Source of the DNA: Vibrio azureus
Lineage (GTDB): Bacteria > Pseudomonadota > Gammaproteobacteria > Enterobacterales > Vibrionaceae
NCBI RefSeq assembly: GCF_002849855.1
Contig: NZ_CP018616.1
Span: 1,736,001 to 1,800,000 of the forward strand
Reading direction: 5' to 3'
DNA: 64,000 bases
Shown: positions 1-64,000 of the stretch, one piece after another
Layout: every line of letters starts with the position of its first letter
Numbering within the stretch: position 1 is the stretch's first letter
Position numbers and translations under genes: made by a program
Notes under the pieces: model-generated
The model's database searches: none
The model's input: only the letters and a program-made list of their open reading frames with translations
What the model was told of the DNA's origin: nothing

Positions 1-782
<782 letters not shown>

Positions 783-1547
783 ATGAATATCGGTTTAATC
801 ATTGCTTTAGTCGCCATACTGCTGGTTTTAATTCTTGGCTATAACATTATGTTACAATACAAAGTTAAGGTTGAAACTGCCAAGAGGCAAGAATCAGCTC
901 GTTATGTGACGTTAATAGACAGTACCGAAGAACTGATCGGCCATGCTCATCATATCCCTTTTAGCAAAGCGCTATTGCTCTGTCTTAATAACCGTATCCT
1001 TGATGCTCTAGAAAACATGGTTGAGCTTGATCCCAAGAATAAACAGCTGACACAACGTCTTGAGCATGTGAAACAACAAATTGCTCAGCTAAAACAGAAC
1101 TCAAATGGTGAAGAAAGTACCTCATTCAAAATGCCTAGTAGCGATAAACAAGCCATTGTTATGCTGAAACTTGTTAAACGCTTACGCGAAACCATTCGTA
1201 ACGAACACAACAAGGGACGTTTTGACACACAAAGTTATGTCAACGAAAATGCTCGCTTGGAAACCATTCAAATTCGTATCAACATTGAAAACGTGATCAA
1301 ACGTGCCAATGACTCAATCGCTCGCGGTCAAACAGGCACAGCACTGCAGCTGTTACGTAAAGGGATTGATGCCCTCAGCACCAAAAGCGATGCCTATTCA
1401 ATTAAAGCTAAGCAAAAATTGCAAGGTATGCTGGATGAGTTAGACCAAAAGCGTCAAGATAAAAACGATCAAGAGATGCAACAGATGGCTAACAAAGAGC
1501 GAGACAGTGATATGGATGCCCTCTTTGGTGAAAAGAAAAAATGGTGA
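783..1547 (+). CDS. Membrane-anchored coiled-coil protein of unknown function
   Basis: I do not recognise a named family. The 254-residue product begins with one hydrophobic segment (about residues 4-24, IGLIIALVAILLVLILGYNI) and continues with a highly charged helical region rich in Gln, Lys and Glu. That predicts a bitopic inner-membrane protein with a cytoplasmic coiled coil. The C-terminus is very polar (DQEMQQMANKERDSDMDALF) and ends in a lysine cluster. The ribosome-binding site is weak. It lies between cysB and miaE in a stretch of ordinary chromosomal genes, and a weak hairpin follows it. A role in envelope organisation is only a guess. Confidence 0.75.
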   Translation: MNIGLIIALVAILLVLILGYNIMLQYKVKVETAKRQESARYVTLIDSTEELIGHAHHIPFSKALLLCLNNRILDALENMVELDPKNKQLTQRLEHVKQQIAQLKQNSNGEESTSFKMPSSDKQAIVMLKLVKRLRETIRNEHNKGRFDTQSYVNENARLETIQIRINIENVIKRANDSIARGQTGTALQLLRKGIDALSTKSDAYSIKAKQKLQGMLDELDQKRQDKNDQEMQQMANKERDSDMDALFGEKKKW

Positions 1548-1561
1548 TTTAAAGATACCCG

Positions 1562-1596
1562 GGCTGCCTTGGCAGCCTGTTTCTGTTAATTTTTTT
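1562..1596 (+). terminator. Weak hairpin downstream of the coiled-coil gene
   Basis: GGCTGC-CTTG-GCAGCC forms a short GC-rich stem, followed after a few bases by a T-rich run. It sits directly after the stop at 1547 and before miaE, so it could end the upstream transcript at least partly. Confidence 0.4.
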
Positions 1597-1640
1597 ATGA
1601 ACTTTTCCTTCAAATATTTTATTTATAAACGAAGATAAAC

Positions 1641-2423
1641 ATGATTAACCTCGACAGCTATCAGGCACTCCTAGCCCCAATCAATCAATTTTTACAATGT
1701 CAAACCCCTGATGAATGGGTAGAGGAAGCCAAAAAGCCTGACAATCTTCCGACGATTTTATTGGATCATTTACTGTGTGAGTTAAAAGCGGGACAATCTG
1801 CGATGTTTTTAATTCGCAAATACGCGGTTGATCAAGCAAGTTCTCATGCGCTGTTAGACTGGTTCAAGCCTTACGAAGATTTTGCCTATCGTAAAACAGG
1901 ATCTTTAGAAACTCTTAAAGGTAAGAGCAATATCTCTAAAGCGATCATGGCTAAATCGGACTCTCCCTATAGCCAAGATCTGATCGATAAGATGGTGCTC
2001 CTGATCAAAGAAGAGCTACACCATTTTTACCAAGTTCTCGAGATTATGGACAGTCGTGGTATTCCGTATGACAACATCCCAGCAAGTCGTTACGCAAAAG
2101 GCTTGATCTCTCATATGAAAACCCACGAGCCCGAAACATTGATCGATAAACTCATCATCGGTGCGTATATAGAAGCTCGTTCGTGTGAGCGATTCGCAAA
2201 ACTCGCTCCACATATGGATGATGATATTGCTAAGTTCTATGTATCATTACTTCGTTCAGAAGCAAGACATTATCAAGATTACCTCGTGCTAGCTGAACAA
2301 ATTGCCGGAAAAGATATCAGTGAGCGCATTGCTTACTTTGGCCAAATCGAGGCAGAGTTGATCTTAACACCTGATGAAGACTTTAAATTTCATAGCGGTA
2401 TACCAGTAACTAAGGCCAGTTAA
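1641..2423 (+). CDS. miaE: tRNA 2-methylthio-N6-isopentenyladenosine37 hydroxylase
   Basis: MiaE is a diiron monooxygenase that hydroxylates the isopentenyl group of ms2i6A37 in tRNAs reading UNN codons, completing the pathway started by MiaA and MiaB. The 260-residue length is typical. The ferritin-like four-helix fold is shown by the spaced iron ligands: EELHHF (about residues 125-130), EARSCERF (about 178-185) and SEARHYQDY (about 212-220). The start at 1641 follows a modest purine-rich stretch (CGAAGATAAAC). Neighbouring genes suggest no operon partner. The enzyme needs oxygen and is expected in the cytosol. Confidence 0.93.
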   Translation: MINLDSYQALLAPINQFLQCQTPDEWVEEAKKPDNLPTILLDHLLCELKAGQSAMFLIRKYAVDQASSHALLDWFKPYEDFAYRKTGSLETLKGKSNISKAIMAKSDSPYSQDLIDKMVLLIKEELHHFYQVLEIMDSRGIPYDNIPASRYAKGLISHMKTHEPETLIDKLIIGAYIEARSCERFAKLAPHMDDDIAKFYVSLLRSEARHYQDYLVLAEQIAGKDISERIAYFGQIEAELILTPDEDFKFHSGIPVTKAS

Positions 2424-2595
2424 ACGGTCGATCATCAGCTTACTATTCGTGTATCAACTCAACCTTCGAGCACCAACTAAGCATTCAAGTATCTTTTAAC
2501 CATTCAAGCTATCAGTCAACCGTTCGACCTGTGTATTGCAGTGAACGGTTGTCTATGGTTTCAAAGAAGAGGCTTTCGGTTCAAAAAAGATGTTT

Positions 2596-2656
2596 TATAC
2601 CCAAGTGACCTCAAGATGCTTGATTCAGATCGAGTGACCTTAACTCTCAGGTGACT
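2596..2656. repeat. Intergenic TATACCCAAGTGACCTCAAG repeat, copy 1
   Basis: This is one copy of a dispersed family found repeatedly in this window. It starts TATACCCAAGTGACCTCAAG, continues ATGCTTGATTCAGA and ends with a degenerate inverted half (CTCAGGTGACTC). It lies between the converging miaE and collagenase genes. Confidence 0.7.
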
Positions 2657-2679
2657 CTGCCCTCCTTCTAAGTCAACTG

Positions 2680-4785
2680 CTATTGTCCGTAATGGAAATA
2701 CACCACCATGTCGACATCTTCGCCAAGAGAGTCCGCATTAAGTAAAAAGTGGAGATATCCCTCTTTTAAAGCTGGGATCTGTAAATACTCATTGCTATCA
2801 GTATTTTGTGACGCCCAGTAATATTGCTCTGTAGTGGGCCAAACATCGAAGCTTGCATATAAATTCAGGTCCTTTCCAGGCTCTACTCGACTCTCATTCA
2901 TTACCCATACCCGTATTTCCTTGACGCCTTCGGGAACATAAATAGCCGCATATCGACGCTGATGTACCTTTAATGTTGTCATCTGTGTAGGTTCTAGTAC
3001 AACGGGGGTTAAATCGTCTTGTTGTGGATGAGTTTCTTTACCTGACTCCTGCTCTTCCTCCGCCTCTATAGGAGGGCTGGAGTCCGAAGGAGAGGTTTCA
3101 GTATTTAAAGTCTCAAGCCACTGCGAGAATTCCTCATTTAATTGCTCACCAAGCTGCTGGGTGTGTTCTGCCCAGCTTGAAAACTCTCCTGCGCGCGAAT
3201 AGGTCAGTAATGATTCGATTTCTTGTGGATGCTTCTCAAACATAAAACGAACGGCTAAATATCCCCATCGATATATTCGGTTAGCATCATCTTCATAGGT
3301 TGTGGCAAACACATCAGAAAGCGACCATTTTTGAGTCTGGATAGAGGATATCGCCGCTTGGTAATCTTGTTTATAGTGCATATATTCCGCAAAACCCTCC
3401 AACCACCAAACAATATGACCATAAGCTAAATTATCGTGAAAAGATCCGTACTGATTAAAGCGTGCATCTAAATAATGGACATATTCATGTTCTAAGTTCA
3501 GTATTGCCAACGCTTGCTCGTTCTCATACCGATACGCAACAAAACGAGCCACATTATCAACCTGACTGGGATCGCCCTCTAAATACTGACCTCCATTGTT
3601 GGTTGTGTTATTAAATAAAAATGATGAGTAATAACCGTAGTCTTTTTTATTGGCAAACACATCGACTTCAACATGCTTATTGTTATCCTCCTCTACTGGC
3701 TGAAAGCCTGTCTTTGTCAATTGATGAAAGTCATTTTCTTTATCGGCCAAGCGCTGACAGGCTTCCAGTGTTTGCTCTAAAGTCAAATCCTGTGAACGGA
3801 TTCTGGCTGAACCTTGGCATTCATAATAATTAGGCAATATTCGTATTTGTATTTGTTGCTTTGCTAAACCTAGATCAAGGCCATTGAGCCCTTCAGGCAT
3901 ATAAAAGTTCAGCATTTCTACCGCTGCTAACCAAAGCCTTTCATGCTCACTACCCAATGGATAACGCTGCATGACATTTTGCATTTCATCCAATGCTGCT
4001 TGTCGTGTTGAAGAATAAGGGCTGGCCAACAAGCGACCCGTCTCTCGTATAGCGTTATAAACTAAAAAATCGACTTCTGTTCCTAATGCCCACTCATTAT
4101 TTCGGGCAAAGTCTGAAAGCACGCGAATGTGCTGATTATGTGTCGACATGTACGTATAAAATTCATCATAAGTACTGTGACCAGCCATGGCGCGAAATAA
4201 ATTATTGACCCCTTCTACCCATTGCGGCTGCTTCGCCATGTCAGTATTGAAGTGTTCAAGCGTACGCATCATAGAATCCATAGTGAGAGGCAGTTGCTTT
4301 ACGTTATCGACCATAAGTGTCAGGCTATTCATCGCTTCAACCTGCTCTTGACCTAGTTGTAAAGCATACGGATTTTCAAGAAACTGATTGGTTACTTGGG
4401 CAAAACGCTGACTAAGCGCTTCAGAAAAAGCCGGAGCCTTGGCGTTATAACGAACATAATAGGCAGCTCGAACAAATTCCCCTAACCGCTCTAATCTTGA
4501 AGCTTGTTCAATCTTGCCCTGATATTGAGAAATTTCATGTTTTAAAGCCACCTGTATTTTGTCTAAGCTGGCTTCACTATAAATATCTTCTAATACCTCA
4601 TCAGGTGCACTAAACCAAGATTGGTAACACTCCTGCCCTGCAACAGCAACTTGCTCGGGTAAATCTTCTGCGAGCCTTAAGGCAGCAATATTACAAGGCT
4701 GATTTGCAAATGCAGTTGAAATAAACATGATAAGAAAAAAAACAAGATTCAAAACCAAAAAGGCAATATAACGGGAAAAAAGCAT
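2680..4785 (-). CDS. Secreted M9-family microbial collagenase
   Basis: A zinc metalloprotease predicted to cleave collagen after export. An N-terminal signal peptide (hydrophobic residues about 7-28, ending TAFA) is followed by a long helical activator region. The catalytic motif HEYVH lies at about residues 430-434, and about 30 residues on comes GFAEYM, whose Glu is the expected third zinc ligand; this spacing is typical of MEROPS M9 enzymes. The last ~100 residues look like a pre-peptidase C-terminal (PPC) beta domain, preceded by an acidic Ser/Glu-rich linker. The 701-residue length fits Vibrio M9A collagenases. GTGAGGATG provides a good ribosome-binding site just before the ATG at 4785. 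It diverges from the sphingomyelinase operon, so two host-matrix or membrane-degrading enzymes share one intergenic region. Confidence 0.88.
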   Translation of the reverse strand: MLFSRYIAFLVLNLVFFLIMFISTAFANQPCNIAALRLAEDLPEQVAVAGQECYQSWFSAPDEVLEDIYSEASLDKIQVALKHEISQYQGKIEQASRLERLGEFVRAAYYVRYNAKAPAFSEALSQRFAQVTNQFLENPYALQLGQEQVEAMNSLTLMVDNVKQLPLTMDSMMRTLEHFNTDMAKQPQWVEGVNNLFRAMAGHSTYDEFYTYMSTHNQHIRVLSDFARNNEWALGTEVDFLVYNAIRETGRLLASPYSSTRQAALDEMQNVMQRYPLGSEHERLWLAAVEMLNFYMPEGLNGLDLGLAKQQIQIRILPNYYECQGSARIRSQDLTLEQTLEACQRLADKENDFHQLTKTGFQPVEEDNNKHVEVDVFANKKDYGYYSSFLFNNTTNNGGQYLEGDPSQVDNVARFVAYRYENEQALAILNLEHEYVHYLDARFNQYGSFHDNLAYGHIVWWLEGFAEYMHYKQDYQAAISSIQTQKWSLSDVFATTYEDDANRIYRWGYLAVRFMFEKHPQEIESLLTYSRAGEFSSWAEHTQQLGEQLNEEFSQWLETLNTETSPSDSSPPIEAEEEQESGKETHPQQDDLTPVVLEPTQMTTLKVHQRRYAAIYVPEGVKEIRVWVMNESRVEPGKDLNLYASFDVWPTTEQYYWASQNTDSNEYLQIPALKEGYLHFLLNADSLGEDVDMVVYFHYGQ

Positions 4786-5203
4786 AACATCCTCACTAAT
4801 TCCATAGTTTTTATGACGTTATACCTATCGTGCCTCAAGATAAACCTAGTTTGATGTCGTTCATGATTTCGCTTCAAAACTATCCCATATTAAAAATATG
4901 GTTACTCAATAACAAAAAGAAAATAAGGTTGATGTCTTTTAACTCAATCACATTTTTAGTCAGACAAACTAACTTGATTATGCATAGAAATGCATAAAAG
5001 GATCACACTTTGATAACAAATCCAGTCACTAACACTTCTGTCATCCATAGTTAATTGGCAAAACACATACATCAATAATCAAACGACTCACTTCCGAAAT
5101 GATGGATAACATAAATAGCCATGACATCAGGCTGGATAGTCACTACGAGGTGAGAACGTTGACATAACAAAATTAATTTAAATACAGACAGACGGTAATT
5201 CAT
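4786..5203. other. Divergent promoter region, collagenase / sphingomyelinase
   Basis: This 418-base gap separates two divergently transcribed exoenzyme genes and must contain both promoters. The one clear element is an 8-4-8 dyad at 4978-4997, annotated separately. Otherwise it is AT-rich and without open reading frames I would defend. Confidence 0.5.
4978..4997. promoter_or_regulatory. Perfect 8-4-8 dyad, candidate operator
   Basis: TTATGCAT-AGAA-ATGCATAA is a perfect inverted repeat roughly midway between the starts of the collagenase gene and the sphingomyelinase gene. Its size suits a dimeric regulator, but I cannot name the protein. It may also be chance in AT-rich DNA. Confidence 0.35.
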
Positions 5204-6535
5204 ATGTTAACGAAATCAATCAGCTGGCTACTGGCCTTAAGTCTCATTGCCTTTACCAGCATCGCGGACACCTATGTTTATTTAACCAATAACTCGGATC
5301 AGCCATTAACTCTCCAAGTCGCACATGACGGGACCGACAGGCTCAAATACGGTGAGCAATGGCAACAATACGAGGAAAAAATCGGACCTTGGGAAACGAA
5401 AAAAGTGTTAGGTTTCAATCGTTGGGTCGGAGTGAAATCCAACCAAACCTATCGTTTTCACACCGTAATCTCAAACTCGCGCGGTGAAAGTACCACTCTA
5501 AGGCAGGTCATGCGAGGCTATTGGTACAATTCAGCAATTGAGTTTGGTGTGAGCGCAGCAGATGTCGAATCCTCACTGAAAAGCGACAGAGAAATTCATC
5601 GTTCTGAAACGCAATCATTTGGTGATCTTGCCACTGAATTGGCTTTTAAATCCTCTTCAACCGTGATGTACGACGACTTGCATTACACCATTACGCCTGC
5701 ATACCCGACAGATCCAGTCGACAATAACGAGCAACATTTAAAAGTATTGAGTTACAACATCTGGGCCTTGCCTGCCATAGCCGCTGACATAAGCCAACGC
5801 CTCGAAATCATTCCAGAATATGTCCATGGTTACGACGTGATCGCTTTTCAGGAAGTCTTTGCATCGGGTAGACAGGCATTTTTACAAACCTTAGCGCGTG
5901 AATACCCTTATCAGACTGAAATACTCAGTAATGGCAGCTATAACATCCATGATGGTGGCGTCGTGATAGTTAGCCGCCACCCGATCGTTAATGAGGCACA
6001 GTTTGTTTTTCCTGAATGTAGCGGCAGTGATTGTTTCGCTGACAAAGGGGTTGTCTACGCTGAAGTCATCAAAGATGGTCTGGCTTATCATGTTTTCGCT
6101 ACCCATACTGCCTCTCACGACACAGACCAAGCCCGTCATAACCGTCAGTTACAGTTCAAACATATCCGTGCACTGGCGACATCGCTAGAGATTCCAAGCT
6201 ATGAACCGGTCATTTACAGTGGCGACTTCAATGTGAATAAACGTAAATTCCCTGATGACTACCAACAAATGTTAGCTAATTTGAATGCAGCAGAACCACA
6301 ATATTCAGGTTATATCGATTCCACTTTCGACCCGAGGATTAATAGCTATGCAGGACAAGCACTCACCGGTAGCGAAAATGTCGAATATTTAGACTATGTT
6401 TTCGTCAGTAATGAATATGGGCAGCGCTCATATAACAATAATCGTGTTGATGTCCCTCGAACAACCGATCAAAGACTCTGGCAACAATACAATTTATCCG
6501 ACCACTTTCCTGTCAGTGCAGAGATAAGACCATGA
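5204..6535 (+). CDS. Secreted sphingomyelinase C-type phosphodiesterase
   Basis: Predicted to hydrolyse sphingomyelin (or related phospholipids) to ceramide and phosphocholine outside the cell. The signal peptide ends near residue 21 (TSIA-DTYV). Residues about 22-165 form an extra beta-rich domain. The endonuclease/exonuclease/phosphatase fold follows: LSYNIWA (Asn about 185), FQEVF (metal-binding Glu about 216), FATHTAS, SGDFNVN (Asp-Asn about 340), LDYVFVS and C-terminal SDHFPV (catalytic His about 433). All expected acid/base and metal positions are present. The stop overlaps the start of the next gene by four bases (ATGA), indicating translational coupling with a foldase-like protein. 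Haemolytic activity is plausible but inferred. Confidence 0.87.
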   Translation: MLTKSISWLLALSLIAFTSIADTYVYLTNNSDQPLTLQVAHDGTDRLKYGEQWQQYEEKIGPWETKKVLGFNRWVGVKSNQTYRFHTVISNSRGESTTLRQVMRGYWYNSAIEFGVSAADVESSLKSDREIHRSETQSFGDLATELAFKSSSTVMYDDLHYTITPAYPTDPVDNNEQHLKVLSYNIWALPAIAADISQRLEIIPEYVHGYDVIAFQEVFASGRQAFLQTLAREYPYQTEILSNGSYNIHDGGVVIVSRHPIVNEAQFVFPECSGSDCFADKGVVYAEVIKDGLAYHVFATHTASHDTDQARHNRQLQFKHIRALATSLEIPSYEPVIYSGDFNVNKRKFPDDYQQMLANLNAAEPQYSGYIDSTFDPRINSYAGQALTGSENVEYLDYVFVSNEYGQRSYNNNRVDVPRTTDQRLWQQYNLSDHFPVSAEIRP

Positions 6536-7503
6536 AACGATTCCTATATCTCGGTGGTTTCACTGTTGTCGTTGGTCTCATCCTTCTGCATAACCAGCCC
6601 AAAGCCATCGAGGAAAATAGACAAGCTAGGTCCGCATTACAATTTTCTGCAACACAGCAGGTAGAGCAATCACAGCCTGAAAGCACAGTAAAACCTGGTA
6701 AGAAGGTGGCCACTTATCAGACAAAAACTGAAATGAACGCCTCTGATACACACTCTCCTCGCGGTCTTGTTGAGCAGCTTGGTAACAGTTCTGGTCGAAG
6801 CTTGATTGTGGCAATCAAACTTTTTTGGCAAACATGTCAAACAAATTATGATTGTATTCAGCAATTAGAAGGCCTAAAAAGTCATTTATCTTCAGAGCGC
6901 TGGGCATTATTAGCGAATTACTTCGAGACCAATCAAACTTGGCAACAGCAATTGAGCAACTTAGTCTTTAATCAGCACCAGTCCCTTTCATCGCGTGTTT
7001 TAGAGCTTAAACGTAAAGCAAATGAAGTATGGGGAAACTCGGCTAACATTCTTTTTGCTGATGAATTCGTACTGTACGATTTCAGTTTACAAGCAGAGAA
7101 ACTTAGGGACGTAAGTGCACAAAACTACCTACCAATGTTTAACCACTTAATGCAAACCTGGAAGAATGAAGAACATATTCTAGGTCTCAACACGCCACAA
7201 GCGAAATATGAAAAAGCCATATCCTTAATCTCATCACAGGTCAGTCCCAATGAGCGAAAAAGTCTTATTCAATCGCTACAAAATCGGTATTTGAACAAAA
7301 CGCAAATATCACAAATCAAACAACGTCAGCAACAAGTATTTGAGCAACAGAAAGAAATCGATGAATATCAATCTCGGTTAGAGGAATTTAAACACCAGCT
7401 AGAGCAAGAGTATAGAGCTCAGCCTTACTCAGAAAAACAAAATTGGGAGGTATATTATCAACAAAGAATAGAGGACTTCCGGCGTCGCTTTTTCGAGATA
7501 TAA
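6532..7503 (+). CDS. Lipase-foldase (Lif/LifO) family membrane-anchored chaperone
   Basis: Lif proteins are steric chaperones, tethered to the periplasmic face of the inner membrane, that fold secreted lipases before type II secretion. This 323-residue protein has the right plan: one N-terminal membrane anchor (about residues 5-20), a variable linker, then an all-helical body. SPRGL (about 75) resembles the S-x-RGT motif. FADEFVLYDFSLQAEKL (about 180-196) matches the family's F-x-ADE-x-x-Y-x-x-F-x-L block, and the C-terminal Gln/Glu-rich helices match the Lif lipase-wrapping helices. The canonical FDYFLSAxGE helix is replaced by IKLFWQTC. It overlaps the sphingomyelinase gene by four bases, so the likely client is that enzyme and not a lipase. 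The client assignment is inferred. Confidence 0.68.
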   Translation: MKRFLYLGGFTVVVGLILLHNQPKAIEENRQARSALQFSATQQVEQSQPESTVKPGKKVATYQTKTEMNASDTHSPRGLVEQLGNSSGRSLIVAIKLFWQTCQTNYDCIQQLEGLKSHLSSERWALLANYFETNQTWQQQLSNLVFNQHQSLSSRVLELKRKANEVWGNSANILFADEFVLYDFSLQAEKLRDVSAQNYLPMFNHLMQTWKNEEHILGLNTPQAKYEKAISLISSQVSPNERKSLIQSLQNRYLNKTQISQIKQRQQQVFEQQKEIDEYQSRLEEFKHQLEQEYRAQPYSEKQNWEVYYQQRIEDFRRRFFEI

Positions 7504-7514
7504 ACCTATCACAA

Positions 7515-7568
7515 TATACCCAAGTAACCTCAATGAGTACCGTTGCCTTATACTCATTGAGGTCAACT
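7515..7568. repeat. TATACCCAAGTAACCTCA repeat, copy 2, terminator-like stem
   Basis: This copy contains a perfect 12-bp inverted repeat, CCTCAATGAGTA and TACTCATTGAGG, separated by 11 bases. It starts 12 bases after the foldase stop codon. The stem is well placed to protect or end the sphingomyelinase operon transcript, although no T-run follows. Confidence 0.65.
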
Positions 7569-7653
7569 TAGCCCCAACAAAAGCAATAGATTGATTAATA
7601 TAATCTTTGCATCCTCCCTATTCCATATAACAAAACTATAAACCGCACGATAA

Positions 7654-7670
7654 ATTGTAATATTTACAAT
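7654..7670. promoter_or_regulatory. 7-3-7 dyad upstream of small lipoprotein gene
   Basis: ATTGTAA-TAT-TTACAAT is a perfect palindrome about 165 bases before the ATG at 7836. It could be a binding site for a dimeric regulator. The AT richness makes chance occurrence quite possible. Confidence 0.3.
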
Positions 7671-7835
7671 AATTTCGTATATTTGCATTTAATATTGCTA
7701 TTATTTACACAAATGGGACAACTTAAGTCACTTTGTTAATACAATGCCCAAGCAATTACGCTCAATCACCTTAGTTGCCTAACTCCAGGTAGCATTTTGT
7801 TTTTGATTGAGTATTAATAAGAAAAGGAAAATAAA

Positions 7836-8189
7836 ATGAAATTAAAAGCCGCTTCAATTGCACTTCTTCTTGGCTCAAGCATCACGTTATCCGGTTGTAG
7901 CAACCCTATCGAGTGGGTTGAAGGGTTTCTTGCTGAAAAGGTAGACCAAATGTTCGAAATGGAAGGCTACCCGATGGCTAATGATATGAAGTGTAAACTC
8001 TCACCAAAAGGGCAAGGTAAATATAAAACTTTCGTTGATTGTTCTGGATCAACTGCAGATGGACGTGTTGCAACTTTTGCAGGCGGCAAGCTGAAACACG
8101 CAGATAAGAAAGGCAATGAAGCTCTCTACGTTGGTAAAATCAGCGGTAAAAAAGTACTGGTTAGCCACGGTGATGGCTTAGAGCACTAA
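7836..8189 (+). CDS. Small lipoprotein of unknown function
   Basis: A 117-residue protein with a textbook lipoprotein signal: KLKAAS, a hydrophobic core, then the lipobox LSGC with Cys at about residue 21. Acylation and anchoring in the outer membrane are expected, since Ser follows the Cys and there is no Asp+2 retention signal. The mature part is small, contains one Cys pair (about C53 and C69) and many Lys and Gly residues. I do not recognise a family. AAGGAAAATAAA before the ATG is a good ribosome-binding site. It appears monocistronic. Confidence 0.8.
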   Translation: MKLKAASIALLLGSSITLSGCSNPIEWVEGFLAEKVDQMFEMEGYPMANDMKCKLSPKGQGKYKTFVDCSGSTADGRVATFAGGKLKHADKKGNEALYVGKISGKKVLVSHGDGLEH

Positions 8190-8881
8190 GCACTTTCTAC
8201 CCAAGTACTCTGAGGTGACTCCATTACTTTGAGAGAAACAGTCACCTTGAGAGAACCAGTTACCTTGTGAGGACCAGTCATCTTGAGAAACTGGTTACCT
8301 CAAGAAAAGTAAGCATCTTGAGGTTACTTGGGTGTATACCCAAGTGACTTCAAGATACTTGGGTATATTTCCTATATTCAGCCTTTTCTATCATAAGTAA
8401 ATGAACGTTAAAACAGTCAAAAAGACATATCTTATTACCATTCGTTTAATGTTAAATTTTTTATTTAAGCTAGAAATTGACCAGAAAACCACATTTCCAG
8501 ATAAATAAATCACTCAGTAATACATTTTTTATTTGTAGTACATATCAAATAAACTAATTGATAAAAGTAAATATTATTGAAATGGACACAAAAAATCAGA
8601 ACAAAAAACAAACAATTATATAAATTTTTCTGAAATTTGACTTTAAACTCATGATATTAAATGGATTAATATTTCAAGAGCTTACCACCCTATATAAAAT
8701 CAGTCGGTTTTACATCAATAGATTATCAATATTAGTATGATTAATAATTAATTGCACAAATATGAACATAATCAACTAGCAGAGCCATCAATATTCATTA
8801 AGCAAATCAAGTTTTAGCTAAGAGTAATGTTCCGTAATTAATTATCCGTTAATTTCATCTACTAAAAACGAGAAAATAATC
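8190..8881. other. Long AT-rich intergenic region
   Basis: This 692-base gap begins with a degenerate repeat array (8197-8368). It continues with about 500 bases of very AT-rich sequence that has no open reading frame I would defend and no T-run terminator that I recognised. It may hold the promoter of the secreted orphan at 8882. Low-GC spacing of this length next to an Rhs locus is compatible with acquired DNA. Confidence 0.45.
8197..8368. repeat. Degenerate array of the intergenic repeat, copy 3
   Basis: The array opens with TACCCAAGTACTCTGAGGTGA and closes with TATACCCAAGTGACTTCAAG followed by ATACTTGGGTATA. Between them are several loosely iterated units (CAGTCACCTTGAGAGAA, CAGTTACCTTGTGAGGA, CAGTCATCTTGAGAAAC, TGGTTACCTCAAGAAA), as if the short core had been duplicated in tandem and diverged. 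Confidence 0.6.
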
Positions 8882-10006
8882 ATGGGAAATTTTAAAATAA
8901 CTATCTTAAGTGCATTATCTATAAGCATGATCTCTTACCCTGCTCTTTCTGCAATAAACGAATCTTATGATGTATTATCATTGGAACTGTCCGCCGACCA
9001 TAATGAAGGTAATGGTGTGCCGATGCCTTTTTTTGCCAATGGCAGAATGCAATCTAAGTTAAATATTTCTGCTTCTTTTGGTGACCAATATGGTTCTCCT
9101 GTCAATGTAAGTACTGATGAGCTAAAGGCATCCATATCTTTCTATTTAAAAGGCGATGGTAGACTTTTAACTCAGGATAGAGACTGTACATTCGGCATCA
9201 ATTGCTGGGGTTTTACATATACACCAAATGAGTACGCACACCAAATGGGGGCATCCTCTGGCTACGGTAGAACATTACCACATTCACGAATCGGTTCACC
9301 GAACACAACAAAGCTCACTGCTTGGGTCTACACAAATGAAATTGCTCAGTTTAGACAAGTATGTGCACAAATAAAATTTGACGGTGGCAAAGTATACGAC
9401 AGCTGCCAACACCCACAAAATGAATCCGCGATTTATCAATCGGTTGAACCAAAAGTATACAATATCACTGAGTTTGCAGACATTGGAATGGGTGAAGAAG
9501 TTTGGAAAGAAACTAATTATGATGACTTCTATTTTTACCCTGCGGTAATACGAAACTTCTATATCACCCCAATGGACACTTCTGTCAAACTGGTCAATGT
9601 TTCAGTGGACAATGATGATGAAGCTCAACGAGACCAATTGTTCCTAAATGATACTTGGCTGGGTTGTCTCCCCCCTTGTGATGATGCATTCCGCTCTGTA
9701 AAAGGCTATATCTTTAAGCCAGGCTCTGAACGTACAGTGTCCGATCAATATGTTTTCAACAGCGCTGCGGGTGAAGGAAGAACCGCAACTTGGCGAGTAA
9801 ACCAAAAGTTGCGCTCACTAACGATAAGCCAGTTGTTGTATTCAAACATCAGTTCAAATACTGAGGAGAAACAACAAGAATACCGATTCACTGCTTTCGA
9901 CCAATACGGTAATAAAGCACCACTTAAAATTGTTTATCCTTTGAGTTCTCATAACGGTGGCGGTCAGAAATGGGATTACACCAAGTGGTTCCTAGCTGCT
10001 CAATAA
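8882..10006 (+). CDS. Secreted protein of unknown function upstream of the Rhs gene
   Basis: A 374-residue product with a Sec signal peptide (about residues 1-23, ending ALS-AINES). The mature region is rich in Tyr, Asn and Asp, beta-type in composition, and has cysteines clustered as CTFGINC and LGCLPPC, suggesting extracellular disulfides. I do not recognise a family. A 361-base gap with a repeat copy separates it from the Rhs gene, so co-transcription is uncertain, but both lie in the same low-GC accessory stretch. It could be a secreted partner of the Rhs pair or an unrelated orphan. The ribosome-binding site is weak. Confidence 0.7.
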   Translation: MGNFKITILSALSISMISYPALSAINESYDVLSLELSADHNEGNGVPMPFFANGRMQSKLNISASFGDQYGSPVNVSTDELKASISFYLKGDGRLLTQDRDCTFGINCWGFTYTPNEYAHQMGASSGYGRTLPHSRIGSPNTTKLTAWVYTNEIAQFRQVCAQIKFDGGKVYDSCQHPQNESAIYQSVEPKVYNITEFADIGMGEEVWKETNYDDFYFYPAVIRNFYITPMDTSVKLVNVSVDNDDEAQRDQLFLNDTWLGCLPPCDDAFRSVKGYIFKPGSERTVSDQYVFNSAAGEGRTATWRVNQKLRSLTISQLLYSNISSNTEEKQQEYRFTAFDQYGNKAPLKIVYPLSSHNGGGQKWDYTKWFLAAQ

Positions 10007-10367
10007 ACCTATTTTTATCCTCGTAGCCTCAACATGCTGTATTCAGAATACTCTGTATTAAGTCATTCGGTTATGTTTTAGGTTTTAAATCAAAGATTGC
10101 ATTATTTTAATAGAGCCACTAATTCCCTATTACTAGCAAATTAGAATCAACAAGGTTTAATTGCTTATTTGACTCTTAGAAGACAAGTCATAGTAGAAAA
10201 ATCGGTGGCCTATTTATACCCAAGTAACCTCAAGATGATGTGTTTAGATAGGCGACCTTTGCGAGCGTCTTACTTGGGTATATTCCGTTAAATATGCATT
10301 CATCTAGCAAGATTCATCAATAAGCAAATTCAGCTTATGCGCTTACTTTTTCTCTAAAGGACATAAT
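10007..10367. other. Intergenic leader of the Rhs gene
   Basis: This 361-base gap contains one repeat-family copy (10215-10282) and AT-rich flanks. A good ribosome-binding site (TAAAGGACATA) precedes the Rhs ATG at 10368. I see no other gene or clear terminator. Confidence 0.5.
10215..10282. repeat. Intergenic repeat, copy 4, with inverted ends
   Basis: Starts TATACCCAAGTAACCTCAAG and ends TTACTTGGGTATA, so the outer 13 or so bases form an inverted repeat around a variable centre. It lies upstream of the Rhs gene. Confidence 0.7.
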
Positions 10368-13300
10368 ATGTCAAATTGGATATCAAATGCATTTAACTTC
10401 GATACCTTTTGCTCTGGTGGTGTCGATCAAAGAACAAGAAGTTTCTCCTATCAAATATCCTTTGGTTCATTGGTTGGTAACTGGCTTAAAGGCCCTAACC
10501 TAGATATTTCACTGCTGTTTTCACCTTTCTCCAATGAGAATTTAGGTTTTGGTAAAGGCTGGAGATTAAACTTACCAAGATACGATATAACCAATAAACA
10601 ACTTTATTTAGCCAATGGCCAATCATATCGTGCTGAGCACTCCGCGAATAATAAAATCGTCCTTCGCTACAAGAAGCTAAATGACTTCTCTGTCTCTGTA
10701 GAGTCCAACGGTTATTTAATCACTTATAAAAACGGCCGACAGGATCGCTTCAACCAATATGGAAACTTGGTAAAAATTACTCAGAGCGATGGCCATGCGT
10801 TGCATTTTTATTGGTTAAGTTCAGGCCAAAATCAATATTTAAGTAAGATCTGGGATGATAGGACATCAAGAAACACGCCTCTTCTTCATATTGATTACGT
10901 CAGTGCAGGTCGTGTTAACGTTTTTACCAATGTTGATAGTACGCACGCGGCTTATTTTAGTCTGATCATCAATAATGGAAAATTAGTTCAGTATAACTTA
11001 GCCGATAGAAATGGCTCTTTTGGCTTTGGTTATGAGCAACTTGGATTGCATAACGTTATTTCCCGGGTGACTCATCCATGTGGAATGGAAGAGCGGTTGA
11101 CTCATGACAGTCGTGGTATAAAAGTCACCAATACAACCTACTTGCCAGCGGTCACCTTACATCGTGTGATCACGCGCAATTCTCCTATCATTTCGACCAA
11201 TTACGGGCCAATAGGAACCGATACTCGCAACTTTATGGGCTTCGGTGTCGCTGGGGGCCAATTGAGTGAGGGGCTGGATAACTTGCTCGAACGTGGTTAC
11301 GAATATACCTATCGCGTGCAAAAGACAGAGAATGATGGCACTCGAACGATACAAACCTATAATCAATTTCACCTATTAGTGGAAGAAGCTAGGATTGTTA
11401 ACAACAAAGTCGTTTATCAAAGAACGCTCAGCTACCCTGCTCAAAACAACCTTTCTTTTTCTGCACAACCCGCTCAATACGCACTCATTCATACTGAAAC
11501 AAATAGGTGGCAAGATGGCGCAGACAGCCACAGTCAGCAAAGAGTTTGGGAATACGATACTTTTGGTAACTTACTCTCTTTTTCTGATGAAAATAATATC
11601 AAAGAAAGTTACGAGTATTATTCTGCGAGTGGCGAAATAGGCTGTCCCGCTTCGCCGTCAGGTATACCTCATTTTCTAAAAAGCAGACGTTTACAAAGTC
11701 GCTCAGAAACCAAAACCATCAGTTATGAATACATGACATTTAATGGCTGGAACAATCACAAGGTTGTCTTACTGAGTGCAGAACTTTCCCCTTCTCGTTA
11801 TCAGACAAACTACGATTACCATGATAATCACACTACCTCTCACTCATTGGGTCGTGTTAAATCCATCAAGCATAACCTCTTTGATGCAACGGGAACCTAT
11901 ATCAGAACCTCAACTTATGACTATGCCTTAGAGCGAGACACTCTGGCCGAACACGAACAACTCATTAATCATGACGGAACTCAAACTCACTTAACGCTTG
12001 CACACTTCTTAGATATTGGTCTGTTGGCTTATCAAGTTGATTCCGATGGTGTTCGTTGCTCATACACTTACGATGCTCTACGTCGTAATACACAAGAAAC
12101 CCTTGATGATAAGCTTTCGCGTTCTTATCAGTACTCTTTCGACAGCGCTAGAGCACGTCAGATCATGGTGTTAACTGACTGTAATGGCAATATCAGCGAA
12201 CAAAGTTGGGATGGCCAAGGCAGAGAACTTGAAGCGAAATTAGGCACTAATACGGTTTGGACTAAACAATACGATAACCTAGGTCGTCTGTTAAGTAAGA
12301 CCAGCTTCGACCAACTGCCAGATAAAAATCGCAGATTAATGACGGTAGCCCAAACAGAGACTTATGAATATGACCAATGGAACCAAGTCGAAGCGATTTT
12401 ATTGCCTAATGGCAAACGTCGAGTTGAATCGAATAATCTCGCCACACAACAAAAAATTCAGGGCATAGAAGGGCTAGAACTTTCAATTAGCCACCTGAAT
12501 AGCTGGGGGCTTGTAGAAAAAAAACAACAAGGTGAACATACTTGGGTTAACCAATATGATGACTGGGGCCGCCTAGAAACAGAAACCAACCCACTTAATC
12601 AGTCTAAACACTATCAATATGACCGATTTGATCGTGCCACTAAGATCACTCAGACCGATGGTTCCATACACGATATTACTTATGCACCTCATACTGATCA
12701 GACTCAAGTCATTGAGCTGAAGATCGATAATAAGGTGATCGGAAAACGTGATATTGATGGTTTAGGTCGCGCACAAAACCTCTACCGAGGATCAAGCTCA
12801 ACCCCGTCTTTGGAGTGGACTTACAATGATAGCAGTAACCTCCCCGCGACAGAACGCAGTCTAGCTGGTCCTGTGAGGGAGTTTACTCGAGATACCAAAC
12901 TTGGCGTTCTGGGAGCAAAAGAATCTGGAAGTGATATTACCCTTTATGAACACGATCCAAATACGGGATTACCGACTGGAAGTCGCGATAGCAAGGGCAA
13001 TAAAACAACGCTCAGTTACACCACAACCGGTTTGCCAGAATTTGAAAATAACAATGGTCAAATTCGCCAATATCATTACTCCTATGGTGGGGTTATCACG
13101 GCGGTGACAAGCGATAACGAAAACCGCCAATTTAGCTACGACTCTTTGGGTCGACTGGTTCAAATAAGCACCCCTGACAACAAAATTGAGTTTGAATATG
13201 ATGAGTTTGCTCGAGTAAACCTCGAACGACTCGTGACGAACAATGCTACCCAGATTACCGAGATCGAGTGGGATGCAAGAAACCATGAAGTTCATCGTGC

Positions 13301-14057
13301 TGTTGCATTAAATGATGTGTACATCTTTGAACAAACGCAAGACTATGACTCTCTCGGGCTCCTTCGATCGCGTAAAAAAGCGTGTTCCGAATTTGGCGAT
13401 CTGACTGAAACCTATCACTATGATGCGCAGGCACAGTTGAAAAAAGTTGAGTTTTCGGGTAACGCCCCACTGAGTGACTGGTCACAACCGATTAAATCGC
13501 TAGAGTGGACATATGACTCGCTTGGCAACATGCTTACGCAACATTGTATTGCAGTCAATGGCAATGACTTTGCTCAATACTACTATGAGTCAGAAGACCC
13601 GAGTCAGCTTACTCGAATTACCCATACTCACCCACAATTGCAACGTGAAATCACGCTTCGCTATGACCTAAATGGCAACATGCTTAGGGACGCAGAAGGT
13701 CGAGAGCTTAGCTACGATAACTTCGACAAGCTGAACAGTGTCACCGCAGATCAAGTCCAATGGCACTATCGATATGACAGTAATGATCGCTTAATAGAGC
13801 AAAGATCCGATACTAAAAGCCGCCACTTCGAATATTTATGGGGTGATATTTCAGCAATACAAGAAGATGGCCAAATAACACAATATATCTCCCATGAAGG
13901 TGCGCCAAAATGGTCACAGCAAGGTGAGAACACATCATTATTAGCCACTGATCAAAATGGTTCTGTGATTGCCTCCAATCAATCTGATGGAACCCATACC
14001 ATGTACCGTTACTCTCCATTTGGTCAACGTGAACAAGCAGGAAAGACATATGAATAA
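10368..14057 (+). CDS. Rhs/YD-repeat protein lacking its C-terminal core
   Basis: A 1229-residue RHS-repeat protein of the kind that builds a beta-cocoon around a C-terminal toxin. The N-terminus (GGVDQRTRSFSYQISFGSL, then SPFSNENLGFGKGW) is typical of non-PAAR, TccC-like Rhs proteins. Many YD motifs follow (YEYDTFGN, YDALRR, YDNLGRLLSK, YDSLGRLVQI, YDLNGN). It has no signal peptide, PAAR domain or VgrG domain. It stops right after MYRYSPFGQREQAGKTYE, whereas Rhs proteins normally continue into the conserved GxxGEWLDP...GYR core and DPxG boundary. Those elements are present in the next gene, which starts inside the last codons (8-base overlap) in the +1 frame. A clear ribosome-binding site, AAAGGA, precedes the ATG. 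Confidence 0.9.
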   Translation: MSNWISNAFNFDTFCSGGVDQRTRSFSYQISFGSLVGNWLKGPNLDISLLFSPFSNENLGFGKGWRLNLPRYDITNKQLYLANGQSYRAEHSANNKIVLRYKKLNDFSVSVESNGYLITYKNGRQDRFNQYGNLVKITQSDGHALHFYWLSSGQNQYLSKIWDDRTSRNTPLLHIDYVSAGRVNVFTNVDSTHAAYFSLIINNGKLVQYNLADRNGSFGFGYEQLGLHNVISRVTHPCGMEERLTHDSRGIKVTNTTYLPAVTLHRVITRNSPIISTNYGPIGTDTRNFMGFGVAGGQLSEGLDNLLERGYEYTYRVQKTENDGTRTIQTYNQFHLLVEEARIVNNKVVYQRTLSYPAQNNLSFSAQPAQYALIHTETNRWQDGADSHSQQRVWEYDTFGNLLSFSDENNIKESYEYYSASGEIGCPASPSGIPHFLKSRRLQSRSETKTISYEYMTFNGWNNHKVVLLSAELSPSRYQTNYDYHDNHTTSHSLGRVKSIKHNLFDATGTYIRTSTYDYALERDTLAEHEQLINHDGTQTHLTLAHFLDIGLLAYQVDSDGVRCSYTYDALRRNTQETLDDKLSRSYQYSFDSARARQIMVLTDCNGNISEQSWDGQGRELEAKLGTNTVWTKQYDNLGRLLSKTSFDQLPDKNRRLMTVAQTETYEYDQWNQVEAILLPNGKRRVESNNLATQQKIQGIEGLELSISHLNSWGLVEKKQQGEHTWVNQYDDWGRLETETNPLNQSKHYQYDRFDRATKITQTDGSIHDITYAPHTDQTQVIELKIDNKVIGKRDIDGLGRAQNLYRGSSSTPSLEWTYNDSSNLPATERSLAGPVREFTRDTKLGVLGAKESGSDITLYEHDPNTGLPTGSRDSKGNKTTLSYTTTGLPEFENNNGQIRQYHYSYGGVITAVTSDNENRQFSYDSLGRLVQISTPDNKIEFEYDEFARVNLERLVTNNATQITEIEWDARNHEVHRAVALNDVYIFEQTQDYDSLGLLRSRKKACSEFGDLTETYHYDAQAQLKKVEFSGNAPLSDWSQPIKSLEWTYDSLGNMLTQHCIAVNGNDFAQYYYESEDPSQLTRITHTHPQLQREITLRYDLNGNMLRDAEGRELSYDNFDKLNSVTADQVQWHYRYDSNDRLIEQRSDTKSRHFEYLWGDISAIQEDGQITQYISHEGAPKWSQQGENTSLLATDQNGSVIASNQSDGTHTMYRYSPFGQREQAGKTYE

Positions 14058-15195
14058 TAAAGATTCTGTATTCATCAAACCTCTCAATCGACGCGAGTTT
14101 TTGATTAAAATTGGTCAAACTACAGCCGTGGCTGGCGGTGTCTCCCTGCTGCCGACTTCAGTGCGTTTAGCCATGGCTCAATCCATGACTAGCCTAAACA
14201 CACAACTCGGTTTTAATGGAGAATGGCTCGATCCAATCCTAAATGGTTACCACTTAGGTCAAGGGTATCGCGTCTATCAGCCAAGTCTTATGCGCTTTAA
14301 TGCCCCAGATAGCCTAGCGCCGTTTGGTGAAGGTGTTCATAACGCTTATGCCTATTGCCACAATGATCCGATCAATTTCACCGATCCCAGTGGACACCTC
14401 GACATCAAAAAAATAATATTTGGTGTGTTCGGTGTGATTACAGGCATTATTGGCATTGCCCTAGCGGCCCCATCAGGTGGTTCAAGTATGCTGCTGGCTG
14501 CTGGTATCATTAGCGGTGTTGCCGGGATAGCAGGTAGCTCACTTCAAATCGCTTCGGGTGCCATTGATGATGGCAAGATATCACGTCAACTCGATATGGC
14601 TACCGTAGCATTTGATGTCCTTGGTGTGATCAGTAGCGGTTACTCTGCTTACAAATCGATACAGAATATACGCTGGGTTCGGGCTGGCGGGGCGCTTGAA
14701 GATGTCACACAGCCAGGTCTTGCTAGCCAACTCATTAAAAAGCTAAAGCCTTCTAACGAGTACAACCTACAATGGGCTCAAAAGACCAATCCAGCCATGC
14801 GACTTGGGCGTAGCGAAGGGAATGTTATTGCAACTAAAATCACTCAAGGTGGTAAAACGTTAACCTATACCCCGCCTCCCATACATGGGGGATATACCAA
14901 AATCTTATTAGGTCAAGTAAAAGTCGGGCCGAGAGGCTTTACTATTTACAAGAGCATTACCACTGCACAGTCGATCGCTGGCCTTATCTCAAAAACTGTG
15001 TCTACCATTCCTGGAAGGTTTGCAAATAAAGCCGCGATTACCGTTGCAGGTGATACAGCGGAAGCAGTGACTGAAGGACGAAATATAAACCCTATTGCGA
15101 TGAAAACCCAAATGGCGTCATTGGAGGAAACTCGTCAAAGAATAAAACTCTGTCAAGAAGCCCAGCAAAGAGTAAGGCAACTGCCTCTGTCTTAA
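14050..15195 (+). CDS. Tat-signal protein carrying the missing Rhs core and a C-terminal effector-like region
   Basis: A 381-residue product starting at an ATG that overlaps the end of the Rhs gene (ATGAATAA), with CAGGAAAGACAT as ribosome-binding site. Residues 1-43 form a twin-arginine signal: NRREFLIK, an apolar stretch (TTAVAGGVSLLP) and AMA before the likely cleavage site. Residues about 52-116 are the canonical Rhs core C-terminus (LGFNGEWLDP, LGQGYRVYQPSLMRF, NAYAYCHNDPINFTDPSGH), including the P-x4-DPxG boundary linked to autocleavage. Next come two Gly/Ala-rich hydrophobic segments (about 122-160) and about 200 residues I cannot assign to a toxin family. No immunity-type gene follows on this strand. 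Export by Tat is inferred. Confidence 0.85.
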   Translation: MNNKDSVFIKPLNRREFLIKIGQTTAVAGGVSLLPTSVRLAMAQSMTSLNTQLGFNGEWLDPILNGYHLGQGYRVYQPSLMRFNAPDSLAPFGEGVHNAYAYCHNDPINFTDPSGHLDIKKIIFGVFGVITGIIGIALAAPSGGSSMLLAAGIISGVAGIAGSSLQIASGAIDDGKISRQLDMATVAFDVLGVISSGYSAYKSIQNIRWVRAGGALEDVTQPGLASQLIKKLKPSNEYNLQWAQKTNPAMRLGRSEGNVIATKITQGGKTLTYTPPPIHGGYTKILLGQVKVGPRGFTIYKSITTAQSIAGLISKTVSTIPGRFANKAAITVAGDTAEAVTEGRNINPIAMKTQMASLEETRQRIKLCQEAQQRVRQLPLS

Positions 15196-15237
15196 AGTCA
15201 TGGAAGGTGCATAGTTAAAAGCACCTCAATATAAACT

Positions 15238-15262
15238 CGCTCCTTCTAATCTTGAAGGAGCG
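15238..15262. terminator. Hairpin between convergent genes
   Basis: CGCTCCTTC-TAATCTT-GAAGGAGCG is a perfect 9-bp stem just downstream of the Tat/Rhs-core gene and ahead of the stop of the convergent lipoprotein gene. No T-run follows on either strand, so it may act as an RNA-stabilising hairpin instead of an intrinsic terminator. Confidence 0.45.
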
Positions 15263-15351
15263 AAGCGATCATAAACTACAGTTTTTAAGATTTAAAAGAC
15301 TGATTTCTAAAATACTCTCAAGTCAAACAGGACTTTGATAGTATTGAATTA

Positions 15352-18300
15352 CTAATCGTTGTTACATTCTGGTGCTGGTGCCTGCCCAGCAATAGGTAAA
15401 TCAGAATTTTGTGAAGCACTGCCTGCTATGAAGCTTGTTGGTTTACTTGTTAGGTTAATCCAATTCCAGCAAGTAAGATCTTGGTCAAATTGGTTTGCGT
15501 AAAAAAACATGTATGACAATTCATTTTTAAATTCTGGCTTTACTTTCCAATTACCTATGTCTTGATTAAAAGCTAATGAACTTTGGAACATAGATGTCAT
15601 ATCTTTTACATTCGAGACATCCCAAGAAGAAATATCTTGATTGAAGAATTTCATATTCATAAACATACTGCTCATATTTTCCACACTTCCTGTATTCCAA
15701 CTATTCAAAGGCTGAGCAAAATTTGAGGCATGATTAAATGTACTATTCATGTTTACCACATTATCTGTGCTCCAATTATCTAACGGCTGATTAAAAATAA
15801 AAGCATCATGAAAAACATCAGCAAAACTTGTAACTTGTGCGGTAATCCAATTATTAATAGGTTGATTAAATGAGTGAGCTCTATTAAATATACCTGATAT
15901 CATTAACGTTTGTTCAGGACTCAACGACATACCAGGGACAACATTACCATTCCAAAGAGGTTTGCCGGCATTATTAAAACTTTCAGCCCCATAGAACATA
16001 TTTGACATATTTGTTACACGACTCATATCCCAGTTACTGATATCCTGATTGAAACTTCTCGCATTACTAAACATACCAGACGTATCGATTAGGTTGGAAC
16101 TTGGTCCTTTGTCATCATTCCACAAGGGTATACCCCCATTATTAAAACCTTGCGCACCACTGAACATATCTTTCATCGTAGTGACATTGGAAACATCCCA
16201 GTTACTTAAATTACGATTGAAACCTGTATCATTCGGTTTATCAGAAGTATTAGTAAACATGCCTTCCATCGACGTGACATTTGAGACATCCCATGACTCA
16301 ATGCCTTTGTTATTAAACTGTTTATTTCCCCTAAACATATGAGACATGTTCGTTACATTATGTGTCACCCAACCAGACACATCACCATTGAAAAAATCTG
16401 GATTGGAATTGAATTTTACTAGTTGCTCTTCATCATAATATTCTCGATTAAACAAGTTACTCATATCTGTCACACATGTCGTATCAATTTTAATTTGATC
16501 ATTTACCAACCAATTTATAATTAATGGATGGTGAATCGTCGTATTCGTTACCGCCCACACCTCTTGCCCGGGTGGATAGGCTGGTACTGGGCTATCTACA
16601 GTCCAACTTTGATCAACTTTGATCAGTTGATTACCAGACTCAACGCAAACTGGATTTGAGTTAAGTGCTACTTCAAGATTAAAACGGCAAAAATCAAGAA
16701 GCGGAGTGGTCTTAAACGTCCCCTCATTTTCAGACAAGTCACTTAATGGGGCTGATTCAATCCCACAAGACGCTTCATTGTAATAACTAATCGACGAAAA
16801 TTCATAACCGGGAGCGACTTTAACAGTAAATTCCACTTGGCTACCTTTCACAATCTCAGCGTTATTACCGCTAGCACTTGTCACCTCTGAACCGTTAAAA
16901 ATCTTGGTAATATTCATCTCTCCATGACCACCGCTATTGAAATGGACATCGTAAATTTTTTCAAATAGCACCGAGATTTGGCATGACTCATAAATATCAT
17001 CGGTTATGTAGTCGGTCGCATTCTTGGGGTTAAAATCATTCGACATCACAGACACACTGCACGTGTCACCCGTAACTGATTTTATCCGGCTAAACATCGT
17101 TGTTGGATTCACATTGAAAGTAACCGCTTCTCCTGCATTAGGGTAAACAAAGCTTTTCGAGACTGTACCTTTTACTTCTCCAGCGACATTGATTCTGACA
17201 CCGATAATATCCTCAGGCTCTTGTATCGCACTGTCGAAAGTGCCAAAACCCACATTCACTTCACAGTCGTCCTGCAGGTTGTTTATCGCATAGGTTGTCG
17301 CTGTGGTGATATCCCCATCATCACCTTCGGCAGGCTCTGCCTTACAGGTTTCATTTCCTAAATGCACCGGAACGCTTTCAACACTGTCAATACGTTGCCC
17401 TGCTAGTGGCGTCACGGTAAATTCAATGTCTGAGCCTTTTTCTGCGTAAAAATGGTTCGGGTTAATGCTGCCACCACTGTTGGCGTTAAAACTCACTTTG
17501 ACATGCTCGACCGTGTTAATCGGGTCATTGTCTGTCATCTGAAAAAAGGTCACCTTGATGCCACAATTGCCCGACACATTGCGTACCATGTATTCCGTTG
17601 ACTGGGTAGGAATATCATCATCACCTGATGCAACAACAGGTTGGCATTTCCATCCACCTAAACTTACCAGTGTGCTTTCGACTTTCCCAATACGATAATT
17701 CGGCTCAGGACTCACGGTAAATGACACATCATTGCCTTGTTTAACATGAAAGTTTTGCGTCGAGGCTGTGCCTCCTTCACCTGGGTTAATGATCACATCG
17801 TACATCGGTATCAGAGAAGCATTATCTTTTTCAGTAAAAGAGACACTCATCGAGCAATTCTGTTCAACAGGGTCGATGATAAACGTTCGTAGCTCTCCCT
17901 CTTGGCTCTCCATGGTGGCGGTACAGTTTCCTTCCAAGGCCTCAAATCGGTACCCCTCATTTGGGATTGCCGTAAATTTAACTGGCTCGCCTTGTAAAAC
18001 GTACTTGCTCAGTGGATCAACGCTGCCCTCCCCAGTTACACTCGCTTCAAAATGGTAAATGGGTGTCAGTCCAACATTACTTTTCTTAATAAAACTCACA
18101 TTCATTTCACAGTTTTTATTTAACGGACCAATACTATATTTTCGCTTGTCTTCATCAACGGCAATAAAGTCTACTAGACAATCACCGGAAACGCTGTCCA
18201 ACCGAAAACCATCATCTGGAATAGCGTCAAAATTAACGAACGCTCCTGCGAGTTCAGTCTGCATACTTGGTGTTACCTCACCGTCACCTTGGGCATTAAC

Positions 18301-19980
18301 AGTCACTTCATACTCAGGAATGAGAGCAAGGTTATCTTGTTCTGCAAAACCGACATCAAAGGTGCAGTTTTTAACCATCGGGCCAACTTCAAAGACATAA
18401 GTATCGCCATTTTTATTTTCTAACCTCTTGTTACATGTGCCTTCGAAAGTCGTGACTTTGCTTCCAACCCCAGGGGTGATATAAAGATTCAACAGCAAAC
18501 CTTCTAACTGTTCTTGGAAAGCAGGCTGAACTTGTCCATTCCCCCCAATAAGGTTGGTTTCAAGGCGATAAATAGGCACAAGCGCTGCGTTGTCTTTTTC
18601 GATAAAGCGAGCGTGAAGTGAGCAGTTCTTATCAAAAGGCCCAATAGTAAAGGTACGATTATCACCGCTGCTACTCTCTAAAGCAGATAAACAGTTGCCT
18701 TCCAAGGCATCAAAACGATAACCGTCGTTGGGTGTTACGGTAAACGAAGCGCGCTTACCGGCTAACACTTCTTGAAAGAACGGAGAGACACTGCCATTTT
18801 CTGAAGCAGTCACAGAAAGCTCATAAACAGCAAGAAATTCACTGTTTGCCTTGCCAGTAAAAGAAACGTCAATCTCACAATCTTTGACTAAGGGGCCAAC
18901 ACTGAAGGTTTTATTATCCTCATCTTCGGCGGTTAAAGCTGCAAAGCAATCGCCTTTGATGGTTTCAAAACGGTAATTTTCACTGGGTGTGGCAGTGAAA
19001 GTAGCAAATTCTCCTTCAAGGTAGGCTTCCTGTTGTATGGAGACTTGACCATTACCCATGGCATTAAGATTCACGGTGTAGGTAGGTACAAAACCAGAAA
19101 AGTTCTTATTGGAAAAATGCGCTTCAATCTCACAATCTTTACTCAAGGGGCCGACACTGAACGTGTGAGTGTCACCGTCGGTTTCTGTCAGGGCAGAGAA
19201 ACAATCGCCAGTAAGTGATGACAATTTGTAATTATCTTCGGGGGTAATGGTAAAGGTGACTTTTTCACCTTCGATTTGCTGTTGAATATGAGGCCGTGCT
19301 TGCCCTTCTCCATGCGCCTTAACCACCACATCATAAACCGGGAGTGAAGCGGCGTTGAGTTTTTCTGCAAACGTAACGTCAAAATCACAATCTTGTTGAA
19401 GAGGGCCCACACTGAAGGTTTTTATGTCACCTGTCTCACTGGTTACATCCGCAAAACAATTGCCATTTAGAGCATCGAACAGATACCCCTCTTCTGGCGT
19501 CACAGTGAATTCAACAACTTGGTCTTGCAGATAATCACTAAAATAGCTCGGTGATGCCGACCCTCCCTCAGAAGCACTGACATGCACATCGTATGTCGGT
19601 GTCGTCAAAGCAAACTCTTTGGGACCAAACCCCACTTGAACTTGGCAATCTCTCGTCAACGGCCCAACAGTAAAGGTATGCTCGTCATCGCTGTCTTTGA
19701 CCGCTTTCAGGCCACAATCACCGCCAACCACTTCCAGTTTGTGACCATCATCTGGGATCGCAATAAATTCGACAAGGCTGCCTTCTTGCATACCGGAAAA
19801 AGATTCTGGGGTCACAACCCCTGCACCCTGTGCTACGACAGTGACATCATAAAGCAGTGTCAATTTAGTCTGAGAATCATCTTCTGAGTTACTGAATATC
19901 CCACCGTCTTTACAACCCGCTGTGGAGTAAGCGAATAAAACAACAAAGCATAAAGATGAGAGTCGACGAATTCTATCCAT
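15352..19980 (-). CDS. Giant surface lipoprotein: 12 cysteine-paired beta repeats plus BspA-type leucine-rich repeats
   Basis: A 1542-residue lipoprotein. I start it at 19980 because MDRIRRLSSLCFVVLFAYST is followed by the lipobox Cys (TAGC) and AAGGAAGGGAAT lies just upstream. About twelve ~80-residue repeats follow (YDVTVVAQGAGVVTP, YDVHVSASEGGSASP, YEVTVNAQGDGEVTP and others), resembling InlB-type B-repeats. Most carry one Cys near G-x-C and another in PLxxxC, implying one disulfide per repeat. The C-terminal third has about eleven BspA/DUF285 repeats (SWDVSNVTSMEGMF, NWDVSNVTTMKDMF, QDISNWDMSRVTNM). The architecture suggests a long stalk with a binding tip at the outer surface, perhaps for adhesion. 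Ligand unknown. It is transcribed toward the Rhs pair. Confidence 0.85.
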   Translation of the reverse strand: MDRIRRLSSLCFVVLFAYSTAGCKDGGIFSNSEDDSQTKLTLLYDVTVVAQGAGVVTPESFSGMQEGSLVEFIAIPDDGHKLEVVGGDCGLKAVKDSDDEHTFTVGPLTRDCQVQVGFGPKEFALTTPTYDVHVSASEGGSASPSYFSDYLQDQVVEFTVTPEEGYLFDALNGNCFADVTSETGDIKTFSVGPLQQDCDFDVTFAEKLNAASLPVYDVVVKAHGEGQARPHIQQQIEGEKVTFTITPEDNYKLSSLTGDCFSALTETDGDTHTFSVGPLSKDCEIEAHFSNKNFSGFVPTYTVNLNAMGNGQVSIQQEAYLEGEFATFTATPSENYRFETIKGDCFAALTAEDEDNKTFSVGPLVKDCEIDVSFTGKANSEFLAVYELSVTASENGSVSPFFQEVLAGKRASFTVTPNDGYRFDALEGNCLSALESSSGDNRTFTIGPFDKNCSLHARFIEKDNAALVPIYRLETNLIGGNGQVQPAFQEQLEGLLLNLYITPGVGSKVTTFEGTCNKRLENKNGDTYVFEVGPMVKNCTFDVGFAEQDNLALIPEYEVTVNAQGDGEVTPSMQTELAGAFVNFDAIPDDGFRLDSVSGDCLVDFIAVDEDKRKYSIGPLNKNCEMNVSFIKKSNVGLTPIYHFEASVTGEGSVDPLSKYVLQGEPVKFTAIPNEGYRFEALEGNCTATMESQEGELRTFIIDPVEQNCSMSVSFTEKDNASLIPMYDVIINPGEGGTASTQNFHVKQGNDVSFTVSPEPNYRIGKVESTLVSLGGWKCQPVVASGDDDIPTQSTEYMVRNVSGNCGIKVTFFQMTDNDPINTVEHVKVSFNANSGGSINPNHFYAEKGSDIEFTVTPLAGQRIDSVESVPVHLGNETCKAEPAEGDDGDITTATTYAINNLQDDCEVNVGFGTFDSAIQEPEDIIGVRINVAGEVKGTVSKSFVYPNAGEAVTFNVNPTTMFSRIKSVTGDTCSVSVMSNDFNPKNATDYITDDIYESCQISVLFEKIYDVHFNSGGHGEMNITKIFNGSEVTSASGNNAEIVKGSQVEFTVKVAPGYEFSSISYYNEASCGIESAPLSDLSENEGTFKTTPLLDFCRFNLEVALNSNPVCVESGNQLIKVDQSWTVDSPVPAYPPGQEVWAVTNTTIHHPLIINWLVNDQIKIDTTCVTDMSNLFNREYYDEEQLVKFNSNPDFFNGDVSGWVTHNVTNMSHMFRGNKQFNNKGIESWDVSNVTSMEGMFTNTSDKPNDTGFNRNLSNWDVSNVTTMKDMFSGAQGFNNGGIPLWNDDKGPSSNLIDTSGMFSNARSFNQDISNWDMSRVTNMSNMFYGAESFNNAGKPLWNGNVVPGMSLSPEQTLMISGIFNRAHSFNQPINNWITAQVTSFADVFHDAFIFNQPLDNWSTDNVVNMNSTFNHASNFAQPLNSWNTGSVENMSSMFMNMKFFNQDISSWDVSNVKDMTSMFQSSLAFNQDIGNWKVKPEFKNELSYMFFYANQFDQDLTCWNWINLTSKPTSFIAGSASQNSDLPIAGQAPAPECNND

Positions 19981-20448
19981 ATTCCCTTCCTTTGATGGCT
20001 CAAAATGTACATTCAACGAGCCAAAAATTAACAAATTTATCACTTATAAAATAATAGAACACTAATGTTATTTTTGTTATCTGTAGTAAGAGAGCTATGA
20101 AATTTAGACAGAGTCTCGATTGAGCAAGATCAACAGAGGTAAAAGACACGATGAAGCACACCTCTATACCCAAGTGATCTTGCTCTGAATAAAGCATTTT
20201 GAAGTCAGTTTGTTATATGTGATGCATCAGAAAAAGTAGGTGGTACAAGCAAAAGAGAGACAGGGGATGAGGAACCAATGATTTGAGGAATCAAATGAAG
20301 ATGTGTAGTAAATATTAGTGCTATTTTTAGCCGCAGGAATGAGTTGAGAACAAGAGAGAACGAGACCAACTGAAAACAGAGACAAACTCAGGAGAGTGTA
20401 AACCACCTAAAAACGGTGGTTCCACCCAATGCATAGCAATAGAAAGCT
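19981..20448. other. Intergenic region upstream of the giant lipoprotein
   Basis: This 468-base gap contains the lipoprotein's ribosome-binding site and presumably its promoter, a repeat-family copy (20165-20206) and a small hairpin (20400-20420, AACCACC-TAAAAAC-GGTGGTT) downstream of the Fis-like gene. No convincing coding sequence. Confidence 0.5.
20165..20206. repeat. Intergenic repeat, copy 5
   Basis: Starts TATACCCAAGTGATCTTG and ends with the inverted half AAGCATTTTGAAGTCA. The copy is diverged. Confidence 0.55.
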
Positions 20449-20727
20449 TTAAGCTTTACCAAATTCCTTACGGTGACTATTTTTTAATTTAGTGCGGTAA
20501 GTGCCTCGGTTAATACCCAGCGTTCTCGATGCTTTCGCTTGATTTCCTCTGCAATGGATTAACACTGCTTCAAACAGTTCGTTAGTTACAAGAGGGATAA
20601 CCCAAGACATATCTGGATTTGCTCGAGAGTCCGACCAAGTAGGCTCAAGTTCAGTACGAATCAGTTGCTTTACTGTTTTGCGATCAAGTATGGGTTGCTT
20701 TTCAAGCATAGTCTTCTTATCTGGCAT
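20449..20727 (-). CDS. Fis-like DNA-binding protein (Fis paralogue)
   Basis: A 92-residue protein whose C-terminal half carries the Fis/NtrC-type helix-turn-helix: CRGNQAKASRTLGINRGTYR (about residues 60-79), closely resembling the RGNQTRAA...GINRGTLRKKL segment of the nucleoid protein Fis. Fis is normally the product of the dusB-fis operon. Here the gene stands alone in an accessory region and its N-terminal half differs from Fis, so this is a divergent paralogue. The first ATG is at 20727. A later Met (MLEKQ) with a better purine stretch is an alternative start. A role as local regulator or nucleoid-associated factor is inferred. Confidence 0.72.
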   Translation of the reverse strand: MPDKKTMLEKQPILDRKTVKQLIRTELEPTWSDSRANPDMSWVIPLVTNELFEAVLIHCRGNQAKASRTLGINRGTYRTKLKNSHRKEFGKA

Positions 20728-21187
20728 CAAAATAGTTTCGGGCTATTATCAGCATCAGAAACCTTTTGTCTAGAACTGAGGGGAAATTTCCTGTCAAATT
20801 TCATAAAAACATACCTTTCGTTATCATTTTTGGCCATTACTATCGGTTTTTGTTATATCTCATCACCAAAATACACAAATTAACCATATCATTTTAAAGG
20901 TTAATGTTTCCTGTATTTCATTGTGCATAAGCTTGAAACGTTGATGTGGAATCTTGATGTCGAATCTTAATGCAGAACTATAGCACCTGCGAATCGTTGC
21001 CGCGCCTGAGAGTTAAGGTCATCTCGCTGAACACGGCTTCAAGAGGTTATTTAGGTATAGGGGGTTACTTGGCTATAGGGATGCTTGCTCATAATGGTTA
21101 CTTGATTTTAAAGCATGCTATTAAGTAAAAGCACACTATAATAACAAGTATGGGATGAATTAATTAACACAAGGTAAGGTTAATACT
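20728..21187. other. Intergenic region between divergent small genes
   Basis: This 460-base gap separates the Fis-like gene (minus) from the small gene at 21188 (plus). It contains fragments reminiscent of the dispersed repeat (GGTTACTTGGCTATAGGG near 21062) but no intact copy. No open reading frame that I would support. Confidence 0.45.
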
Positions 21188-21457
21188 ATGAACGACCAAG
21201 CAAAGCAAGACGAAAAGCTGTTCAAAAAAGCCCTAAAAGTTGGGTGTAAACTCGCAGAAATGCAAGGCTACCCTCTCACGGATAAAAACCAACCTCAGCC
21301 AGTTGTTGCCAAGGCTCTATACCTCTTCCTCGTCAAAGTTCGTCAGATTACCCCGCTTCCACTGGATAAGACCAACGGCCCAAATATCAAACGTAGACTC
21401 GCGATATGGATGAAAGGCAATTTAAAAAAAGCGAATTCGCAAGCCATTACTCCATGA
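21188..21457 (+). CDS. Small conserved cytoplasmic protein (possibly DUF5062)
   Basis: An 89-residue, Lys-rich, mostly helical protein without a signal peptide or membrane segment. The body (LFKKALKVGCKLAEMQGYPL, then VAKALYLFLVKVRQITPLPL) looks like a compact helical domain. I recall similar small proteins in Vibrio filed under DUF5062, but this is from memory and unverified. TAAGGTTAATACT supplies the ribosome-binding site. A strong terminator follows, so this is a single-gene transcript. Function unknown. Confidence 0.75.
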   Translation: MNDQAKQDEKLFKKALKVGCKLAEMQGYPLTDKNQPQPVVAKALYLFLVKVRQITPLPLDKTNGPNIKRRLAIWMKGNLKKANSQAITP

Positions 21458-21500
21458 GTTTCAGCCCAAACTACCGAATAAACCAAATTACCGAATAAAC

Positions 21501-21530
21501 AAAGAGTGAGCCCGAGCTCACTCTTTTTTA
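21501..21530 (+). terminator. Strong rho-independent terminator
   Basis: AAAGAGTGAGC-CCGA-GCTCACTCTTT is a perfect 11-bp stem with a 4-base loop leading into TTTTTT. It ends the transcript of the small gene at 21188, and the A-run on its other side could also serve minus-strand transcripts. Confidence 0.9.
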
Positions 21531-21531
21531 T

Positions 21532-21563
21532 ATACACCCAAGCGAACACAGGTTATGGGTATA
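21532..21563. repeat. Remnant of the intergenic repeat
   Basis: TATACACCCAAGCGAACACAG followed by GTTATGGGTATA keeps the outer inverted ends of the family around a short, altered centre. It lies between convergent genes. Confidence 0.45.
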
Positions 21564-21568
21564 AAAGA

Positions 21569-21877
21569 TTAGTATTTCGCTTTACACATCGCCATAATCG
21601 CAATGGCCATTTCTTCAGAGCTTGGTAGTTCAGAGCCATTCGACTCGTACCCCATGTTCTTCAAATCAGTATTCAAATTTTTAAATAACCCATTGAGCAT
21701 CTCTTTCTTTTCTGGGTTACGTAACTCAATAAGAGAATGGAGAGCACAACGGCGCATATCTAAAGTCGCAGCTTCATTAATCAATTGCTCTTCTTGAGCG
21801 GTTAATGTCGAAGTATTAGCAAGAGCACCAGTTGAAGCAAAAAGTAGAGTAGCCAGTAACGTTGTTGTCATTTTCAT
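21569..21877 (-). CDS. Small periplasmic protein of unknown function
   Basis: A 102-residue protein with a Sec signal peptide (MKMTTTLLATLLFASTGALA, cleavage before NTSTL). The mature part is about 80 residues, acidic and helical, with two cysteines (about C44 in MRRCALHS and C98 near the end, MCKAKY) that could form a disulfide. No family recognised. A good AAGG ribosome-binding site precedes the ATG. It is monocistronic as far as visible. Confidence 0.75.
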   Translation of the reverse strand: MKMTTTLLATLLFASTGALANTSTLTAQEEQLINEAATLDMRRCALHSLIELRNPEKKEMLNGLFKNLNTDLKNMGYESNGSELPSSEEMAIAIMAMCKAKY

Positions 21878-22087
21878 GGTTAAAACCTTATCTTATTGTG
21901 AGTTAAAATTGAGAAGAAAAACAATTAAAGTATTGATTTAATTAAGTTTAACTTCAAAACCAGAATAACCAAAATTGGCAAGGTGACACAATAAAACTGT
22001 CTCCCTTCATACAAAAACTGTGATTTATAATACAGCGTAAAGTAACCTTAAAGTTTGTAAATAGGCGCGAATGTGATTTATATGGGT

Positions 22088-22777
22088 TTATTGCTGTTCT
22101 AATTTCGATTCAAGCTGTTCGACTCTTTCATTTAGCTCTCTGATCGATTCCAACAAAATTGGGACCATGCCTTTGTAATCCACCAGCTTATTTCCTGTCT
22201 CTTTATCAGTTAAAACAAGGTTTGGATAGACCTCTTCCACTTGCTGAGCAAGCAGCCCAATCTCTGTTTGCTCCTGATTGACATAACGATACTGATACGC
22301 TTCTAGCTGAAGCATTTCATCCACAGAGGTATTAAAAGGGGTAATCTCTTCTTTTAAGTAAATATCACTAAATCTAAGGAAGAGGTGCTCTGGCGGGTTT
22401 ATTACTCGATATGTGAGCTCGTTTACAACATCAAAAAATGTCGCAGAGCCAGGCGCCCAATAAGATTTATCTACTTTATGGACACGGAAAATATATGAAA
22501 AATAGTCGTCTTTAATCGCTGGCGTTGGAGAACTACCCACAGGGCACTCAATCACAAAATTCAAGTATTTATCTTCACTGATATCTACGTATTGAAAGTA
22601 CCTTTGCCAGTCATCGGTAAATGTTTTCTTTAAGCTTGCTCGGTAAGTAACGTCATCAGGCAAATACTCAGAAACATCCTCATATTCGCTGGTACAAAGA
22701 ATATTAAAAGACTGTGAATATACACTCAATGGCACAAGGCTAGCAGCAAGTAACATGTAACTGTAATTTTTACGCAT
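22088..22777 (-). CDS. Secreted protein with S74-like intramolecular chaperone domain
   Basis: A 229-residue protein with a Sec signal peptide (ending LSVYS-QSFN). The C-terminal ~90 residues resemble the Peptidase_S74 chaperone domain of phage tail spikes and some adhesins: DIYLKEEITPFNTSVDEMLQ, YRYVNQEQTEIGLLAQQVEE, then VDYKGMVPILLESIRELNER and a coiled-coil tail. In phage proteins this domain trimerises the fibre and then cleaves itself off at a Ser-Asp junction. Here the motif reads FSDIYLKEE, so the Ser-Asp pair is present. The N-terminal ~120 residues (one Cys pair, many aromatics) are unfamiliar. A short fibre-like or trimeric surface protein is plausible. GAGGGTTAATT is the ribosome-binding site. 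Confidence 0.75.
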   Translation of the reverse strand: MRKNYSYMLLAASLVPLSVYSQSFNILCTSEYEDVSEYLPDDVTYRASLKKTFTDDWQRYFQYVDISEDKYLNFVIECPVGSSPTPAIKDDYFSYIFRVHKVDKSYWAPGSATFFDVVNELTYRVINPPEHLFLRFSDIYLKEEITPFNTSVDEMLQLEAYQYRYVNQEQTEIGLLAQQVEEVYPNLVLTDKETGNKLVDYKGMVPILLESIRELNERVEQLESKLEQQ

Positions 22778-23244
22778 AATTAACCCTCGATTGATAAAAA
22801 ATACAAATGTAATATCTCTTTTAGGTTAAATTTATGGAAGTTTTTTAGATTTGGATTCTGTCATTTGTTATATGAATCAAAAAATAACTCAACATTTAAT
22901 GATAAGGGTGTTGATAGGATGCATAAGCAGAGCTTTTAGAGCTTAAAACCTAATACAGAAACTGTTAACAAATACACTTAATCTGTCATTTAAAGATAGA
23001 TTTATTAATAAAAATAATTATTTCCAAGTGAGTTAAAATTAACAAAGACAAGCATCAGATCAACAAAAAAAATAATAACACTAGGGTTTTACAAACAAGA
23101 TACGTAACTATGTGAAATTTTTACTTATGTAGAGATCATAAGCTTATATTATATTTAATAAAGGCAATTTACCTTTGACATTTAAGTCTTAAAAAAGATA
23201 ATAACCGCCCCCTAATTTTTAAAACAATTGGACTGAATACAAGT
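22778..23244. other. AT-rich divergent intergenic region
   Basis: This 467-base gap lies between two divergent small envelope genes. It is very AT-rich and presumably holds both promoters. No repeat copy, dyad or coding sequence that I would support. Confidence 0.45.
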
Positions 23245-23607
23245 ATGTTAGTGTGTTTATTACTTGTGCTTAACAGTGTTCTGTTTCTATTTATCTGTTT
23301 GCATTTATTCACGCATGAAAGCGTTCTAGAGTTTAAAGCAGATGATTACTCTTTGTGGCAAAATGATAGAAAGCTACTCAACTTCCGCAAGGGCAGCAGT
23401 AACCTGAGACTGATTACTTACTTGTTTGAGAATGCCGATAGAGACATCGCAGCCGAAGAGCTTGAACAGAATGTCTTTTTAAACAACAGCATTACCATAA
23501 GCAAAGTCATGCGTAATACCGGTATCCCATCTCAAGTCATCAAACAACACTTTGAGATAAAGAGAGAATCCATAAAGCTGAGAAAAAAACGGACACCTCT
23601 TGAGTAG
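23245..23607 (+). CDS. Small membrane-anchored protein of unknown function
   Basis: A 120-residue protein with an N-terminal hydrophobic segment (about residues 2-25, CLLLVLNSVLFLFICLHLF) followed by a soluble, mostly helical part. The soluble part (LLNFRKGSSNLRLITYLFEN, then KVMRNTGIPSQVIKQHF) could be a small helix-turn-helix-like fold, which would make it a membrane-bound regulator, but this is tentative. It lies 173 bases before a pair of related small membrane proteins. Transmembrane-regulator genes often sit beside their targets. No family recognised. Confidence 0.6.
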   Translation: MLVCLLLVLNSVLFLFICLHLFTHESVLEFKADDYSLWQNDRKLLNFRKGSSNLRLITYLFENADRDIAAEELEQNVFLNNSITISKVMRNTGIPSQVIKQHFEIKRESIKLRKKRTPLE

Positions 23608-23780
23608 TGGTGCCCGCACGCAATTGCGTTCTTTAAACGGCTAGGTGACGTTACCTGATAACATCAACAATATTGTCCGATAAATAACGCGAAATTTTTG
23701 CGAGCAATATCACTCAAAAACTGTCTGAGAACAACCCATCTATAGATGCAGTGAATATAAAGGTATTTAGAGTTTAGAAA

Positions 23781-24104
23781 ATGAATAAGAGACGATTAAT
23801 TATACTATTGCTACTTTCTTTTACAGGATGGTTGTTTTCTAGTGCCATGCTATACAACTACATGTCTGAACAACAGCAACACTTAGAGAGTATCAGTACT
23901 GAAAATGCCTACAACATTGTCATACAAGCACTAAGAAAAAAGCGTACACAACAAGAAATTGTTCAAACTATGCAGTATTGGTTTGAAAATGAGTGGACAG
24001 CTCAAACTGGCTCCGTAACCACCTTGTGTGAGTATGGCAGAGACAAACTAAGAAGAATCCTAACTGAAGAAGGAGTGACCACCGTATGTCGACTTCACAT
24101 ATAA
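23781..24104 (+). CDS. Small single-pass membrane protein, first of a tandem paralogous pair
   Basis: A 107-residue protein with an N-terminal membrane segment (about residues 6-28, RLIILLLLSFTGWLFSSAML) and a periplasmic-looking tail. The tail contains W-x-AQTGS-x-x-T-x-C (WTAQTGSVTTLC, about 74-85) and a second Cys near the C-terminus, likely a disulfide. The same pattern occurs in the next gene, which overlaps this one by 19 bases, so the two arose by tandem duplication and are translationally coupled. Function unknown. The topology resembles minor pilin-like or secretion accessory proteins, but there is no prepilin peptidase motif. Confidence 0.7.
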   Translation: MNKRRLIILLLLSFTGWLFSSAMLYNYMSEQQQHLESISTENAYNIVIQALRKKRTQQEIVQTMQYWFENEWTAQTGSVTTLCEYGRDKLRRILTEEGVTTVCRLHI

Positions 24105-24424
24105 ATACATACCTGCTCAGGTCATTAATTATACTACTCAGTCTATCAGGTTGGATAACGGGCGCTTTTTTATATTACTCCATGAACGAGCAAGGTAAAT
24201 ATATTGCTCAGATGAAGCAAACCAACGCCACTCATATATTGACGCATTCATTTCAAAACTTAAATTCTTTTGAGGAAGTGAAAGCACTGATCAATAAGTG
24301 GCAAAAACAAAATTGGAGCGCTCAAACAGGTTCATTAAATACAATATGCACCAATAGCCCTCAACGACTTATTGAGACCTGTAAATTGATTAATAAACAA
24401 AACTTTGAGCAACTTTGCCAATAA
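24086..24424 (+). CDS. Small single-pass membrane protein, second of the tandem pair
   Basis: A 112-residue paralogue of the preceding gene: an N-terminal membrane segment (about 10-30, LLRSLIILLSLSGWITGAFL), then a tail with W-x-AQTGS-x-x-T-x-C (WSAQTGSLNTIC, about 77-88) and further cysteines at about C98 and C111. The start at 24086 is supported by a strong ribosome-binding site, GAAGGAG, inside the end of the upstream gene. The two proteins share the length of each segment and the conserved block but little else, indicating old duplication. Possibly they form a hetero-oligomer in the inner membrane. Function unknown. Confidence 0.7.
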   Translation: MSTSHINTYLLRSLIILLSLSGWITGAFLYYSMNEQGKYIAQMKQTNATHILTHSFQNLNSFEEVKALINKWQKQNWSAQTGSLNTICTNSPQRLIETCKLINKQNFEQLCQ

Positions 24425-24453
24425 CGACCTTATTTTATTCTTTATAGGTCATT
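24423..24453. terminator. Hairpin between convergent genes
   Basis: AACGACCT and AGGTCATT form an 8-bp stem (one G-T pair) around an AT-rich loop right after the stop of the second small membrane protein. Could stabilise or end transcripts from either side. Weak evidence. Confidence 0.35.
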
Positions 24454-24515
24454 ATTGTACAAAATAATGTTCAGCCAATACGTCATTCCTAGAACTAAAA
24501 AATAGAATAATAACT

Positions 24516-25643
24516 CTAATTCCTTTTAAAGATTTCATTTCGGTGGTGTTCTAAATAATATTGATGAGCTGGTGTCAGTTTTAATGCCATGTCTTCTTTT
24601 AATCCAATCACCTCTGGCGCCTCTAAATAATCAGAGATCAGGACTTTTCCTCGATCATCAAATGATATAAACCCGAGATCGAACGCCTTATCAAGATTAG
24701 CTAACAAAAGAAGCCCATTAAACTTGTCGAGACGTTCTTGATTACTCGAATCACGCCAAGGCTTAATGTGTGACGCCAATAACAGCTGAGTATTACGATA
24801 CCCTGTCACTGCACAACCACCCCACAACTGAATCAATTTTTCTCTAAAATGACCCTGCCCTATTCTTGTATTCACGAGAATGGATTTTTCTGTTTTGGTG
24901 AGTGTGTTATCAGACAAGACTTGATTAATGTCCGCCTTAACATCGCTCTTAGTAAGATCTGCAAAAAACTTATGATAATGAGATAATGCGGCACCATACA
25001 TGCCTTTTTTGCGTGTATCTTCAATTTGAAATTGTTCTAACTGTCTTGCCTTTTGTTCATAGCGAGAGAATTCATAATACGAATGTATGTCGGTTAAGTT
25101 ATCTTCTAATAGCCCTGAGTCCATGAGCCAATTTGAAATATCACCCTTTATTACTGTTATGTAATCACGTGCCGTATTCTCTGTTTTACCAACATTGACA
25201 AGCCAACGATAAAACAATGTCGTCATATCAGAAAGGTTAGAGACAAGTGCATCTTTTAACTGATCAACAACAATAAAGCTTTTCATATAATCAAAAAGCT
25301 CATCATCTAAAAACGCATAAGCAATGGCTTTTGCAGAGTAACGCTTCGTTGACTCTTTATCGTAACCTTGATGATAGGAAAGATGCCAAAAACCGTCACT
25401 TCTTAGATGGAAGAAAGGGTTTTCAGGGGTATTCTTGTCGTTACTTTGAGAAAGTCGCTTAAAGTGCTGAGTAAAGCGTTCTTTTAAAGTGGTGTTGAGC
25501 TCAATTCGATTGCCTACAATATAACCCGCTTGTATCAAGTCCATTACTGCAAGCAGCATACATACTTTATGAGGGCTTTTGCGACCAAGGCTATTGTTCA
25601 TTTTTAGGCTTTGGAAACGGCCTACGTAGTATTCAATTGCCAT
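24516..25643 (-). CDS. HNH endonuclease with N-terminal SBD-like domain (type IV restriction-like)
   Basis: A 375-residue nuclease. The C-terminal ~110 residues are an HNH_2-type domain: GCAVTGYRN, LLASHIKPWRD (His about 293) and FNGLLLLANLDKAFDLGFIS. The N-terminal ~95 residues (PHKVCMLLAVMDLIQAGYI) resemble the sulfur-binding domain of ScoMcrA-like enzymes that recognise phosphorothioated DNA. The middle (about 105-235, ENTARDYITVIKGDISNWL) looks like an integrase core-binding helical domain. A modification-dependent defence nuclease is the best reading. The substrate is inferred from the N-terminal resemblance only. It starts three bases after the stop of a methyltransferase gene, so the two form an operon. 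Confidence 0.78.
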   Translation of the reverse strand: MAIEYYVGRFQSLKMNNSLGRKSPHKVCMLLAVMDLIQAGYIVGNRIELNTTLKERFTQHFKRLSQSNDKNTPENPFFHLRSDGFWHLSYHQGYDKESTKRYSAKAIAYAFLDDELFDYMKSFIVVDQLKDALVSNLSDMTTLFYRWLVNVGKTENTARDYITVIKGDISNWLMDSGLLEDNLTDIHSYYEFSRYEQKARQLEQFQIEDTRKKGMYGAALSHYHKFFADLTKSDVKADINQVLSDNTLTKTEKSILVNTRIGQGHFREKLIQLWGGCAVTGYRNTQLLLASHIKPWRDSSNQERLDKFNGLLLLANLDKAFDLGFISFDDRGKVLISDYLEAPEVIGLKEDMALKLTPAHQYYLEHHRNEIFKRN

Positions 25644-25646
25644 TGC

Positions 25647-26264
25647 TTAACTTCCGGCTCGTTTCTTTTCAAGTACCACCTTCTGCCATGTGACCCCATT
25701 TCGTCCTTGAATATCCTCGCTATCTTCGACGTAGCAGAGGCCCAAACCTACATTCATGGCATGTTGTTCTAGCTCATCAACAGAAACCGCAAAAGACTGC
25801 CTAGCATCATCAAAAGGTCCATGTCTTAAAGAAATAACCAACTTGCCCGATGCTGAGAGAAGTTGTGCCAGCTTAGCCATGGCTAAAACTCTTTGATCTG
25901 GGCTCAGGTGCATCCAAACCGCGGAGACAAGTATAAGGTCAAATCGATAAACACTTGCATTGAGTGCTGCCAGATCAGGGAGCGCACTATCAAGCCATTC
26001 GACACGGTTCATAGAACAGGCTGATGTGTATTCCTTACCGAGTTTACGCAATGCTTGCGCGGGCTCAATAGCCACCACCTTGCACCCTCGCTCAGCGAAC
26101 CACCGAGCATCTCGGCCAGAGCCAGCACCTACATCCAGAACCTGCTCACCCGAACACGGCCAATATGATCGCCATGCACAGTGAACTTGCTCGAATGTGA
26201 CTGCATTGTATTGCGCCGCGAGCTGGGCGGCATTGTGATGATAAAAATTAACAGTGTGACACAT
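25647..26264 (-). CDS. Class I SAM-dependent methyltransferase
   Basis: A 205-residue methyltransferase with a clear motif I (VLDVGAGSGRDARWFAERG, about residues 41-59), the acidic residue after strand 2 (VVAIEPA) and a motif IV-like strand (FDLILVSAVWMHLSPDQR). It resembles small-molecule methyltransferases of the Methyltransf_25/TehB type. It lacks the DPPY or PC motif of DNA methyltransferases, so it is unlikely to protect DNA directly. It is the first gene of a two-gene operon with the HNH nuclease, with only three bases between stop and start. The partnership suggests a shared role, but the substrate is unknown. Confidence 0.8.
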   Translation of the reverse strand: MCHTVNFYHHNAAQLAAQYNAVTFEQVHCAWRSYWPCSGEQVLDVGAGSGRDARWFAERGCKVVAIEPAQALRKLGKEYTSACSMNRVEWLDSALPDLAALNASVYRFDLILVSAVWMHLSPDQRVLAMAKLAQLLSASGKLVISLRHGPFDDARQSFAVSVDELEQHAMNVGLGLCYVEDSEDIQGRNGVTWQKVVLEKKRAGS

Positions 26265-26411
26265 TGCTTAAAAAGATCAGTAAACTTAGAGCTTTAGCTT
26301 AATTGCATATTCTAGATTAGTGCTAGCTTAGTATGATTTATTGTGATTTAGTTCACTTAAGTTTATCGCGACTGTCACTTGAGAAAACTTAGCATTCAGA
26401 CAAAGGCGAAT

Positions 26412-26430
26412 GGCAATGATAATCAATTGC
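26412..26430. promoter_or_regulatory. Fur-box-like site upstream of ferric reductase gene
   Basis: GGCAATGATAATCAATTGC matches the 19-bp Fur consensus at about 14 positions, including the central AATGATAATCA. It is about 55 bases before the ATG of the FhuF-like gene. It is expected to mediate iron repression of the reductase. Confidence 0.7.
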
Positions 26431-26485
26431 AATAATGGTAAAGTTTATTTATTCTTTCAATATTTAAAGGAATAAATTCAAAAGC

Positions 26486-27217
26486 ATGGACAGTATTTCA
26501 TTTTTAGACGACCTTTTTCGCCATTCTAAACAGATAAACCCTCACCTTTCTGGTGAGATAAAAACAGCTTCAAATGATGTCTCACTTTGGCCTTTAATTG
26601 ATATACAAGCTTCTAACTCACAATCAATCCGTGGTCTTTATGAAAGTTTACAACACCAGCATCCAGAAGCAGGCTCTGCTTATTGGTTGACGAGAACCTG
26701 GAGTTTACTATGTTGGCAGCCAATTTATCTTGCTTGTGTATCTGTGTATTGTTGTAAAGGATTGCCTAAACTATCTTATATAAAGCAGGAAGTTCAGCCC
26801 TGCTTTATCAGTGGCTATCAATTTGAGCAACACCACCATTATATTGGCGAGCAAAAAGAATTAATCACTTATGCGGGCCAAGAGTTACAGACGCTATTCT
26901 GTCACTTTCGTGAGGAGATCAACCAGTGGACTCGTATACGACCAGGCTTCACTCATTACCTGTTTGCCGACGGAATCTTAAGTTGTTTAGTCAAGCTTCA
27001 GTGGCAGCTACCCGCCCTTGCTAATCGTTCACTGATTGAGCAGGCCAAACTCTGGTTAGCGGCATGTAATTTACCAGAAAAGTTAATCGACAAATTAAAA
27101 TATAACCAAAAAACCAAACAACTGACTTTTACCAGAACAAGCTGTTGTTTCGTTTATAAACGCCACGACCGCGAGCTTTGCCAAAACTGTCCAAGACAAC
27201 CAAATAACAAACGTTAG
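26486..27217 (+). CDS. FhuF-like siderophore-iron reductase
   Basis: A 243-residue protein of the ferric siderophore reductase family, which releases iron from imported ferri-siderophores in the cytosol by reducing Fe(III). The C-terminal signature CC-x10-C-x2-C (SCCFVYKRHDRELCQNC, about residues 221-237) is the FhuF-type [2Fe-2S] cluster motif. The rest shows family features such as W-x-LTRTWSLLCWQPIYLA. No signal peptide, as expected. A Fur-box-like site lies upstream, and the adjacent genes encode a hydroxamate siderophore importer and an IutA-type receptor, so ferric aerobactin is the likely substrate. Functionally comparable to the IutB reductases described in Vibrio. The ribosome-binding site (AAAGGAATAAA) is good. 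Confidence 0.85.
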   Translation: MDSISFLDDLFRHSKQINPHLSGEIKTASNDVSLWPLIDIQASNSQSIRGLYESLQHQHPEAGSAYWLTRTWSLLCWQPIYLACVSVYCCKGLPKLSYIKQEVQPCFISGYQFEQHHHYIGEQKELITYAGQELQTLFCHFREEINQWTRIRPGFTHYLFADGILSCLVKLQWQLPALANRSLIEQAKLWLAACNLPEKLIDKLKYNQKTKQLTFTRTSCCFVYKRHDRELCQNCPRQPNNKR

Positions 27218-27219
27218 GG

Positions 27220-28455
27220 CTATTCGCGGATTGTCTCTTGCCCCTTTTTACTGACCGACAAAGCCGTGAGTAAAATGCATATCGAGAAACCAATACACAA
27301 GTAAATTGGATAAAGAGGATCGAGCGTAACACTGAAAACGAGCAATGAAGCGAGGCTATAACCAATAGTGTGCGACATAGAGATGTAACCAGCAATAGCA
27401 CCTGGCGCATGACTTTGTTGCTCTGTTGCAACAGAAGTATAGGCAGGTACCAGTAACGAAGAGCCTATTGCTGTCATCGCCATTGCTAATACAAATCCCC
27501 AAATATTCGGAATTAAAAACAGCATAAATCCAACTAACAAAGCAATGGAACCATAGAGATACATTACCGAGGCGTTTAATTTGTTTTTCTTGATCACCAT
27601 AACTTGAGTTAAAAAGGTTAAACCTGCACGAATAGTCAACAAAACTCCAATCGAATCACTGATTTGTTCAGTAGACCAACTGGTAATCGAGAAAATTAGT
27701 GGTGAAAAGCTATATTGTAGAAGAGCAATCGCGCTACATAGAAATAACCCACAGAGTAAAAACGACAATAACTTCTTTGGTGGATACCAAGAAAGTGACT
27801 TCTTTTGCTGCTCTTCCGAGGCTTCGCACTTTGGTGACGGTAAGCTTATTGCTCCCAACAAAGCGATACAAGGCAAAACAATCATGAGAAGTAGAGGCGC
27901 AAAAGGAGATAACTTTAACATTAAAATCGATAATAAAGGACCAACCAACCGCCCTGCACTTAGGCCAATACTTACCGTTGTGATCGCCTGTAAACGATCA
28001 TTTTTTCCGTACAAAATGATCGCCCAATGCTGACTAGCCGGAACCATTCCAGCTACAGTGCAACCATAGATTATTCTGGCGAACAGAAGACCTAATAGCG
28101 ACACCATCGCCCACTCTTGACGATAATTACTGAGAAAAGCAAAAAGACACAGTAAAGAGAAGCTCACGGCCATACCTAGCAAAGCTTGGAGCACTACTTT
28201 TTTCGGGCCAAATTTATCGCTATATCGCCCCCAAAAAGGTGCCGATGGCAAAAAAAGAAAACTACCAATGGCAATGAGCATAGACCAAATAGGTAAATTA
28301 AATGCCGTTCTTTCAACTAAAAATGGCAGTGAAACAAGTAGCCCATTTTGGCCAACCCCCATTAAAGCTGCGGAAAATCCTATCAAAGTTAATTGAGAGT
28401 ATTTGTTTAATTTTTGGGGCATCTTTTTTTTATCTTTAGGTGTGGGGTGATTCAT
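27220..28455 (-). CDS. MFS transporter in siderophore locus
   Basis: A 411-residue major facilitator with about 12 hydrophobic segments and the loop 2-3 signature GRYSDKFGPKKV (about residues 72-83). MFS proteins beside siderophore uptake genes usually export the siderophore or its iron-free form (AlcD/PvsC/EntS-like), which is my inference here. Its stop is two bases from the stop of the reductase gene, so they converge without room for a terminator. It is divergent from the ABC importer across a region with a Fur-box-like site. The start is uncertain: ATG at 28455 has no clear ribosome-binding site, and the later MPQKLN start is possible. Confidence 0.83.
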   Translation of the reverse strand: MNHPTPKDKKKMPQKLNKYSQLTLIGFSAALMGVGQNGLLVSLPFLVERTAFNLPIWSMLIAIGSFLFLPSAPFWGRYSDKFGPKKVVLQALLGMAVSFSLLCLFAFLSNYRQEWAMVSLLGLLFARIIYGCTVAGMVPASQHWAIILYGKNDRLQAITTVSIGLSAGRLVGPLLSILMLKLSPFAPLLLMIVLPCIALLGAISLPSPKCEASEEQQKKSLSWYPPKKLLSFLLCGLFLCSAIALLQYSFSPLIFSITSWSTEQISDSIGVLLTIRAGLTFLTQVMVIKKNKLNASVMYLYGSIALLVGFMLFLIPNIWGFVLAMAMTAIGSSLLVPAYTSVATEQQSHAPGAIAGYISMSHTIGYSLASLLVFSVTLDPLYPIYLCIGFSICILLTALSVSKKGQETIRE

Positions 28456-28533
28456 TAACAATTATAAGCCTGTTATATCCAGTGGTGGGCATCTTCAACA
28501 CCCAACAAAGCAAATGACAAAAATAACACTAAT

Positions 28534-28552
28534 GGTATTGAAAATTATTACT
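28534..28552. promoter_or_regulatory. Possible Fur box in divergent MFS/ABC promoter region
   Basis: GGTATTGAAAATTATTACT matches the 19-bp Fur consensus at about 13 positions. It sits between the divergent MFS and ABC importer genes, where one Fur dimer could control both. The match is weaker than the site at 26412. Confidence 0.45.
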
Positions 28553-28615
28553 ATTTACATTGACTTATAATTACATTATCTTCTTTTGAATATTTACTCA
28601 ACCGATGATTAGAAT

Positions 28616-29383
28616 ATGTACCAATTGGTCGATGCATCATTTGTCATTGATGCTAAAACGATTCTTGCTCCAACGAATCTGACCTTTCAGGCAGGTAAGG
28701 TGACGACGTTACTTGGGCATAATGGATGCGGAAAATCCACACTAATTAAACTATTGAGCAGACAAAACCGTTGTTCAAGTGGTGAGATCACTTTTAATCA
28801 AAAGCCACTTTCCACTTTTAGCCATGCAGAGTTTGCTCATCAAGTTGCCTATCTGCCACAGCACCCCCCTATTACTGATGGTGTTACGGTACGTGAATTA
28901 GTCTGTTTTGGTCGCTACCCGTGGAAGGGAGCCTTTGGTCGTTACAGTAAACAAGATTATGCCATCGTAGACCAAGCGATTGAGAGAGTTGGACTCAATC
29001 CATTGGCTCATCGGTTCGTAGCAACACTGTCGGGTGGAGAGAGACAAAGAGCTTGGGTTGCAATGTTACTCGCCCAGCAAAGCCAATGTATTTTACTGGA
29101 TGAACCTACTTCGGCGCTTGATGTTGCCCACCAGCATGAACTGCTAAGCCTGATTCGCGAACTCAATCAGTCAATGGGGTTAACTGTAATCATGGTTCTT
29201 CACGATATTAATATGGCCGCCAAGTTCAGTGATCAATTGCTCGCCTTGCATTCAGGAAAAGTCATTGCATCAGGTGCCCCCCAAGAATTGATGACACCTG
29301 CAACTTTACAAAAGATTTACGGAGTGGAACTCGCTCTATTTACACATCCACAAACGGGTCAACCCATCAGCTACATTGCTTGA
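28616..29383 (+). CDS. Ferri-siderophore ABC transporter, ATP-binding protein (FhuC type)
   Basis: The 255-residue ATPase of a type II (BtuCD-like) importer for iron-hydroxamates. Visible motifs are Walker A GHNGCGKST (about residues 33-41), the Q-loop in AYLPQHPPI, signature LSGGERQRAW (about 138-147), Walker B CILLDEPTSALD (about 158-169) and the switch His in VIMVLHDI. The length and sequence fit the FhuC/FepC group. The following genes encode the binding protein and a fused permease, so this is the first gene of a three-gene importer operon. In Vibrio the equivalent set for aerobactin-type siderophores has been called VatCDB. Confidence 0.92.
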   Translation: MYQLVDASFVIDAKTILAPTNLTFQAGKVTTLLGHNGCGKSTLIKLLSRQNRCSSGEITFNQKPLSTFSHAEFAHQVAYLPQHPPITDGVTVRELVCFGRYPWKGAFGRYSKQDYAIVDQAIERVGLNPLAHRFVATLSGGERQRAWVAMLLAQQSQCILLDEPTSALDVAHQHELLSLIRELNQSMGLTVIMVLHDINMAAKFSDQLLALHSGKVIASGAPQELMTPATLQKIYGVELALFTHPQTGQPISYIA

Positions 29384-29402
29384 ATTCCAAAAGGTATTGA
29401 TT

Positions 29403-30302
29403 GTGAAAAAAAGTCTTATAGCAATTTTCATTGTATTGGCTTGTGCCTTCAACAGCTTTGCTCTAGAAATCCAACATGAAATGGGCACCGCTTCTTTTAA
29501 AAGTACCCCCAAAAAAGTGCTTGTTCTCGATTGGGCCTTAGCAGAAACCATTTTAAGCCTAGGTATTGAGCCACAAGGTATTGCGGATGCAAAAGGCTAT
29601 CAGCAATGGGTCGTTGAGCCGCGTTTGAATGCTAACGTCATCGATTTGGGATCCCGTCGTGAACCTAATCTTGAACTGCTTGCTGAGTTAAAGCCCGATG
29701 TTATTTTAATGAGCCAACACATGGCCGTAGCTTTTGAGCCTTTGAATAAGATAGCTCCCGTTATGGTTTATAGCCTTTATAGTGACAAAAAACGTCCCTT
29801 GGACGCAGCAATGGAGATCACTCGCTCCCTTGGTGTCTTGTTCAATAAAGAGCAACAAGCTCACAAGTTAATTGAGCAAACAAAGCTGAAATTACAACAA
29901 AATGGTGAACAAATTCGTTCTGTCAACCTGTCTAACCCACCTCTTTTATTTGTGCGTTTTATGAATGATAAAACGTTACGTATTCACGGTCGGGGCTCTT
30001 TAATTGATGCAACCGTCAACTCGATGGGATTAAATAATGATTGGCAAGATGAGACTAATTTATGGGGGTTTACCACCGTTGGGACTGAAAAAGTTGCGGA
30101 ACATCAGAAGGCCACTGTCACGCTATTTGGTCCACTCACTCAGCAGCAACGTGACAAGTTGTCGCACTCACCACTTTGGCAAGCTATGGCGTTTACACGG
30201 ACCCAGTCTGTCCATGAACTGCCCGCGATATGGACATTTGGTGGATTAATTGCCGCACAACGCTTGAGTGATCACCTTACACAGCAATTGACAAAAAAAT
30301 AA
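29403..30302 (+). CDS. Periplasmic iron-hydroxamate binding protein (FhuD type)
   Basis: A 299-residue class III substrate-binding protein. I start it at the GTG at 29403 because AAAAGG lies nine bases upstream and the product then begins VKKSLIAIFIVLACAFNSFA, a clean Sec signal peptide. An upstream TTG overlapping the ABC gene is possible but lacks a ribosome site. Family features include VLVLDWALAETILSLGIEP, the helical backbone typical of FhuD, and ELLAELKPDVILMS. It delivers the ferri-siderophore from the outer-membrane receptor to the permease. It overlaps the permease gene by one base. Confidence 0.88.
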   Translation: MKKSLIAIFIVLACAFNSFALEIQHEMGTASFKSTPKKVLVLDWALAETILSLGIEPQGIADAKGYQQWVVEPRLNANVIDLGSRREPNLELLAELKPDVILMSQHMAVAFEPLNKIAPVMVYSLYSDKKRPLDAAMEITRSLGVLFNKEQQAHKLIEQTKLKLQQNGEQIRSVNLSNPPLLFVRFMNDKTLRIHGRGSLIDATVNSMGLNNDWQDETNLWGFTTVGTEKVAEHQKATVTLFGPLTQQQRDKLSHSPLWQAMAFTRTQSVHELPAIWTFGGLIAAQRLSDHLTQQLTKK

Positions 30303-32308
30303 TGAATACTCGCTCCATTGACGTATCTACTTCATCAAAACAATGGCCATTGAAAGCTATTGTTTTAACGACTTTCTTAACTATTTTTTTCAGTTTCGGT
30401 GGCTTACTGCACCTTACCGCTCCTTATTCACAAGGCATTGGTTCACTCTGGCAGACTCTGTTTTATTTTGACCCTGACAATTACCAACACCTGATCACAC
30501 AATTAACTTATCTACCTCGCCTTTCTATGGCGCTAATGTGTGGATTTGCCTTAGCCGTGTCGGGCTGTGTAATGCAGTTTGTCTTACGCAACCCTATCGC
30601 CTCTCCGACCACGTTGGGCGTTGCCTCAGGTGCAGAGCTTGGCATGGTGCTCGGTCTTCTCATTATTCCAATTCAATTTGCTTTATCTTCCTTTGTCGCG
30701 GCTTTTATCGGTGGTTGCCTGGCAACCGGGTTGGTCTTTATCCTAAGTTCAACACGGGGTTATGCACCATTACATATGGTACTTTCAGGCATGGTTGTCA
30801 GTTTATTTTTAGGCTCTATCACCACCATGCTATTAATGGTTAACGAGCAAAAACTCAGCAGCCTTTTTGTTTGGGGAGCTGGGGTGTTAAATCAAAATGG
30901 CTGGATTAGCGTTCAAACCTTACTCCCTATTGTCATCGTTCCTACGTTGCTGCTCTTGCTGCTTCAACGCCCACTATCTGCTTTACAATTTGGTGATAAT
31001 GTTGCTCTATCGTTAGGGATCAATATTAAAAAAATCAAGCTATTGTGTCTGTCATTGGCTATTTTTATCTGTGCGGCGGTGGTAAGCGAAGTTGGCCTGA
31101 TTGGATTTGTCGGTATCGTCGCACCAGCTATCGCAAGAATGTTAGGTATAAGGCTGCTCTGGAAACAGATTATTACCAGTGGTTTGATTGGTAGTGGCCT
31201 CCTCTTAATGATCGATCTTGTTATTCAGCCTTTTTCAGGTGTTGGAGGAGAGCTTTTACCCACTGGTGCCATGACAGCTCTGATTGGCGCGCCTTTTCTA
31301 TTATGGCTACTACACAAAACGCCATTACAAGCAGAATTTAAAGCCCGTGATGAATCAACCGCTGGTTATCAGTCTCATGCTCCAAAAAATACGCTCATAG
31401 TACTGATACTAAGCCTAACCTTGATGTGCTTTTTGGCACTCATTATTGGTAAAAATCAAGATGGTTGGAGCTTCACCCTTAACCAAAAGCTATTTGAACT
31501 GCGAGCGCCACGGGTATTCGTTGCACTACTTGCTGGGATAGGATTGGCCTTTGCTGGCAGCTTGATCCAACGAATCTCCAATAATCCGATGGCAAGTCCA
31601 GAAATTTTAGGGATAAGCTCTGGCGCAGCATTAGCTTTGGTCTTAGGGACTATCTTTGCTGGCGCAGTCCAGAGAGAACAACAGATGTTGCTTGGTACTT
31701 TAGGCGCACTCTCCGTCACCGCATTAGTGTGGTTACTGGGAAGGAAAAGTCAATTTTCGCCAACTCAAACATTGTTGATTGGTATTGCTTTGAGTGCTGG
31801 CCTTGATGCATTGCTTAGGATTGCAATGAGCTCGGGTCATGATAACGCCACCGCCCTATTGACTTGGTTATCCGGTTCGACTTACCTGGCAAATTTCAAC
31901 GACGTTGTGCTATTGATGGTGGGAGTGTCAATATTAGGAATGACTGCGTTATTACTGTATCGATGGGTAGATCTCATCAGCTTGGGTGACACCGTGGCTC
32001 ATAGTATTGGAATAAATATTGCGTTGGTCCGATTAGTCTTATTATTGCTCGTCGCCTTGTTTACTACGCTATGTACCATCGTCATAGGTCCATTAAGTTT
32101 TATTGGCTTACTCGCGCCACACATGGCTCGTTCTCTCCATCAATATCGTGCCTTACCACAGATGCTAACGGCAGCTTTACTCGGAGCAATCATTATGGTT
32201 TTGGCAGACTGGGTTGGCAGAGTTGTGTGGTTTCCATGGCAGTTCCCTTCAGGTTTGTTGGCTTCACTCATTGGAGGAGGCTACTTCCTTTATTTGATGA
32301 GGCGTTAA
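30302..32308 (+). CDS. Fused FhuB-type ferri-siderophore permease
   Basis: A 668-residue inner-membrane permease made of two FecCD-type halves, as in FhuB of hydroxamate importers. Each half carries the family block before its conserved Gly: ALAVSGCVMQFVLRNPIASP then LGVASGAELG (first half, about residues 80-115), and LAFAGSLIQRISNNPMASPE then LGISSGAALA (second half, about 418-450). The cytoplasmic EAA-like loops that contact the ATPase are also duplicated (GLIGFVGIVAPAIARMLG and GPLSFIGLLAPHMARSL). About 18-20 membrane spans are expected. It works with the two preceding proteins. Confidence 0.92.
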   Translation: MNTRSIDVSTSSKQWPLKAIVLTTFLTIFFSFGGLLHLTAPYSQGIGSLWQTLFYFDPDNYQHLITQLTYLPRLSMALMCGFALAVSGCVMQFVLRNPIASPTTLGVASGAELGMVLGLLIIPIQFALSSFVAAFIGGCLATGLVFILSSTRGYAPLHMVLSGMVVSLFLGSITTMLLMVNEQKLSSLFVWGAGVLNQNGWISVQTLLPIVIVPTLLLLLLQRPLSALQFGDNVALSLGINIKKIKLLCLSLAIFICAAVVSEVGLIGFVGIVAPAIARMLGIRLLWKQIITSGLIGSGLLLMIDLVIQPFSGVGGELLPTGAMTALIGAPFLLWLLHKTPLQAEFKARDESTAGYQSHAPKNTLIVLILSLTLMCFLALIIGKNQDGWSFTLNQKLFELRAPRVFVALLAGIGLAFAGSLIQRISNNPMASPEILGISSGAALALVLGTIFAGAVQREQQMLLGTLGALSVTALVWLLGRKSQFSPTQTLLIGIALSAGLDALLRIAMSSGHDNATALLTWLSGSTYLANFNDVVLLMVGVSILGMTALLLYRWVDLISLGDTVAHSIGINIALVRLVLLLLVALFTTLCTIVIGPLSFIGLLAPHMARSLHQYRALPQMLTAALLGAIIMVLADWVGRVVWFPWQFPSGLLASLIGGGYFLYLMRR

Positions 32309-32482
32309 TTTTATGTGATGACCAACTTCGATACCGATTCTGGACGCGGCATGATCGAGTGGCTCAGTCCCAACCTTTACCAAACACCTGTGACAGGGTA
32401 ATGCCTTCACTCATCTGATACACGAACGCTAACCCCCGTTGTATAACTTTTAGCGGTCTAATTTTAAAAATTTATACTTTGC

Positions 32483-32545
32483 CAGTCTCTGCCCTCAGGT
32501 CTGATTTATCCAATCAAGGCTTGAGGGACTTAAAGACTGCCTTTA
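32483..32545 (+). terminator. Nested stem-loop between permease gene and iutA
   Basis: Two nested stems can form: outer CAGTCT (32483-32488) with AGACTG (32534-32539), and inner CCCTCA (32492-32497) with TGAGGG (32522-32527). CCTTTATT follows the outer stem. It could be a terminator for the importer operon or a structured 5' leader of iutA. Confidence 0.45.
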
Positions 32546-32568
32546 TTAAAGTGGGCCGAAGTGCGCCC

Positions 32569-32583
32569 TAATCATAATGATTA
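32569..32583. promoter_or_regulatory. 15-bp perfect palindrome at the iutA start
   Basis: TAATCAT-A-ATGATTA is a perfect 7-1-7 palindrome ending 11 bases before the iutA start codon. It differs in half-site order from the Fur consensus, so it may bind another regulator or act at the RNA level by pairing near the ribosome site. Confidence 0.4.
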
Positions 32584-32594
32584 CAGAGAATATT

Positions 32595-34706
32595 ATGAAC
32601 ATAAGAAAAGGATATTTTAAGCTTACTACTCTTTCCCTTGCACTGTTCTCCGCCAGTGGTGCGTTTAACGCTTTCGCTCAAGAGGCTCAAGAAGAGAAAA
32701 TGGTCATCGTTTCAAGCCATATGCCTAAAGCCCTAAGTGATATTTCTGGTACCGTTTGGTACGTAGATTCAGAGCTGATTGAGCAAGAATATCGAGGTGG
32801 TAAAAACCTAGACGAGATCTTAGCAACTGCGGTTCCTTCTCTCGATGTTGCAAGTGGTGGCCGTACGCATTCAGGACAAAACCTTCGTGGCCGGAGCATG
32901 ATGGTTATGATCGATGGTGTCTCTCTTCAATCAGTTCGATCCATTAGCAGACAATTGGATTCTATTGATCCATTCAATATTGAAAGGATCGAAGTCCTTT
33001 CCGGTGCAACATCGCTTTATGGCGCAGGCGCATCTGGTGGCGTGATTAATATCATCACTAAAAAAGGAACCGACAGTGGCAGAGAGTTTGAAAGCTTTGT
33101 GGGTGGTACCTCAGGTTTCGGTTCCAATCAAGATCTCGATTACAAGCTGGCCCAATCCATTGCATTCGGTAATGAAAAAGCTCAAGGGAGAGTGGCTGTC
33201 GCTTACACTAAAAATCAGGGTTATTATGACGCGCATGGCGACATTATCACACCAGATATCACCCAAGGTTCAACTCAATTTAACGAAACCGTCGATTTGA
33301 TGGCCAACGCACAAGTCAATCTAACAGCAGGACAGCAACTTAACATACTGACCCAGTATTACGAAAGCCAGCAAGACTCGCCTTATGGCCTCTACTTCGA
33401 AAAAGATGACGAAGGAAAATTTCAGTTCGTCGATGTTCGTAAAGGCTACTCTTCGCCCAGGCAGCAAGGTACTCAACGCTTTATGTTAAGCACAACTTAT
33501 AGCAATGACGACTTTTTTAATTATCAATTGATGTCAGAGCTTTCTTTTAGAACTGAAGATCATACTTTTAGCCCATATACAAGCTCAGGCAAAAACAACT
33601 TAAAAACCAGTTCATCTAATCAAGTCTCAGACATTTTGGCCTTTAAACTGGCTTTAAATCGTTCATTTAATGATTTAAGCCTTACTTTCGGAATCGACAG
33701 TTACTTGGACAAGTTTGAAAGTAATAATGCCATTTATGATCAATCGATTACTGAATCAAGTGGCGGCCTTAGCCATATCATTGATCATATGGAAGGCAGA
33801 TACCCGGGGGTTGAAACCAGGGCTTTAGCATCATTCATACAATCTGAATACTCGATATCGGATCGCTGGTCTGTACAGGCAGGGGTTCGTTATCAATATA
33901 TTCATACCACCATTTCTGACTTCCAAAAAAGTACCAACTCAGACTTTGTTCCAGGTGGTAGCACCGATTACAACGAGCTCTTGTTCAATCTAGGAACCAT
34001 GTATGACCTCACTCCTGACTCACAGCTGTGGGCAAACTTCTCACAAGGATTCGATCTACCTAATGCAGCAAAATACTATGGTAAAGATGCAAATAGTCGG
34101 GTTTCAAATTCTAAGCTTGAAGGCATTACTACCGACAGTTATGAAATAGGATATCGAACTAACATTGATGACCTAGAGTTTCAGTCCGCGGCTTATTATT
34201 CTTATACAGATGCAACAATTTTATATACCGATGAGTTCACCATTAAAGGGCTTTCCAAACCGAAAAGAGTATATGGCATTGAGGCCCAAGCAAAATATTG
34301 GGCAACGGACAACCTTCAGATCGGTGCTTCTGGCAATCACGTCAGGACCCAAGAAAAAAGCGACCACGGCTGGGATGACTTTAAAGCTATGGAGGCAAGC
34401 ACTTCCAAAGCCAACACTTGGATAGGATGGTATGATCACGACTATAGCCTAAAGTTACAAAGCCAAACAATGTTTGATTATGAAGACGCCTCGGATAGAA
34501 AGCTGAATGGCTACACTGTGGTTGATTTAATAGGTAGTTATCAACTTCCTATCGGCAATCTTGGGTTTGGTATCCAAAATGTGCTGAACGAGGATTACTC
34601 AACCATTTGGAGTCAAAGAGCAAAATATTGGTATGGCAACTCTGCGATGTTTGACTACAAAGGTCGTGGACGTACATTTACTTTAAATTACCAAGTTAAA
34701 TTTTAA
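32595..34706 (+). CDS. iutA: TonB-dependent ferric aerobactin-type receptor
   Basis: A 703-residue outer-membrane receptor closely resembling IutA, the ferric aerobactin receptor. The diagnostic plug-domain block is GRTHSGQNLRGRSMMVMIDG, followed by SRQLDSIDPFNIERIEVLSG and ATSLYGAGASGGVINIITKK, which matches IutA of E. coli over most positions. A Sec signal peptide (ending NAFA-QEAQ) and TonB-box-like EKMVIVSS precede the plug. The 22-strand barrel ends with aromatic YQVKF. I start at 32595, not 32577, because ATTATGAACATAAGAAAAG gives a normal signal peptide. No aerobactin synthesis genes are in view, so it probably scavenges siderophore made by others. Confidence 0.9.
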   Translation: MNIRKGYFKLTTLSLALFSASGAFNAFAQEAQEEKMVIVSSHMPKALSDISGTVWYVDSELIEQEYRGGKNLDEILATAVPSLDVASGGRTHSGQNLRGRSMMVMIDGVSLQSVRSISRQLDSIDPFNIERIEVLSGATSLYGAGASGGVINIITKKGTDSGREFESFVGGTSGFGSNQDLDYKLAQSIAFGNEKAQGRVAVAYTKNQGYYDAHGDIITPDITQGSTQFNETVDLMANAQVNLTAGQQLNILTQYYESQQDSPYGLYFEKDDEGKFQFVDVRKGYSSPRQQGTQRFMLSTTYSNDDFFNYQLMSELSFRTEDHTFSPYTSSGKNNLKTSSSNQVSDILAFKLALNRSFNDLSLTFGIDSYLDKFESNNAIYDQSITESSGGLSHIIDHMEGRYPGVETRALASFIQSEYSISDRWSVQAGVRYQYIHTTISDFQKSTNSDFVPGGSTDYNELLFNLGTMYDLTPDSQLWANFSQGFDLPNAAKYYGKDANSRVSNSKLEGITTDSYEIGYRTNIDDLEFQSAAYYSYTDATILYTDEFTIKGLSKPKRVYGIEAQAKYWATDNLQIGASGNHVRTQEKSDHGWDDFKAMEASTSKANTWIGWYDHDYSLKLQSQTMFDYEDASDRKLNGYTVVDLIGSYQLPIGNLGFGIQNVLNEDYSTIWSQRAKYWYGNSAMFDYKGRGRTFTLNYQVKF

Positions 34707-34722
34707 GCTTTAAACCACACAA

Positions 34723-34764
34723 GACACCATAGGCAATGAGCTACGGCCAAATGCCTATGGTGTC
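34723..34764. terminator. Bidirectional terminator-like hairpin
   Basis: GACACCATAGGCA and TGCCTATGGTGTC form a perfect 13-bp stem with a 16-base loop between the convergent iutA and phzF-like genes. No long T-run follows, but the stem is strong and central to the gap. Confidence 0.65.
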
Positions 34765-34773
34765 GCGTTGGTT

Positions 34774-35592
34774 TTAGGCCCCGCTTTCTTCAGCGACTTG
34801 CATCTTGCCTTTAATCACCGTAACCGCTGAGCCAATTAACTTTGTCCTACCGTTGGGCAGTAGTTCCGTGTCGACATACCCTCCTCGCTGGGAAGCTTGA
34901 AAACCTTTCAATTGGGTTTTGGCTAGTTTTTCTGACCAATAAACCGTTAAAGCACAATGAGCAGAGCCTGTGACCGGATCTTCATTCACCCCCACCCAAG
35001 GCGCAAAGTATCGAGACACAAAGTCTAAATGTGGATCAGACGAAAGTGCAGTAATAAGAACCCCACGACCAGGCAGTTGCTTTAATCCATCAAAATTGGG
35101 CTGCAGGTTAAGTAGAGTCTGCTCACTGGCTAATTCAATCAATACTTTTTCATCAAAATGGCCGAACGAGATGATCTCTTCTTGAGTCAGCGTGAGATGT
35201 TCTAACAAAGCGGCAGGGCTCGGCACAGAAAACTCAATGCTAGGCGATGGGAAATCAAGTTCAATCGTCGATTCATTAATCAGTGCAGTCAGCGTGCCTG
35301 ACAAGGTTGAGAAGCTCACCTTATCACCTGCCTTTACTTGCCCTTTCTCTCTTAATACATGAGCTACAGCAAGGGTGCCATGACCACATAAGTTGACTTC
35401 GGCTTCAGGCGTAAACCACTTTAAGTTCATATCTGAAAGGGACAAAAAAGCCGTTTCGGATACCGCCATTTCACCCGCAATCGCCAGCATTAACGGTCGG
35501 CTAAGCTGCTCTTGCGTGATACAAACCCCAGCAGGGTTGCCTTTAAATACTTGTTGAGTAAATGAATCAACTTGATAAATCTCTAATTCCAT
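34774..35592 (-). CDS. PhzF-family isomerase/epimerase-like protein
   Basis: A 272-residue protein of the PhzF/DAP-epimerase fold. Hallmarks are the N-terminal QVDSFTQQVFKGNPAGVCI, SETAFLS with the catalytic Glu of the family (about residue 47), LKWFTPEAEVNLCGHGTLA (about 58-76) and, in the second lobe, VNEDPVTGSAHCAL. Members isomerise various substrates. The phenazine enzyme acts on DHHA, but most genomic homologues, including this isolated one, have unknown substrates. No phenazine genes are nearby. AGGAAAG eight bases before the ATG is a good ribosome-binding site. Confidence 0.88.
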   Translation of the reverse strand: MELEIYQVDSFTQQVFKGNPAGVCITQEQLSRPLMLAIAGEMAVSETAFLSLSDMNLKWFTPEAEVNLCGHGTLAVAHVLREKGQVKAGDKVSFSTLSGTLTALINESTIELDFPSPSIEFSVPSPAALLEHLTLTQEEIISFGHFDEKVLIELASEQTLLNLQPNFDGLKQLPGRGVLITALSSDPHLDFVSRYFAPWVGVNEDPVTGSAHCALTVYWSEKLAKTQLKGFQASQRGGYVDTELLPNGRTKLIGSAVTVIKGKMQVAEESGA

Positions 35593-35799
35593 ACGATATC
35601 TTTCCTGATTGATAAATCATCGCGAACAGAGGTTCAAACTAACACAGGTGGTTGGAAACTCACAGTTTGATGTTTTTTGAGGAGTCAGCAGAATACAGCG
35701 GACATTTCCATTAAAAGAGATTCCAACCGGCAATTACAAATAAACTTACCCTCCATTACAACTATACTGAATCAATATTGAGCTACCAAATTTCCTTGG

Positions 35800-37557
35800 T
35801 TACTCAGTTAACTCGACTACTTTATCTGCTGTATCAACATCAAACATTAGATGTAGCTGCTTTCGCATCAATCTTTTCCTAGCTTCGAAAAACAGAGCAA
35901 AGTCTACTAACTTGAGCGATTGTGTAGCGGGCACATAATTACGTTGACGATAATACTGTTCGTCAATCCCACTCTTGGATACCCAAATGTCCAGCGGTGT
36001 GGCCTGTTTCTCCGCGTTTTCTTGTCCTTCAAGTAATTGGAGATTAGGTAACTGGTCACGGAGGTTCTGCCAATGAGTAATATCTTCCTGTTGTAATCCC
36101 ATGTCGACTAATGCTGATGTTTTAAAGCCACTGTGGGGATGCATATGATCTTGATGGAAGCTGATTTGGTCTATTTGAAGATCTGGATAAAGGACAGATA
36201 ACAGCAAGAAACAGAAGCTACCTTTCTTATACTCTAGGAAATCCTCTATATCATCACCGTCAATTGTAAGCCTCTTACCACCAGCAAGTTTCGTATGTTG
36301 GAAACTAGAAAATGAAAAGCTAATCTGTTTTAGAGGAAAACTGCCTTCACGCTTATCTCTCAATCCATCACGTAATCCACTTAAAGCTGAATCAGCTTGC
36401 CCACTATAGATTTGCTTGAGCAGACTATGAATGACTAACTTTCGCAATTCGGCTTTCGATTCTTTATCTACCCTTCCGCCTTTGTAAACGTAGTATGCTA
36501 TTGGTGTAGCAGCATAGTTAGATGACAGCCTGGTCTTATTGAAACCAAACTCACGTAGGATTGATGAAGTTTTTGTTAGCGCCGTAAAGATTGCCTCCCA
36601 GTTATCACGAATCTTAGCGATGTTACTTCGATCAAACGTTTGTACCTTGAAGCTCATCGGTGCATCAATCAAAAACAAGCACGTTCTCATTAAAAAATCA
36701 GTGTTAAAATTGAAGAGACTATCCTCACCATTTATGGTCTCAATAAGCTGTTCGATATGCTCTCTTCCATCCTCCCAATGAGCGACCAACGTAGAAAATA
36801 ACAAATCAGATTTTGATAGAATAGTACCGCCACTGTTTACACGCACAAATATATCCAGGATATCATCTAGGTCTTTCTCCACGATTTTGAAGTAGTTAAT
36901 CAACTCATCTTGGTTTAACTTTTTAGCCAGCAAAAATAATTTTTTTCTTGCAACACGACCGTTTCGCCTCAACATATCTGCATCAGAAGGAGTCCTATCT
37001 TCTAGCTCTTCAATAATATCTTGAGGGTCTACATCTCTACCATGTTTTAAGATGTCTCTCACGAGATAGAAGTATTTTGAATCATCTTTTTCCAATGCAT
37101 CTTTTTGCTCTAAAAACTTAAACTCATAATCTCTCTCATCACCAAACAAGTTTAAGTACAACTGGCGCTTGGGGTATGCATTATCTGTGGTCTTTTTTGC
37201 ATATTTTCGCTTTGAACAGTAAACACCTTGTAAAGCTATATACAATGAACTTATTCTTTGTTGGCCATCTAATACACCCCGAACTTCTTGAGTAAAGTCC
37301 TTTCGAACCAACTCATTCTTAGAATCACGCTGATGGTAGTTTTTTAGAAATTCATAGAAAGTATATTGGTCTGCTTTTTCGGCTGGAAGATCCCAGAATA
37401 AAAAAGTGCCAATGGGGTAATCGCGCATTATTGAATCAAAAAGGTTACAGATTTTCTCTTCGCCCCATACGAACTTACGCTGTATAGCCGGTAGGTAATA
37501 CTTACTGTCACTAATATCGGTGATTAACTGCTTAATCGACAGGCTTGAATATGCCAC
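35800..37557 (-). CDS. DUF262-HNH protein, single-chain GmrSD-like restriction factor
   Basis: A 585-residue protein. I choose the GTG at 37557, because AGAAGG lies eight bases upstream and the product then begins VAYSSLSIKQLITDISDSKY, a typical DUF262 start. A TTG 27 bases further upstream is the alternative. The DUF262 nucleotide-binding motif VLDGQQRISSLYIAL lies at about residues 95-110. The C-terminal part carries a DUF1524/HNH-like pattern: HQDHMHPHS, then NLQLLEGQENAEKQ. GmrS and GmrD fused in one chain restrict DNA with modified (glucosylated) cytosines, so an antiphage role is likely here. It sits at the edge of a block of restriction and helicase genes. Confidence 0.82.
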   Translation of the reverse strand: MAYSSLSIKQLITDISDSKYYLPAIQRKFVWGEEKICNLFDSIMRDYPIGTFLFWDLPAEKADQYTFYEFLKNYHQRDSKNELVRKDFTQEVRGVLDGQQRISSLYIALQGVYCSKRKYAKKTTDNAYPKRQLYLNLFGDERDYEFKFLEQKDALEKDDSKYFYLVRDILKHGRDVDPQDIIEELEDRTPSDADMLRRNGRVARKKLFLLAKKLNQDELINYFKIVEKDLDDILDIFVRVNSGGTILSKSDLLFSTLVAHWEDGREHIEQLIETINGEDSLFNFNTDFLMRTCLFLIDAPMSFKVQTFDRSNIAKIRDNWEAIFTALTKTSSILREFGFNKTRLSSNYAATPIAYYVYKGGRVDKESKAELRKLVIHSLLKQIYSGQADSALSGLRDGLRDKREGSFPLKQISFSFSSFQHTKLAGGKRLTIDGDDIEDFLEYKKGSFCFLLLSVLYPDLQIDQISFHQDHMHPHSGFKTSALVDMGLQQEDITHWQNLRDQLPNLQLLEGQENAEKQATPLDIWVSKSGIDEQYYRQRNYVPATQSLKLVDFALFFEARKRLMRKQLHLMFDVDTADKVVELTE

Positions 37558-37872
37558 TTTTGAAATCCTTCTAACTAAATCCAAATACTTATTCTCTTGT
37601 ATAAAATCTGGCTAATCGACGATACCACTGCAACATAACCCTAGAATCTAGAGCCTGTGCCGTATCTATCTTCGCCTTGGCGTACAAGAGAAGCAAAACT
37701 CAAAAAAAATCTGTTGCATATAGAACACAAGTTTATTAAAAATGAATGCGGTACACCACAAAATCAGTAGAAAAATGGATACTGAAAAGCGAAACATTAT
37801 TAGCTTGTGTACGAGACTCTCAGCGTCAGATTTGCTAGTCTGATATTACTTAAGGATATCCACCATAGCACG
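37558..37872. other. Intergenic region beside the DUF262 gene
   Basis: This 315-base gap between divergent genes presumably holds their promoters. The ribosome-binding site of the DUF262 gene lies at its left end. No repeat copy or dyad of note. Confidence 0.4.
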
Positions 37873-38175
37873 ATGAAACAACTCAACACCTACGAGACTA
37901 AAGAAGAAGGCGAAGTAGCACTAGCCAAAATCGATGAACCCAAACGCCTTGCTAGTGAACGTGATAGTACCGAAGTCATCTACAACTTATTTGGCATACC
38001 GAGTTGGGGAAACTTCTATAAGCTGGGCATGTTTAACCTCGTAGAGCTCAAAGCCATTGTTCTGCAAAAGCAAAACGGTCAGCCCTATGATAAAAAAAAG
38101 CACCGTGAGATCATCAAGATGCTTGAGTATGCAGCGAAGAGTTTCGAATTAGAAATCCCTAAGCATTGGCTATAA
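37873..38175 (+). CDS. Small protein of unknown function inside the defence block
   Basis: A 100-residue soluble protein starting MKQLNTYETKEEGEVALAKI. I prefer this start over an in-frame ATG at 37807, because the extra 22 residues look like untranslated leader, but neither has a well-spaced ribosome-binding site. The sequence contains IYNLFGIPSWGNFYKLGMFN and ends KHWL. It is mostly helical and Lys-rich, with no family I recognise. It is the only gene on the plus strand between the DUF262 and Res genes, converging on the latter. Confidence 0.55.
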   Translation: MKQLNTYETKEEGEVALAKIDEPKRLASERDSTEVIYNLFGIPSWGNFYKLGMFNLVELKAIVLQKQNGQPYDKKKHREIIKMLEYAAKSFELEIPKHWL

Positions 38176-38333
38176 CTGCCCGTAAATTCGGTACAAAGGA
38201 ATCTATTAACAGAGACCTTTGTATCGTTACAGGAAAGAAAATAGTCACCAGAAAGGGTTTATTGTGAATCGTTCGTTCAGCTCCCAAGAACCTTCTTCGT
38301 TCGAGACTCTCTTTAAAAACATGTTGTCCTACA

Positions 38334-41300
38334 TTACACAGTCTCTGCCCGTTTGACCTTGGCCAGAAGCAAGTTCGCTAACTGCTCTTCTGCCATGTCA
38401 TCAACAGAGATATGACTGATTGCGAGCATCCTCAAAAACATCTTTTCAAGATAGGTGTTGTCATCCATGAACAGGATGTTTCTCTCTTCCAGAAGATCTT
38501 GATGCTCACTCACGTTTATGAGATCACGATATTCTGTAGAAGATACGACGAACGCGCTAATAGCTAGACTTTCGTCATTAAGTTTGCGTTCCAATGTTTT
38601 GACCTCTTTATAGAGACCAAACTTGGCATCATCCAGATTGAGGTTTCGGATACCTTTAGGGTCAATAAAGCTGAGCCATTGCTTACCCGTTTTATCATCC
38701 ACCAGCCAGAGAAGGAAATCCGGATAAAAGTTACCCGCGGTCGCAAAGCCTAAACCTTTCGATTTAGTGTCGGCATTACGCAACAGGTAGAGACTTTTAT
38801 CTCCTATAATCTCTTGGCCTTTTGGTGTTTCAATGAACATCTGCAAGTCTTGAACAAATGTGATTTCACTTGGTGCATCAAATGCCGTTGGGCGCATCTT
38901 CAGCGGCAAATCAGCATTTTTCTCTACCGAAAACATTGGATAGTACAAGTGCTTATCGAATGTCACTGCCACCATTCCTGGTGCATTCCACTCTTTCGCT
39001 TGGCCAATATCTCCTTTGGCAACGATTTCCTGTAATTGCTTTAAACGTTGGGCATAATCCAAGCCTTCATCCGATTCTTCAATTTCAAAATGATACATTT
39101 TGAGCATGCCGGGATCGTCTTCTTGCACTTGCGTTACCTGATAGAACTGGCCTTCATAAGCATTTTTTAATGCGTTATAAAAACGCTCTGTGTAATCAAG
39201 TAACAAACGCAACATAATGTCTTCTTGCTTTCTTACATCCGAAAATTTATTGATGTTTAGGTCTGATTTCGGAATCAGCAACGTATACCACTTGTTTGAA
39301 ATGCCTGCTTTACCCAAACAGAAGTCCATCAAGCGTTGCTTATCAAGGCGCAAGTTTGACCAGCTACGCTGTAACTTACAGTCCTGAACCGCAAGATATA
39401 TGCGCTCAAAGTCGAAAGCCGCAATAACTTTGTAATCGATCTTACCGTCATAACGCAATTTAACTGGCGTGCTACCCTCCTTCCTGCTGGTATCAATCGA
39501 TTCGAGCTTTGGATAAAGATCCAATTTCACATGCGGCAGTTTTATTTTGCCTTCAAACTCCGAAGGAACCTGATACAATTCTGGGTAGTGCACCCGCTTG
39601 AAGCCGTGCTTTTGGTTGTCTTTGTAGCCATCTTTTAGCTTAAGAGTTTTGAGCTTGATGGCAGGCAAATTCGAACGCGTTTCAAAGTTTAGCTCTAATA
39701 TTTCATCACTTGGCGTAATACCTTCTTCTTCAAGATATTGCTTGAACGTCGCCATGTAGTCCGCACGAACACCAAAAATATTCAAGGTTTCAAGCTTATC
39801 TAAATGAATTCCTTTTGGTCGCTGTCCTGGCGTGCTGCGTTTTAGCGAATAGTCGCGTCCTTTCAGACGTACACCACGGCCAAATAACTGAATGATCTGC
39901 GAACCTTCACCTCGGCCCATATTCAAAAGGCCCATAGTAGATACACGCCAACTGCTCCAGCCTTCGGTAAACTTACGAGAACCTATCAAGATGTGCAGTT
40001 TAGAGTCTTTGTCATTCAAGGTATGAAAGAGTGATCTCGCAAAATCATCTCTTTGATAATCAAAGGTAGTGTCCTCTTCACACATCTTATAAAGCGATGG
40101 TGAATCACCAATGTTAATCAGACCAAATGGCTCTGCTTCACCAACCTGAAGCGCCAACTCACCTTTACTACCGATCAGATTCAATACGCGAAGACGCTGA
40201 CCTGAATGCGTCGTATTGAATAACTTAGCGAGGATATCTGCGTAAATGTCTTGAGGGCCATTCATCAAAGCAGTAAAACGCTTCTCAAAAATATTTCTAT
40301 CTTTGGTATCGAGAATCCGCGCTTTGTTGTCCACCAAGTCTTGTATCCAATCTTTCGCTTGTGCTTCGTTGTTCAAGAACCAAGCTAAAAAGCGTAATAC
40401 GGCATGAATATCAGAATCTTCACCGCCAACGGTATTGCCCACAAACACCCAAAGTGGTTTTGCAATGTTGAACTCAGCTAACTTCTCTTTGTTTTTATTA
40501 AACAAATACTGCTGTTGGTAGAAGCTGAGCAAACATGCAGTGAAGTACTCATAGCGGCGTTCATCTTGCTTATCTTGTTCTGGGTTAAGATTAAGGATCA
40601 AAGACTCTTTACCATAGCCATCTTCGTAGAAGAATTTATAAGAGTAATCGAACAAAATGGACTTACCGTAAACCTCTCGCGTTGCTTGAATACGGGCATC
40701 ACGCTTTTCTTCAGTATCGAGGTCAAGTTGACCTAATTGTTCATCTGTCAATTTGCTCAATGCTGTTGTTTCAAACAACATTTTCGCTTTCTTCTTTTTA
40801 ATATCGAGTTCAACTGCATCTACAGTTTTACCATCGGATACAGCCTGACCAAAAGTAGCCGAATATTCAAAAGCAAAACCATCGCGGGTTAACTTGTCAC
40901 GACGACGCATCCAAGCACCAGCCGCAGTACCCGTACCTTTATGGCCCTCATCAATCAGCACCAGGTTTTTGCCTTCAAAAGCTTCGACTGCTACGGTTTT
41001 ATCCCCCATTTCATCAGCAAGCTTATTGATATCAATAACTTCTATAGTGCCGCGAAATGGCGTTGGCTTACTTTTGTCAAACAGCTGAATATGCGAGAAA
41101 CCTGAGTCATACAGCTCATTCATGTGCTGCTGCGATAGGCGTTCATCCGGTGTCAGCAGAATGATCTTATCCGGATAATGGTTAGCATTGCCATTTTGGA
41201 AATAATGCAGGTATTGCAGGATATTTACATGCAACAGCAAGGTCTTACCTGACCCTGTTGCATTCCAGAATGCCAGCTTATTCAAATCATCTAAGATGTA

Positions 41301-41801
41301 CTGTCTAAACTGATTGGCTCTATCTTTTGCTGTTTTACTGTTTTCTAAGTTGTATTCTTCAAGTTCTCGATTCAGCCCATCCAGTAACTCTTGCTTACGG
41401 TTAAAATGCCAGTCGAGGTAGATCTCCGTGAACAACAAAGACAAGTACTGAAAGTACTTCATATTCAGTACCGTATCTTCTTTGCGGTTGCGGTGTTCCG
41501 TGATCTGTTGCCAGTGTTTGACGATATTCAAATCGTAACGACGCAACTCATCAAGGTCGACTAAATCGACCTCAAACAGGTAGTTACTTAACTCATGGAA
41601 AAACAGGCTTTGGCCATCCTCATGAATGCCCTCAAAACGGTCTTCACCTAGACGAAGCTTCAATCCTTGTAATGTTCCGTCCTTAAAGAAACGAAACATA
41701 AAGCGATTAAGCACCAGTTGCTTATGGAAGCTCAGCTTGCTGTTAGCCTGCTTCTTGGTCGCTTTACCTGCTGTGGTCTTTTTTTGTGGAGCGCGAGCCA
41801 T
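38334..41801 (-). CDS. Type III-like restriction subunit: DEAD/H helicase with PD-(D/E)XK nuclease
   Basis: An 1155-residue SF2 helicase-nuclease. Motif I FWNATGSGKTLLLH is at about residues 178-191, motif II is VLIDEGHKG (DEGH), and the C-terminal RecA half contains GEGSQIIQLFGRGVRLKG (motif VI). The C-terminal nuclease reads NFYPDFLLW (about 1025) then LSFIDPKGI (about 1045), a good PD...DxK site. This fits type III Res subunits, which translocate or diffuse on DNA and cut unmodified targets with their Mod partner. The N-terminus is Lys-rich (KKTTAGKATKKQ). GAGGAGG just before the ATG overlaps the end of the methyltransferase gene, so the two are translationally coupled. Confidence 0.87.
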   Translation of the reverse strand: MARAPQKKTTAGKATKKQANSKLSFHKQLVLNRFMFRFFKDGTLQGLKLRLGEDRFEGIHEDGQSLFFHELSNYLFEVDLVDLDELRRYDLNIVKHWQQITEHRNRKEDTVLNMKYFQYLSLLFTEIYLDWHFNRKQELLDGLNRELEEYNLENSKTAKDRANQFRQYILDDLNKLAFWNATGSGKTLLLHVNILQYLHYFQNGNANHYPDKIILLTPDERLSQQHMNELYDSGFSHIQLFDKSKPTPFRGTIEVIDINKLADEMGDKTVAVEAFEGKNLVLIDEGHKGTGTAAGAWMRRRDKLTRDGFAFEYSATFGQAVSDGKTVDAVELDIKKKKAKMLFETTALSKLTDEQLGQLDLDTEEKRDARIQATREVYGKSILFDYSYKFFYEDGYGKESLILNLNPEQDKQDERRYEYFTACLLSFYQQQYLFNKNKEKLAEFNIAKPLWVFVGNTVGGEDSDIHAVLRFLAWFLNNEAQAKDWIQDLVDNKARILDTKDRNIFEKRFTALMNGPQDIYADILAKLFNTTHSGQRLRVLNLIGSKGELALQVGEAEPFGLINIGDSPSLYKMCEEDTTFDYQRDDFARSLFHTLNDKDSKLHILIGSRKFTEGWSSWRVSTMGLLNMGRGEGSQIIQLFGRGVRLKGRDYSLKRSTPGQRPKGIHLDKLETLNIFGVRADYMATFKQYLEEEGITPSDEILELNFETRSNLPAIKLKTLKLKDGYKDNQKHGFKRVHYPELYQVPSEFEGKIKLPHVKLDLYPKLESIDTSRKEGSTPVKLRYDGKIDYKVIAAFDFERIYLAVQDCKLQRSWSNLRLDKQRLMDFCLGKAGISNKWYTLLIPKSDLNINKFSDVRKQEDIMLRLLLDYTERFYNALKNAYEGQFYQVTQVQEDDPGMLKMYHFEIEESDEGLDYAQRLKQLQEIVAKGDIGQAKEWNAPGMVAVTFDKHLYYPMFSVEKNADLPLKMRPTAFDAPSEITFVQDLQMFIETPKGQEIIGDKSLYLLRNADTKSKGLGFATAGNFYPDFLLWLVDDKTGKQWLSFIDPKGIRNLNLDDAKFGLYKEVKTLERKLNDESLAISAFVVSSTEYRDLINVSEHQDLLEERNILFMDDNTYLEKMFLRMLAISHISVDDMAEEQLANLLLAKVKRAETV

Positions 41802-41803
41802 GC

Positions 41804-44800
41804 TTAAGCCTCCTCTGCAAACATCAGGCTTAAGAATTCTGGCTCAATTTGGCGAAGCTTCAGGCTGCGCATAACTTCCCCATCTTCACCATCAACAGTA
41901 AACGCAGTTGGCAAGTTGTGGTCGCCATTGATATAAATCACATCAAAGGTTTGCTCTTTAGCATACAAGTCAAAACGGTTCGCATACTCATTTAGCTTGT
42001 CATAACCAATCTTGTCACAATCACGCCACAAAATAAGAGTACGTTCGCCTGTAGGTAACGTACCTTCAATACGCACATAGCCGCGTTCAACGTTAGATTC
42101 TATTGATTTAGCGTGTAATCCGACCAAAAAGTTAAAGGTTTCTACCAGATTAATGGTTTTACGTTCTGTTGCACCAGCTGAGTCAGCTGCAATATCCATC
42201 TCATAGCTAAATGGCTTACGGAAGTTATCTGTATTCAGCAATGAATCTTTACTTTCTTCTTCCAACATATATTTCAACAAATAATCATTTGCCACTTCTG
42301 GGGACATAAAATCAAAAAGTCCTGCATCCTTCTTCAATAAGTGAATATTATTCAAGGTATCTTCATAGCTTTCTAACTGCATCACTTTAAAAACAACAGA
42401 TTGATAACTATCATTCTTCGGTAACCCACCCTTCCAATCGCTAGAAAATGACGCTTTCATCACCCTAGGTAAAGTTATTGTTCTAAAATACTCACCTTGT
42501 TCAACAAGAATAAACTTCCTTTTTCCATCATCTTTTCTATTTAAATTAATAACCGCATGCCCTGTAGTGCCAGAACCTGCAAAAAAATCTAAACAAAGAG
42601 AGTTTTTCTCTCTAGCTCCTGCAATATCAATACAATCCTCCACTGCATGTATTGATTTTGGAAAATCAAAGATACTTTGATTACCAAACAAACGCTTAAG
42701 ATGGTTTGTACCATATTCTGTCGCGCTATATTTTTTATCAATCCATACAGAGGGAGGAGTTATGCCTTCATTATTAGGGCGGTATTTATAATAAATATTT
42801 AGAACACCTTTATTATTTACTTTAGGAAAAATTTCAGTGTGTTCTTTTTTTATACGATCTATTCCCCAGCGCCAAACTCTCTCTCGACCTGTACCATCAA
42901 TTGGCCATACAACCTGCTCAGTATCAGATGGCTGTTCTATATCAACATAAGATCGTGTTGATTCATCCCATCGCATGGTAGGAACTCTGAATGTATTTTC
43001 CTTGACATAAATTGGGAAATGCCTTTTAGGTCTTTCAGCTCGGTCACTTGAAGAGCCTTCTCTACGAAAATTGCGCAACTCGAAAGTACCGGTAGCATCA
43101 GTATTGTTAAATCTAGAATTTTGCTCGTCTGAACGTTCCATTTTAAACAGTCTAGATTGATAACTTTTCCCTGAGAAAATTGCATATTCATGACTTTGAG
43201 CCAAACCATTCAAAGTTATTCTACCAGAAGGGTTCATTCGGACTGTCACAGTTCCTAATGAATTATCTGCTCCAAATTTCTGTTTAATGATTTTTGCAAA
43301 TTCATTATGTTCATAGTCATCAATCGTGGCACACAACACGCCCGAATTTTTTAGTAAAGGGTGCGCTTTATCCAAACGATCATTTAACAAAGTTAACCAA
43401 GACGAATCTCGATAGCCATTTTTATATAAAATTGGAGCAGCATCAGTGTTGTAAGGAGGATCTATATATATAGTATTCACCTTTGAATTATATTTACTTT
43501 GCAACAACTGTAGAGCTTGATAATTATCGCTTTGAATAAGTAGACCTGTAAAATTATCATCAATAGACTCTATTTCATTAATGATCTTTTCAGCTAAAGA
43601 GTTCGATAGCAAACTAGTATCAACCAACAAACCTTTATTATTTCTTAAATATTCAGCATCTCGATTTGCGTTAGTATCGATAAAATTTAAATGTTGCCAT
43701 TTAGCCCATTGCTTATCTACACCAATAATATCGTTATAATATTTATCATCAATTTTGTCTAAAGAAGCGATATAACTAGACTGCGTTACAAATTTCTTTT
43801 TTGTCCAAAGTTTTTTCTGGAAACTCTCAATTTGAGTCAGAAAAGTAATTAACTCTTGAGCAACCTTGCGTAAGCACTGGATCATTCGTAGCTGCTTTTC
43901 AATATTCGAAAACACTTTCGCATTTTGAACATTGTCCAGGTTCATCACTTCATTCTTGATGTAAAAATCAAGCTCATTGCTCAAGAAGCCACCGAGGTCT
44001 TTGTGAATAAAGTAGTCTGCGGTATTGCGCTGAGTGTAAGTCGTCAGATGGCGTTCAAGTTCAGTGCGGTTCGGGTTCTTTTCTGTTGGTGCACGCTTAG
44101 TTAATTCAACCCAATGTTGTTGAACTTCGCTATCAGCCAAAATGGTGGTGATGGCAGCTTGTACCAGAGCATCCTGCTTAGTGCCTTTTTTCATTGCTTT
44201 GTATTCAAAGTGAATAACCAGCTCTTCAGTCTCAACGCTTTCGCCATCAACAAGATCAGTCGTTTTTACAACGTCAACTGATTGATAAGCTTGTTCAAAC
44301 TCTTCACCATCCTCATCAAGTTTGGTGCGAGTATGCGGTTCAATCAGCACAAAGCGGCGATCGGCATCGTTATCTTTGCGATTATCTTTGGCTGTATCTG
44401 CTGCTAGTAATTTAAAGCTTACCTTACGGCCATCATCTAATTTGAATGAATAATTGGCGAAGTTCTCGCCGCTTTTAATGTAATACTGATCTTTGTTTGC
44501 CCAATGCAGCATAACCTCTTCGCCCGCATAAGGAATCGCATACGTATCCCCTTTGTAACGACGCTTGCTGATAAAGTCGCCATTATCGTAGTAGCGAGAA
44601 AAAAACGTTAGCAGATGAGAGAAAACAGCATTTTCATGCTCGTTAGCCCCTGAAGCTGCTGCCGCCAACTGGCCCTTCAATTCTTGCACTTTAGGACTTT
44701 GATCTGGTTCAAAGCCAGCATCTGTCGCTGCTTGCAATTGCTGCTCAAGATCAGCCTTATTTGCATTGCCAGCCTCAGCCAGTGCAGACTGAATCTTGGC

Positions 44801-44938
44801 CTTAAGCTTGTTATCTAGATAGTCATTTATCTCGTCAGCACGAGCATTAAGGATACGGTAGATACCAAAGTCCAGCTCTGGACGGTCAATCTGGAAAATC
44901 TCTTTTAGTTTTTTGACTAACTCGTTGTACTTACTCAT
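41804..44938 (-). CDS. Large adenine-specific DNA methyltransferase (type III Mod-like)
   Basis: A 1044-residue methyltransferase with the beta-class motif order: motif IV TIYIDPPYNTD (about residues 488-498) before motif I CLDFFAGSGTTGHAVI (about 785-800). DPPY implies N6-adenine methylation. The ~450-residue N-terminal extension, mainly helical and charged, and the target-recognition region between the motifs are larger than in classical Mod subunits (about 600-700 residues). This is the middle gene of a three-gene operon. It is 19 bases after the SNF2 helicase gene and two bases before the Res gene. It should supply both sequence specificity and self-protection. Confidence 0.88.
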   Translation of the reverse strand: MSKYNELVKKLKEIFQIDRPELDFGIYRILNARADEINDYLDNKLKAKIQSALAEAGNANKADLEQQLQAATDAGFEPDQSPKVQELKGQLAAAASGANEHENAVFSHLLTFFSRYYDNGDFISKRRYKGDTYAIPYAGEEVMLHWANKDQYYIKSGENFANYSFKLDDGRKVSFKLLAADTAKDNRKDNDADRRFVLIEPHTRTKLDEDGEEFEQAYQSVDVVKTTDLVDGESVETEELVIHFEYKAMKKGTKQDALVQAAITTILADSEVQQHWVELTKRAPTEKNPNRTELERHLTTYTQRNTADYFIHKDLGGFLSNELDFYIKNEVMNLDNVQNAKVFSNIEKQLRMIQCLRKVAQELITFLTQIESFQKKLWTKKKFVTQSSYIASLDKIDDKYYNDIIGVDKQWAKWQHLNFIDTNANRDAEYLRNNKGLLVDTSLLSNSLAEKIINEIESIDDNFTGLLIQSDNYQALQLLQSKYNSKVNTIYIDPPYNTDAAPILYKNGYRDSSWLTLLNDRLDKAHPLLKNSGVLCATIDDYEHNEFAKIIKQKFGADNSLGTVTVRMNPSGRITLNGLAQSHEYAIFSGKSYQSRLFKMERSDEQNSRFNNTDATGTFELRNFRREGSSSDRAERPKRHFPIYVKENTFRVPTMRWDESTRSYVDIEQPSDTEQVVWPIDGTGRERVWRWGIDRIKKEHTEIFPKVNNKGVLNIYYKYRPNNEGITPPSVWIDKKYSATEYGTNHLKRLFGNQSIFDFPKSIHAVEDCIDIAGAREKNSLCLDFFAGSGTTGHAVINLNRKDDGKRKFILVEQGEYFRTITLPRVMKASFSSDWKGGLPKNDSYQSVVFKVMQLESYEDTLNNIHLLKKDAGLFDFMSPEVANDYLLKYMLEEESKDSLLNTDNFRKPFSYEMDIAADSAGATERKTINLVETFNFLVGLHAKSIESNVERGYVRIEGTLPTGERTLILWRDCDKIGYDKLNEYANRFDLYAKEQTFDVIYINGDHNLPTAFTVDGEDGEVMRSLKLRQIEPEFLSLMFAEEA

Positions 44939-44957
44939 TGTTTTCTCTTTAAAGTTA

Positions 44958-47849
44958 TTAAATCACTTGCCAACGGATGGTGAATAATTCGGTGACTTCT
45001 GTCTTTTGCTTCATCCGAGCTTCAAGCGCAGCTATTAGTTCGTCTCGCTTATCGGCGATCTCATCTTCGACATCGAAAATTTCCATGCGCTGCCGTTTTT
45101 GCTGACGTTCCAGTCTTTGCAGTTTCTCTTGGTACAGTTTCTGCTCTTCAATGGTAAGTGCGTGCCGAGAATCGCGTTTTACCGATTTAATTTGCGCTTT
45201 GGTATCCCGCAGTGCCTCTTCAGCAGCAAACATCTTGTCTTCTGCCCACTTTTCCAGCTTGTCCTTCTCGACCTCAAACAATGCATTGTTTTGGTCCATC
45301 ACTTCTGCAAGTTTGGCCTCAACCTGCCTGTTTTTTTGTGCCGCCAAATCAACGGGTAAAGTATGAACATCGGCACCATCAAGGGTATTATTTACTGTTG
45401 CACCAAGGCTTAATAACCTTTTACAATCCTCACTATCTACAAGCTGTCCATTGTCAGTTCGTGCAGTAAACAGCAAAAACTCTTGGCGGTTGAATGCATC
45501 GACAGCCAGCATATTTAGAGTTAACCATCCCGATTGGCCTTTGAGCTTTTCAGCAACGGAAACTTTCGTCGCATGATTGGTATAATCGAAAACAAGCTCT
45601 GCACTGGTGGTTAACTGCGATTTTGCCGCATCAATAACATATTCACCTAAAGGATGATTAATCCGGTAGGCAAAGCTGTGATTATCCTGGGCTTGTAGTT
45701 CACTGTCTCCTTGTCCCGCCTTTCTGAGCAACTGATATTGACCAACAGGCAACTGATTGACTGGCTTTTGAAGCGAAAATCGGTAGTTGTCATGGTCAAA
45801 GATGGCTTGCTCTTTTAGCTGCTGGTGAGTAACTGCCCAAAACCAGCGACCAACCTTATCCAAACGCTCTTTAGCCTCATCCAGTTTGATTTTTAGGATG
45901 TCGTGAATATCTTCATCAAAATGCTCAAGCAGTTGCGCTTGTGTCTTTTGCATTTTGTTGCTTATTTCAACCTCAAGTTCCTTTTGCAGCGACGAGAATG
46001 CAGTCTCAATCTCGATTGGTGTTCGACAAGACTCGTAAATCGATTGAATACGTTTTTCGAAATCAACACCGCTTTCGATACTGCCAAGCACACTGTCCGA
46101 GGCACCAAATACACCATCAAAAAGATTAAACTTTTCTGTCAGTAGTTCGAGCACTCGCTGATCTGCCTGGTTTCGCTGGTTAAGGAAGTTAACCACAACC
46201 ACATCAAACTTTTGCCCGTAGCGATGGCAACGTCCAATCCGCTGTTCAACTCGTTGAGGGTTCCAAGGCAAGTCATAATTTATCAGTAGCGAACAGAACT
46301 GAAGGTTCACCCCTTCAGCAGCAGCCTCTGTCGCAATCATGATCTCTGCATGATCTTTAAAATGGTCGATGAGCGCTGAACGTTTATCGATTTGAGCAGA
46401 ACCCGTGATCCGGGACGAACCTTGATACTCTTCCCGCCATTGTTGATAGATTTGGTTAGCTTGCGGAGTATTATTTGTGCCGCTAAAAGTCACCACCTTA
46501 CCCAAGTAGCCATTGCTTTCTAAAAACTGGGCTAGGTACTGCTGAGTGCGCATCGACTCGGTAAAGATGATGACTTTTTTCGCCGCGCCCATTTCAGCCA
46601 ATTGTGCAAAGCCTTTTTCTAACCCAATCAGTAACTCTTTTGACTTGGTATCAATGCCAATGAGTTCGGCTTTAGTAATCAGCAGCTCTAACTCAGCAAT
46701 ATCAGCCTGTAGCATGGCATGATCAAGCGGCTTATTCACTTGAGCTTCCGATGCACTATCAAACTCCTCAACAAAATCGTCTTCTAGATCATCGTCAGTG
46801 ATAATCTGTTGAACAATGTCGATTTCGCTTACATCTGCCTCGCCTTTAGCCAGCTTTTCCAAACGGTACTTTAGGATTTGCAAATTGTTCAAGACCGCCT
46901 TGGTACTCGACGACAGGAGCTTTCTCAGAATCAAGCCTGTTAAGTGCCTATGCCGCTTTGGTAAGGCGTAGCTATCTTCACGTTCGAGTAGTAGCTGAAC
47001 GCGGTCATACAAGTCTTGTTCTTGCTCACTAGGATAAAACGGGATTGTGATTGCTTTACGTTCTGTGTATTTGATGTACTCGAGTACGTTTTTGCGCAGT
47101 GTGCGTTTTACAAATCCCGATAGACGTTCTTTTAACTCTAACGTGTCACTATCAGCTTGCATAAACTGCTTTCGAAACGCTTTTGGATCACCAAATGTAT
47201 GCTCGTCGATTAATGTCGATATGCCATACAGTTCCATCAAAGAGTTTTGTAGCGGTGTAGCTGTGAGCAACAACTTTTTACAACCATCTAAAGCACGTTT
47301 GAGCGCCTGGCCCATTTTGTTGCTTTCGCGATGCGCATTTCTTAACTTGTGGGCTTCATCAATAACCACCAGGTCCCACATCTCAGCCACCAGCTTGTCT
47401 TCTAACCTTGCTGCATAGTGGTAAGACATAATGACGATTTGCTTGTTATTGAGTGGGTTATATATACCCTCTTTTTGCAGCTGATTATAAGTTTTTGCAT
47501 CAATCACTTGCGATGGCAGGTTGAACTTTTCCAACAGTTCACTGGCCCACTGACGTCTCAATGACGCTGGGCAAATAATCAGCAGCTTGCGTTTACGTTC
47601 AGCCCAATATTGGCAAAGCACCAACCCTGCCTCAATCGTTTTCCCCAAACCGACTTCATCAGCTAGCACCACACCTTTACTTAGTGGGTTTTCAATTGCA
47701 AAAAGCGCCGCTTCAATTTGGTGGGGGTTTAGGTCAACACTTGCGTCAAACAACGACTGCGACAACCTATCAACACCGTTGTTGGCATGAAAAATAGAAA
47801 GCTCATGAGCGAAGTATTTTGCATGGTATGGCGTGATATTGTTAAGCAT
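44958..47849 (-). CDS. SNF2-family helicase/translocase of the restriction operon
   Basis: A 963-residue SNF2/RapA-like ATPase. Motif I is LADEVGLGKTIEAG (about residues 59-72), motif II VIDEAHKLRN (about 163-172), motif III LLTATPLQNS, and motif VI WNPQRVEQRIGRCHRYGQKF (about 533-552). The C-terminal ~170 residues are charged and predicted coiled coil (EKWAEDKMFAAEEALRDTKA). SNF2 enzymes translocate on duplex DNA. In defence loci (for example DISARM DrmD) they assist recognition or restriction. As first gene of the operon with Mod-like and Res-like genes, it adds a translocase that classical type III systems lack. Confidence 0.87.
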   Translation of the reverse strand: MLNNITPYHAKYFAHELSIFHANNGVDRLSQSLFDASVDLNPHQIEAALFAIENPLSKGVVLADEVGLGKTIEAGLVLCQYWAERKRKLLIICPASLRRQWASELLEKFNLPSQVIDAKTYNQLQKEGIYNPLNNKQIVIMSYHYAARLEDKLVAEMWDLVVIDEAHKLRNAHRESNKMGQALKRALDGCKKLLLTATPLQNSLMELYGISTLIDEHTFGDPKAFRKQFMQADSDTLELKERLSGFVKRTLRKNVLEYIKYTERKAITIPFYPSEQEQDLYDRVQLLLEREDSYALPKRHRHLTGLILRKLLSSSTKAVLNNLQILKYRLEKLAKGEADVSEIDIVQQIITDDDLEDDFVEEFDSASEAQVNKPLDHAMLQADIAELELLITKAELIGIDTKSKELLIGLEKGFAQLAEMGAAKKVIIFTESMRTQQYLAQFLESNGYLGKVVTFSGTNNTPQANQIYQQWREEYQGSSRITGSAQIDKRSALIDHFKDHAEIMIATEAAAEGVNLQFCSLLINYDLPWNPQRVEQRIGRCHRYGQKFDVVVVNFLNQRNQADQRVLELLTEKFNLFDGVFGASDSVLGSIESGVDFEKRIQSIYESCRTPIEIETAFSSLQKELEVEISNKMQKTQAQLLEHFDEDIHDILKIKLDEAKERLDKVGRWFWAVTHQQLKEQAIFDHDNYRFSLQKPVNQLPVGQYQLLRKAGQGDSELQAQDNHSFAYRINHPLGEYVIDAAKSQLTTSAELVFDYTNHATKVSVAEKLKGQSGWLTLNMLAVDAFNRQEFLLFTARTDNGQLVDSEDCKRLLSLGATVNNTLDGADVHTLPVDLAAQKNRQVEAKLAEVMDQNNALFEVEKDKLEKWAEDKMFAAEEALRDTKAQIKSVKRDSRHALTIEEQKLYQEKLQRLERQQKRQRMEIFDVEDEIADKRDELIAALEARMKQKTEVTELFTIRWQVI

Positions 47850-48112
47850 TCTTTAAGCTCTCTATCCACTTTTCTAAGCGACTTTCTTGAAGCGCTAGGA
47901 GCCACTAGCTTTAAAGTTTAGTAGCTTACCTTCGCTTGCTAATTTGTATGCCGTTCTCCGCCAAATCGAGGTAGAAAAACGCCACCTAAAGATAAATAAT
48001 ACTTACAAATCAATAACTTAAGACCAATCAGCCTTGCTCGTCAGATTTGATGATGGGAGAATATGAGAAAATTAGGGAGTGGACAATGATCTAGGTAAAG
48101 TTATGAGACTTA

Positions 48113-48493
48113 ATGCTTATTATTTGTGCCACCCTAAATGCGGGCGGTAATGGCAATATAGAAATCTGTGCCTTAGAAAAGTACGCAAATGGAAAACCAA
48201 TCAAGGTAGTCTCGCAGCGCTTAAGTGAGAAAGAGAAAAATGAACTGCTTAGTAAAGCAGAACAATTGAGCAAGAAAGCTAATAAATATGGGGTGTTAGC
48301 CAATAACTGTGAGCACTTAGTCTCTAAAGTGCTACACGGCGAATCCTCAAGTGAACAACTACAAGGTGCAGTTGTAGGTTTGCTTTTTGCTCACTGCAGC
48401 CAATCGAAGAACTCTTTGCTGCCTATTCTAGCTGGTGGTTTTATCGGGTGTAAGACTGTCAATTCAACTCGTAAATACGATTGCGTAGTATAA
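48113..48493 (+). CDS. LRAT/NlpC-P60-like fragment with NCEH motif
   Basis: A 126-residue reading frame. The segment LSEKEKNELLSKAEQLSKKA followed by YGVLANNCEHLVSKVLHG matches the C-terminal half of LRAT-type thiol acyltransferase/hydrolase domains, where NCEHF carries the catalytic Cys (here about residue 64). The N-terminal strands with the catalytic His (normally in an HxGIYxG context) are missing. An in-frame stop lies just upstream of the ATG, so the domain is truncated or decayed. A weakly hydrophobic Gly-rich tail follows. It is the only plus-strand gene between the two minus-strand helicase operons. It could be a leftover of an insertion or a regulated small protein. Confidence 0.5.
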   Translation: MLIICATLNAGGNGNIEICALEKYANGKPIKVVSQRLSEKEKNELLSKAEQLSKKANKYGVLANNCEHLVSKVLHGESSSEQLQGAVVGLLFAHCSQSKNSLLPILAGGFIGCKTVNSTRKYDCVV

Positions 48494-48497
48494 AAGG

Positions 48498-48528
48498 AAG
48501 GAATGGGGCATATAAAGCCCCACTCCTT
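48498..48528. terminator. Hairpin between convergent LRAT-like and UvrD-like genes
   Basis: AAGGAATGGGGC-ATATAAA-GCCCCACTCCTT is a 12-bp stem with one mismatch. On the minus strand it leads into CCTTTTAT, so it best serves the helicase operon. It may also act on the plus strand. Confidence 0.6.
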
Positions 48529-48608
48529 AACTAAGCAGAATTTGAAAGCACTCATCTAAATAATTGACATTTTTAGGTAAGTAGATCCGATTAAATCGGC
48601 TTGACTGA

Positions 48609-50579
48609 TCAATCTATTGAAGCACCAGATACCTCTACATGTTCATGTACGCGTTCAGGCAGTTTCTCAGTACTAAATAAGACCAGTCGTTGCCCGGCTC
48701 GAGTCATTGATACATAAAGTTTTCTAAGAGATTCTTTTTGAGCAAGCTCTCTTTCAGCATCATCTAAATCAATATTTTTGGCTTGATTCATTACCCTACC
48801 CGCCCCAAGAACGAATGTCACTCCTGATTCCATTCCTGTACAGCTGTTGATACTCATAAGACGAATTTTACCACCAATATTATCTTTAATGTCTTTCCAG
48901 TCATTGCAGTTAACCACCGTTCCTTTACCTATGATGTTCTCAATATCGTATTTAAGGTCCCAGGGACTATAGCTTTTACTGCAAAGCACCATGACTTGCT
49001 GAAGAGGTATATCGCCGGATCTACAACATTCACTTAATTCATTTAAAAAACGTGTCTTTTCATCTTGAAGAGTATGACTATAGATTAACTGAGGTTTTAC
49101 ACCTCTCTCCATTCTTTCTAAATCAGGCTTTACGAAATCATCAGCGTCTTCTTCAAGATCTTCGATCAAGGCATTCGCAGCAATCATAATTTCATAAGTG
49201 GTACGATATGAATAATTGAGCCGTTTTGTTCGCCCTCGAACATTGAAGCCAACACTTTTCCAGCTCAACCGGCTCTTTAGAAAGCCTTGGTTAGGGTCTG
49301 CACACAGAAATATTGCACCGTTTGAAATTAACGACATCTTAACTAGCTGGAGCCAAGAAGGCGTAAAGAACTGAGCTTCATCGACCAAAATATGATCAAA
49401 CTTTTCCAACCCATTGGAATCTTCGCGTAAAGCTAAGTCCTTAATATAAAGGCTTGGAAGATACCCATTAGGACTGGACATTGTCTGAACTACCATCTCG
49501 TAGAGCTTCCAAATATGCACACGCTGCGACTTTTGAAGAGCAAAGCCTCTGCCTTGACGTTCATACTCTAAATATTCATCTTCATCTTTTATCATATACT
49601 CATTGATGTACTCTAACTCAGACCAGATCTGCCCATCCGTTAACTTCAATTGAGTGTAGCTCTCATTGGTAGCACAAAGAATTTGGGCACGAAGGGGCTC
49701 TACAACTTTGTCTTCAAATAATGGGGTGAGCCTCCAATTGTTTGTAACTTTCTTCTGTTGATTAAGAGCAAATTGATGAAATGTTTTGATTTTCAGGTTC
49801 GAAGGGGCGCCACCTAACCACTCTTCAAATCTATGCTTAATATCTGAAATGATCGGTTTGTTATGAATAACAAGTAATGCTTTCTTATCTGGATGCTTTT
49901 TACAAAATGCTATAGCACGATTTATCAAGATCAATGTTTTCCCACTACCAGCAACGCCATTAATGAGCCTTACTGAGAAATCATCTTGACCATCTTCGCC
50001 AGAGTCAGCTTGTTCAAGCATGTCATAACGAGTTGCCAATTCTTGATCATAATCTAAGAAAAACTGTTGCAGACTGGCTGTATTCTCCACTCTTGAAACG
50101 TTCCTCCTCGTCGTACATTGAGAATGGATTGCTGACTCAGGGAAAAGTGTCTTTTTTACCCAGTAGTATTGTTCAAGCGGAGATTCAGTCAAAAGGTCAA
50201 TAATTTTCTTCTCACCGTCTAAGTAAAAGCCCTTTTGGTCGAGAACATGAATGAATCTATCAGCCTGTTCTTCGCTTGTTGCCTTGTGTTTCAAATTCTC
50301 TTCAACTACAGCAAGGTACTTGATGGGGTTATATCCCATAGACTGTAAAGCTGAATTGAACCTTCTCCATTTAGCAAGCTCCGTTTCACTTGGCAGTTTT
50401 TCGTGCCAACCAATCATCAACCAGCTTTTACAAGGCCCTTCCAATACGATTGGTGCAATTTTTGATTCATCCAGTAATGGTTCCCGGACAATGAATTCAT
50501 CTGACAATCTACTGAAAACTTTTTTAAAATGCCTTCTAACCTTACGATCTAAGCCCGTAATTGATTCCATCTGTGCCAT
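48609..50579 (-). CDS. UvrD-like SF1 helicase, second gene of dual-helicase operon
   Basis: A 656-residue SF1A helicase. Motif I is INGVAGSGKTLILINRA (about residues 208-224), motif II ILVDEAQFF, motif IV region NYSYRTTYE, and motif VI LRKLYVSMTRAGQRLVLFS near the C-terminus. The first ~190 residues are not helicase-like and may be a nuclease or sensor domain. I could not find a PD-(D/E)XK or other catalytic pattern there by eye. The start follows AGGAAATGTT, eight bases after the stop of a Upf1-like helicase gene, so the two form an operon. A two-helicase defence or repair unit is the likely role. Neither gene resembles the housekeeping UvrD or Rep. Confidence 0.83.
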   Translation of the reverse strand: MAQMESITGLDRKVRRHFKKVFSRLSDEFIVREPLLDESKIAPIVLEGPCKSWLMIGWHEKLPSETELAKWRRFNSALQSMGYNPIKYLAVVEENLKHKATSEEQADRFIHVLDQKGFYLDGEKKIIDLLTESPLEQYYWVKKTLFPESAIHSQCTTRRNVSRVENTASLQQFFLDYDQELATRYDMLEQADSGEDGQDDFSVRLINGVAGSGKTLILINRAIAFCKKHPDKKALLVIHNKPIISDIKHRFEEWLGGAPSNLKIKTFHQFALNQQKKVTNNWRLTPLFEDKVVEPLRAQILCATNESYTQLKLTDGQIWSELEYINEYMIKDEDEYLEYERQGRGFALQKSQRVHIWKLYEMVVQTMSSPNGYLPSLYIKDLALREDSNGLEKFDHILVDEAQFFTPSWLQLVKMSLISNGAIFLCADPNQGFLKSRLSWKSVGFNVRGRTKRLNYSYRTTYEIMIAANALIEDLEEDADDFVKPDLERMERGVKPQLIYSHTLQDEKTRFLNELSECCRSGDIPLQQVMVLCSKSYSPWDLKYDIENIIGKGTVVNCNDWKDIKDNIGGKIRLMSINSCTGMESGVTFVLGAGRVMNQAKNIDLDDAERELAQKESLRKLYVSMTRAGQRLVLFSTEKLPERVHEHVEVSGASID

Positions 50580-50587
50580 AACATTTC

Positions 50588-52318
50588 CTAATTATTATAT
50601 TTGTATCCTGAGTTAATCAAAGAACGATATTCTTCAACTCTTTTAAGTAAGCTCTCGTCATTTGACCCTTGGAGAAAAGAACTGGAGATCTCAGGGCCAA
50701 CTAATATCAGTTTTGTTTGTGGACGAGTGATCGCTACATTTAAGCGTTCAGCTTGAAAAAAGAATTCAGCGATAGCACTTATATACTGAGGATCGGTAGA
50801 ACAAAGAGATATAATGATCATTTCTCTTTCCTGCCCCTGCATTCTTTCAACGGTATCAGTAACAATTGCCTCTGACGAAAAAATACCTTTCCTATCTGCT
50901 AATCGAGATTTCAAAGCTTTAGCATGGCTCCTAAATGGTGTTACTACACCTATCTCACTAGCACTCAACCCTGATTTAACCGCAGTTTCAATGAGTTCAA
51001 CTACAAGTTCGGCTTCAGGTCTATTAACATTTCTTGCATTTGTTGCAGGAGACTTAATAAACACAAAGGGAGATTCAGTAGATAAGATTTCTGCAAACTT
51101 TTGAGGCTGGTTAGGTAAATTGAAAGTACGTGTTGCATTGGGACCAGCCGAAACTAAACGCCCAGAATAATAAATTTGGCTAGGCCAGCTAGATAGAGCG
51201 TGACACATACGGTATGTTTGGCTAAGCATCACAGAAACATCAGGGTTTCCAGATATCATCCGAGAAAAGATTGAACATTCATCCAGAATAGAAGCCGAAA
51301 GTACTACTGGAGGTAATTGCTTGTGGTCACCAACAAATATAAATCGCTTCGCCTTTCTCATTGCCATAATTGCTAGTGGAAGAGTGATTTGACTTGCTTC
51401 ATCGAAAATGACTGTATCAAAGTCGTATTTATCTAACCTATCAGTACACGTTGCAAAAGGAGTAGCACCAATGACATACCCAGAATCCGGTTTATCCTCC
51501 CAATCATCGCCAAGTTCAAAATGCTTAACGCTATTATCAAGGCCCTTAGTACAACCTTTTGCTCCAACTTTGATCACTGGAACGTTTTCAGCAGCGATCT
51601 TATTAAGGGCATTGTTTATCGCCATGTGGGTATGTGACGTCATAAACACTCGTTGGCCTTTTTTTACCAATAGCTTTGCAATCAGACTGATTACTTTCGT
51701 TTTTCCAGTCCCGGGAGGCCCTTGTATACAAGCTAGGTATTTAGCAGCAACAGCTTTACCTACAGCATCCGCTTGATGTTCATTTAAACCACACTCTTCG
51801 GCAAAATCAGCAGCTTCATCATAATCATCTTCAAAAATAAAACCGGTATCCAACTTATCTGCCAGCAACGGTAATACTATTTTCCTGCCTTGCTTGGACT
51901 CGGCTATTTCATCCAATGCTTTATCATAAAATGGTTTTAGATCCATCGTATCTGGATCAGCATAACAACCGGAAATAATCTCCCGAAGCACTTCATCATC
52001 TACTGCCTGAACTCGAACCAACCATTCATCTTCATTTTCTGCTTCGATAGTACCTTGCGATACATGCTTCTTTTTACATGGCTCACCTAAATGAAGGCAT
52101 ATCATGTCCCCTTCACGAAATCTAGACTCATTTTTCCCCAAAGTAATAAGCAGGTGATTTTTACCTTCTTTTCGGACATGACGAATTTGTTGAGACTCAC
52201 CCTTTGTCAGTTTCTGGCTGATCGGTTTCTCCCAGACTTCATACAGCTTTTCATAGTTTGCTCTATGTTCATCTTCAACAAATTTTCTCAAATCAGTTAG
52301 AACACTTCGTAATTCCAT
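50588..52318 (-). CDS. Upf1/DNA2-like SF1B helicase, first gene of dual-helicase operon
   Basis: A 576-residue SF1B helicase. Motif I is CIQGPPGTGKTKVIS (about residues 199-213), motif II TVIFDEASQITLP, motif III FVGDHKQLPPVVLS, motif IV LSQTYRM, motif V VERMQGQEREMIIISL, and motif VI ERLNVAITRPQTKLILVG. The N-terminal ~190 residues include a short region resembling the beta-barrel stalk of Upf1/DNA2 relatives (EGDMICLHLGEPC). No nuclease motif seen. Upf1-type enzymes move 5'-3', UvrD-type usually 3'-5', so the operon pairs opposite polarities. Co-operation on DNA or RNA ends is inferred. Confidence 0.85.
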   Translation of the reverse strand: MELRSVLTDLRKFVEDEHRANYEKLYEVWEKPISQKLTKGESQQIRHVRKEGKNHLLITLGKNESRFREGDMICLHLGEPCKKKHVSQGTIEAENEDEWLVRVQAVDDEVLREIISGCYADPDTMDLKPFYDKALDEIAESKQGRKIVLPLLADKLDTGFIFEDDYDEAADFAEECGLNEHQADAVGKAVAAKYLACIQGPPGTGKTKVISLIAKLLVKKGQRVFMTSHTHMAINNALNKIAAENVPVIKVGAKGCTKGLDNSVKHFELGDDWEDKPDSGYVIGATPFATCTDRLDKYDFDTVIFDEASQITLPLAIMAMRKAKRFIFVGDHKQLPPVVLSASILDECSIFSRMISGNPDVSVMLSQTYRMCHALSSWPSQIYYSGRLVSAGPNATRTFNLPNQPQKFAEILSTESPFVFIKSPATNARNVNRPEAELVVELIETAVKSGLSASEIGVVTPFRSHAKALKSRLADRKGIFSSEAIVTDTVERMQGQEREMIIISLCSTDPQYISAIAEFFFQAERLNVAITRPQTKLILVGPEISSSFLQGSNDESLLKRVEEYRSLINSGYKYNN

Positions 52319-52675
52319 TTGTTTAACTCAAAGTAATTTAAACCAAACCTTTCATCTGAAAGGAAAATAAATCCAATAACAACAGTAAGTTAAGAACAAC
52401 ATTACATATAGAACGTTCATAACGTCAAACAGAGTAGTATGAAAGTGTTATATGAAACAGGTTTAATCAAAGTAAGCTGAGGTTTACCCTGTTTTTATCC
52501 TCACCTATTCCTCTTAAGTTTTAGTCCTTCCCTCAACAGCCGAGGAAAATAACTAAGCATCAAATCAAAATACTCAGAACCAAAAAACCCCAGCATTGCT
52601 GCTGAGGCTTCATCTTAATTATTCAACCTTTTGGGCTTTGAACGCTCGCTCAAGCTTTTTGTATCTGGTTGCGGG
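52319..52675. other. Intergenic region upstream of the dual-helicase operon
   Basis: This 357-base gap presumably contains the helicase operon promoter and, at its right side, the terminator of the Ig-like lipoprotein gene (52582-52607). No open reading frame that I would support. Confidence 0.5.
52582..52607 (-). terminator. Rho-independent terminator of the Ig-like lipoprotein gene
   Basis: Read on the minus strand: CCTCAGCA-GCAA-TGCTGGGG (one mismatch) followed by TTTTTT. It lies 69 bases after the stop codon at 52676 and is well placed to end that transcript. Confidence 0.8.
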
Positions 52676-54694
52676 TTAATTGACTTCTTCTCGAACACAT
52701 AAAGCCGCTAAATCGATCCAATCTGCATCTTCGTACCCGGTGCCACTGATTTCCATGCTTCTTGACTTATGCTCGCCATCTAAACTTGCTCGGTCTGAGC
52801 TCCAATAACGATAGGTCGTAGAAGGCCAACCGAATTGAGCTTCTATGCTACCCCCTGCCATCTGATCCAATTGATCAAGTTCAGAGAGGGTCGGCAGACG
52901 GTACCCATGCTGTTGACAATATTTTTCAGCTTCTGACCAAGTATACGATTGCCAGTATTGTCCATTTTCAAGATAGCCACTGCGCTGCATATCAAGCTCA
53001 TCATCACTGATCACTTCAGGTTTTAAGAAGGTAATTGGATGTTGATCCCCCCTACCACCGGAAACGGAATCAAAGATATCCACAACGGTTAAGGTTATGC
53101 TTTGAGAAGAGTCCACTGTGTCTTTCGATGCTGTAATCACAGAGGTAGTCCCAGCTTTACCCACGGCTTTAAATTCATTCTTGCCGACTAATTTAAAATT
53201 ACTTTCTGAAAGATCAAAGGTCACATCATCGGTAATATCTTCAGAGTAACCTTCATCTGCCCCCTCGCCACTAAAGGTCCCTTTTGCTCGGATTTTTCGT
53301 GACTGTAAAGTAGGGACATCAGGTGAATAGTGTTGAACTTTTATGTCAATACTCTTAAGCACACCACCTGCAACCACTAAGGTCTCTGGATTGCTGTAAA
53401 GCGTTTCACCTGAGGCAGAAGAGATGTATGCTTGAATTTGTGATGTGTTACCTTCCGCCCCTTCAGCTTTAAACTTGTAAGCTTGTTCTGAATCAGGTTT
53501 AAAGATATCTTCCTTAGAGCTGCTCCATTGAACGAGCTCCGTGACATCCTCATCAAAGCTGCCTTCATCTCCCTGATAGGATGCGATGGCTTTAAATGCT
53601 CGACTGTATTGCTTAGGCACTTTATTTGACGTGCCTGTATCCATACTGATATTAATACCGTTTAATATCGCTTCAGAGACAGAAAGTTCTAGAGTATTAC
53701 TTAAAATGCCCGGGTATTCTGCCAACGATGCGCTAATCCCTGCCGTTGCGCCTGTTTTAGCCGCATCCTGAGTCGCGACAAAGTGATTATCCATCTTCGG
53801 GTTGGTGAATACATCGTTATCATTAGAAGACCAGCTTACCGAATCCGTAATATCAACGAGGAATTTGCCCGTCGAGCTTTTATTGATGTCGCCTTTAAAT
53901 ATGCCAGTTGCAATAAGATCACGAGCTTGTCCTCGTGGTACTTCGTCAAGCTGATCATCAGCAAGTGTCACATCAATCCCGATTAAGATGGCGGGTGAAA
54001 TGGTTAACTGATGTTTAAGGCTCGTCAGGTGTTCAAAACTTACCTGGAGTGACACGGTTTCACCAATGCTACCAACGGCATGAAAGCGGTTCGCTTGTGT
54101 TGATGATTGTTCAAAAGCGTCACCTTCACTGTGCCAATTGACAAGTTCGGTGGCTTCTCTGGTTACGTTATTGCTCCATTTAATATATGCAATAAACCCA
54201 ACCTCTAACCCTTGTGGCACATCATAAGTTTGACTGTCCTGCTGATCGAAACGGTGAGCACTAGGCTGGATCAGTAACGAGAGAGGCTCAACAACCGTCA
54301 ATGTTTGTTGTGCAACTAAATCGGTATTGAGTGATGCGCTTATTTCTGCAACGCCGAAAGACAACGTGTGTACGTCTCCGCTGCTATTGACTGTCGCCAC
54401 CTTTGGATTGCCACTGCGCCACTGGACTTTGTTAGTCACTTCAGCCTGAAAGCCATCATCATAAGTCGCAAAGGCTTTGTAGCTTAGCTTTTTATCCGCT
54501 CTTACTTCTCCAACGACTAAATTTGGATCAAGTGGCGGACTGCTCGCCAACTCAATATTGAGTGACACGGCAACAGGCAACGGTGAAGGCGAAGGGGTGT
54601 CATTCGATTTTCCACCACCACCTCCCCCACAACCGGTCAAAATCATAGAGATCAATGTTACCCATAGTAAGTATCGGTTTTTTTGTGTCTTCAT
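52676..54694 (-). CDS. Surface lipoprotein with five Ig-like repeats and DUF1566 domain
   Basis: A 672-residue lipoprotein. I start it at 54694 (MKTQKNRYLLWVTLISMILT, lipobox LTGC followed by six Gly), since GAGAGAATAAGA precedes it. A longer frame adds eight unlikely residues. Five repeats of ~100 residues follow, each with a Big_2-like pattern ending in V-x-W-x-S (VQWRSGNPKVATVN, VSWSSNDNDVFT, VQWSSSKEDIF and similar). The C-terminal ~110 residues look like DUF1566/Lcl, a C-type-lectin-like fold: SYTWSEAEKYCQQHGYRLPT then YRYWSSDRA and ALCVREEV. A long surface stalk with a binding tip is likely. No partner gene adjacent. It flanks the tRNA-Ser gene. Confidence 0.83.
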   Translation of the reverse strand: MKTQKNRYLLWVTLISMILTGCGGGGGGKSNDTPSPSPLPVAVSLNIELASSPPLDPNLVVGEVRADKKLSYKAFATYDDGFQAEVTNKVQWRSGNPKVATVNSSGDVHTLSFGVAEISASLNTDLVAQQTLTVVEPLSLLIQPSAHRFDQQDSQTYDVPQGLEVGFIAYIKWSNNVTREATELVNWHSEGDAFEQSSTQANRFHAVGSIGETVSLQVSFEHLTSLKHQLTISPAILIGIDVTLADDQLDEVPRGQARDLIATGIFKGDINKSSTGKFLVDITDSVSWSSNDNDVFTNPKMDNHFVATQDAAKTGATAGISASLAEYPGILSNTLELSVSEAILNGINISMDTGTSNKVPKQYSRAFKAIASYQGDEGSFDEDVTELVQWSSSKEDIFKPDSEQAYKFKAEGAEGNTSQIQAYISSASGETLYSNPETLVVAGGVLKSIDIKVQHYSPDVPTLQSRKIRAKGTFSGEGADEGYSEDITDDVTFDLSESNFKLVGKNEFKAVGKAGTTSVITASKDTVDSSQSITLTVVDIFDSVSGGRGDQHPITFLKPEVISDDELDMQRSGYLENGQYWQSYTWSEAEKYCQQHGYRLPTLSELDQLDQMAGGSIEAQFGWPSTTYRYWSSDRASLDGEHKSRSMEISGTGYEDADWIDLAALCVREEVN

Positions 54695-55008
54695 TCTTAT
54701 TCTCTCAAGAGTCAGCACTAGAAGTACATACGTTTCATAACGTTAAAATACGGCCATTTGCTAACCAAAGTGATATGTAAAAACGTCTTCGCTTTTCGTT
54801 AGGAGAGCGTCTTATTGAACGCTGTATTATTGGGCGGAAATATATCATCATTCGTGCTTTCAAAGTCGGAAACACTGTTTTCAGTGTCAATTAGCTGAAT
54901 CTTTAAAATCTTGACACTGGATTGTGTTAACACGTTGAAGTGAGGGAACTGATAAGGGAAATTTAAGATACAAAAAAAGACGCCCTAGGACGTCTTTTCT
55001 TTAGAATG
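54695..55008. other. Intergenic region between lipoprotein gene and tRNA-Ser
   Basis: This 314-base gap contains the lipoprotein promoter region and the tRNA terminator (54972-54999). I saw no direct copy of the tRNA 3' end here, so no att site is proposed. Confidence 0.45.
54972..54999 (-). terminator. Rho-independent terminator of tRNA-Ser
   Basis: On the minus strand: AAAAGACGTCC-TA-GGGCGTCTTTTTTT forms a strong stem (one G-T pair) running into a T-run. It lies ten bases after the tRNA 3' end. Confidence 0.85.
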
Positions 55009-55096
55009 TGGCGGTGAGTGAGAGATTCGAACTCTCGATACGTTGCCGTATACACACTTTCCAGGCGTGCTCCTTCAGCCACTCGGACAACTCACC
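55009..55096 (-). tRNA. tRNA-Ser (anticodon GGA)
   Basis: On the minus strand the gene begins GGTGAGTTGTCCGAGTGGC and ends CACTCACCGCCA, with the CCA encoded. The anticodon loop reads CTGGAAA, giving GGA, which reads UCC/UCU serine codons. The 88-nt length and the long variable arm (TGTATACGGCAACGTATC) are class II features of tRNA-Ser. The acceptor stem GGTGAGT/ACTCACC pairs fully. Confidence 0.97.
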
Positions 55097-55317
55097 GAAT
55101 TTTTTATCAGCCTCATCTCGGCTGACGGGGCTTAATTTAATGATTATGTGCCTGATGGTCAAGGCTAAATACAAATAAAAATGTATTTTTGAGTTTACTT
55201 GCTTACTATATGGCTAAATTGTGCAAATGTAAGTCAACTAAGCCCACGGTTTATTTCTCTTTTCACCATCTTTCACCATCGTCCCTCTGTTTTAAGCGGC
55301 ATGGCGTGTTTTAGGCG

Positions 55318-57510
55318 TCATGATGTTAGATCCGGTTGAGTCTGGTACTGAAAGAGTAAAGCGGAATGTCGATATAAGGCATCACTTAGCTCAGACTCTA
55401 TAATTGGCTTAGCGATGATATGATCAGCGCCTGCATCTATCATGCGCTCTTGGGTTTCTTTAAACACGTCGGCGGTACAACCAAAGATCAGAACCGACCG
55501 ACTCGGTGTCTCCATGTTCCTGATCATCGTGATCGCCGTAATACCGTCCATGATCGGCATGTGATTATCCATCAGTATGAGATCGTATTGTTGCTTTTCG
55601 ATCTGCTCAACCGCTTGTTGACCATTAACCACGCTGTCGCAGACAAATCCTTTTTCTTTTAAGAAAGCTTCAATGATGATGATATTGGTACGGTTATCTT
55701 CTACGACTAAGGCTCTCAAACCGGTACAGTCGAGTTTATGCGTCACTACCGATTCAAGTTCACGAGGTTCGCATGGCGTGCACGGTAACTCAACACTGAA
55801 GGTACTGCCAACCCCCTCATGACTTTGCACACGAATTGACCCACCCATATATTCCACGATCTTCTGGACGATGGTCAGCCCTAGTCCGGTTCCACCAAAT
55901 CGGCGAGTTGTAGAAGATTCCGCTTGCTCAAACGGTTTAAAGATACGTGCTTGCGCCTCTTCGCTGATGCCAATACCACTGTCTTGGACATTGATCGTCA
56001 AAAAAGCTTGGCCCTGTTCAACACGCTCAATAAATTCAACTTCCACAAAACCATGTTCAGTAAATTTAACGGCATTGTTGAGCAAATTAAACAGCACTTG
56101 CCGCAGTCTCGCTTTGTCGTTTTGATACCAACGACCGGGCTGAATGTTGGAAGCCACTCTAAATTGCAGCCCTTTTTCGCCACATATAGTATGGTAAACA
56201 CTATTAACGCTGCCCAAAATCGCTTCAATCGGAAATGGCGAATTATCGAGCTCCAAATGCCCTTGCTCGATTTTAGAGTAGTCGAGGATCTCGTTGAGCA
56301 AGGTCATCATATGATCGCCAGAGTCATACAAAGAGTTCAATGTATTTCTTTGTTCGTCACTGAGTTGCGTTTTGAGTAAAATTTGTGCACTGCCAAGTAC
56401 GCCATTCATTGGGGTGCGAATCTCATGAGAGAGTGTGGCTAAAAAAGCGGTTTTTGCATTTGTCGACGCTTGTGCTTTGATGCGCTCTTGTTCTAAATGG
56501 CTGGTTTTCTCATTGAATTTTTTAATCAGTTGCCCTATTTCATCTTCACCGTGATAACCAATATCGATAATGTCTCCCGCTTTTGAACGATCGACCTGAT
56601 GGGCAATGCTCACAATCGGTTTAACAATATAATGGGTCAGTAAGTAGTAGCCCACCATCACACATAAAAGTAAAAAAGGAATGATTCCGCGCTCGACACT
56701 CCTCACCTGTTCAAAAACTTGCTCAGCGACTTGGACATTGGCATTGACGACGTCCATCTGCCAATCAAACGCGCCAAATTTCAATTGGCTAATGTAGATC
56801 CCTTTGGTCAATTGAAAATTATGCTCCAGCACCACATGAGATTCACTATCACGAATAACCACGCCAAGCGAATAGTGCTGACTTTGAGCTTTGATAAAAT
56901 CAACTAAAGCGGTAAGGGAAATATCCACCGTTGCTACCCCTGCAAATGCACCAGACTGATAATAAGGCGCAGAGGCAGTGATCATTTGAACCTGAGTAAA
57001 CATATCAATATACACTTCAGACCAACGCACTGTCCCCTCAGGCGCATCGGCAACAGATTGATACCATGGCTCGTTGTTGTACCCACTCGATTCGGGGTTG
57101 TTATAGGAGTGAACTTGATCCAACTGATCATTGTCGGTCTTATTAAAAAACAAGCTATTGTATTGTTTACGCTCCCCCACTTGTTGTGGGCTTGGCCATA
57201 ACCCCCCACTGACAATAATGTCGTCGCTGGTTCTGAGCAGTTGAGGGATCGCCTGTTTGAGGTTCACCGCCGCATCGGGTGTTTGCCCAATACCAACCAA
57301 GCTTTGTAGTAAGCCAACCGAACTGGTCAAGGGCGCATCAATTTGAGACGCCAATAATTGCGTGCGTAGATCTAAATTCCGTTCTAGTTTGGCTCGCACT
57401 GGAGGTTCAACCACAAAATAAACCACCGTTCCTATGGTTGCGATAAAGAAACATAGATATACCGTTAGGGCAAAAATGCTCTTTTTTCTTAGCGATGAGT
57501 GTATTTCCAT
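55318..57510 (-). CDS. Hybrid sensor histidine kinase with periplasmic Cache domain
   Basis: A 730-residue membrane kinase. A first membrane span (about residues 13-34) and a second (about 275-295) bracket a ~240-residue periplasmic dCache-like domain (SGGLWPSPQQ, SVADAPEGTVRWSEVYID), which usually binds small molecules. Then HAMP, HisKA with the phospho-His in TLSHEIRTPMNG (about 362), an HATPase with NLLNNAVKFTEHG and GTGLGLTIV, and a C-terminal receiver with DLILMDNHMPIMDG (phospho-Asp about 647). No separate response regulator or Hpt gene is adjacent, so signalling must go to partners elsewhere. Ligand unknown. Confidence 0.9.
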   Translation of the reverse strand: MEIHSSLRKKSIFALTVYLCFFIATIGTVVYFVVEPPVRAKLERNLDLRTQLLASQIDAPLTSSVGLLQSLVGIGQTPDAAVNLKQAIPQLLRTSDDIIVSGGLWPSPQQVGERKQYNSLFFNKTDNDQLDQVHSYNNPESSGYNNEPWYQSVADAPEGTVRWSEVYIDMFTQVQMITASAPYYQSGAFAGVATVDISLTALVDFIKAQSQHYSLGVVIRDSESHVVLEHNFQLTKGIYISQLKFGAFDWQMDVVNANVQVAEQVFEQVRSVERGIIPFLLLCVMVGYYLLTHYIVKPIVSIAHQVDRSKAGDIIDIGYHGEDEIGQLIKKFNEKTSHLEQERIKAQASTNAKTAFLATLSHEIRTPMNGVLGSAQILLKTQLSDEQRNTLNSLYDSGDHMMTLLNEILDYSKIEQGHLELDNSPFPIEAILGSVNSVYHTICGEKGLQFRVASNIQPGRWYQNDKARLRQVLFNLLNNAVKFTEHGFVEVEFIERVEQGQAFLTINVQDSGIGISEEAQARIFKPFEQAESSTTRRFGGTGLGLTIVQKIVEYMGGSIRVQSHEGVGSTFSVELPCTPCEPRELESVVTHKLDCTGLRALVVEDNRTNIIIIEAFLKEKGFVCDSVVNGQQAVEQIEKQQYDLILMDNHMPIMDGITAITMIRNMETPSRSVLIFGCTADVFKETQERMIDAGADHIIAKPIIESELSDALYRHSALLFQYQTQPDLTS

Positions 57511-57601
57511 ATACTTGTACTCTTGCCTAATATCGATTTATGTTGCATTGATTGGTAAGATAGTAGCCACTCACCACTCCGTTAACAAATGGTATTCTAT
57601 T

Positions 57602-58171
57602 TTGAAACTACAAGACATCCTTTCTCTTCCAGAACTCGATGGAAAACTCCTCAACCTTGCCAAAACTCAAGGCTTCGTCACAGCGATGGCTTGTGCGCCT
57701 AACGTACTCAATCCACAAGAGTGGCTGCCTTTCCTTTGGGGTGGTGAAGAAACGGCTCCTTTTTCAGATGGCGAACAGCTTGAGCTTTACATCGATCAAA
57801 TTATCCAACTTTGGAATGAAACTCGTCCAATGCTATTAGAAAGTAGCTGGCAATGGCCTGAAGGCTGCACACTGGATGAGCAAGATATTGTCTCTGAGAG
57901 TACTCGTGATTTTTGTGAAGGTGTTTTACAAGGTTGGCAATTAACGCGTGATGATTGGGAAACCTTGATGCCACAAGACAGTGAAGATAATGCTTTATTA
58001 GGTGGCGTGTTGCTATCACTGACGATGCTGTATGATCCAGAAACTACTATTGCATCTCTGGCAGAGCAAGGCATGGAAGGCTTAGATCAGTTTGAAGAAA
58101 TATTTAATGCAATCCCTATGATGCTCAGTGGCCTAACCCAACGTGGCATCATGCTAGCGGAATCCCAATAA
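57602..58171 (+). CDS. UPF0149/YecA-family protein
   Basis: A 189-residue acidic protein of the UPF0149 (YecA/YgfB) family. The block GKLLNLAKTQGFVTAMACAP near the N-terminus, LPFLWGGEE, and ESTRDFCEGVLQGWQLTRDD are typical. The C-terminal SEC-C zinc motif seen in some YecA proteins is absent. No ATG occurs at a sensible position. I infer a TTG start at 57602 (product MKLQDILSLPELDG), although no clear ribosome-binding site precedes it. Divergent from the histidine kinase gene. Function of the family is poorly known. Confidence 0.78.
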   Translation: MKLQDILSLPELDGKLLNLAKTQGFVTAMACAPNVLNPQEWLPFLWGGEETAPFSDGEQLELYIDQIIQLWNETRPMLLESSWQWPEGCTLDEQDIVSESTRDFCEGVLQGWQLTRDDWETLMPQDSEDNALLGGVLLSLTMLYDPETTIASLAEQGMEGLDQFEEIFNAIPMMLSGLTQRGIMLAESQ

Positions 58172-58179
58172 TTGTTGTA

Positions 58180-58260
58180 ATGCTTAAGTAATCTCAAGAT
58201 GCTTGGGTATGTAAAAGATTCGGCCAATATACCCAAGTGACCTCAAGATGCTTGGGTATA
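58180..58260. repeat. Intergenic repeat, copy 6 (doublet)
   Basis: Two units in tandem: GCTTAAGTAATCTCAAGATG then CTTGGGTAT, and TATACCCAAGTGACCTCAAG then ATGCTTGGGTATA. The second has perfect inverted ends (TATACCCAAG and CTTGGGTATA). Confidence 0.75.
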
Positions 58261-58505
58261 AATCCTTAATATGATAAACCAAAGGTATAGTTATTATAAA
58301 AAGCTAACCTCCATAACTTATCATCACAACTCCTGAATTAGCTATATCATTTAAAAATCAAAATATTAATAATAACCATATTAATAATGACAAGCATATA
58401 AATGATTTAAATCACATATCATATAAAACACGTTGAGCATCAATGAAATAAACTGTTAATAATATGTTTCGCTGTGTTAGCTTTAATCTCTCAAATGAAA
58501 TCATT

Positions 58506-58558
58506 TATACCCAAGTGACCTCAAGATGCTTGATTCAGAGCGAGGTTACTTGGGTATA
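58506..58558. repeat. Intergenic repeat, copy 7 (best-preserved)
   Basis: TATACCCAAGTGACCTCAAG, then ATGCTTGATTCAGAGCGAG, then GTTACTTGGGTATA. The outer ends are inverted (TATACCCAAGT and ACTTGGGTATA). It ends about 18 bases before the EamA start codon, so it lies in that gene's leader. Confidence 0.8.
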
Positions 58559-58575
58559 TAACTTAGGAATTGTGG

Positions 58576-59436
58576 ATGAAACACATAGGATGGATATTTG
58601 TTTTTCTTTGGGCTTCTGGTTATATAGCCTCTTCTATTGGACTAAATTATACCAATCCATTGTCATTCATATCGCTTAGAGTACTTATATCATTTTTATT
58701 TTTTCTAATGATATTTTTATACAAAAGAAAAGAAAGGATGACTAAACAGAAAATTGTGTTTGCTATGGCTACAGGCCTGCTATTACAGTTTTTATACCCT
58801 GTCTTCTTTTCTTACTCTTTGATGACTGGTATCAGTCCAACAATGCTAACCATTGTATTAGGATTACAGCCTGCATTGACATTAATGATTTCGAGAGATG
58901 TTAGCTCTAAACTTCAGGTATATGCTATAGGGGGTTGTGTACTAGGCACTATTATATTCTCAGCCGAGAATTTTAGCCTTGGTTCAACGAATTTAGAAAA
59001 CTTTTCTTTTGCTGTTTTATCACTACTCGGTGTTACAGCTGGAACGATACTTCAGAAGAAGCATTGTTCAGATATACCAATAGTAAATAATATGCTAATT
59101 CAGTGCTTATCGGCAGTTATGGTTCTTGTTCCTACTACTTTTATCATAAGTGGTTTTGAGGCTGAATTTAATTATACATTCGTATCAGCATTATTATGGC
59201 AAGCATTGTTAATATCTTCGATATCTTCAATACTATTAATTAAGGCATTAAAAACTGGAGCTGTAACCAATATATCTACATACTTTTCATGTGTGCCAGC
59301 TATGACTGCTTTGATGTCTTATTTTGCCTTCAATTCAGTTGTTAATATAAATATGTTGATTGGCATGGCGTTAATTTTCAGTTGTACATGGATAGCTCAA
59401 AATCCAAAACAACTAGAATTGGCCTCAGAAAAATAG
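58576..59436 (+). CDS. EamA/DMT-family transporter
   Basis: A 286-residue inner-membrane protein with about ten hydrophobic segments in two EamA halves. N-terminal KHIGWIFVFLWASGYIASSI and SFISLRVLISFLFFLM are typical of the drug/metabolite transporter superfamily. The gene is clearly more AT-rich than its neighbours (many TTA/ATA codons), which suggests recent acquisition. I start at 58576 because TAGGA lies nine bases upstream. The likely role is efflux of an amino acid, metabolite or drug, but the substrate is unknown. A strong terminator follows. Confidence 0.85.
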   Translation: MKHIGWIFVFLWASGYIASSIGLNYTNPLSFISLRVLISFLFFLMIFLYKRKERMTKQKIVFAMATGLLLQFLYPVFFSYSLMTGISPTMLTIVLGLQPALTLMISRDVSSKLQVYAIGGCVLGTIIFSAENFSLGSTNLENFSFAVLSLLGVTAGTILQKKHCSDIPIVNNMLIQCLSAVMVLVPTTFIISGFEAEFNYTFVSALLWQALLISSISSILLIKALKTGAVTNISTYFSCVPAMTALMSYFAFNSVVNINMLIGMALIFSCTWIAQNPKQLELASEK

Positions 59437-59453
59437 AAGTGGTTACCAATGAT

Positions 59454-59483
59454 AAAAGCGCTCCACATTCGGAGCGCTTTTTT
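59454..59483 (+). terminator. Rho-independent terminator of the EamA gene
   Basis: AAAAGCGCTCC-ACATTC-GGAGCGCTTTT is a perfect 11-bp stem followed by further T residues. It lies 17 bases after the stop at 59436. Confidence 0.9.
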
Positions 59484-59537
59484 ATACCCAAGTAACTTCA
59501 AGATGCTGTGTTCAGCGAGATGACCTTAGCTCTCAGG
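59483..59537. repeat. Intergenic repeat, copy 8
   Basis: TATACCCAAGTAACTTCAAG then ATGCTGTGTTCAGCGAGATG and ACCTTAGCTCTCAGG. It abuts the EamA terminator and overlaps the 3' end of the potassium channel gene. Confidence 0.65.
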
Positions 59538-60569
59538 CGCGGCATATGCCCAAGTAAAATCATCGATTCGTTCATCTGCAATATAAAACAATTGAGTTTT
59601 TGGTGGGACCGCCACCTCTAAATCAGGATTGAGTTCTATGCCTTGGCCTAAATCAAGAGCAATTAAGGTCGCTTGATGGTGATGCTTCATAAAACCAAAT
59701 AGCACTTCAACGGTCGTAGTAGGTTGATCATCAGGGTACTGAACTGAATATTGTGTCATTCCCCTTGTCGAAGCCAGCAATTCTTGATGTAAGGCACTCG
59801 AGCCTGGGTCTACCGCAGCCTTAGCCAGCATCTCCGCCCCTACGGCAGGAATGCACTCTGCTTTTGGACAATGTTGACTCAGCAATCGTCCCAACGCTTC
59901 ATCCTTAAAGTAGGCAAGGAGATGAGCCTCTGGATTGATCGATGCACAATATAGTGCAGCTGAAAGCGTAATATCATCACTTAAATTGTCGACAATGATG
60001 CAGCTCGCTGAAGTAATATTGGCGTTTTTCATCTCTTGGGCGTCGGTGTAACTGGTGACCTTGATAAACCCAATTTCTCCCGGTAGCGGGTTTTCAATTT
60101 CTGAGCGACTGCATAACACGATAGGTCGCTTGCCCGCTTCTTCGTGTTGTAGCATCCGAATCAAATGCATGGTTCGGGAACCATTCCACCCCAATAATAC
60201 GATATGATTATCCACTTTTACTCTCCGCTTCCCTAATATACCCGCTCGCCAATATTCTATTGCTCCACCTGCCGCTCTACCTAAAATAGCCGCAAATAAA
60301 CTCAACCCACCGGGGATAACCCATAAGACAACGACCCACTTACCCATCTCTGTTGCTGGGGACAGGTCACCATAGCCGACGGTGGAAGCCGTCACCATGA
60401 GGTAATAGATAAAATTCGATACGTTGTCGGTTAAGGCAAGTTCTCCAGATAGGCGTAACAATAGCCAGGACAGCACGATATAACCTATGCTAATGATGAC
60501 GAGGTTACGATTGCTCAACTTGAACAAGTGAACACTGAGCCATTTTTTAAATACTAACCAGACGGACAT
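59526..60569 (-). CDS. Potassium channel with RCK-like domain
   Basis: A 347-residue two-span potassium channel. TM1 (VIISIGYIVLSWLLLRL) and TM2 (VVVLWVIPGGLSLFAAI) flank the pore helix and the selectivity filter ASTVGYGD (about residues 61-68). The cytoplasmic part is TrkA-N-like (HIVLLGWNGSRTMHLIRM), but the Rossmann Gly pattern is altered to GWNGS, so NAD binding may be lost. A further ~200 residues follow to the C-terminus. It probably sets membrane potential or potassium balance. Confidence 0.87.
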   Translation of the reverse strand: MSVWLVFKKWLSVHLFKLSNRNLVIISIGYIVLSWLLLRLSGELALTDNVSNFIYYLMVTASTVGYGDLSPATEMGKWVVVLWVIPGGLSLFAAILGRAAGGAIEYWRAGILGKRRVKVDNHIVLLGWNGSRTMHLIRMLQHEEAGKRPIVLCSRSEIENPLPGEIGFIKVTSYTDAQEMKNANITSASCIIVDNLSDDITLSAALYCASINPEAHLLAYFKDEALGRLLSQHCPKAECIPAVGAEMLAKAAVDPGSSALHQELLASTRGMTQYSVQYPDDQPTTTVEVLFGFMKHHHQATLIALDLGQGIELNPDLEVAVPPKTQLFYIADERIDDFTWAYAAPES

Positions 60570-60624
60570 AGGCCTCCACTCGCTCCTTGATTATGATGTG
60601 ATATCCAAGTGACATAACAAAAGG

Positions 60625-61686
60625 TTACATATTTCCTTTGGTATCCATATTAAGCTGCTCGGCAAAATCGAGCATACGGTTGAGTGGAATCAATGATTTT
60701 ACACGCATCGCTTCATCGACAAAGATTTCATGCTCCGCCCCACCTTCACGTAGTGCTTTTTCTATCGCCTTGAGGCCATTCATCGCCATCCAAGGGCAAT
60801 GAGCACAACTGCGACACGTCGCGCCAGCACCAGCGGTAGGTGCTTCGATTAACTCTTTCTCCGGCACTAACTGCTGCATTTTGTAGAAGATGCCTTTGTC
60901 TGTGGCCACAATCATTTTAGAATGCGGTAACTCTTTGGCTGCTTTAATCAACTGGCTCGTTGAACCGACAGCATCAGCAAGTTCGACAACACTTGAAGGT
61001 GATTCCGGGTGAACAAGAATCGCGGCATCCGGATAGACATGTTTCATTTTGCGTAAGGCATCTGCCGAAAACTCATCATGAACCACACATTCAGCATGCC
61101 ACAGAAGCATTTCCGCTCCCGTTTTGTTTGCAATGTAAGCTCCCAAGTGGCGATCCGGTCCCCAAATGATAGGTTTTCCTTGCGAATCAAGATGCTCAAC
61201 AATATCAAGTGCAATACTAGAGGTAACCACCCAATCTGCTCGTGCTTTGACTGCCGCTGAAGTGTTTGCGTAAACCACGACCGTGTGACCAGGGTGCGCA
61301 TCACAAAATTCACTGAATTCATCCACTGGGCAACCAAGGTCCAATGAACATTCCGCTTCAAGAGTTGGCATTAAGATGCGTTTCTCTGGTGTGAGTATCT
61401 TGGCGGATTCTCCCATGAAGCGAACGCCGCCGATGATCAATGTACTGGCCGGATGGCGGTTACCAAACTTAGCCATTTCCAAAGAATCACCAACAAAGCC
61501 ACCCGTTGCTTCTGCTAACGCTTGGATTTCTGGGTCAGTATAGTAATGAGCGATCAGGACCGCATCTTGCTCTTTAAGCAGCTTTTTGATTTTTTCGACG
61601 TAGTCCGCTTGCTCTTGCTCACTTAACGGCGTCGGTTTAGGAGGGAAAGGATATACAGTTTTGATTTTATCTAATATGTGGCTCAT
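60625..61686 (-). CDS. nadA: Quinolinate synthase
   Basis: NadA condenses iminoaspartate (from NadB) with dihydroxyacetone phosphate to quinolinate, the first committed precursor of NAD. The 353-residue length is typical. The three [4Fe-4S] ligand cysteines are visible in [10 protein letters not shown] (about C113), WHAECVVHD (about C200) and [13 protein letters not shown] (about C291-C297). Other family motifs: [36 protein letters not shown] and [19 protein letters not shown] cytosolic, oxygen-sensitive enzyme. The gene appears monocistronic, preceded by a repeat copy. Confidence 0.96.
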
Positions 61687-61801
61687 TGCTCTTTTGCTCT
61701 ACGCAACTTCCTTTAATCTGGGTATTGTAACCTTGTTGATATTAAAAACCAATTTCTCACCAGAAATTCTCACAGCCCGCAAAGCTTACATTGTTACAAA
61801 A

Positions 61802-61850
61802 TATACCCAAGTAACCTCAAGATGCTTGAATATATACTCAAGTTATCTTG
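61802..61850. repeat. Intergenic repeat, copy 9
   Basis: TATACCCAAGTAACCTCAAG, then ATGCTTGAATATATACTCAA and GTTATCTTG. It lies between nadA and the amine oxidase gene. Confidence 0.65.
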
Positions 61851-61873
61851 TTCACTCAACTTCGCTACTAAAA

Positions 61874-63349
61874 TTAGCGAATTACTTTGCTTATGCTCCA
61901 TAATTCTTGCTTCGCTAAAGGTTTGGTTACGGTTTGATCTTGTTCAATTTGCTGAGCCACACGCATTCCGCTTCGAATCGCACCTTCTAGATATCCAATA
62001 AAGGCCAACACGGTGTGTTCTCCTGCAAAATATACCTTACCTTCTGGCTTGAGAAAGGCATTCCAGTGCTGAGTTATCTCACCAGGACCGTAAGCAACGA
62101 ATCCACCTTGGGTATTCGGATCACGATCCCAAGCCAATACCGTTCCTGATTCAAACAAAACTCTAGAACCTGGGTACATGATTTCTATTTGACTAAGGCG
62201 ATCGGCGATGATCTCGTTATCCGACCATTCAGCCTGCGAACGTGCGAAATCACCGGAAGTATACGCGACCAAAATACCGCCTTCTCCCTTTTGATGCTCC
62301 GTTGTCTCCCACAGCCAGCCAATAGGTAACATCGACAACACATCACCACCGAGATTTTGATCAAGCCAAAAGCGTTTGCTGTATTTGAGTAAGACCTTGG
62401 TATGGGACCCATAGCTGATACCCTCAGCCGCTTTTTGTTTACCTTGGCTCAATGCAGGTTCGAACTCAATCCGATTCAGAACCGGTAATGGCACCGTCAC
62501 CACGACAACGTCTGCATCAAATGATTTGCCCGCAGCGATAACCTTGACTCCTTTTGGAGATTGGATAATTTTAGTCACACGATGGTTGAGCAATATTGGC
62601 CCTGATATGTTATCGACAAACGCTTGGGCAAATGCCCGGCCACCTTTTAAAAAACGTTTGGTTTCAATGAGATCCTCATCGGCATTTTTATACACCTTGG
62701 CTTGATGGGCGAGCCACAGTAAAGACACTTGCTTCGACTCATTATACTCTGAGCGAATGATATGCTCTGCAATTTGTTTTGCACTTGATGACAAGGACAA
62801 ATGATTAATCCAATCTTGAGCGGTCAGTGAGTCCAGTTTGTTCGCATCAACGGCTAAATGAGGCTTTGTATGATCTGATACATGATCAGCCAGCCTTTTT
62901 AGCTGTTCCCTAAAACTGTCTATTTCTTTGCTCACTTGAGGTGAGTAATCTTGGCTAAACTGACGATACGGGATCAAACGCCCATCGATAAAGTATGCTC
63001 CCTGATCAATAGGCTCTTCATTACCAACATCCACAATCTCAACATCAAATTGCTTAGCATAACGGAAGATCTCAGAATGAATACTCTCGTCATCGAGCAG
63101 CTCTCCTCCGACTTCACCATGGTTGGTGCCAATATCGATGGTTCCCATCCTCCCACCGACTCGGCCCGTTGCTTCAAGTAAAACAACACCGTAGCCCTTT
63201 TGTTCAAGCTCATAGGCAGCGGTCAGGCCGGATAACCCAGCTCCAACAATGATTACATTACGTTCTTTAGCCATCACAGTTTGCATTGATAGTAAACAGT
63301 TCAACAAAATTGTGCATCGGATTAACGGCTTAACAAGTACAAAAAGCAT
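61874..63349 (-). CDS. Flavin-dependent amine oxidase, probably exported
   Basis: A 491-residue FAD enzyme of the monoamine oxidase/amino oxidase family. The dinucleotide-binding motif is NVIIVGAGLSGLTAAYELEQ (about residues 32-51), followed by EATGRVGGRMGT (about 59-70). The C-terminal flavin site reads VYFAGEHT then YLEGAIRSGMRVAQQI. An N-terminal hydrophobic stretch (VLVKPLIRCTILLNCLLSMQ, ending TVMA-KERN) looks like a Sec signal peptide. If the true start is instead MAKERN, the enzyme is cytosolic. Substrate (an amine or amino acid) unknown. Confidence 0.87.
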   Translation of the reverse strand: MLFVLVKPLIRCTILLNCLLSMQTVMAKERNVIIVGAGLSGLTAAYELEQKGYGVVLLEATGRVGGRMGTIDIGTNHGEVGGELLDDESIHSEIFRYAKQFDVEIVDVGNEEPIDQGAYFIDGRLIPYRQFSQDYSPQVSKEIDSFREQLKRLADHVSDHTKPHLAVDANKLDSLTAQDWINHLSLSSSAKQIAEHIIRSEYNESKQVSLLWLAHQAKVYKNADEDLIETKRFLKGGRAFAQAFVDNISGPILLNHRVTKIIQSPKGVKVIAAGKSFDADVVVVTVPLPVLNRIEFEPALSQGKQKAAEGISYGSHTKVLLKYSKRFWLDQNLGGDVLSMLPIGWLWETTEHQKGEGGILVAYTSGDFARSQAEWSDNEIIADRLSQIEIMYPGSRVLFESGTVLAWDRDPNTQGGFVAYGPGEITQHWNAFLKPEGKVYFAGEHTVLAFIGYLEGAIRSGMRVAQQIEQDQTVTKPLAKQELWSISKVIR

Positions 63350-63483
63350 AGGATTTATAAACTCATGAAATAACCGTTATGCTATTGAAATGTCAGATCC
63401 ATTGAAACTTAAAAAAAGCCATGACGCACCGCCTTCATCACAATAATAATTCAGGTATATGTTGAAATACTCAGCGGCTGATC

Positions 63484-63518
63484 AAAAAACGGGAAAGCAC
63501 ATTGCCTTCCCGTTTTTT
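63484..63518. terminator. Bidirectional rho-independent terminator
   Basis: AAAAAACGGGAAAG-CACATTG-CCTTCCCGTTTTTT: a stem CGGGAAGG/CTTTCCCG-type (with small mismatches) with A-runs and T-runs on both sides. It lies directly downstream of the minus-strand lipoprotein gene at the window edge. Confidence 0.85.
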
Positions 63519-63534
63519 AATTTTATTGCAGCAA

Positions 63535-64000
63535 CTACAACGTCTCGTTAATCACGCCATTGCTGACAGTTAGCATCTGTTTGAGTGGTTTGGTTGGCGC
63601 ATCTCGATACCATACTTCAGCCCACACTTGATTAACATGGTTAGGCAAGCGCATCGAATGGCTGTAGCCTCCTTGGTTATCTAAGGTCGATAACACAATC
63701 CGCGAAGCGTAATCCGGACGACCACTGGCAGCATCAAATTCGGTGTACAACGAAAGGTACCCCTCCGCACCCGCAGGCTCTGCCACCGAAAGCGACACAT
63801 CCACTTTATAATCCGTACCAAAGTTAAATCCTTTTTGTGCCACGAGTTCCGCGGTTTCCGCTTCTTCCAACGCTTCACCGTACAAGGCTGGTGTCGGTGT
63901 GCTTGGCGGAGCACTGGCTCCGCCTCCCTCACCGCCACCACAACCGACCAGAAGAGCGGATATTGCTAACGCACAAGGCGTCCAAATTGATAAGTATTTC
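63535..64000 (-). CDS. Lipoprotein (5' end at or beyond window edge)
   Basis: The reading frame enters from the right edge and ends at 63535. The visible start reads KYLSIWTPCALAISALLVGC, the second half of a lipoprotein signal with lipobox LVGC, followed by a Gly-rich linker (GGGEGGG) and a Pro/Thr/Ser stretch (ASAPPSTPTPAL). The mature ~135 residues look like a beta-sandwich domain (YKVDVSLSVAEPAGAEGYLS, MRLPNHVNQVWAEVWYRD). Only a few residues are missing at the N-terminus. It is probably an outer-membrane lipoprotein with a surface domain. Family not recognised. Confidence 0.78.
   Translation of the reverse strand, partial: KYLSIWTPCALAISALLVGCGGGEGGGASAPPSTPTPALYGEALEEAETAELVAQKGFNFGTDYKVDVSLSVAEPAGAEGYLSLYTEFDAASGRPDYASRIVLSTLDNQGGYSHSMRLPNHVNQVWAEVWYRDAPTKPLKQMLTVSNGVINETL

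What the first reader, a model, noticed from the sequence alone, without database searches (positions are those of the whole stretch)
13900..15195. Rhs protein split in two, with the core C-terminus on a separate Tat-signal gene
The Rhs gene stops right after YSPFGQREQAGKTYE. The element that always follows in Rhs cores (GFNGEWLDP, GYRVYQPSLMRF, DPINFTDPSGH) is encoded by an overlapping gene in another frame, with its own ribosome-binding site and start. That gene begins with a textbook twin-arginine signal (NRREFLIK, apolar core, AMA). Normally the core C-terminus is covalently continuous with the cocoon. Here the cocoon has no signal, while the plug/effector portion looks Tat-exported. A frameshift error would not create a Tat signal at the exact junction. 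This may be a two-component Rhs in which the folded cocoon-plug complex is exported piggyback through Tat, or assembled after export.
Basis: partly seen in the sequence, partly recalled or inferred. Interest (0 to 1): 0.8.

Follow-up and report, generated by a model that had tools for sequence, protein, structure and literature searches.

The report
Split Rhs toxin with Tat signal
In marine bacteria a toxin container of the Rhs family and the toxin piece that closes it are made by two separate genes, the toxin piece carrying what looks like an export tag for already folded proteins, which points to an unrecognised way out of the cell for this large toxin class.

Summary
The gene at 14050-15195 is a real separate gene: 46 of 59 protein hits (query included) are full-length stand-alone homologues, and in 5 of 33 Tat-type loci it does not directly follow the cocoon gene. 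The twin arginines are kept in 20 of 21 very divergent members. In 34 of 36 Tat-type cocoon tails that could be scored, the break lies 0-11 residues after the same Y-x-P-Y/F-G motif.

Beside Tat-split pairs it has a Sec-like signal in 36 of 36 genes; beside one-piece Rhs relatives in 0 of 28 (one case re-read). Cocoon genes have no convincing signal. Both traits changed on one branch of the cocoon tree, so this is one evolutionary switch, kept over deep divergence, not 64 independent cases.

Best reading: the system was re-routed to the periplasm, the effector by Tat and the partner by Sec, and the signal-less cocoon most likely rides with the effector. Export is untested. My paper searches found no description of this arrangement.

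The parts
8882..10006 (+). Gene A: 374-aa all-beta, Ig-like protein with a Sec-like signal peptide; partner of the cocoon system
   Evidence: Family with motifs (Y/F)xNGxMQ and DxYGN in 21 members; beside B or C in the loci; model pLDDT 81.3, first domain Ig-like; signal score
10368..14057 (+). Gene B: 1229-aa Rhs/YD-repeat cocoon without its C-terminal core end and without a signal peptide
   Evidence: PF05593 RHS_repeat 9.8e-29; TIGR01643; PDB matches to Rhs effectors by sequence; tail ends 10 residues after YSPFG
14039..14045 (+). AGGAAAG, likely ribosome-binding site of gene C, inside gene B
   Evidence: sequence; site by inspection
14050..15195 (+). Gene C: 381-aa Tat-type signal + Rhs core end + effector; overlaps B by 8 nt
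14050..14178 (+). Tat-type signal (residues 1-43; NRREFLIK, apolar stretch, AMA)
   Evidence: RR in 20 of 21 divergent members; 94 of 132 family proteins pass a strict pattern
14209..14397 (+). End of the Rhs-associated core (residues 54-116, GFNGE to DPSGH), covalent with the cocoon in one-piece relatives
   Evidence: TIGR03696; fused relatives
14398..15192 (+). Variable effector part (residues 117-381), beginning with glycine-rich apolar segments; no Pfam family for the window's copy
   Evidence: other members carry Tox-HDC, Peptidase_C80 or Gly-zipper matches

Best explanation
A three-gene toxin of the Rhs/Tc type in which the usual single Rhs chain is broken inside the linker between Y-x-P-Y-G and GFNGE. 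Gene B makes the cocoon, gene C the last core segment plus effector behind its own Tat-type signal, gene A an Ig-like partner with a Sec-like signal. Shown by sequence: separate conserved genes, the fixed break point, both signals, and their joint presence or absence. Inferred: (1) C docks on B in the cytoplasm and its effector is enclosed, which keeps it harmless there and gives Tat the folded cargo it needs; (2) Tat carries the B-C complex, B as hitchhiker; (3) signal peptidase cuts near AMA-Q, leaving in effect a one-piece Rhs with one nick; (4) A meets it in the periplasm, perhaps as the binding part, and the complex leaves the cell, perhaps by the type II system. A eukaryotic target is my guess, since no other gene family recurs beside C where an immunity gene would be expected.
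For: C is its own gene: full-length homologues, 15 full-length orthologues in 329 genomes, gene order A-C-B or B-A-C in 5 of 33 same-strand Tat-type loci. RR kept in 20 of 21 divergent members and 30 signal types under 50% identical. Apolar core weaker in C (median 1.53, n 31) than in A's signals (2.15, n 35; p 8e-8), as expected for Tat against Sec (recalled). Break point 0-11 residues after YxPYG in 34 of 36 tails; 9-23 residues between that motif and the core in 39 fused proteins. Signal on A in 36 of 36 genes beside Tat-split pairs, 0 of 28 beside fused Rhs; three plasmid records agree. A's distances follow B (0.68), not the effector (0.25). TatC and T2SSC in the own genome. Precedent: the N-terminus of the Photorhabdus C subunit was proposed to take B+C across the inner membrane (PMC3789776, abstract and passages); an Rhs effector sent to the periplasm with an added Tat signal was still cleaved (PMC7170923, passage).
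Against: No export data. The signal pattern rests on one switch on the tree (quick tree, several long branches), so the 36 and 28 are not independent. Window C is not matched by curated TAT models. A clear [AVS]xA site is seen in 26 of 36 signals. B plus C is about 180 kDa by estimate, large for Tat (recalled). Four copies of C stand without B nearby (L064-L066, L125), so C need not always travel with an adjacent B. Model of C alone is poor (pLDDT 46.9). In L141 and L173 the longest ORF of A holds an apolar stretch upstream of the start shared with relatives.
Confidence: 0.6

Rival explanations
1. C (Tat) and A (Sec) are exported separately and B reaches them by another way (lysis, vesicles, unknown route); the toxin is assembled outside the cytoplasm.
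For: B has no signal (3 of 76 B or fused chains score, all inside the first strands); C genes without B nearby exist. Lysis release is known for a Tc toxin (PMC10847048, search listing and start of abstract only).
Against: C's core is only the end of a cocoon and would have to fold, as Tat demands, without B; a lysis route would not need signals on A and C.
Confidence: 0.22
2. The Tat-like N-terminus of C is not an export signal but an anchor or structural element.
For: No export test; curated models miss the window's copy; [AVS]xA missing in 10 of 36.
Against: RR-x-F/L kept over divergence; A's Sec-like signal appears together with it; stand-alone C-type modules of other bacteria, fetched in L045, L134, L166-L168, L170-L174, have no such N-terminus.
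Confidence: 0.1
3. A is an immunity protein that follows the effector's compartment.
For: A is beside B or C, and its compartment switches with C's.
Against: A is one family with fixed motifs while effectors differ; A's distances follow B rather than the effector in 28 split systems, two of them without Tat; some A proteins carry StcE-type or NlpC/P60 domains. This bears on A's role only and is compatible with the best explanation for B and C.
Confidence: 0.08
4. A frameshift error, pseudogene or programmed frameshift of an ordinary one-piece Rhs.
For: One-piece relatives exist.
Against: C has its own conserved signal and start; orthologues in 15 genomes; purifying selection; C lies before B in L059, L061, L062, L074 and after A in L063.
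Confidence: 0.01

Closest known systems
Tc toxin B-C cocoon (TcdB/TccC type)
   Same: Cocoon made from two chains, effector at the end of the C chain after the same core signature; C subunit proposed to drive passage of the inner membrane (PMC3789776, abstract and passages). On one Vibrio parahaemolyticus plasmid the three-gene system lies next to genes annotated SpvB/TcaC and RHS (L175).
   Different: Break at the very end of the core, not in the middle of the cocoon (Tc part recalled); C here is 381 aa with a Tat-type signal; window B shows only RHS_repeat in Pfam, no SpvB or TcdB-mid domains; partner A is a small Ig-like protein, not a giant TcA.
T6SS Rhs effectors (RhsP, Tse5, TseI)
   Same: YD-repeat cocoon and core end; weak sequence matches to their solved structures.
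   Different: One chain cut by itself after synthesis; here two genes. No PAAR domain in B by Pfam.
One-piece Rhs with adjacent A (e.g. L115, L122, L135-L146, L156-L162)
   Same: Same B, core and A families side by side.
   Different: B and C fused, no Tat, no signal on A. I found no name for this system in the libraries used; what is annotated is the generic RHS name, and 'Ig-like domain-containing protein' for A in L176.
Bacterial teneurin-like proteins
   Same: YD-shell toxins; a figure legend lists TAT/SPI among predicted signals (PMC13018210, passages).
   Different: Described as single chains; no split with the signal on the effector piece in the passages seen.
Tat hitchhiker complexes (e.g. 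hydrogenases)
   Same: One signal would carry a folded complex (recalled, not from a call).
   Different: Those are enzymes; a toxin cargo would be new to my knowledge.

Membership tests
Rhs/YD-repeat polymorphic toxins | YD/RHS repeats forming the shell | tested here: met
   PF05593 9.8e-29 and TIGR01643 9.6e-20 on B
Rhs/YD-repeat polymorphic toxins | Rhs-associated core end before a variable C-terminus | tested here: met
   TIGR03696 2.6e-18 on C, 21 of 21 members; variable ends
Rhs/YD-repeat polymorphic toxins | Core end covalent with the shell | tested here: not met
   separate gene
Rhs/YD-repeat polymorphic toxins | C-terminus is toxic | not tested
   bench work; one of 21 members has PF15656 Tox-HDC and one PF11713
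Tc toxin | TcB with SpvB and TcdB-mid domains | tested here: not met
   Pfam scan of B gives RHS_repeat and two weak hits only
Tc toxin | TcA with TcA_TcB_BD in the genome | tested here: inconclusive
   no PF18276 match, but the control genomes were silent too
T6SS Rhs effector | N-terminal PAAR on the cocoon chain | tested here: not met
   no PAAR in Pfam scan of B
T6SS Rhs effector | Secretion by T6SS | not testable with these tools
   bench experiment
Tat substrate | RR motif, moderately apolar core, AxA site | tested here: met
   window has all three; family figures
Tat substrate | Match to curated TAT models | tested here: inconclusive
   7 of 21 (TIGR01409) and 3 of 21 (PF10518) members at relaxed E-values; window's own copy none
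Tat substrate | Export lost without TatC | not testable with these tools
   bench experiment; TatC is encoded

The most novel reading that the evidence does not exclude
A dedicated Tat export route for cocoon toxins: the effector piece carries its own Tat signal and pulls the closed, toxin-loaded cocoon across the inner membrane as a hitchhiker, while an Ig-like binding part goes by Sec, giving a secreted three-part toxin. It would get round the objection that a toxin cannot use Tat because it would fold, and poison its maker, before export.
Probability: 0.5. Interest if true: 0.9.

Novelty: new variant of a known kind. Interest (0 to 1): 0.78.

Why it matters
How Rhs and Tc cocoons that lack an injection machine cross the inner membrane is an open question; Yang and Waterfield (PMC3789776, abstract and passages) placed the activity in the C subunit's N-terminus, leaving the export mechanism open. 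Here that end of the C piece is a Tat-type signal on a small separate protein, with a natural control in the fused, signal-less clade, so the question becomes directly testable in a laboratory strain. A recent paper explains the lack of Tat signals in one toxin family by the folding of toxins in the cytoplasm (PMC12691689, passage); an effector shut in a cocoon would be a way round. A published Tc survey reports no TcC protein in the Vibrio set of EnteroBase (PMC7861908, passages); whether split genes explain that was not examined.

Tried and rejected

Rows dropped or re-read: the script called L172 Tat from a motif inside its cocoon strand; I re-read it as no-Tat (A without signal). L173 (no Tat) scores a signal on A only from the longest ORF; the start aligned with relatives has none. 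L141's second A has an apolar stretch in its longest ORF without a charge before it and was scored as no signal. A genes with open 5' end and two A hits without a same-strand B nearby (L128, L130) were left out. L131-L133 fell out because a core pattern failed; 58 systems were reduced to 51. In one search, 5 of 39 tails had no motif: L061 (cut by the fetched stretch), L130, and the three no-Tat splits L172-L174. Signal scores are my own simple hydrophobicity rules.

Full report
What is in the window. The Rhs ORF 10368-14057 (1229 aa) ends with YSPFGQREQAGKTYE, and a second ORF begins at ATG 14050 in another frame, with an 8-nt overlap and an AGGAAAG stretch before it. The second product (381 aa) starts with a twin-arginine type signal and continues with the end of the Rhs-associated core (TIGR03696, residues 48-116, 2.6e-18).

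It is a conserved gene. A protein search gives 59 hits, of which 46 (query included) cover the query fully at 58-100% identity and 374-381 aa; names given include Vibrio, Photobacterium and Aeromonas. N13, R14, R15 and A43 are invariant in an alignment of 21 of them. Of 329 genomes of the window's family (Vibrionaceae, inferred from L037, which is a contig of one of them), 31 match at E 1e-20; 15 hold a full-length orthologue at 71% identity or more (own genome included) and one an interrupted copy, L022. In the eight named orthologue loci L037-L044 the cocoon ORF has 1229-1236 aa and ends at the same motif, and C starts inside its last codons.

It is one of many. A profile of the Tat part and core (A5, 119 positions) finds 56 matches in 31 of 329 genomes; 52 include the Tat part and lie in frames of 132-573 aa, 4 lie in fused frames of 1195-1688 aa (one of the four aligns from position 11 but is mid-chain cocoon sequence, L116). 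In the order sample 13 of 394 genomes match, with Tat-split cases in two further families. The class sample matches only the own genome (1 of 369), the phylum sample 5 of 299, where the matches outside the order lack the Tat part. A profile search reports 1242 proteins; the 120 listed include Psychromonas, Moritella, Shewanella, Aeromonas and Algicola. Of 132 proteins pass a strict Tat pattern, against 3 of 376 other ORFs, and the 94 fall into 30 signal types under 50% identical. The 38 failures are mainly partial proteins and pieces that keep the cocoon strand before the core; four narrowly miss the pattern (P0068, P0101, P0102, P0111) and one Vibrio cholerae copy (P0085) has lost the arginine pair.

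It is an independent gene. The loci show three genes, A, B and C. Of 33 same-strand Tat-type loci with all three, 24 contain A-B-C (some with extra A or C copies), 4 B-C-A, 4 A-C-B (L059, L061, L062, L074) and 1 B-A-C (L063); one further locus has A on the other strand (L130). The own genome has a second system, A-C-B, on another contig (L059). In L126 one cocoon is followed by two C genes with the same first 45 residues.

The break is at the same place. Of 36 Tat-type B tails, 34 could be scored and end 0-11 residues after Y-x-P/A-Y/F-G; in 39 fused proteins 9-23 residues lie between that motif and the core (median 13). The three split pairs without Tat (L172-L174) have no such tail. B plus C without its signal would therefore match a one-piece Rhs with a nick in one linker.

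Signals change together. Relatives with B and C fused occur in an unnamed genus (64 of 129 genomes match; probably Pseudomonas, my guess), an unnamed family of the window's order (18 of 129; probably enteric, my guess) and a few Vibrionaceae (L115, L118). I fetched 60 stretches of these and other groups. By a simple signal-peptide rule A has a signal in 36 of 36 genes (33 loci) beside Tat-split pairs and in 0 of 28 genes (26 loci) beside fused Rhs, after L172 was re-read as no-Tat. Three plasmid records outside that set agree: Tat-split with signal in L175, if the ORF start shared with relatives is used (the annotated start is internal), fused without signal in L176 and L177. Of 76 B or fused chains, 3 score as signal-like, each inside the first strands of the cocoon. 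Apolar cores are weaker in C (median 1.53, n 31) than in A (2.15, n 35). A tree of 51 non-redundant B sequences puts the 26 Tat-split ones on one side of a single branch (SH-aLRT 94, quick method, several long branches). The table therefore rests on one joint switch; its weight lies in its persistence and in fused systems inside Vibrionaceae, not in the count.

Partners. In 28 split systems (two of them without Tat) the distances of A follow those of B (Spearman 0.68) far more than those of the effector part (0.25); B and effector are loosely tied there (0.25) and tightly in 23 fused ones (0.68). Split effectors seem to be exchanged more freely. Effector parts differ widely; single members match Tox-HDC or Peptidase_C80, and 7 of 21 a glycine-zipper model.

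Mechanism. Two partners carry signals for two inner-membrane routes and the part between them has none. C's core is only the end of a cocoon, so it should need B to fold; Tat takes folded complexes and carries signal-less partners (recalled). The simplest account is that B and C assemble inside, the effector is shut in, and Tat carries the pair. [quoted passage not shown] An Rhs effector sent to the periplasm with an added Tat signal was still cleaved (PMC7170923, passage). The genome encodes TatC and a T2SS component. Size (about 180 kDa, my estimate) and the lack of any export experiment are the main doubts.

Novelty. Searches of the held library for Rhs or Tc with Tat, twin-arginine, hitchhiker, split, cocoon and Sec signal terms listed no paper whose title, abstract start or looked-up passages describe this arrangement; most subscription papers and preprints are not held. 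The nearest are a figure legend with Tat signals among single-chain teneurin-like proteins (PMC13018210, passages) and a study of a shrimp Vibrio that discusses Tc genes of the same lengths as those next to the system in L175, without the split pair in the three passages seen (PMC12668620). One further paper looked up, PMC8765631, mentions Tat only in a reference title, and PMC4899797 Rhs only in its references.

Noticed in passing
L059:1824-8982 (own genome, G000:C2): A second, divergent A-C-B system in the same genome; its A protein carries a StcE-type beta-sandwich domain (PF20944, 7.9e-30).
   Followed up: partly
L175:1-13131: On a conjugative Vibrio parahaemolyticus plasmid the three genes lie right after genes annotated SpvB/TcaC N-terminal domain and RHS repeat (a Tc pair) with an IS256-like transposase between. 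The annotated start of A cuts off its signal peptide.
   Followed up: partly
L126:6529-9010: Two C genes in a row behind one cocoon, sharing at least the first 45 residues: one container with two effectors.
   Followed up: no
L158:6992-8758; L159:6466-9855; L160:6469-9873: A proteins of fused systems with added domains: NlpC/P60 at the C-terminus of L158's, and 1130-1135 aa forms with long unassigned N-terminal regions.
   Followed up: partly
P0085 (Vibrio cholerae) and L022: P0085 has lost the arginine pair in an otherwise similar N-terminus; L022 holds an interrupted copy of C. Decay of single copies occurs.
   Followed up: no
5204-7503: Sphingomyelinase-like gene (TIGR03395, 165 bits, below the cut-off of 248) overlapping by 4 nt a helical-looking 323-aa protein without a family match.
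   Followed up: no
15352-20043 (- strand): 1563-aa surface protein with PARCEL repeats (TIGR02167) and, by eye, many similar N-terminal repeats; among the clustered loci found in this place only in L037.
   Followed up: no
L171:3677-16105: Six stand-alone Rhs core-plus-end modules in a row without Tat, each keeping the cocoon strand before the core.
   Followed up: no
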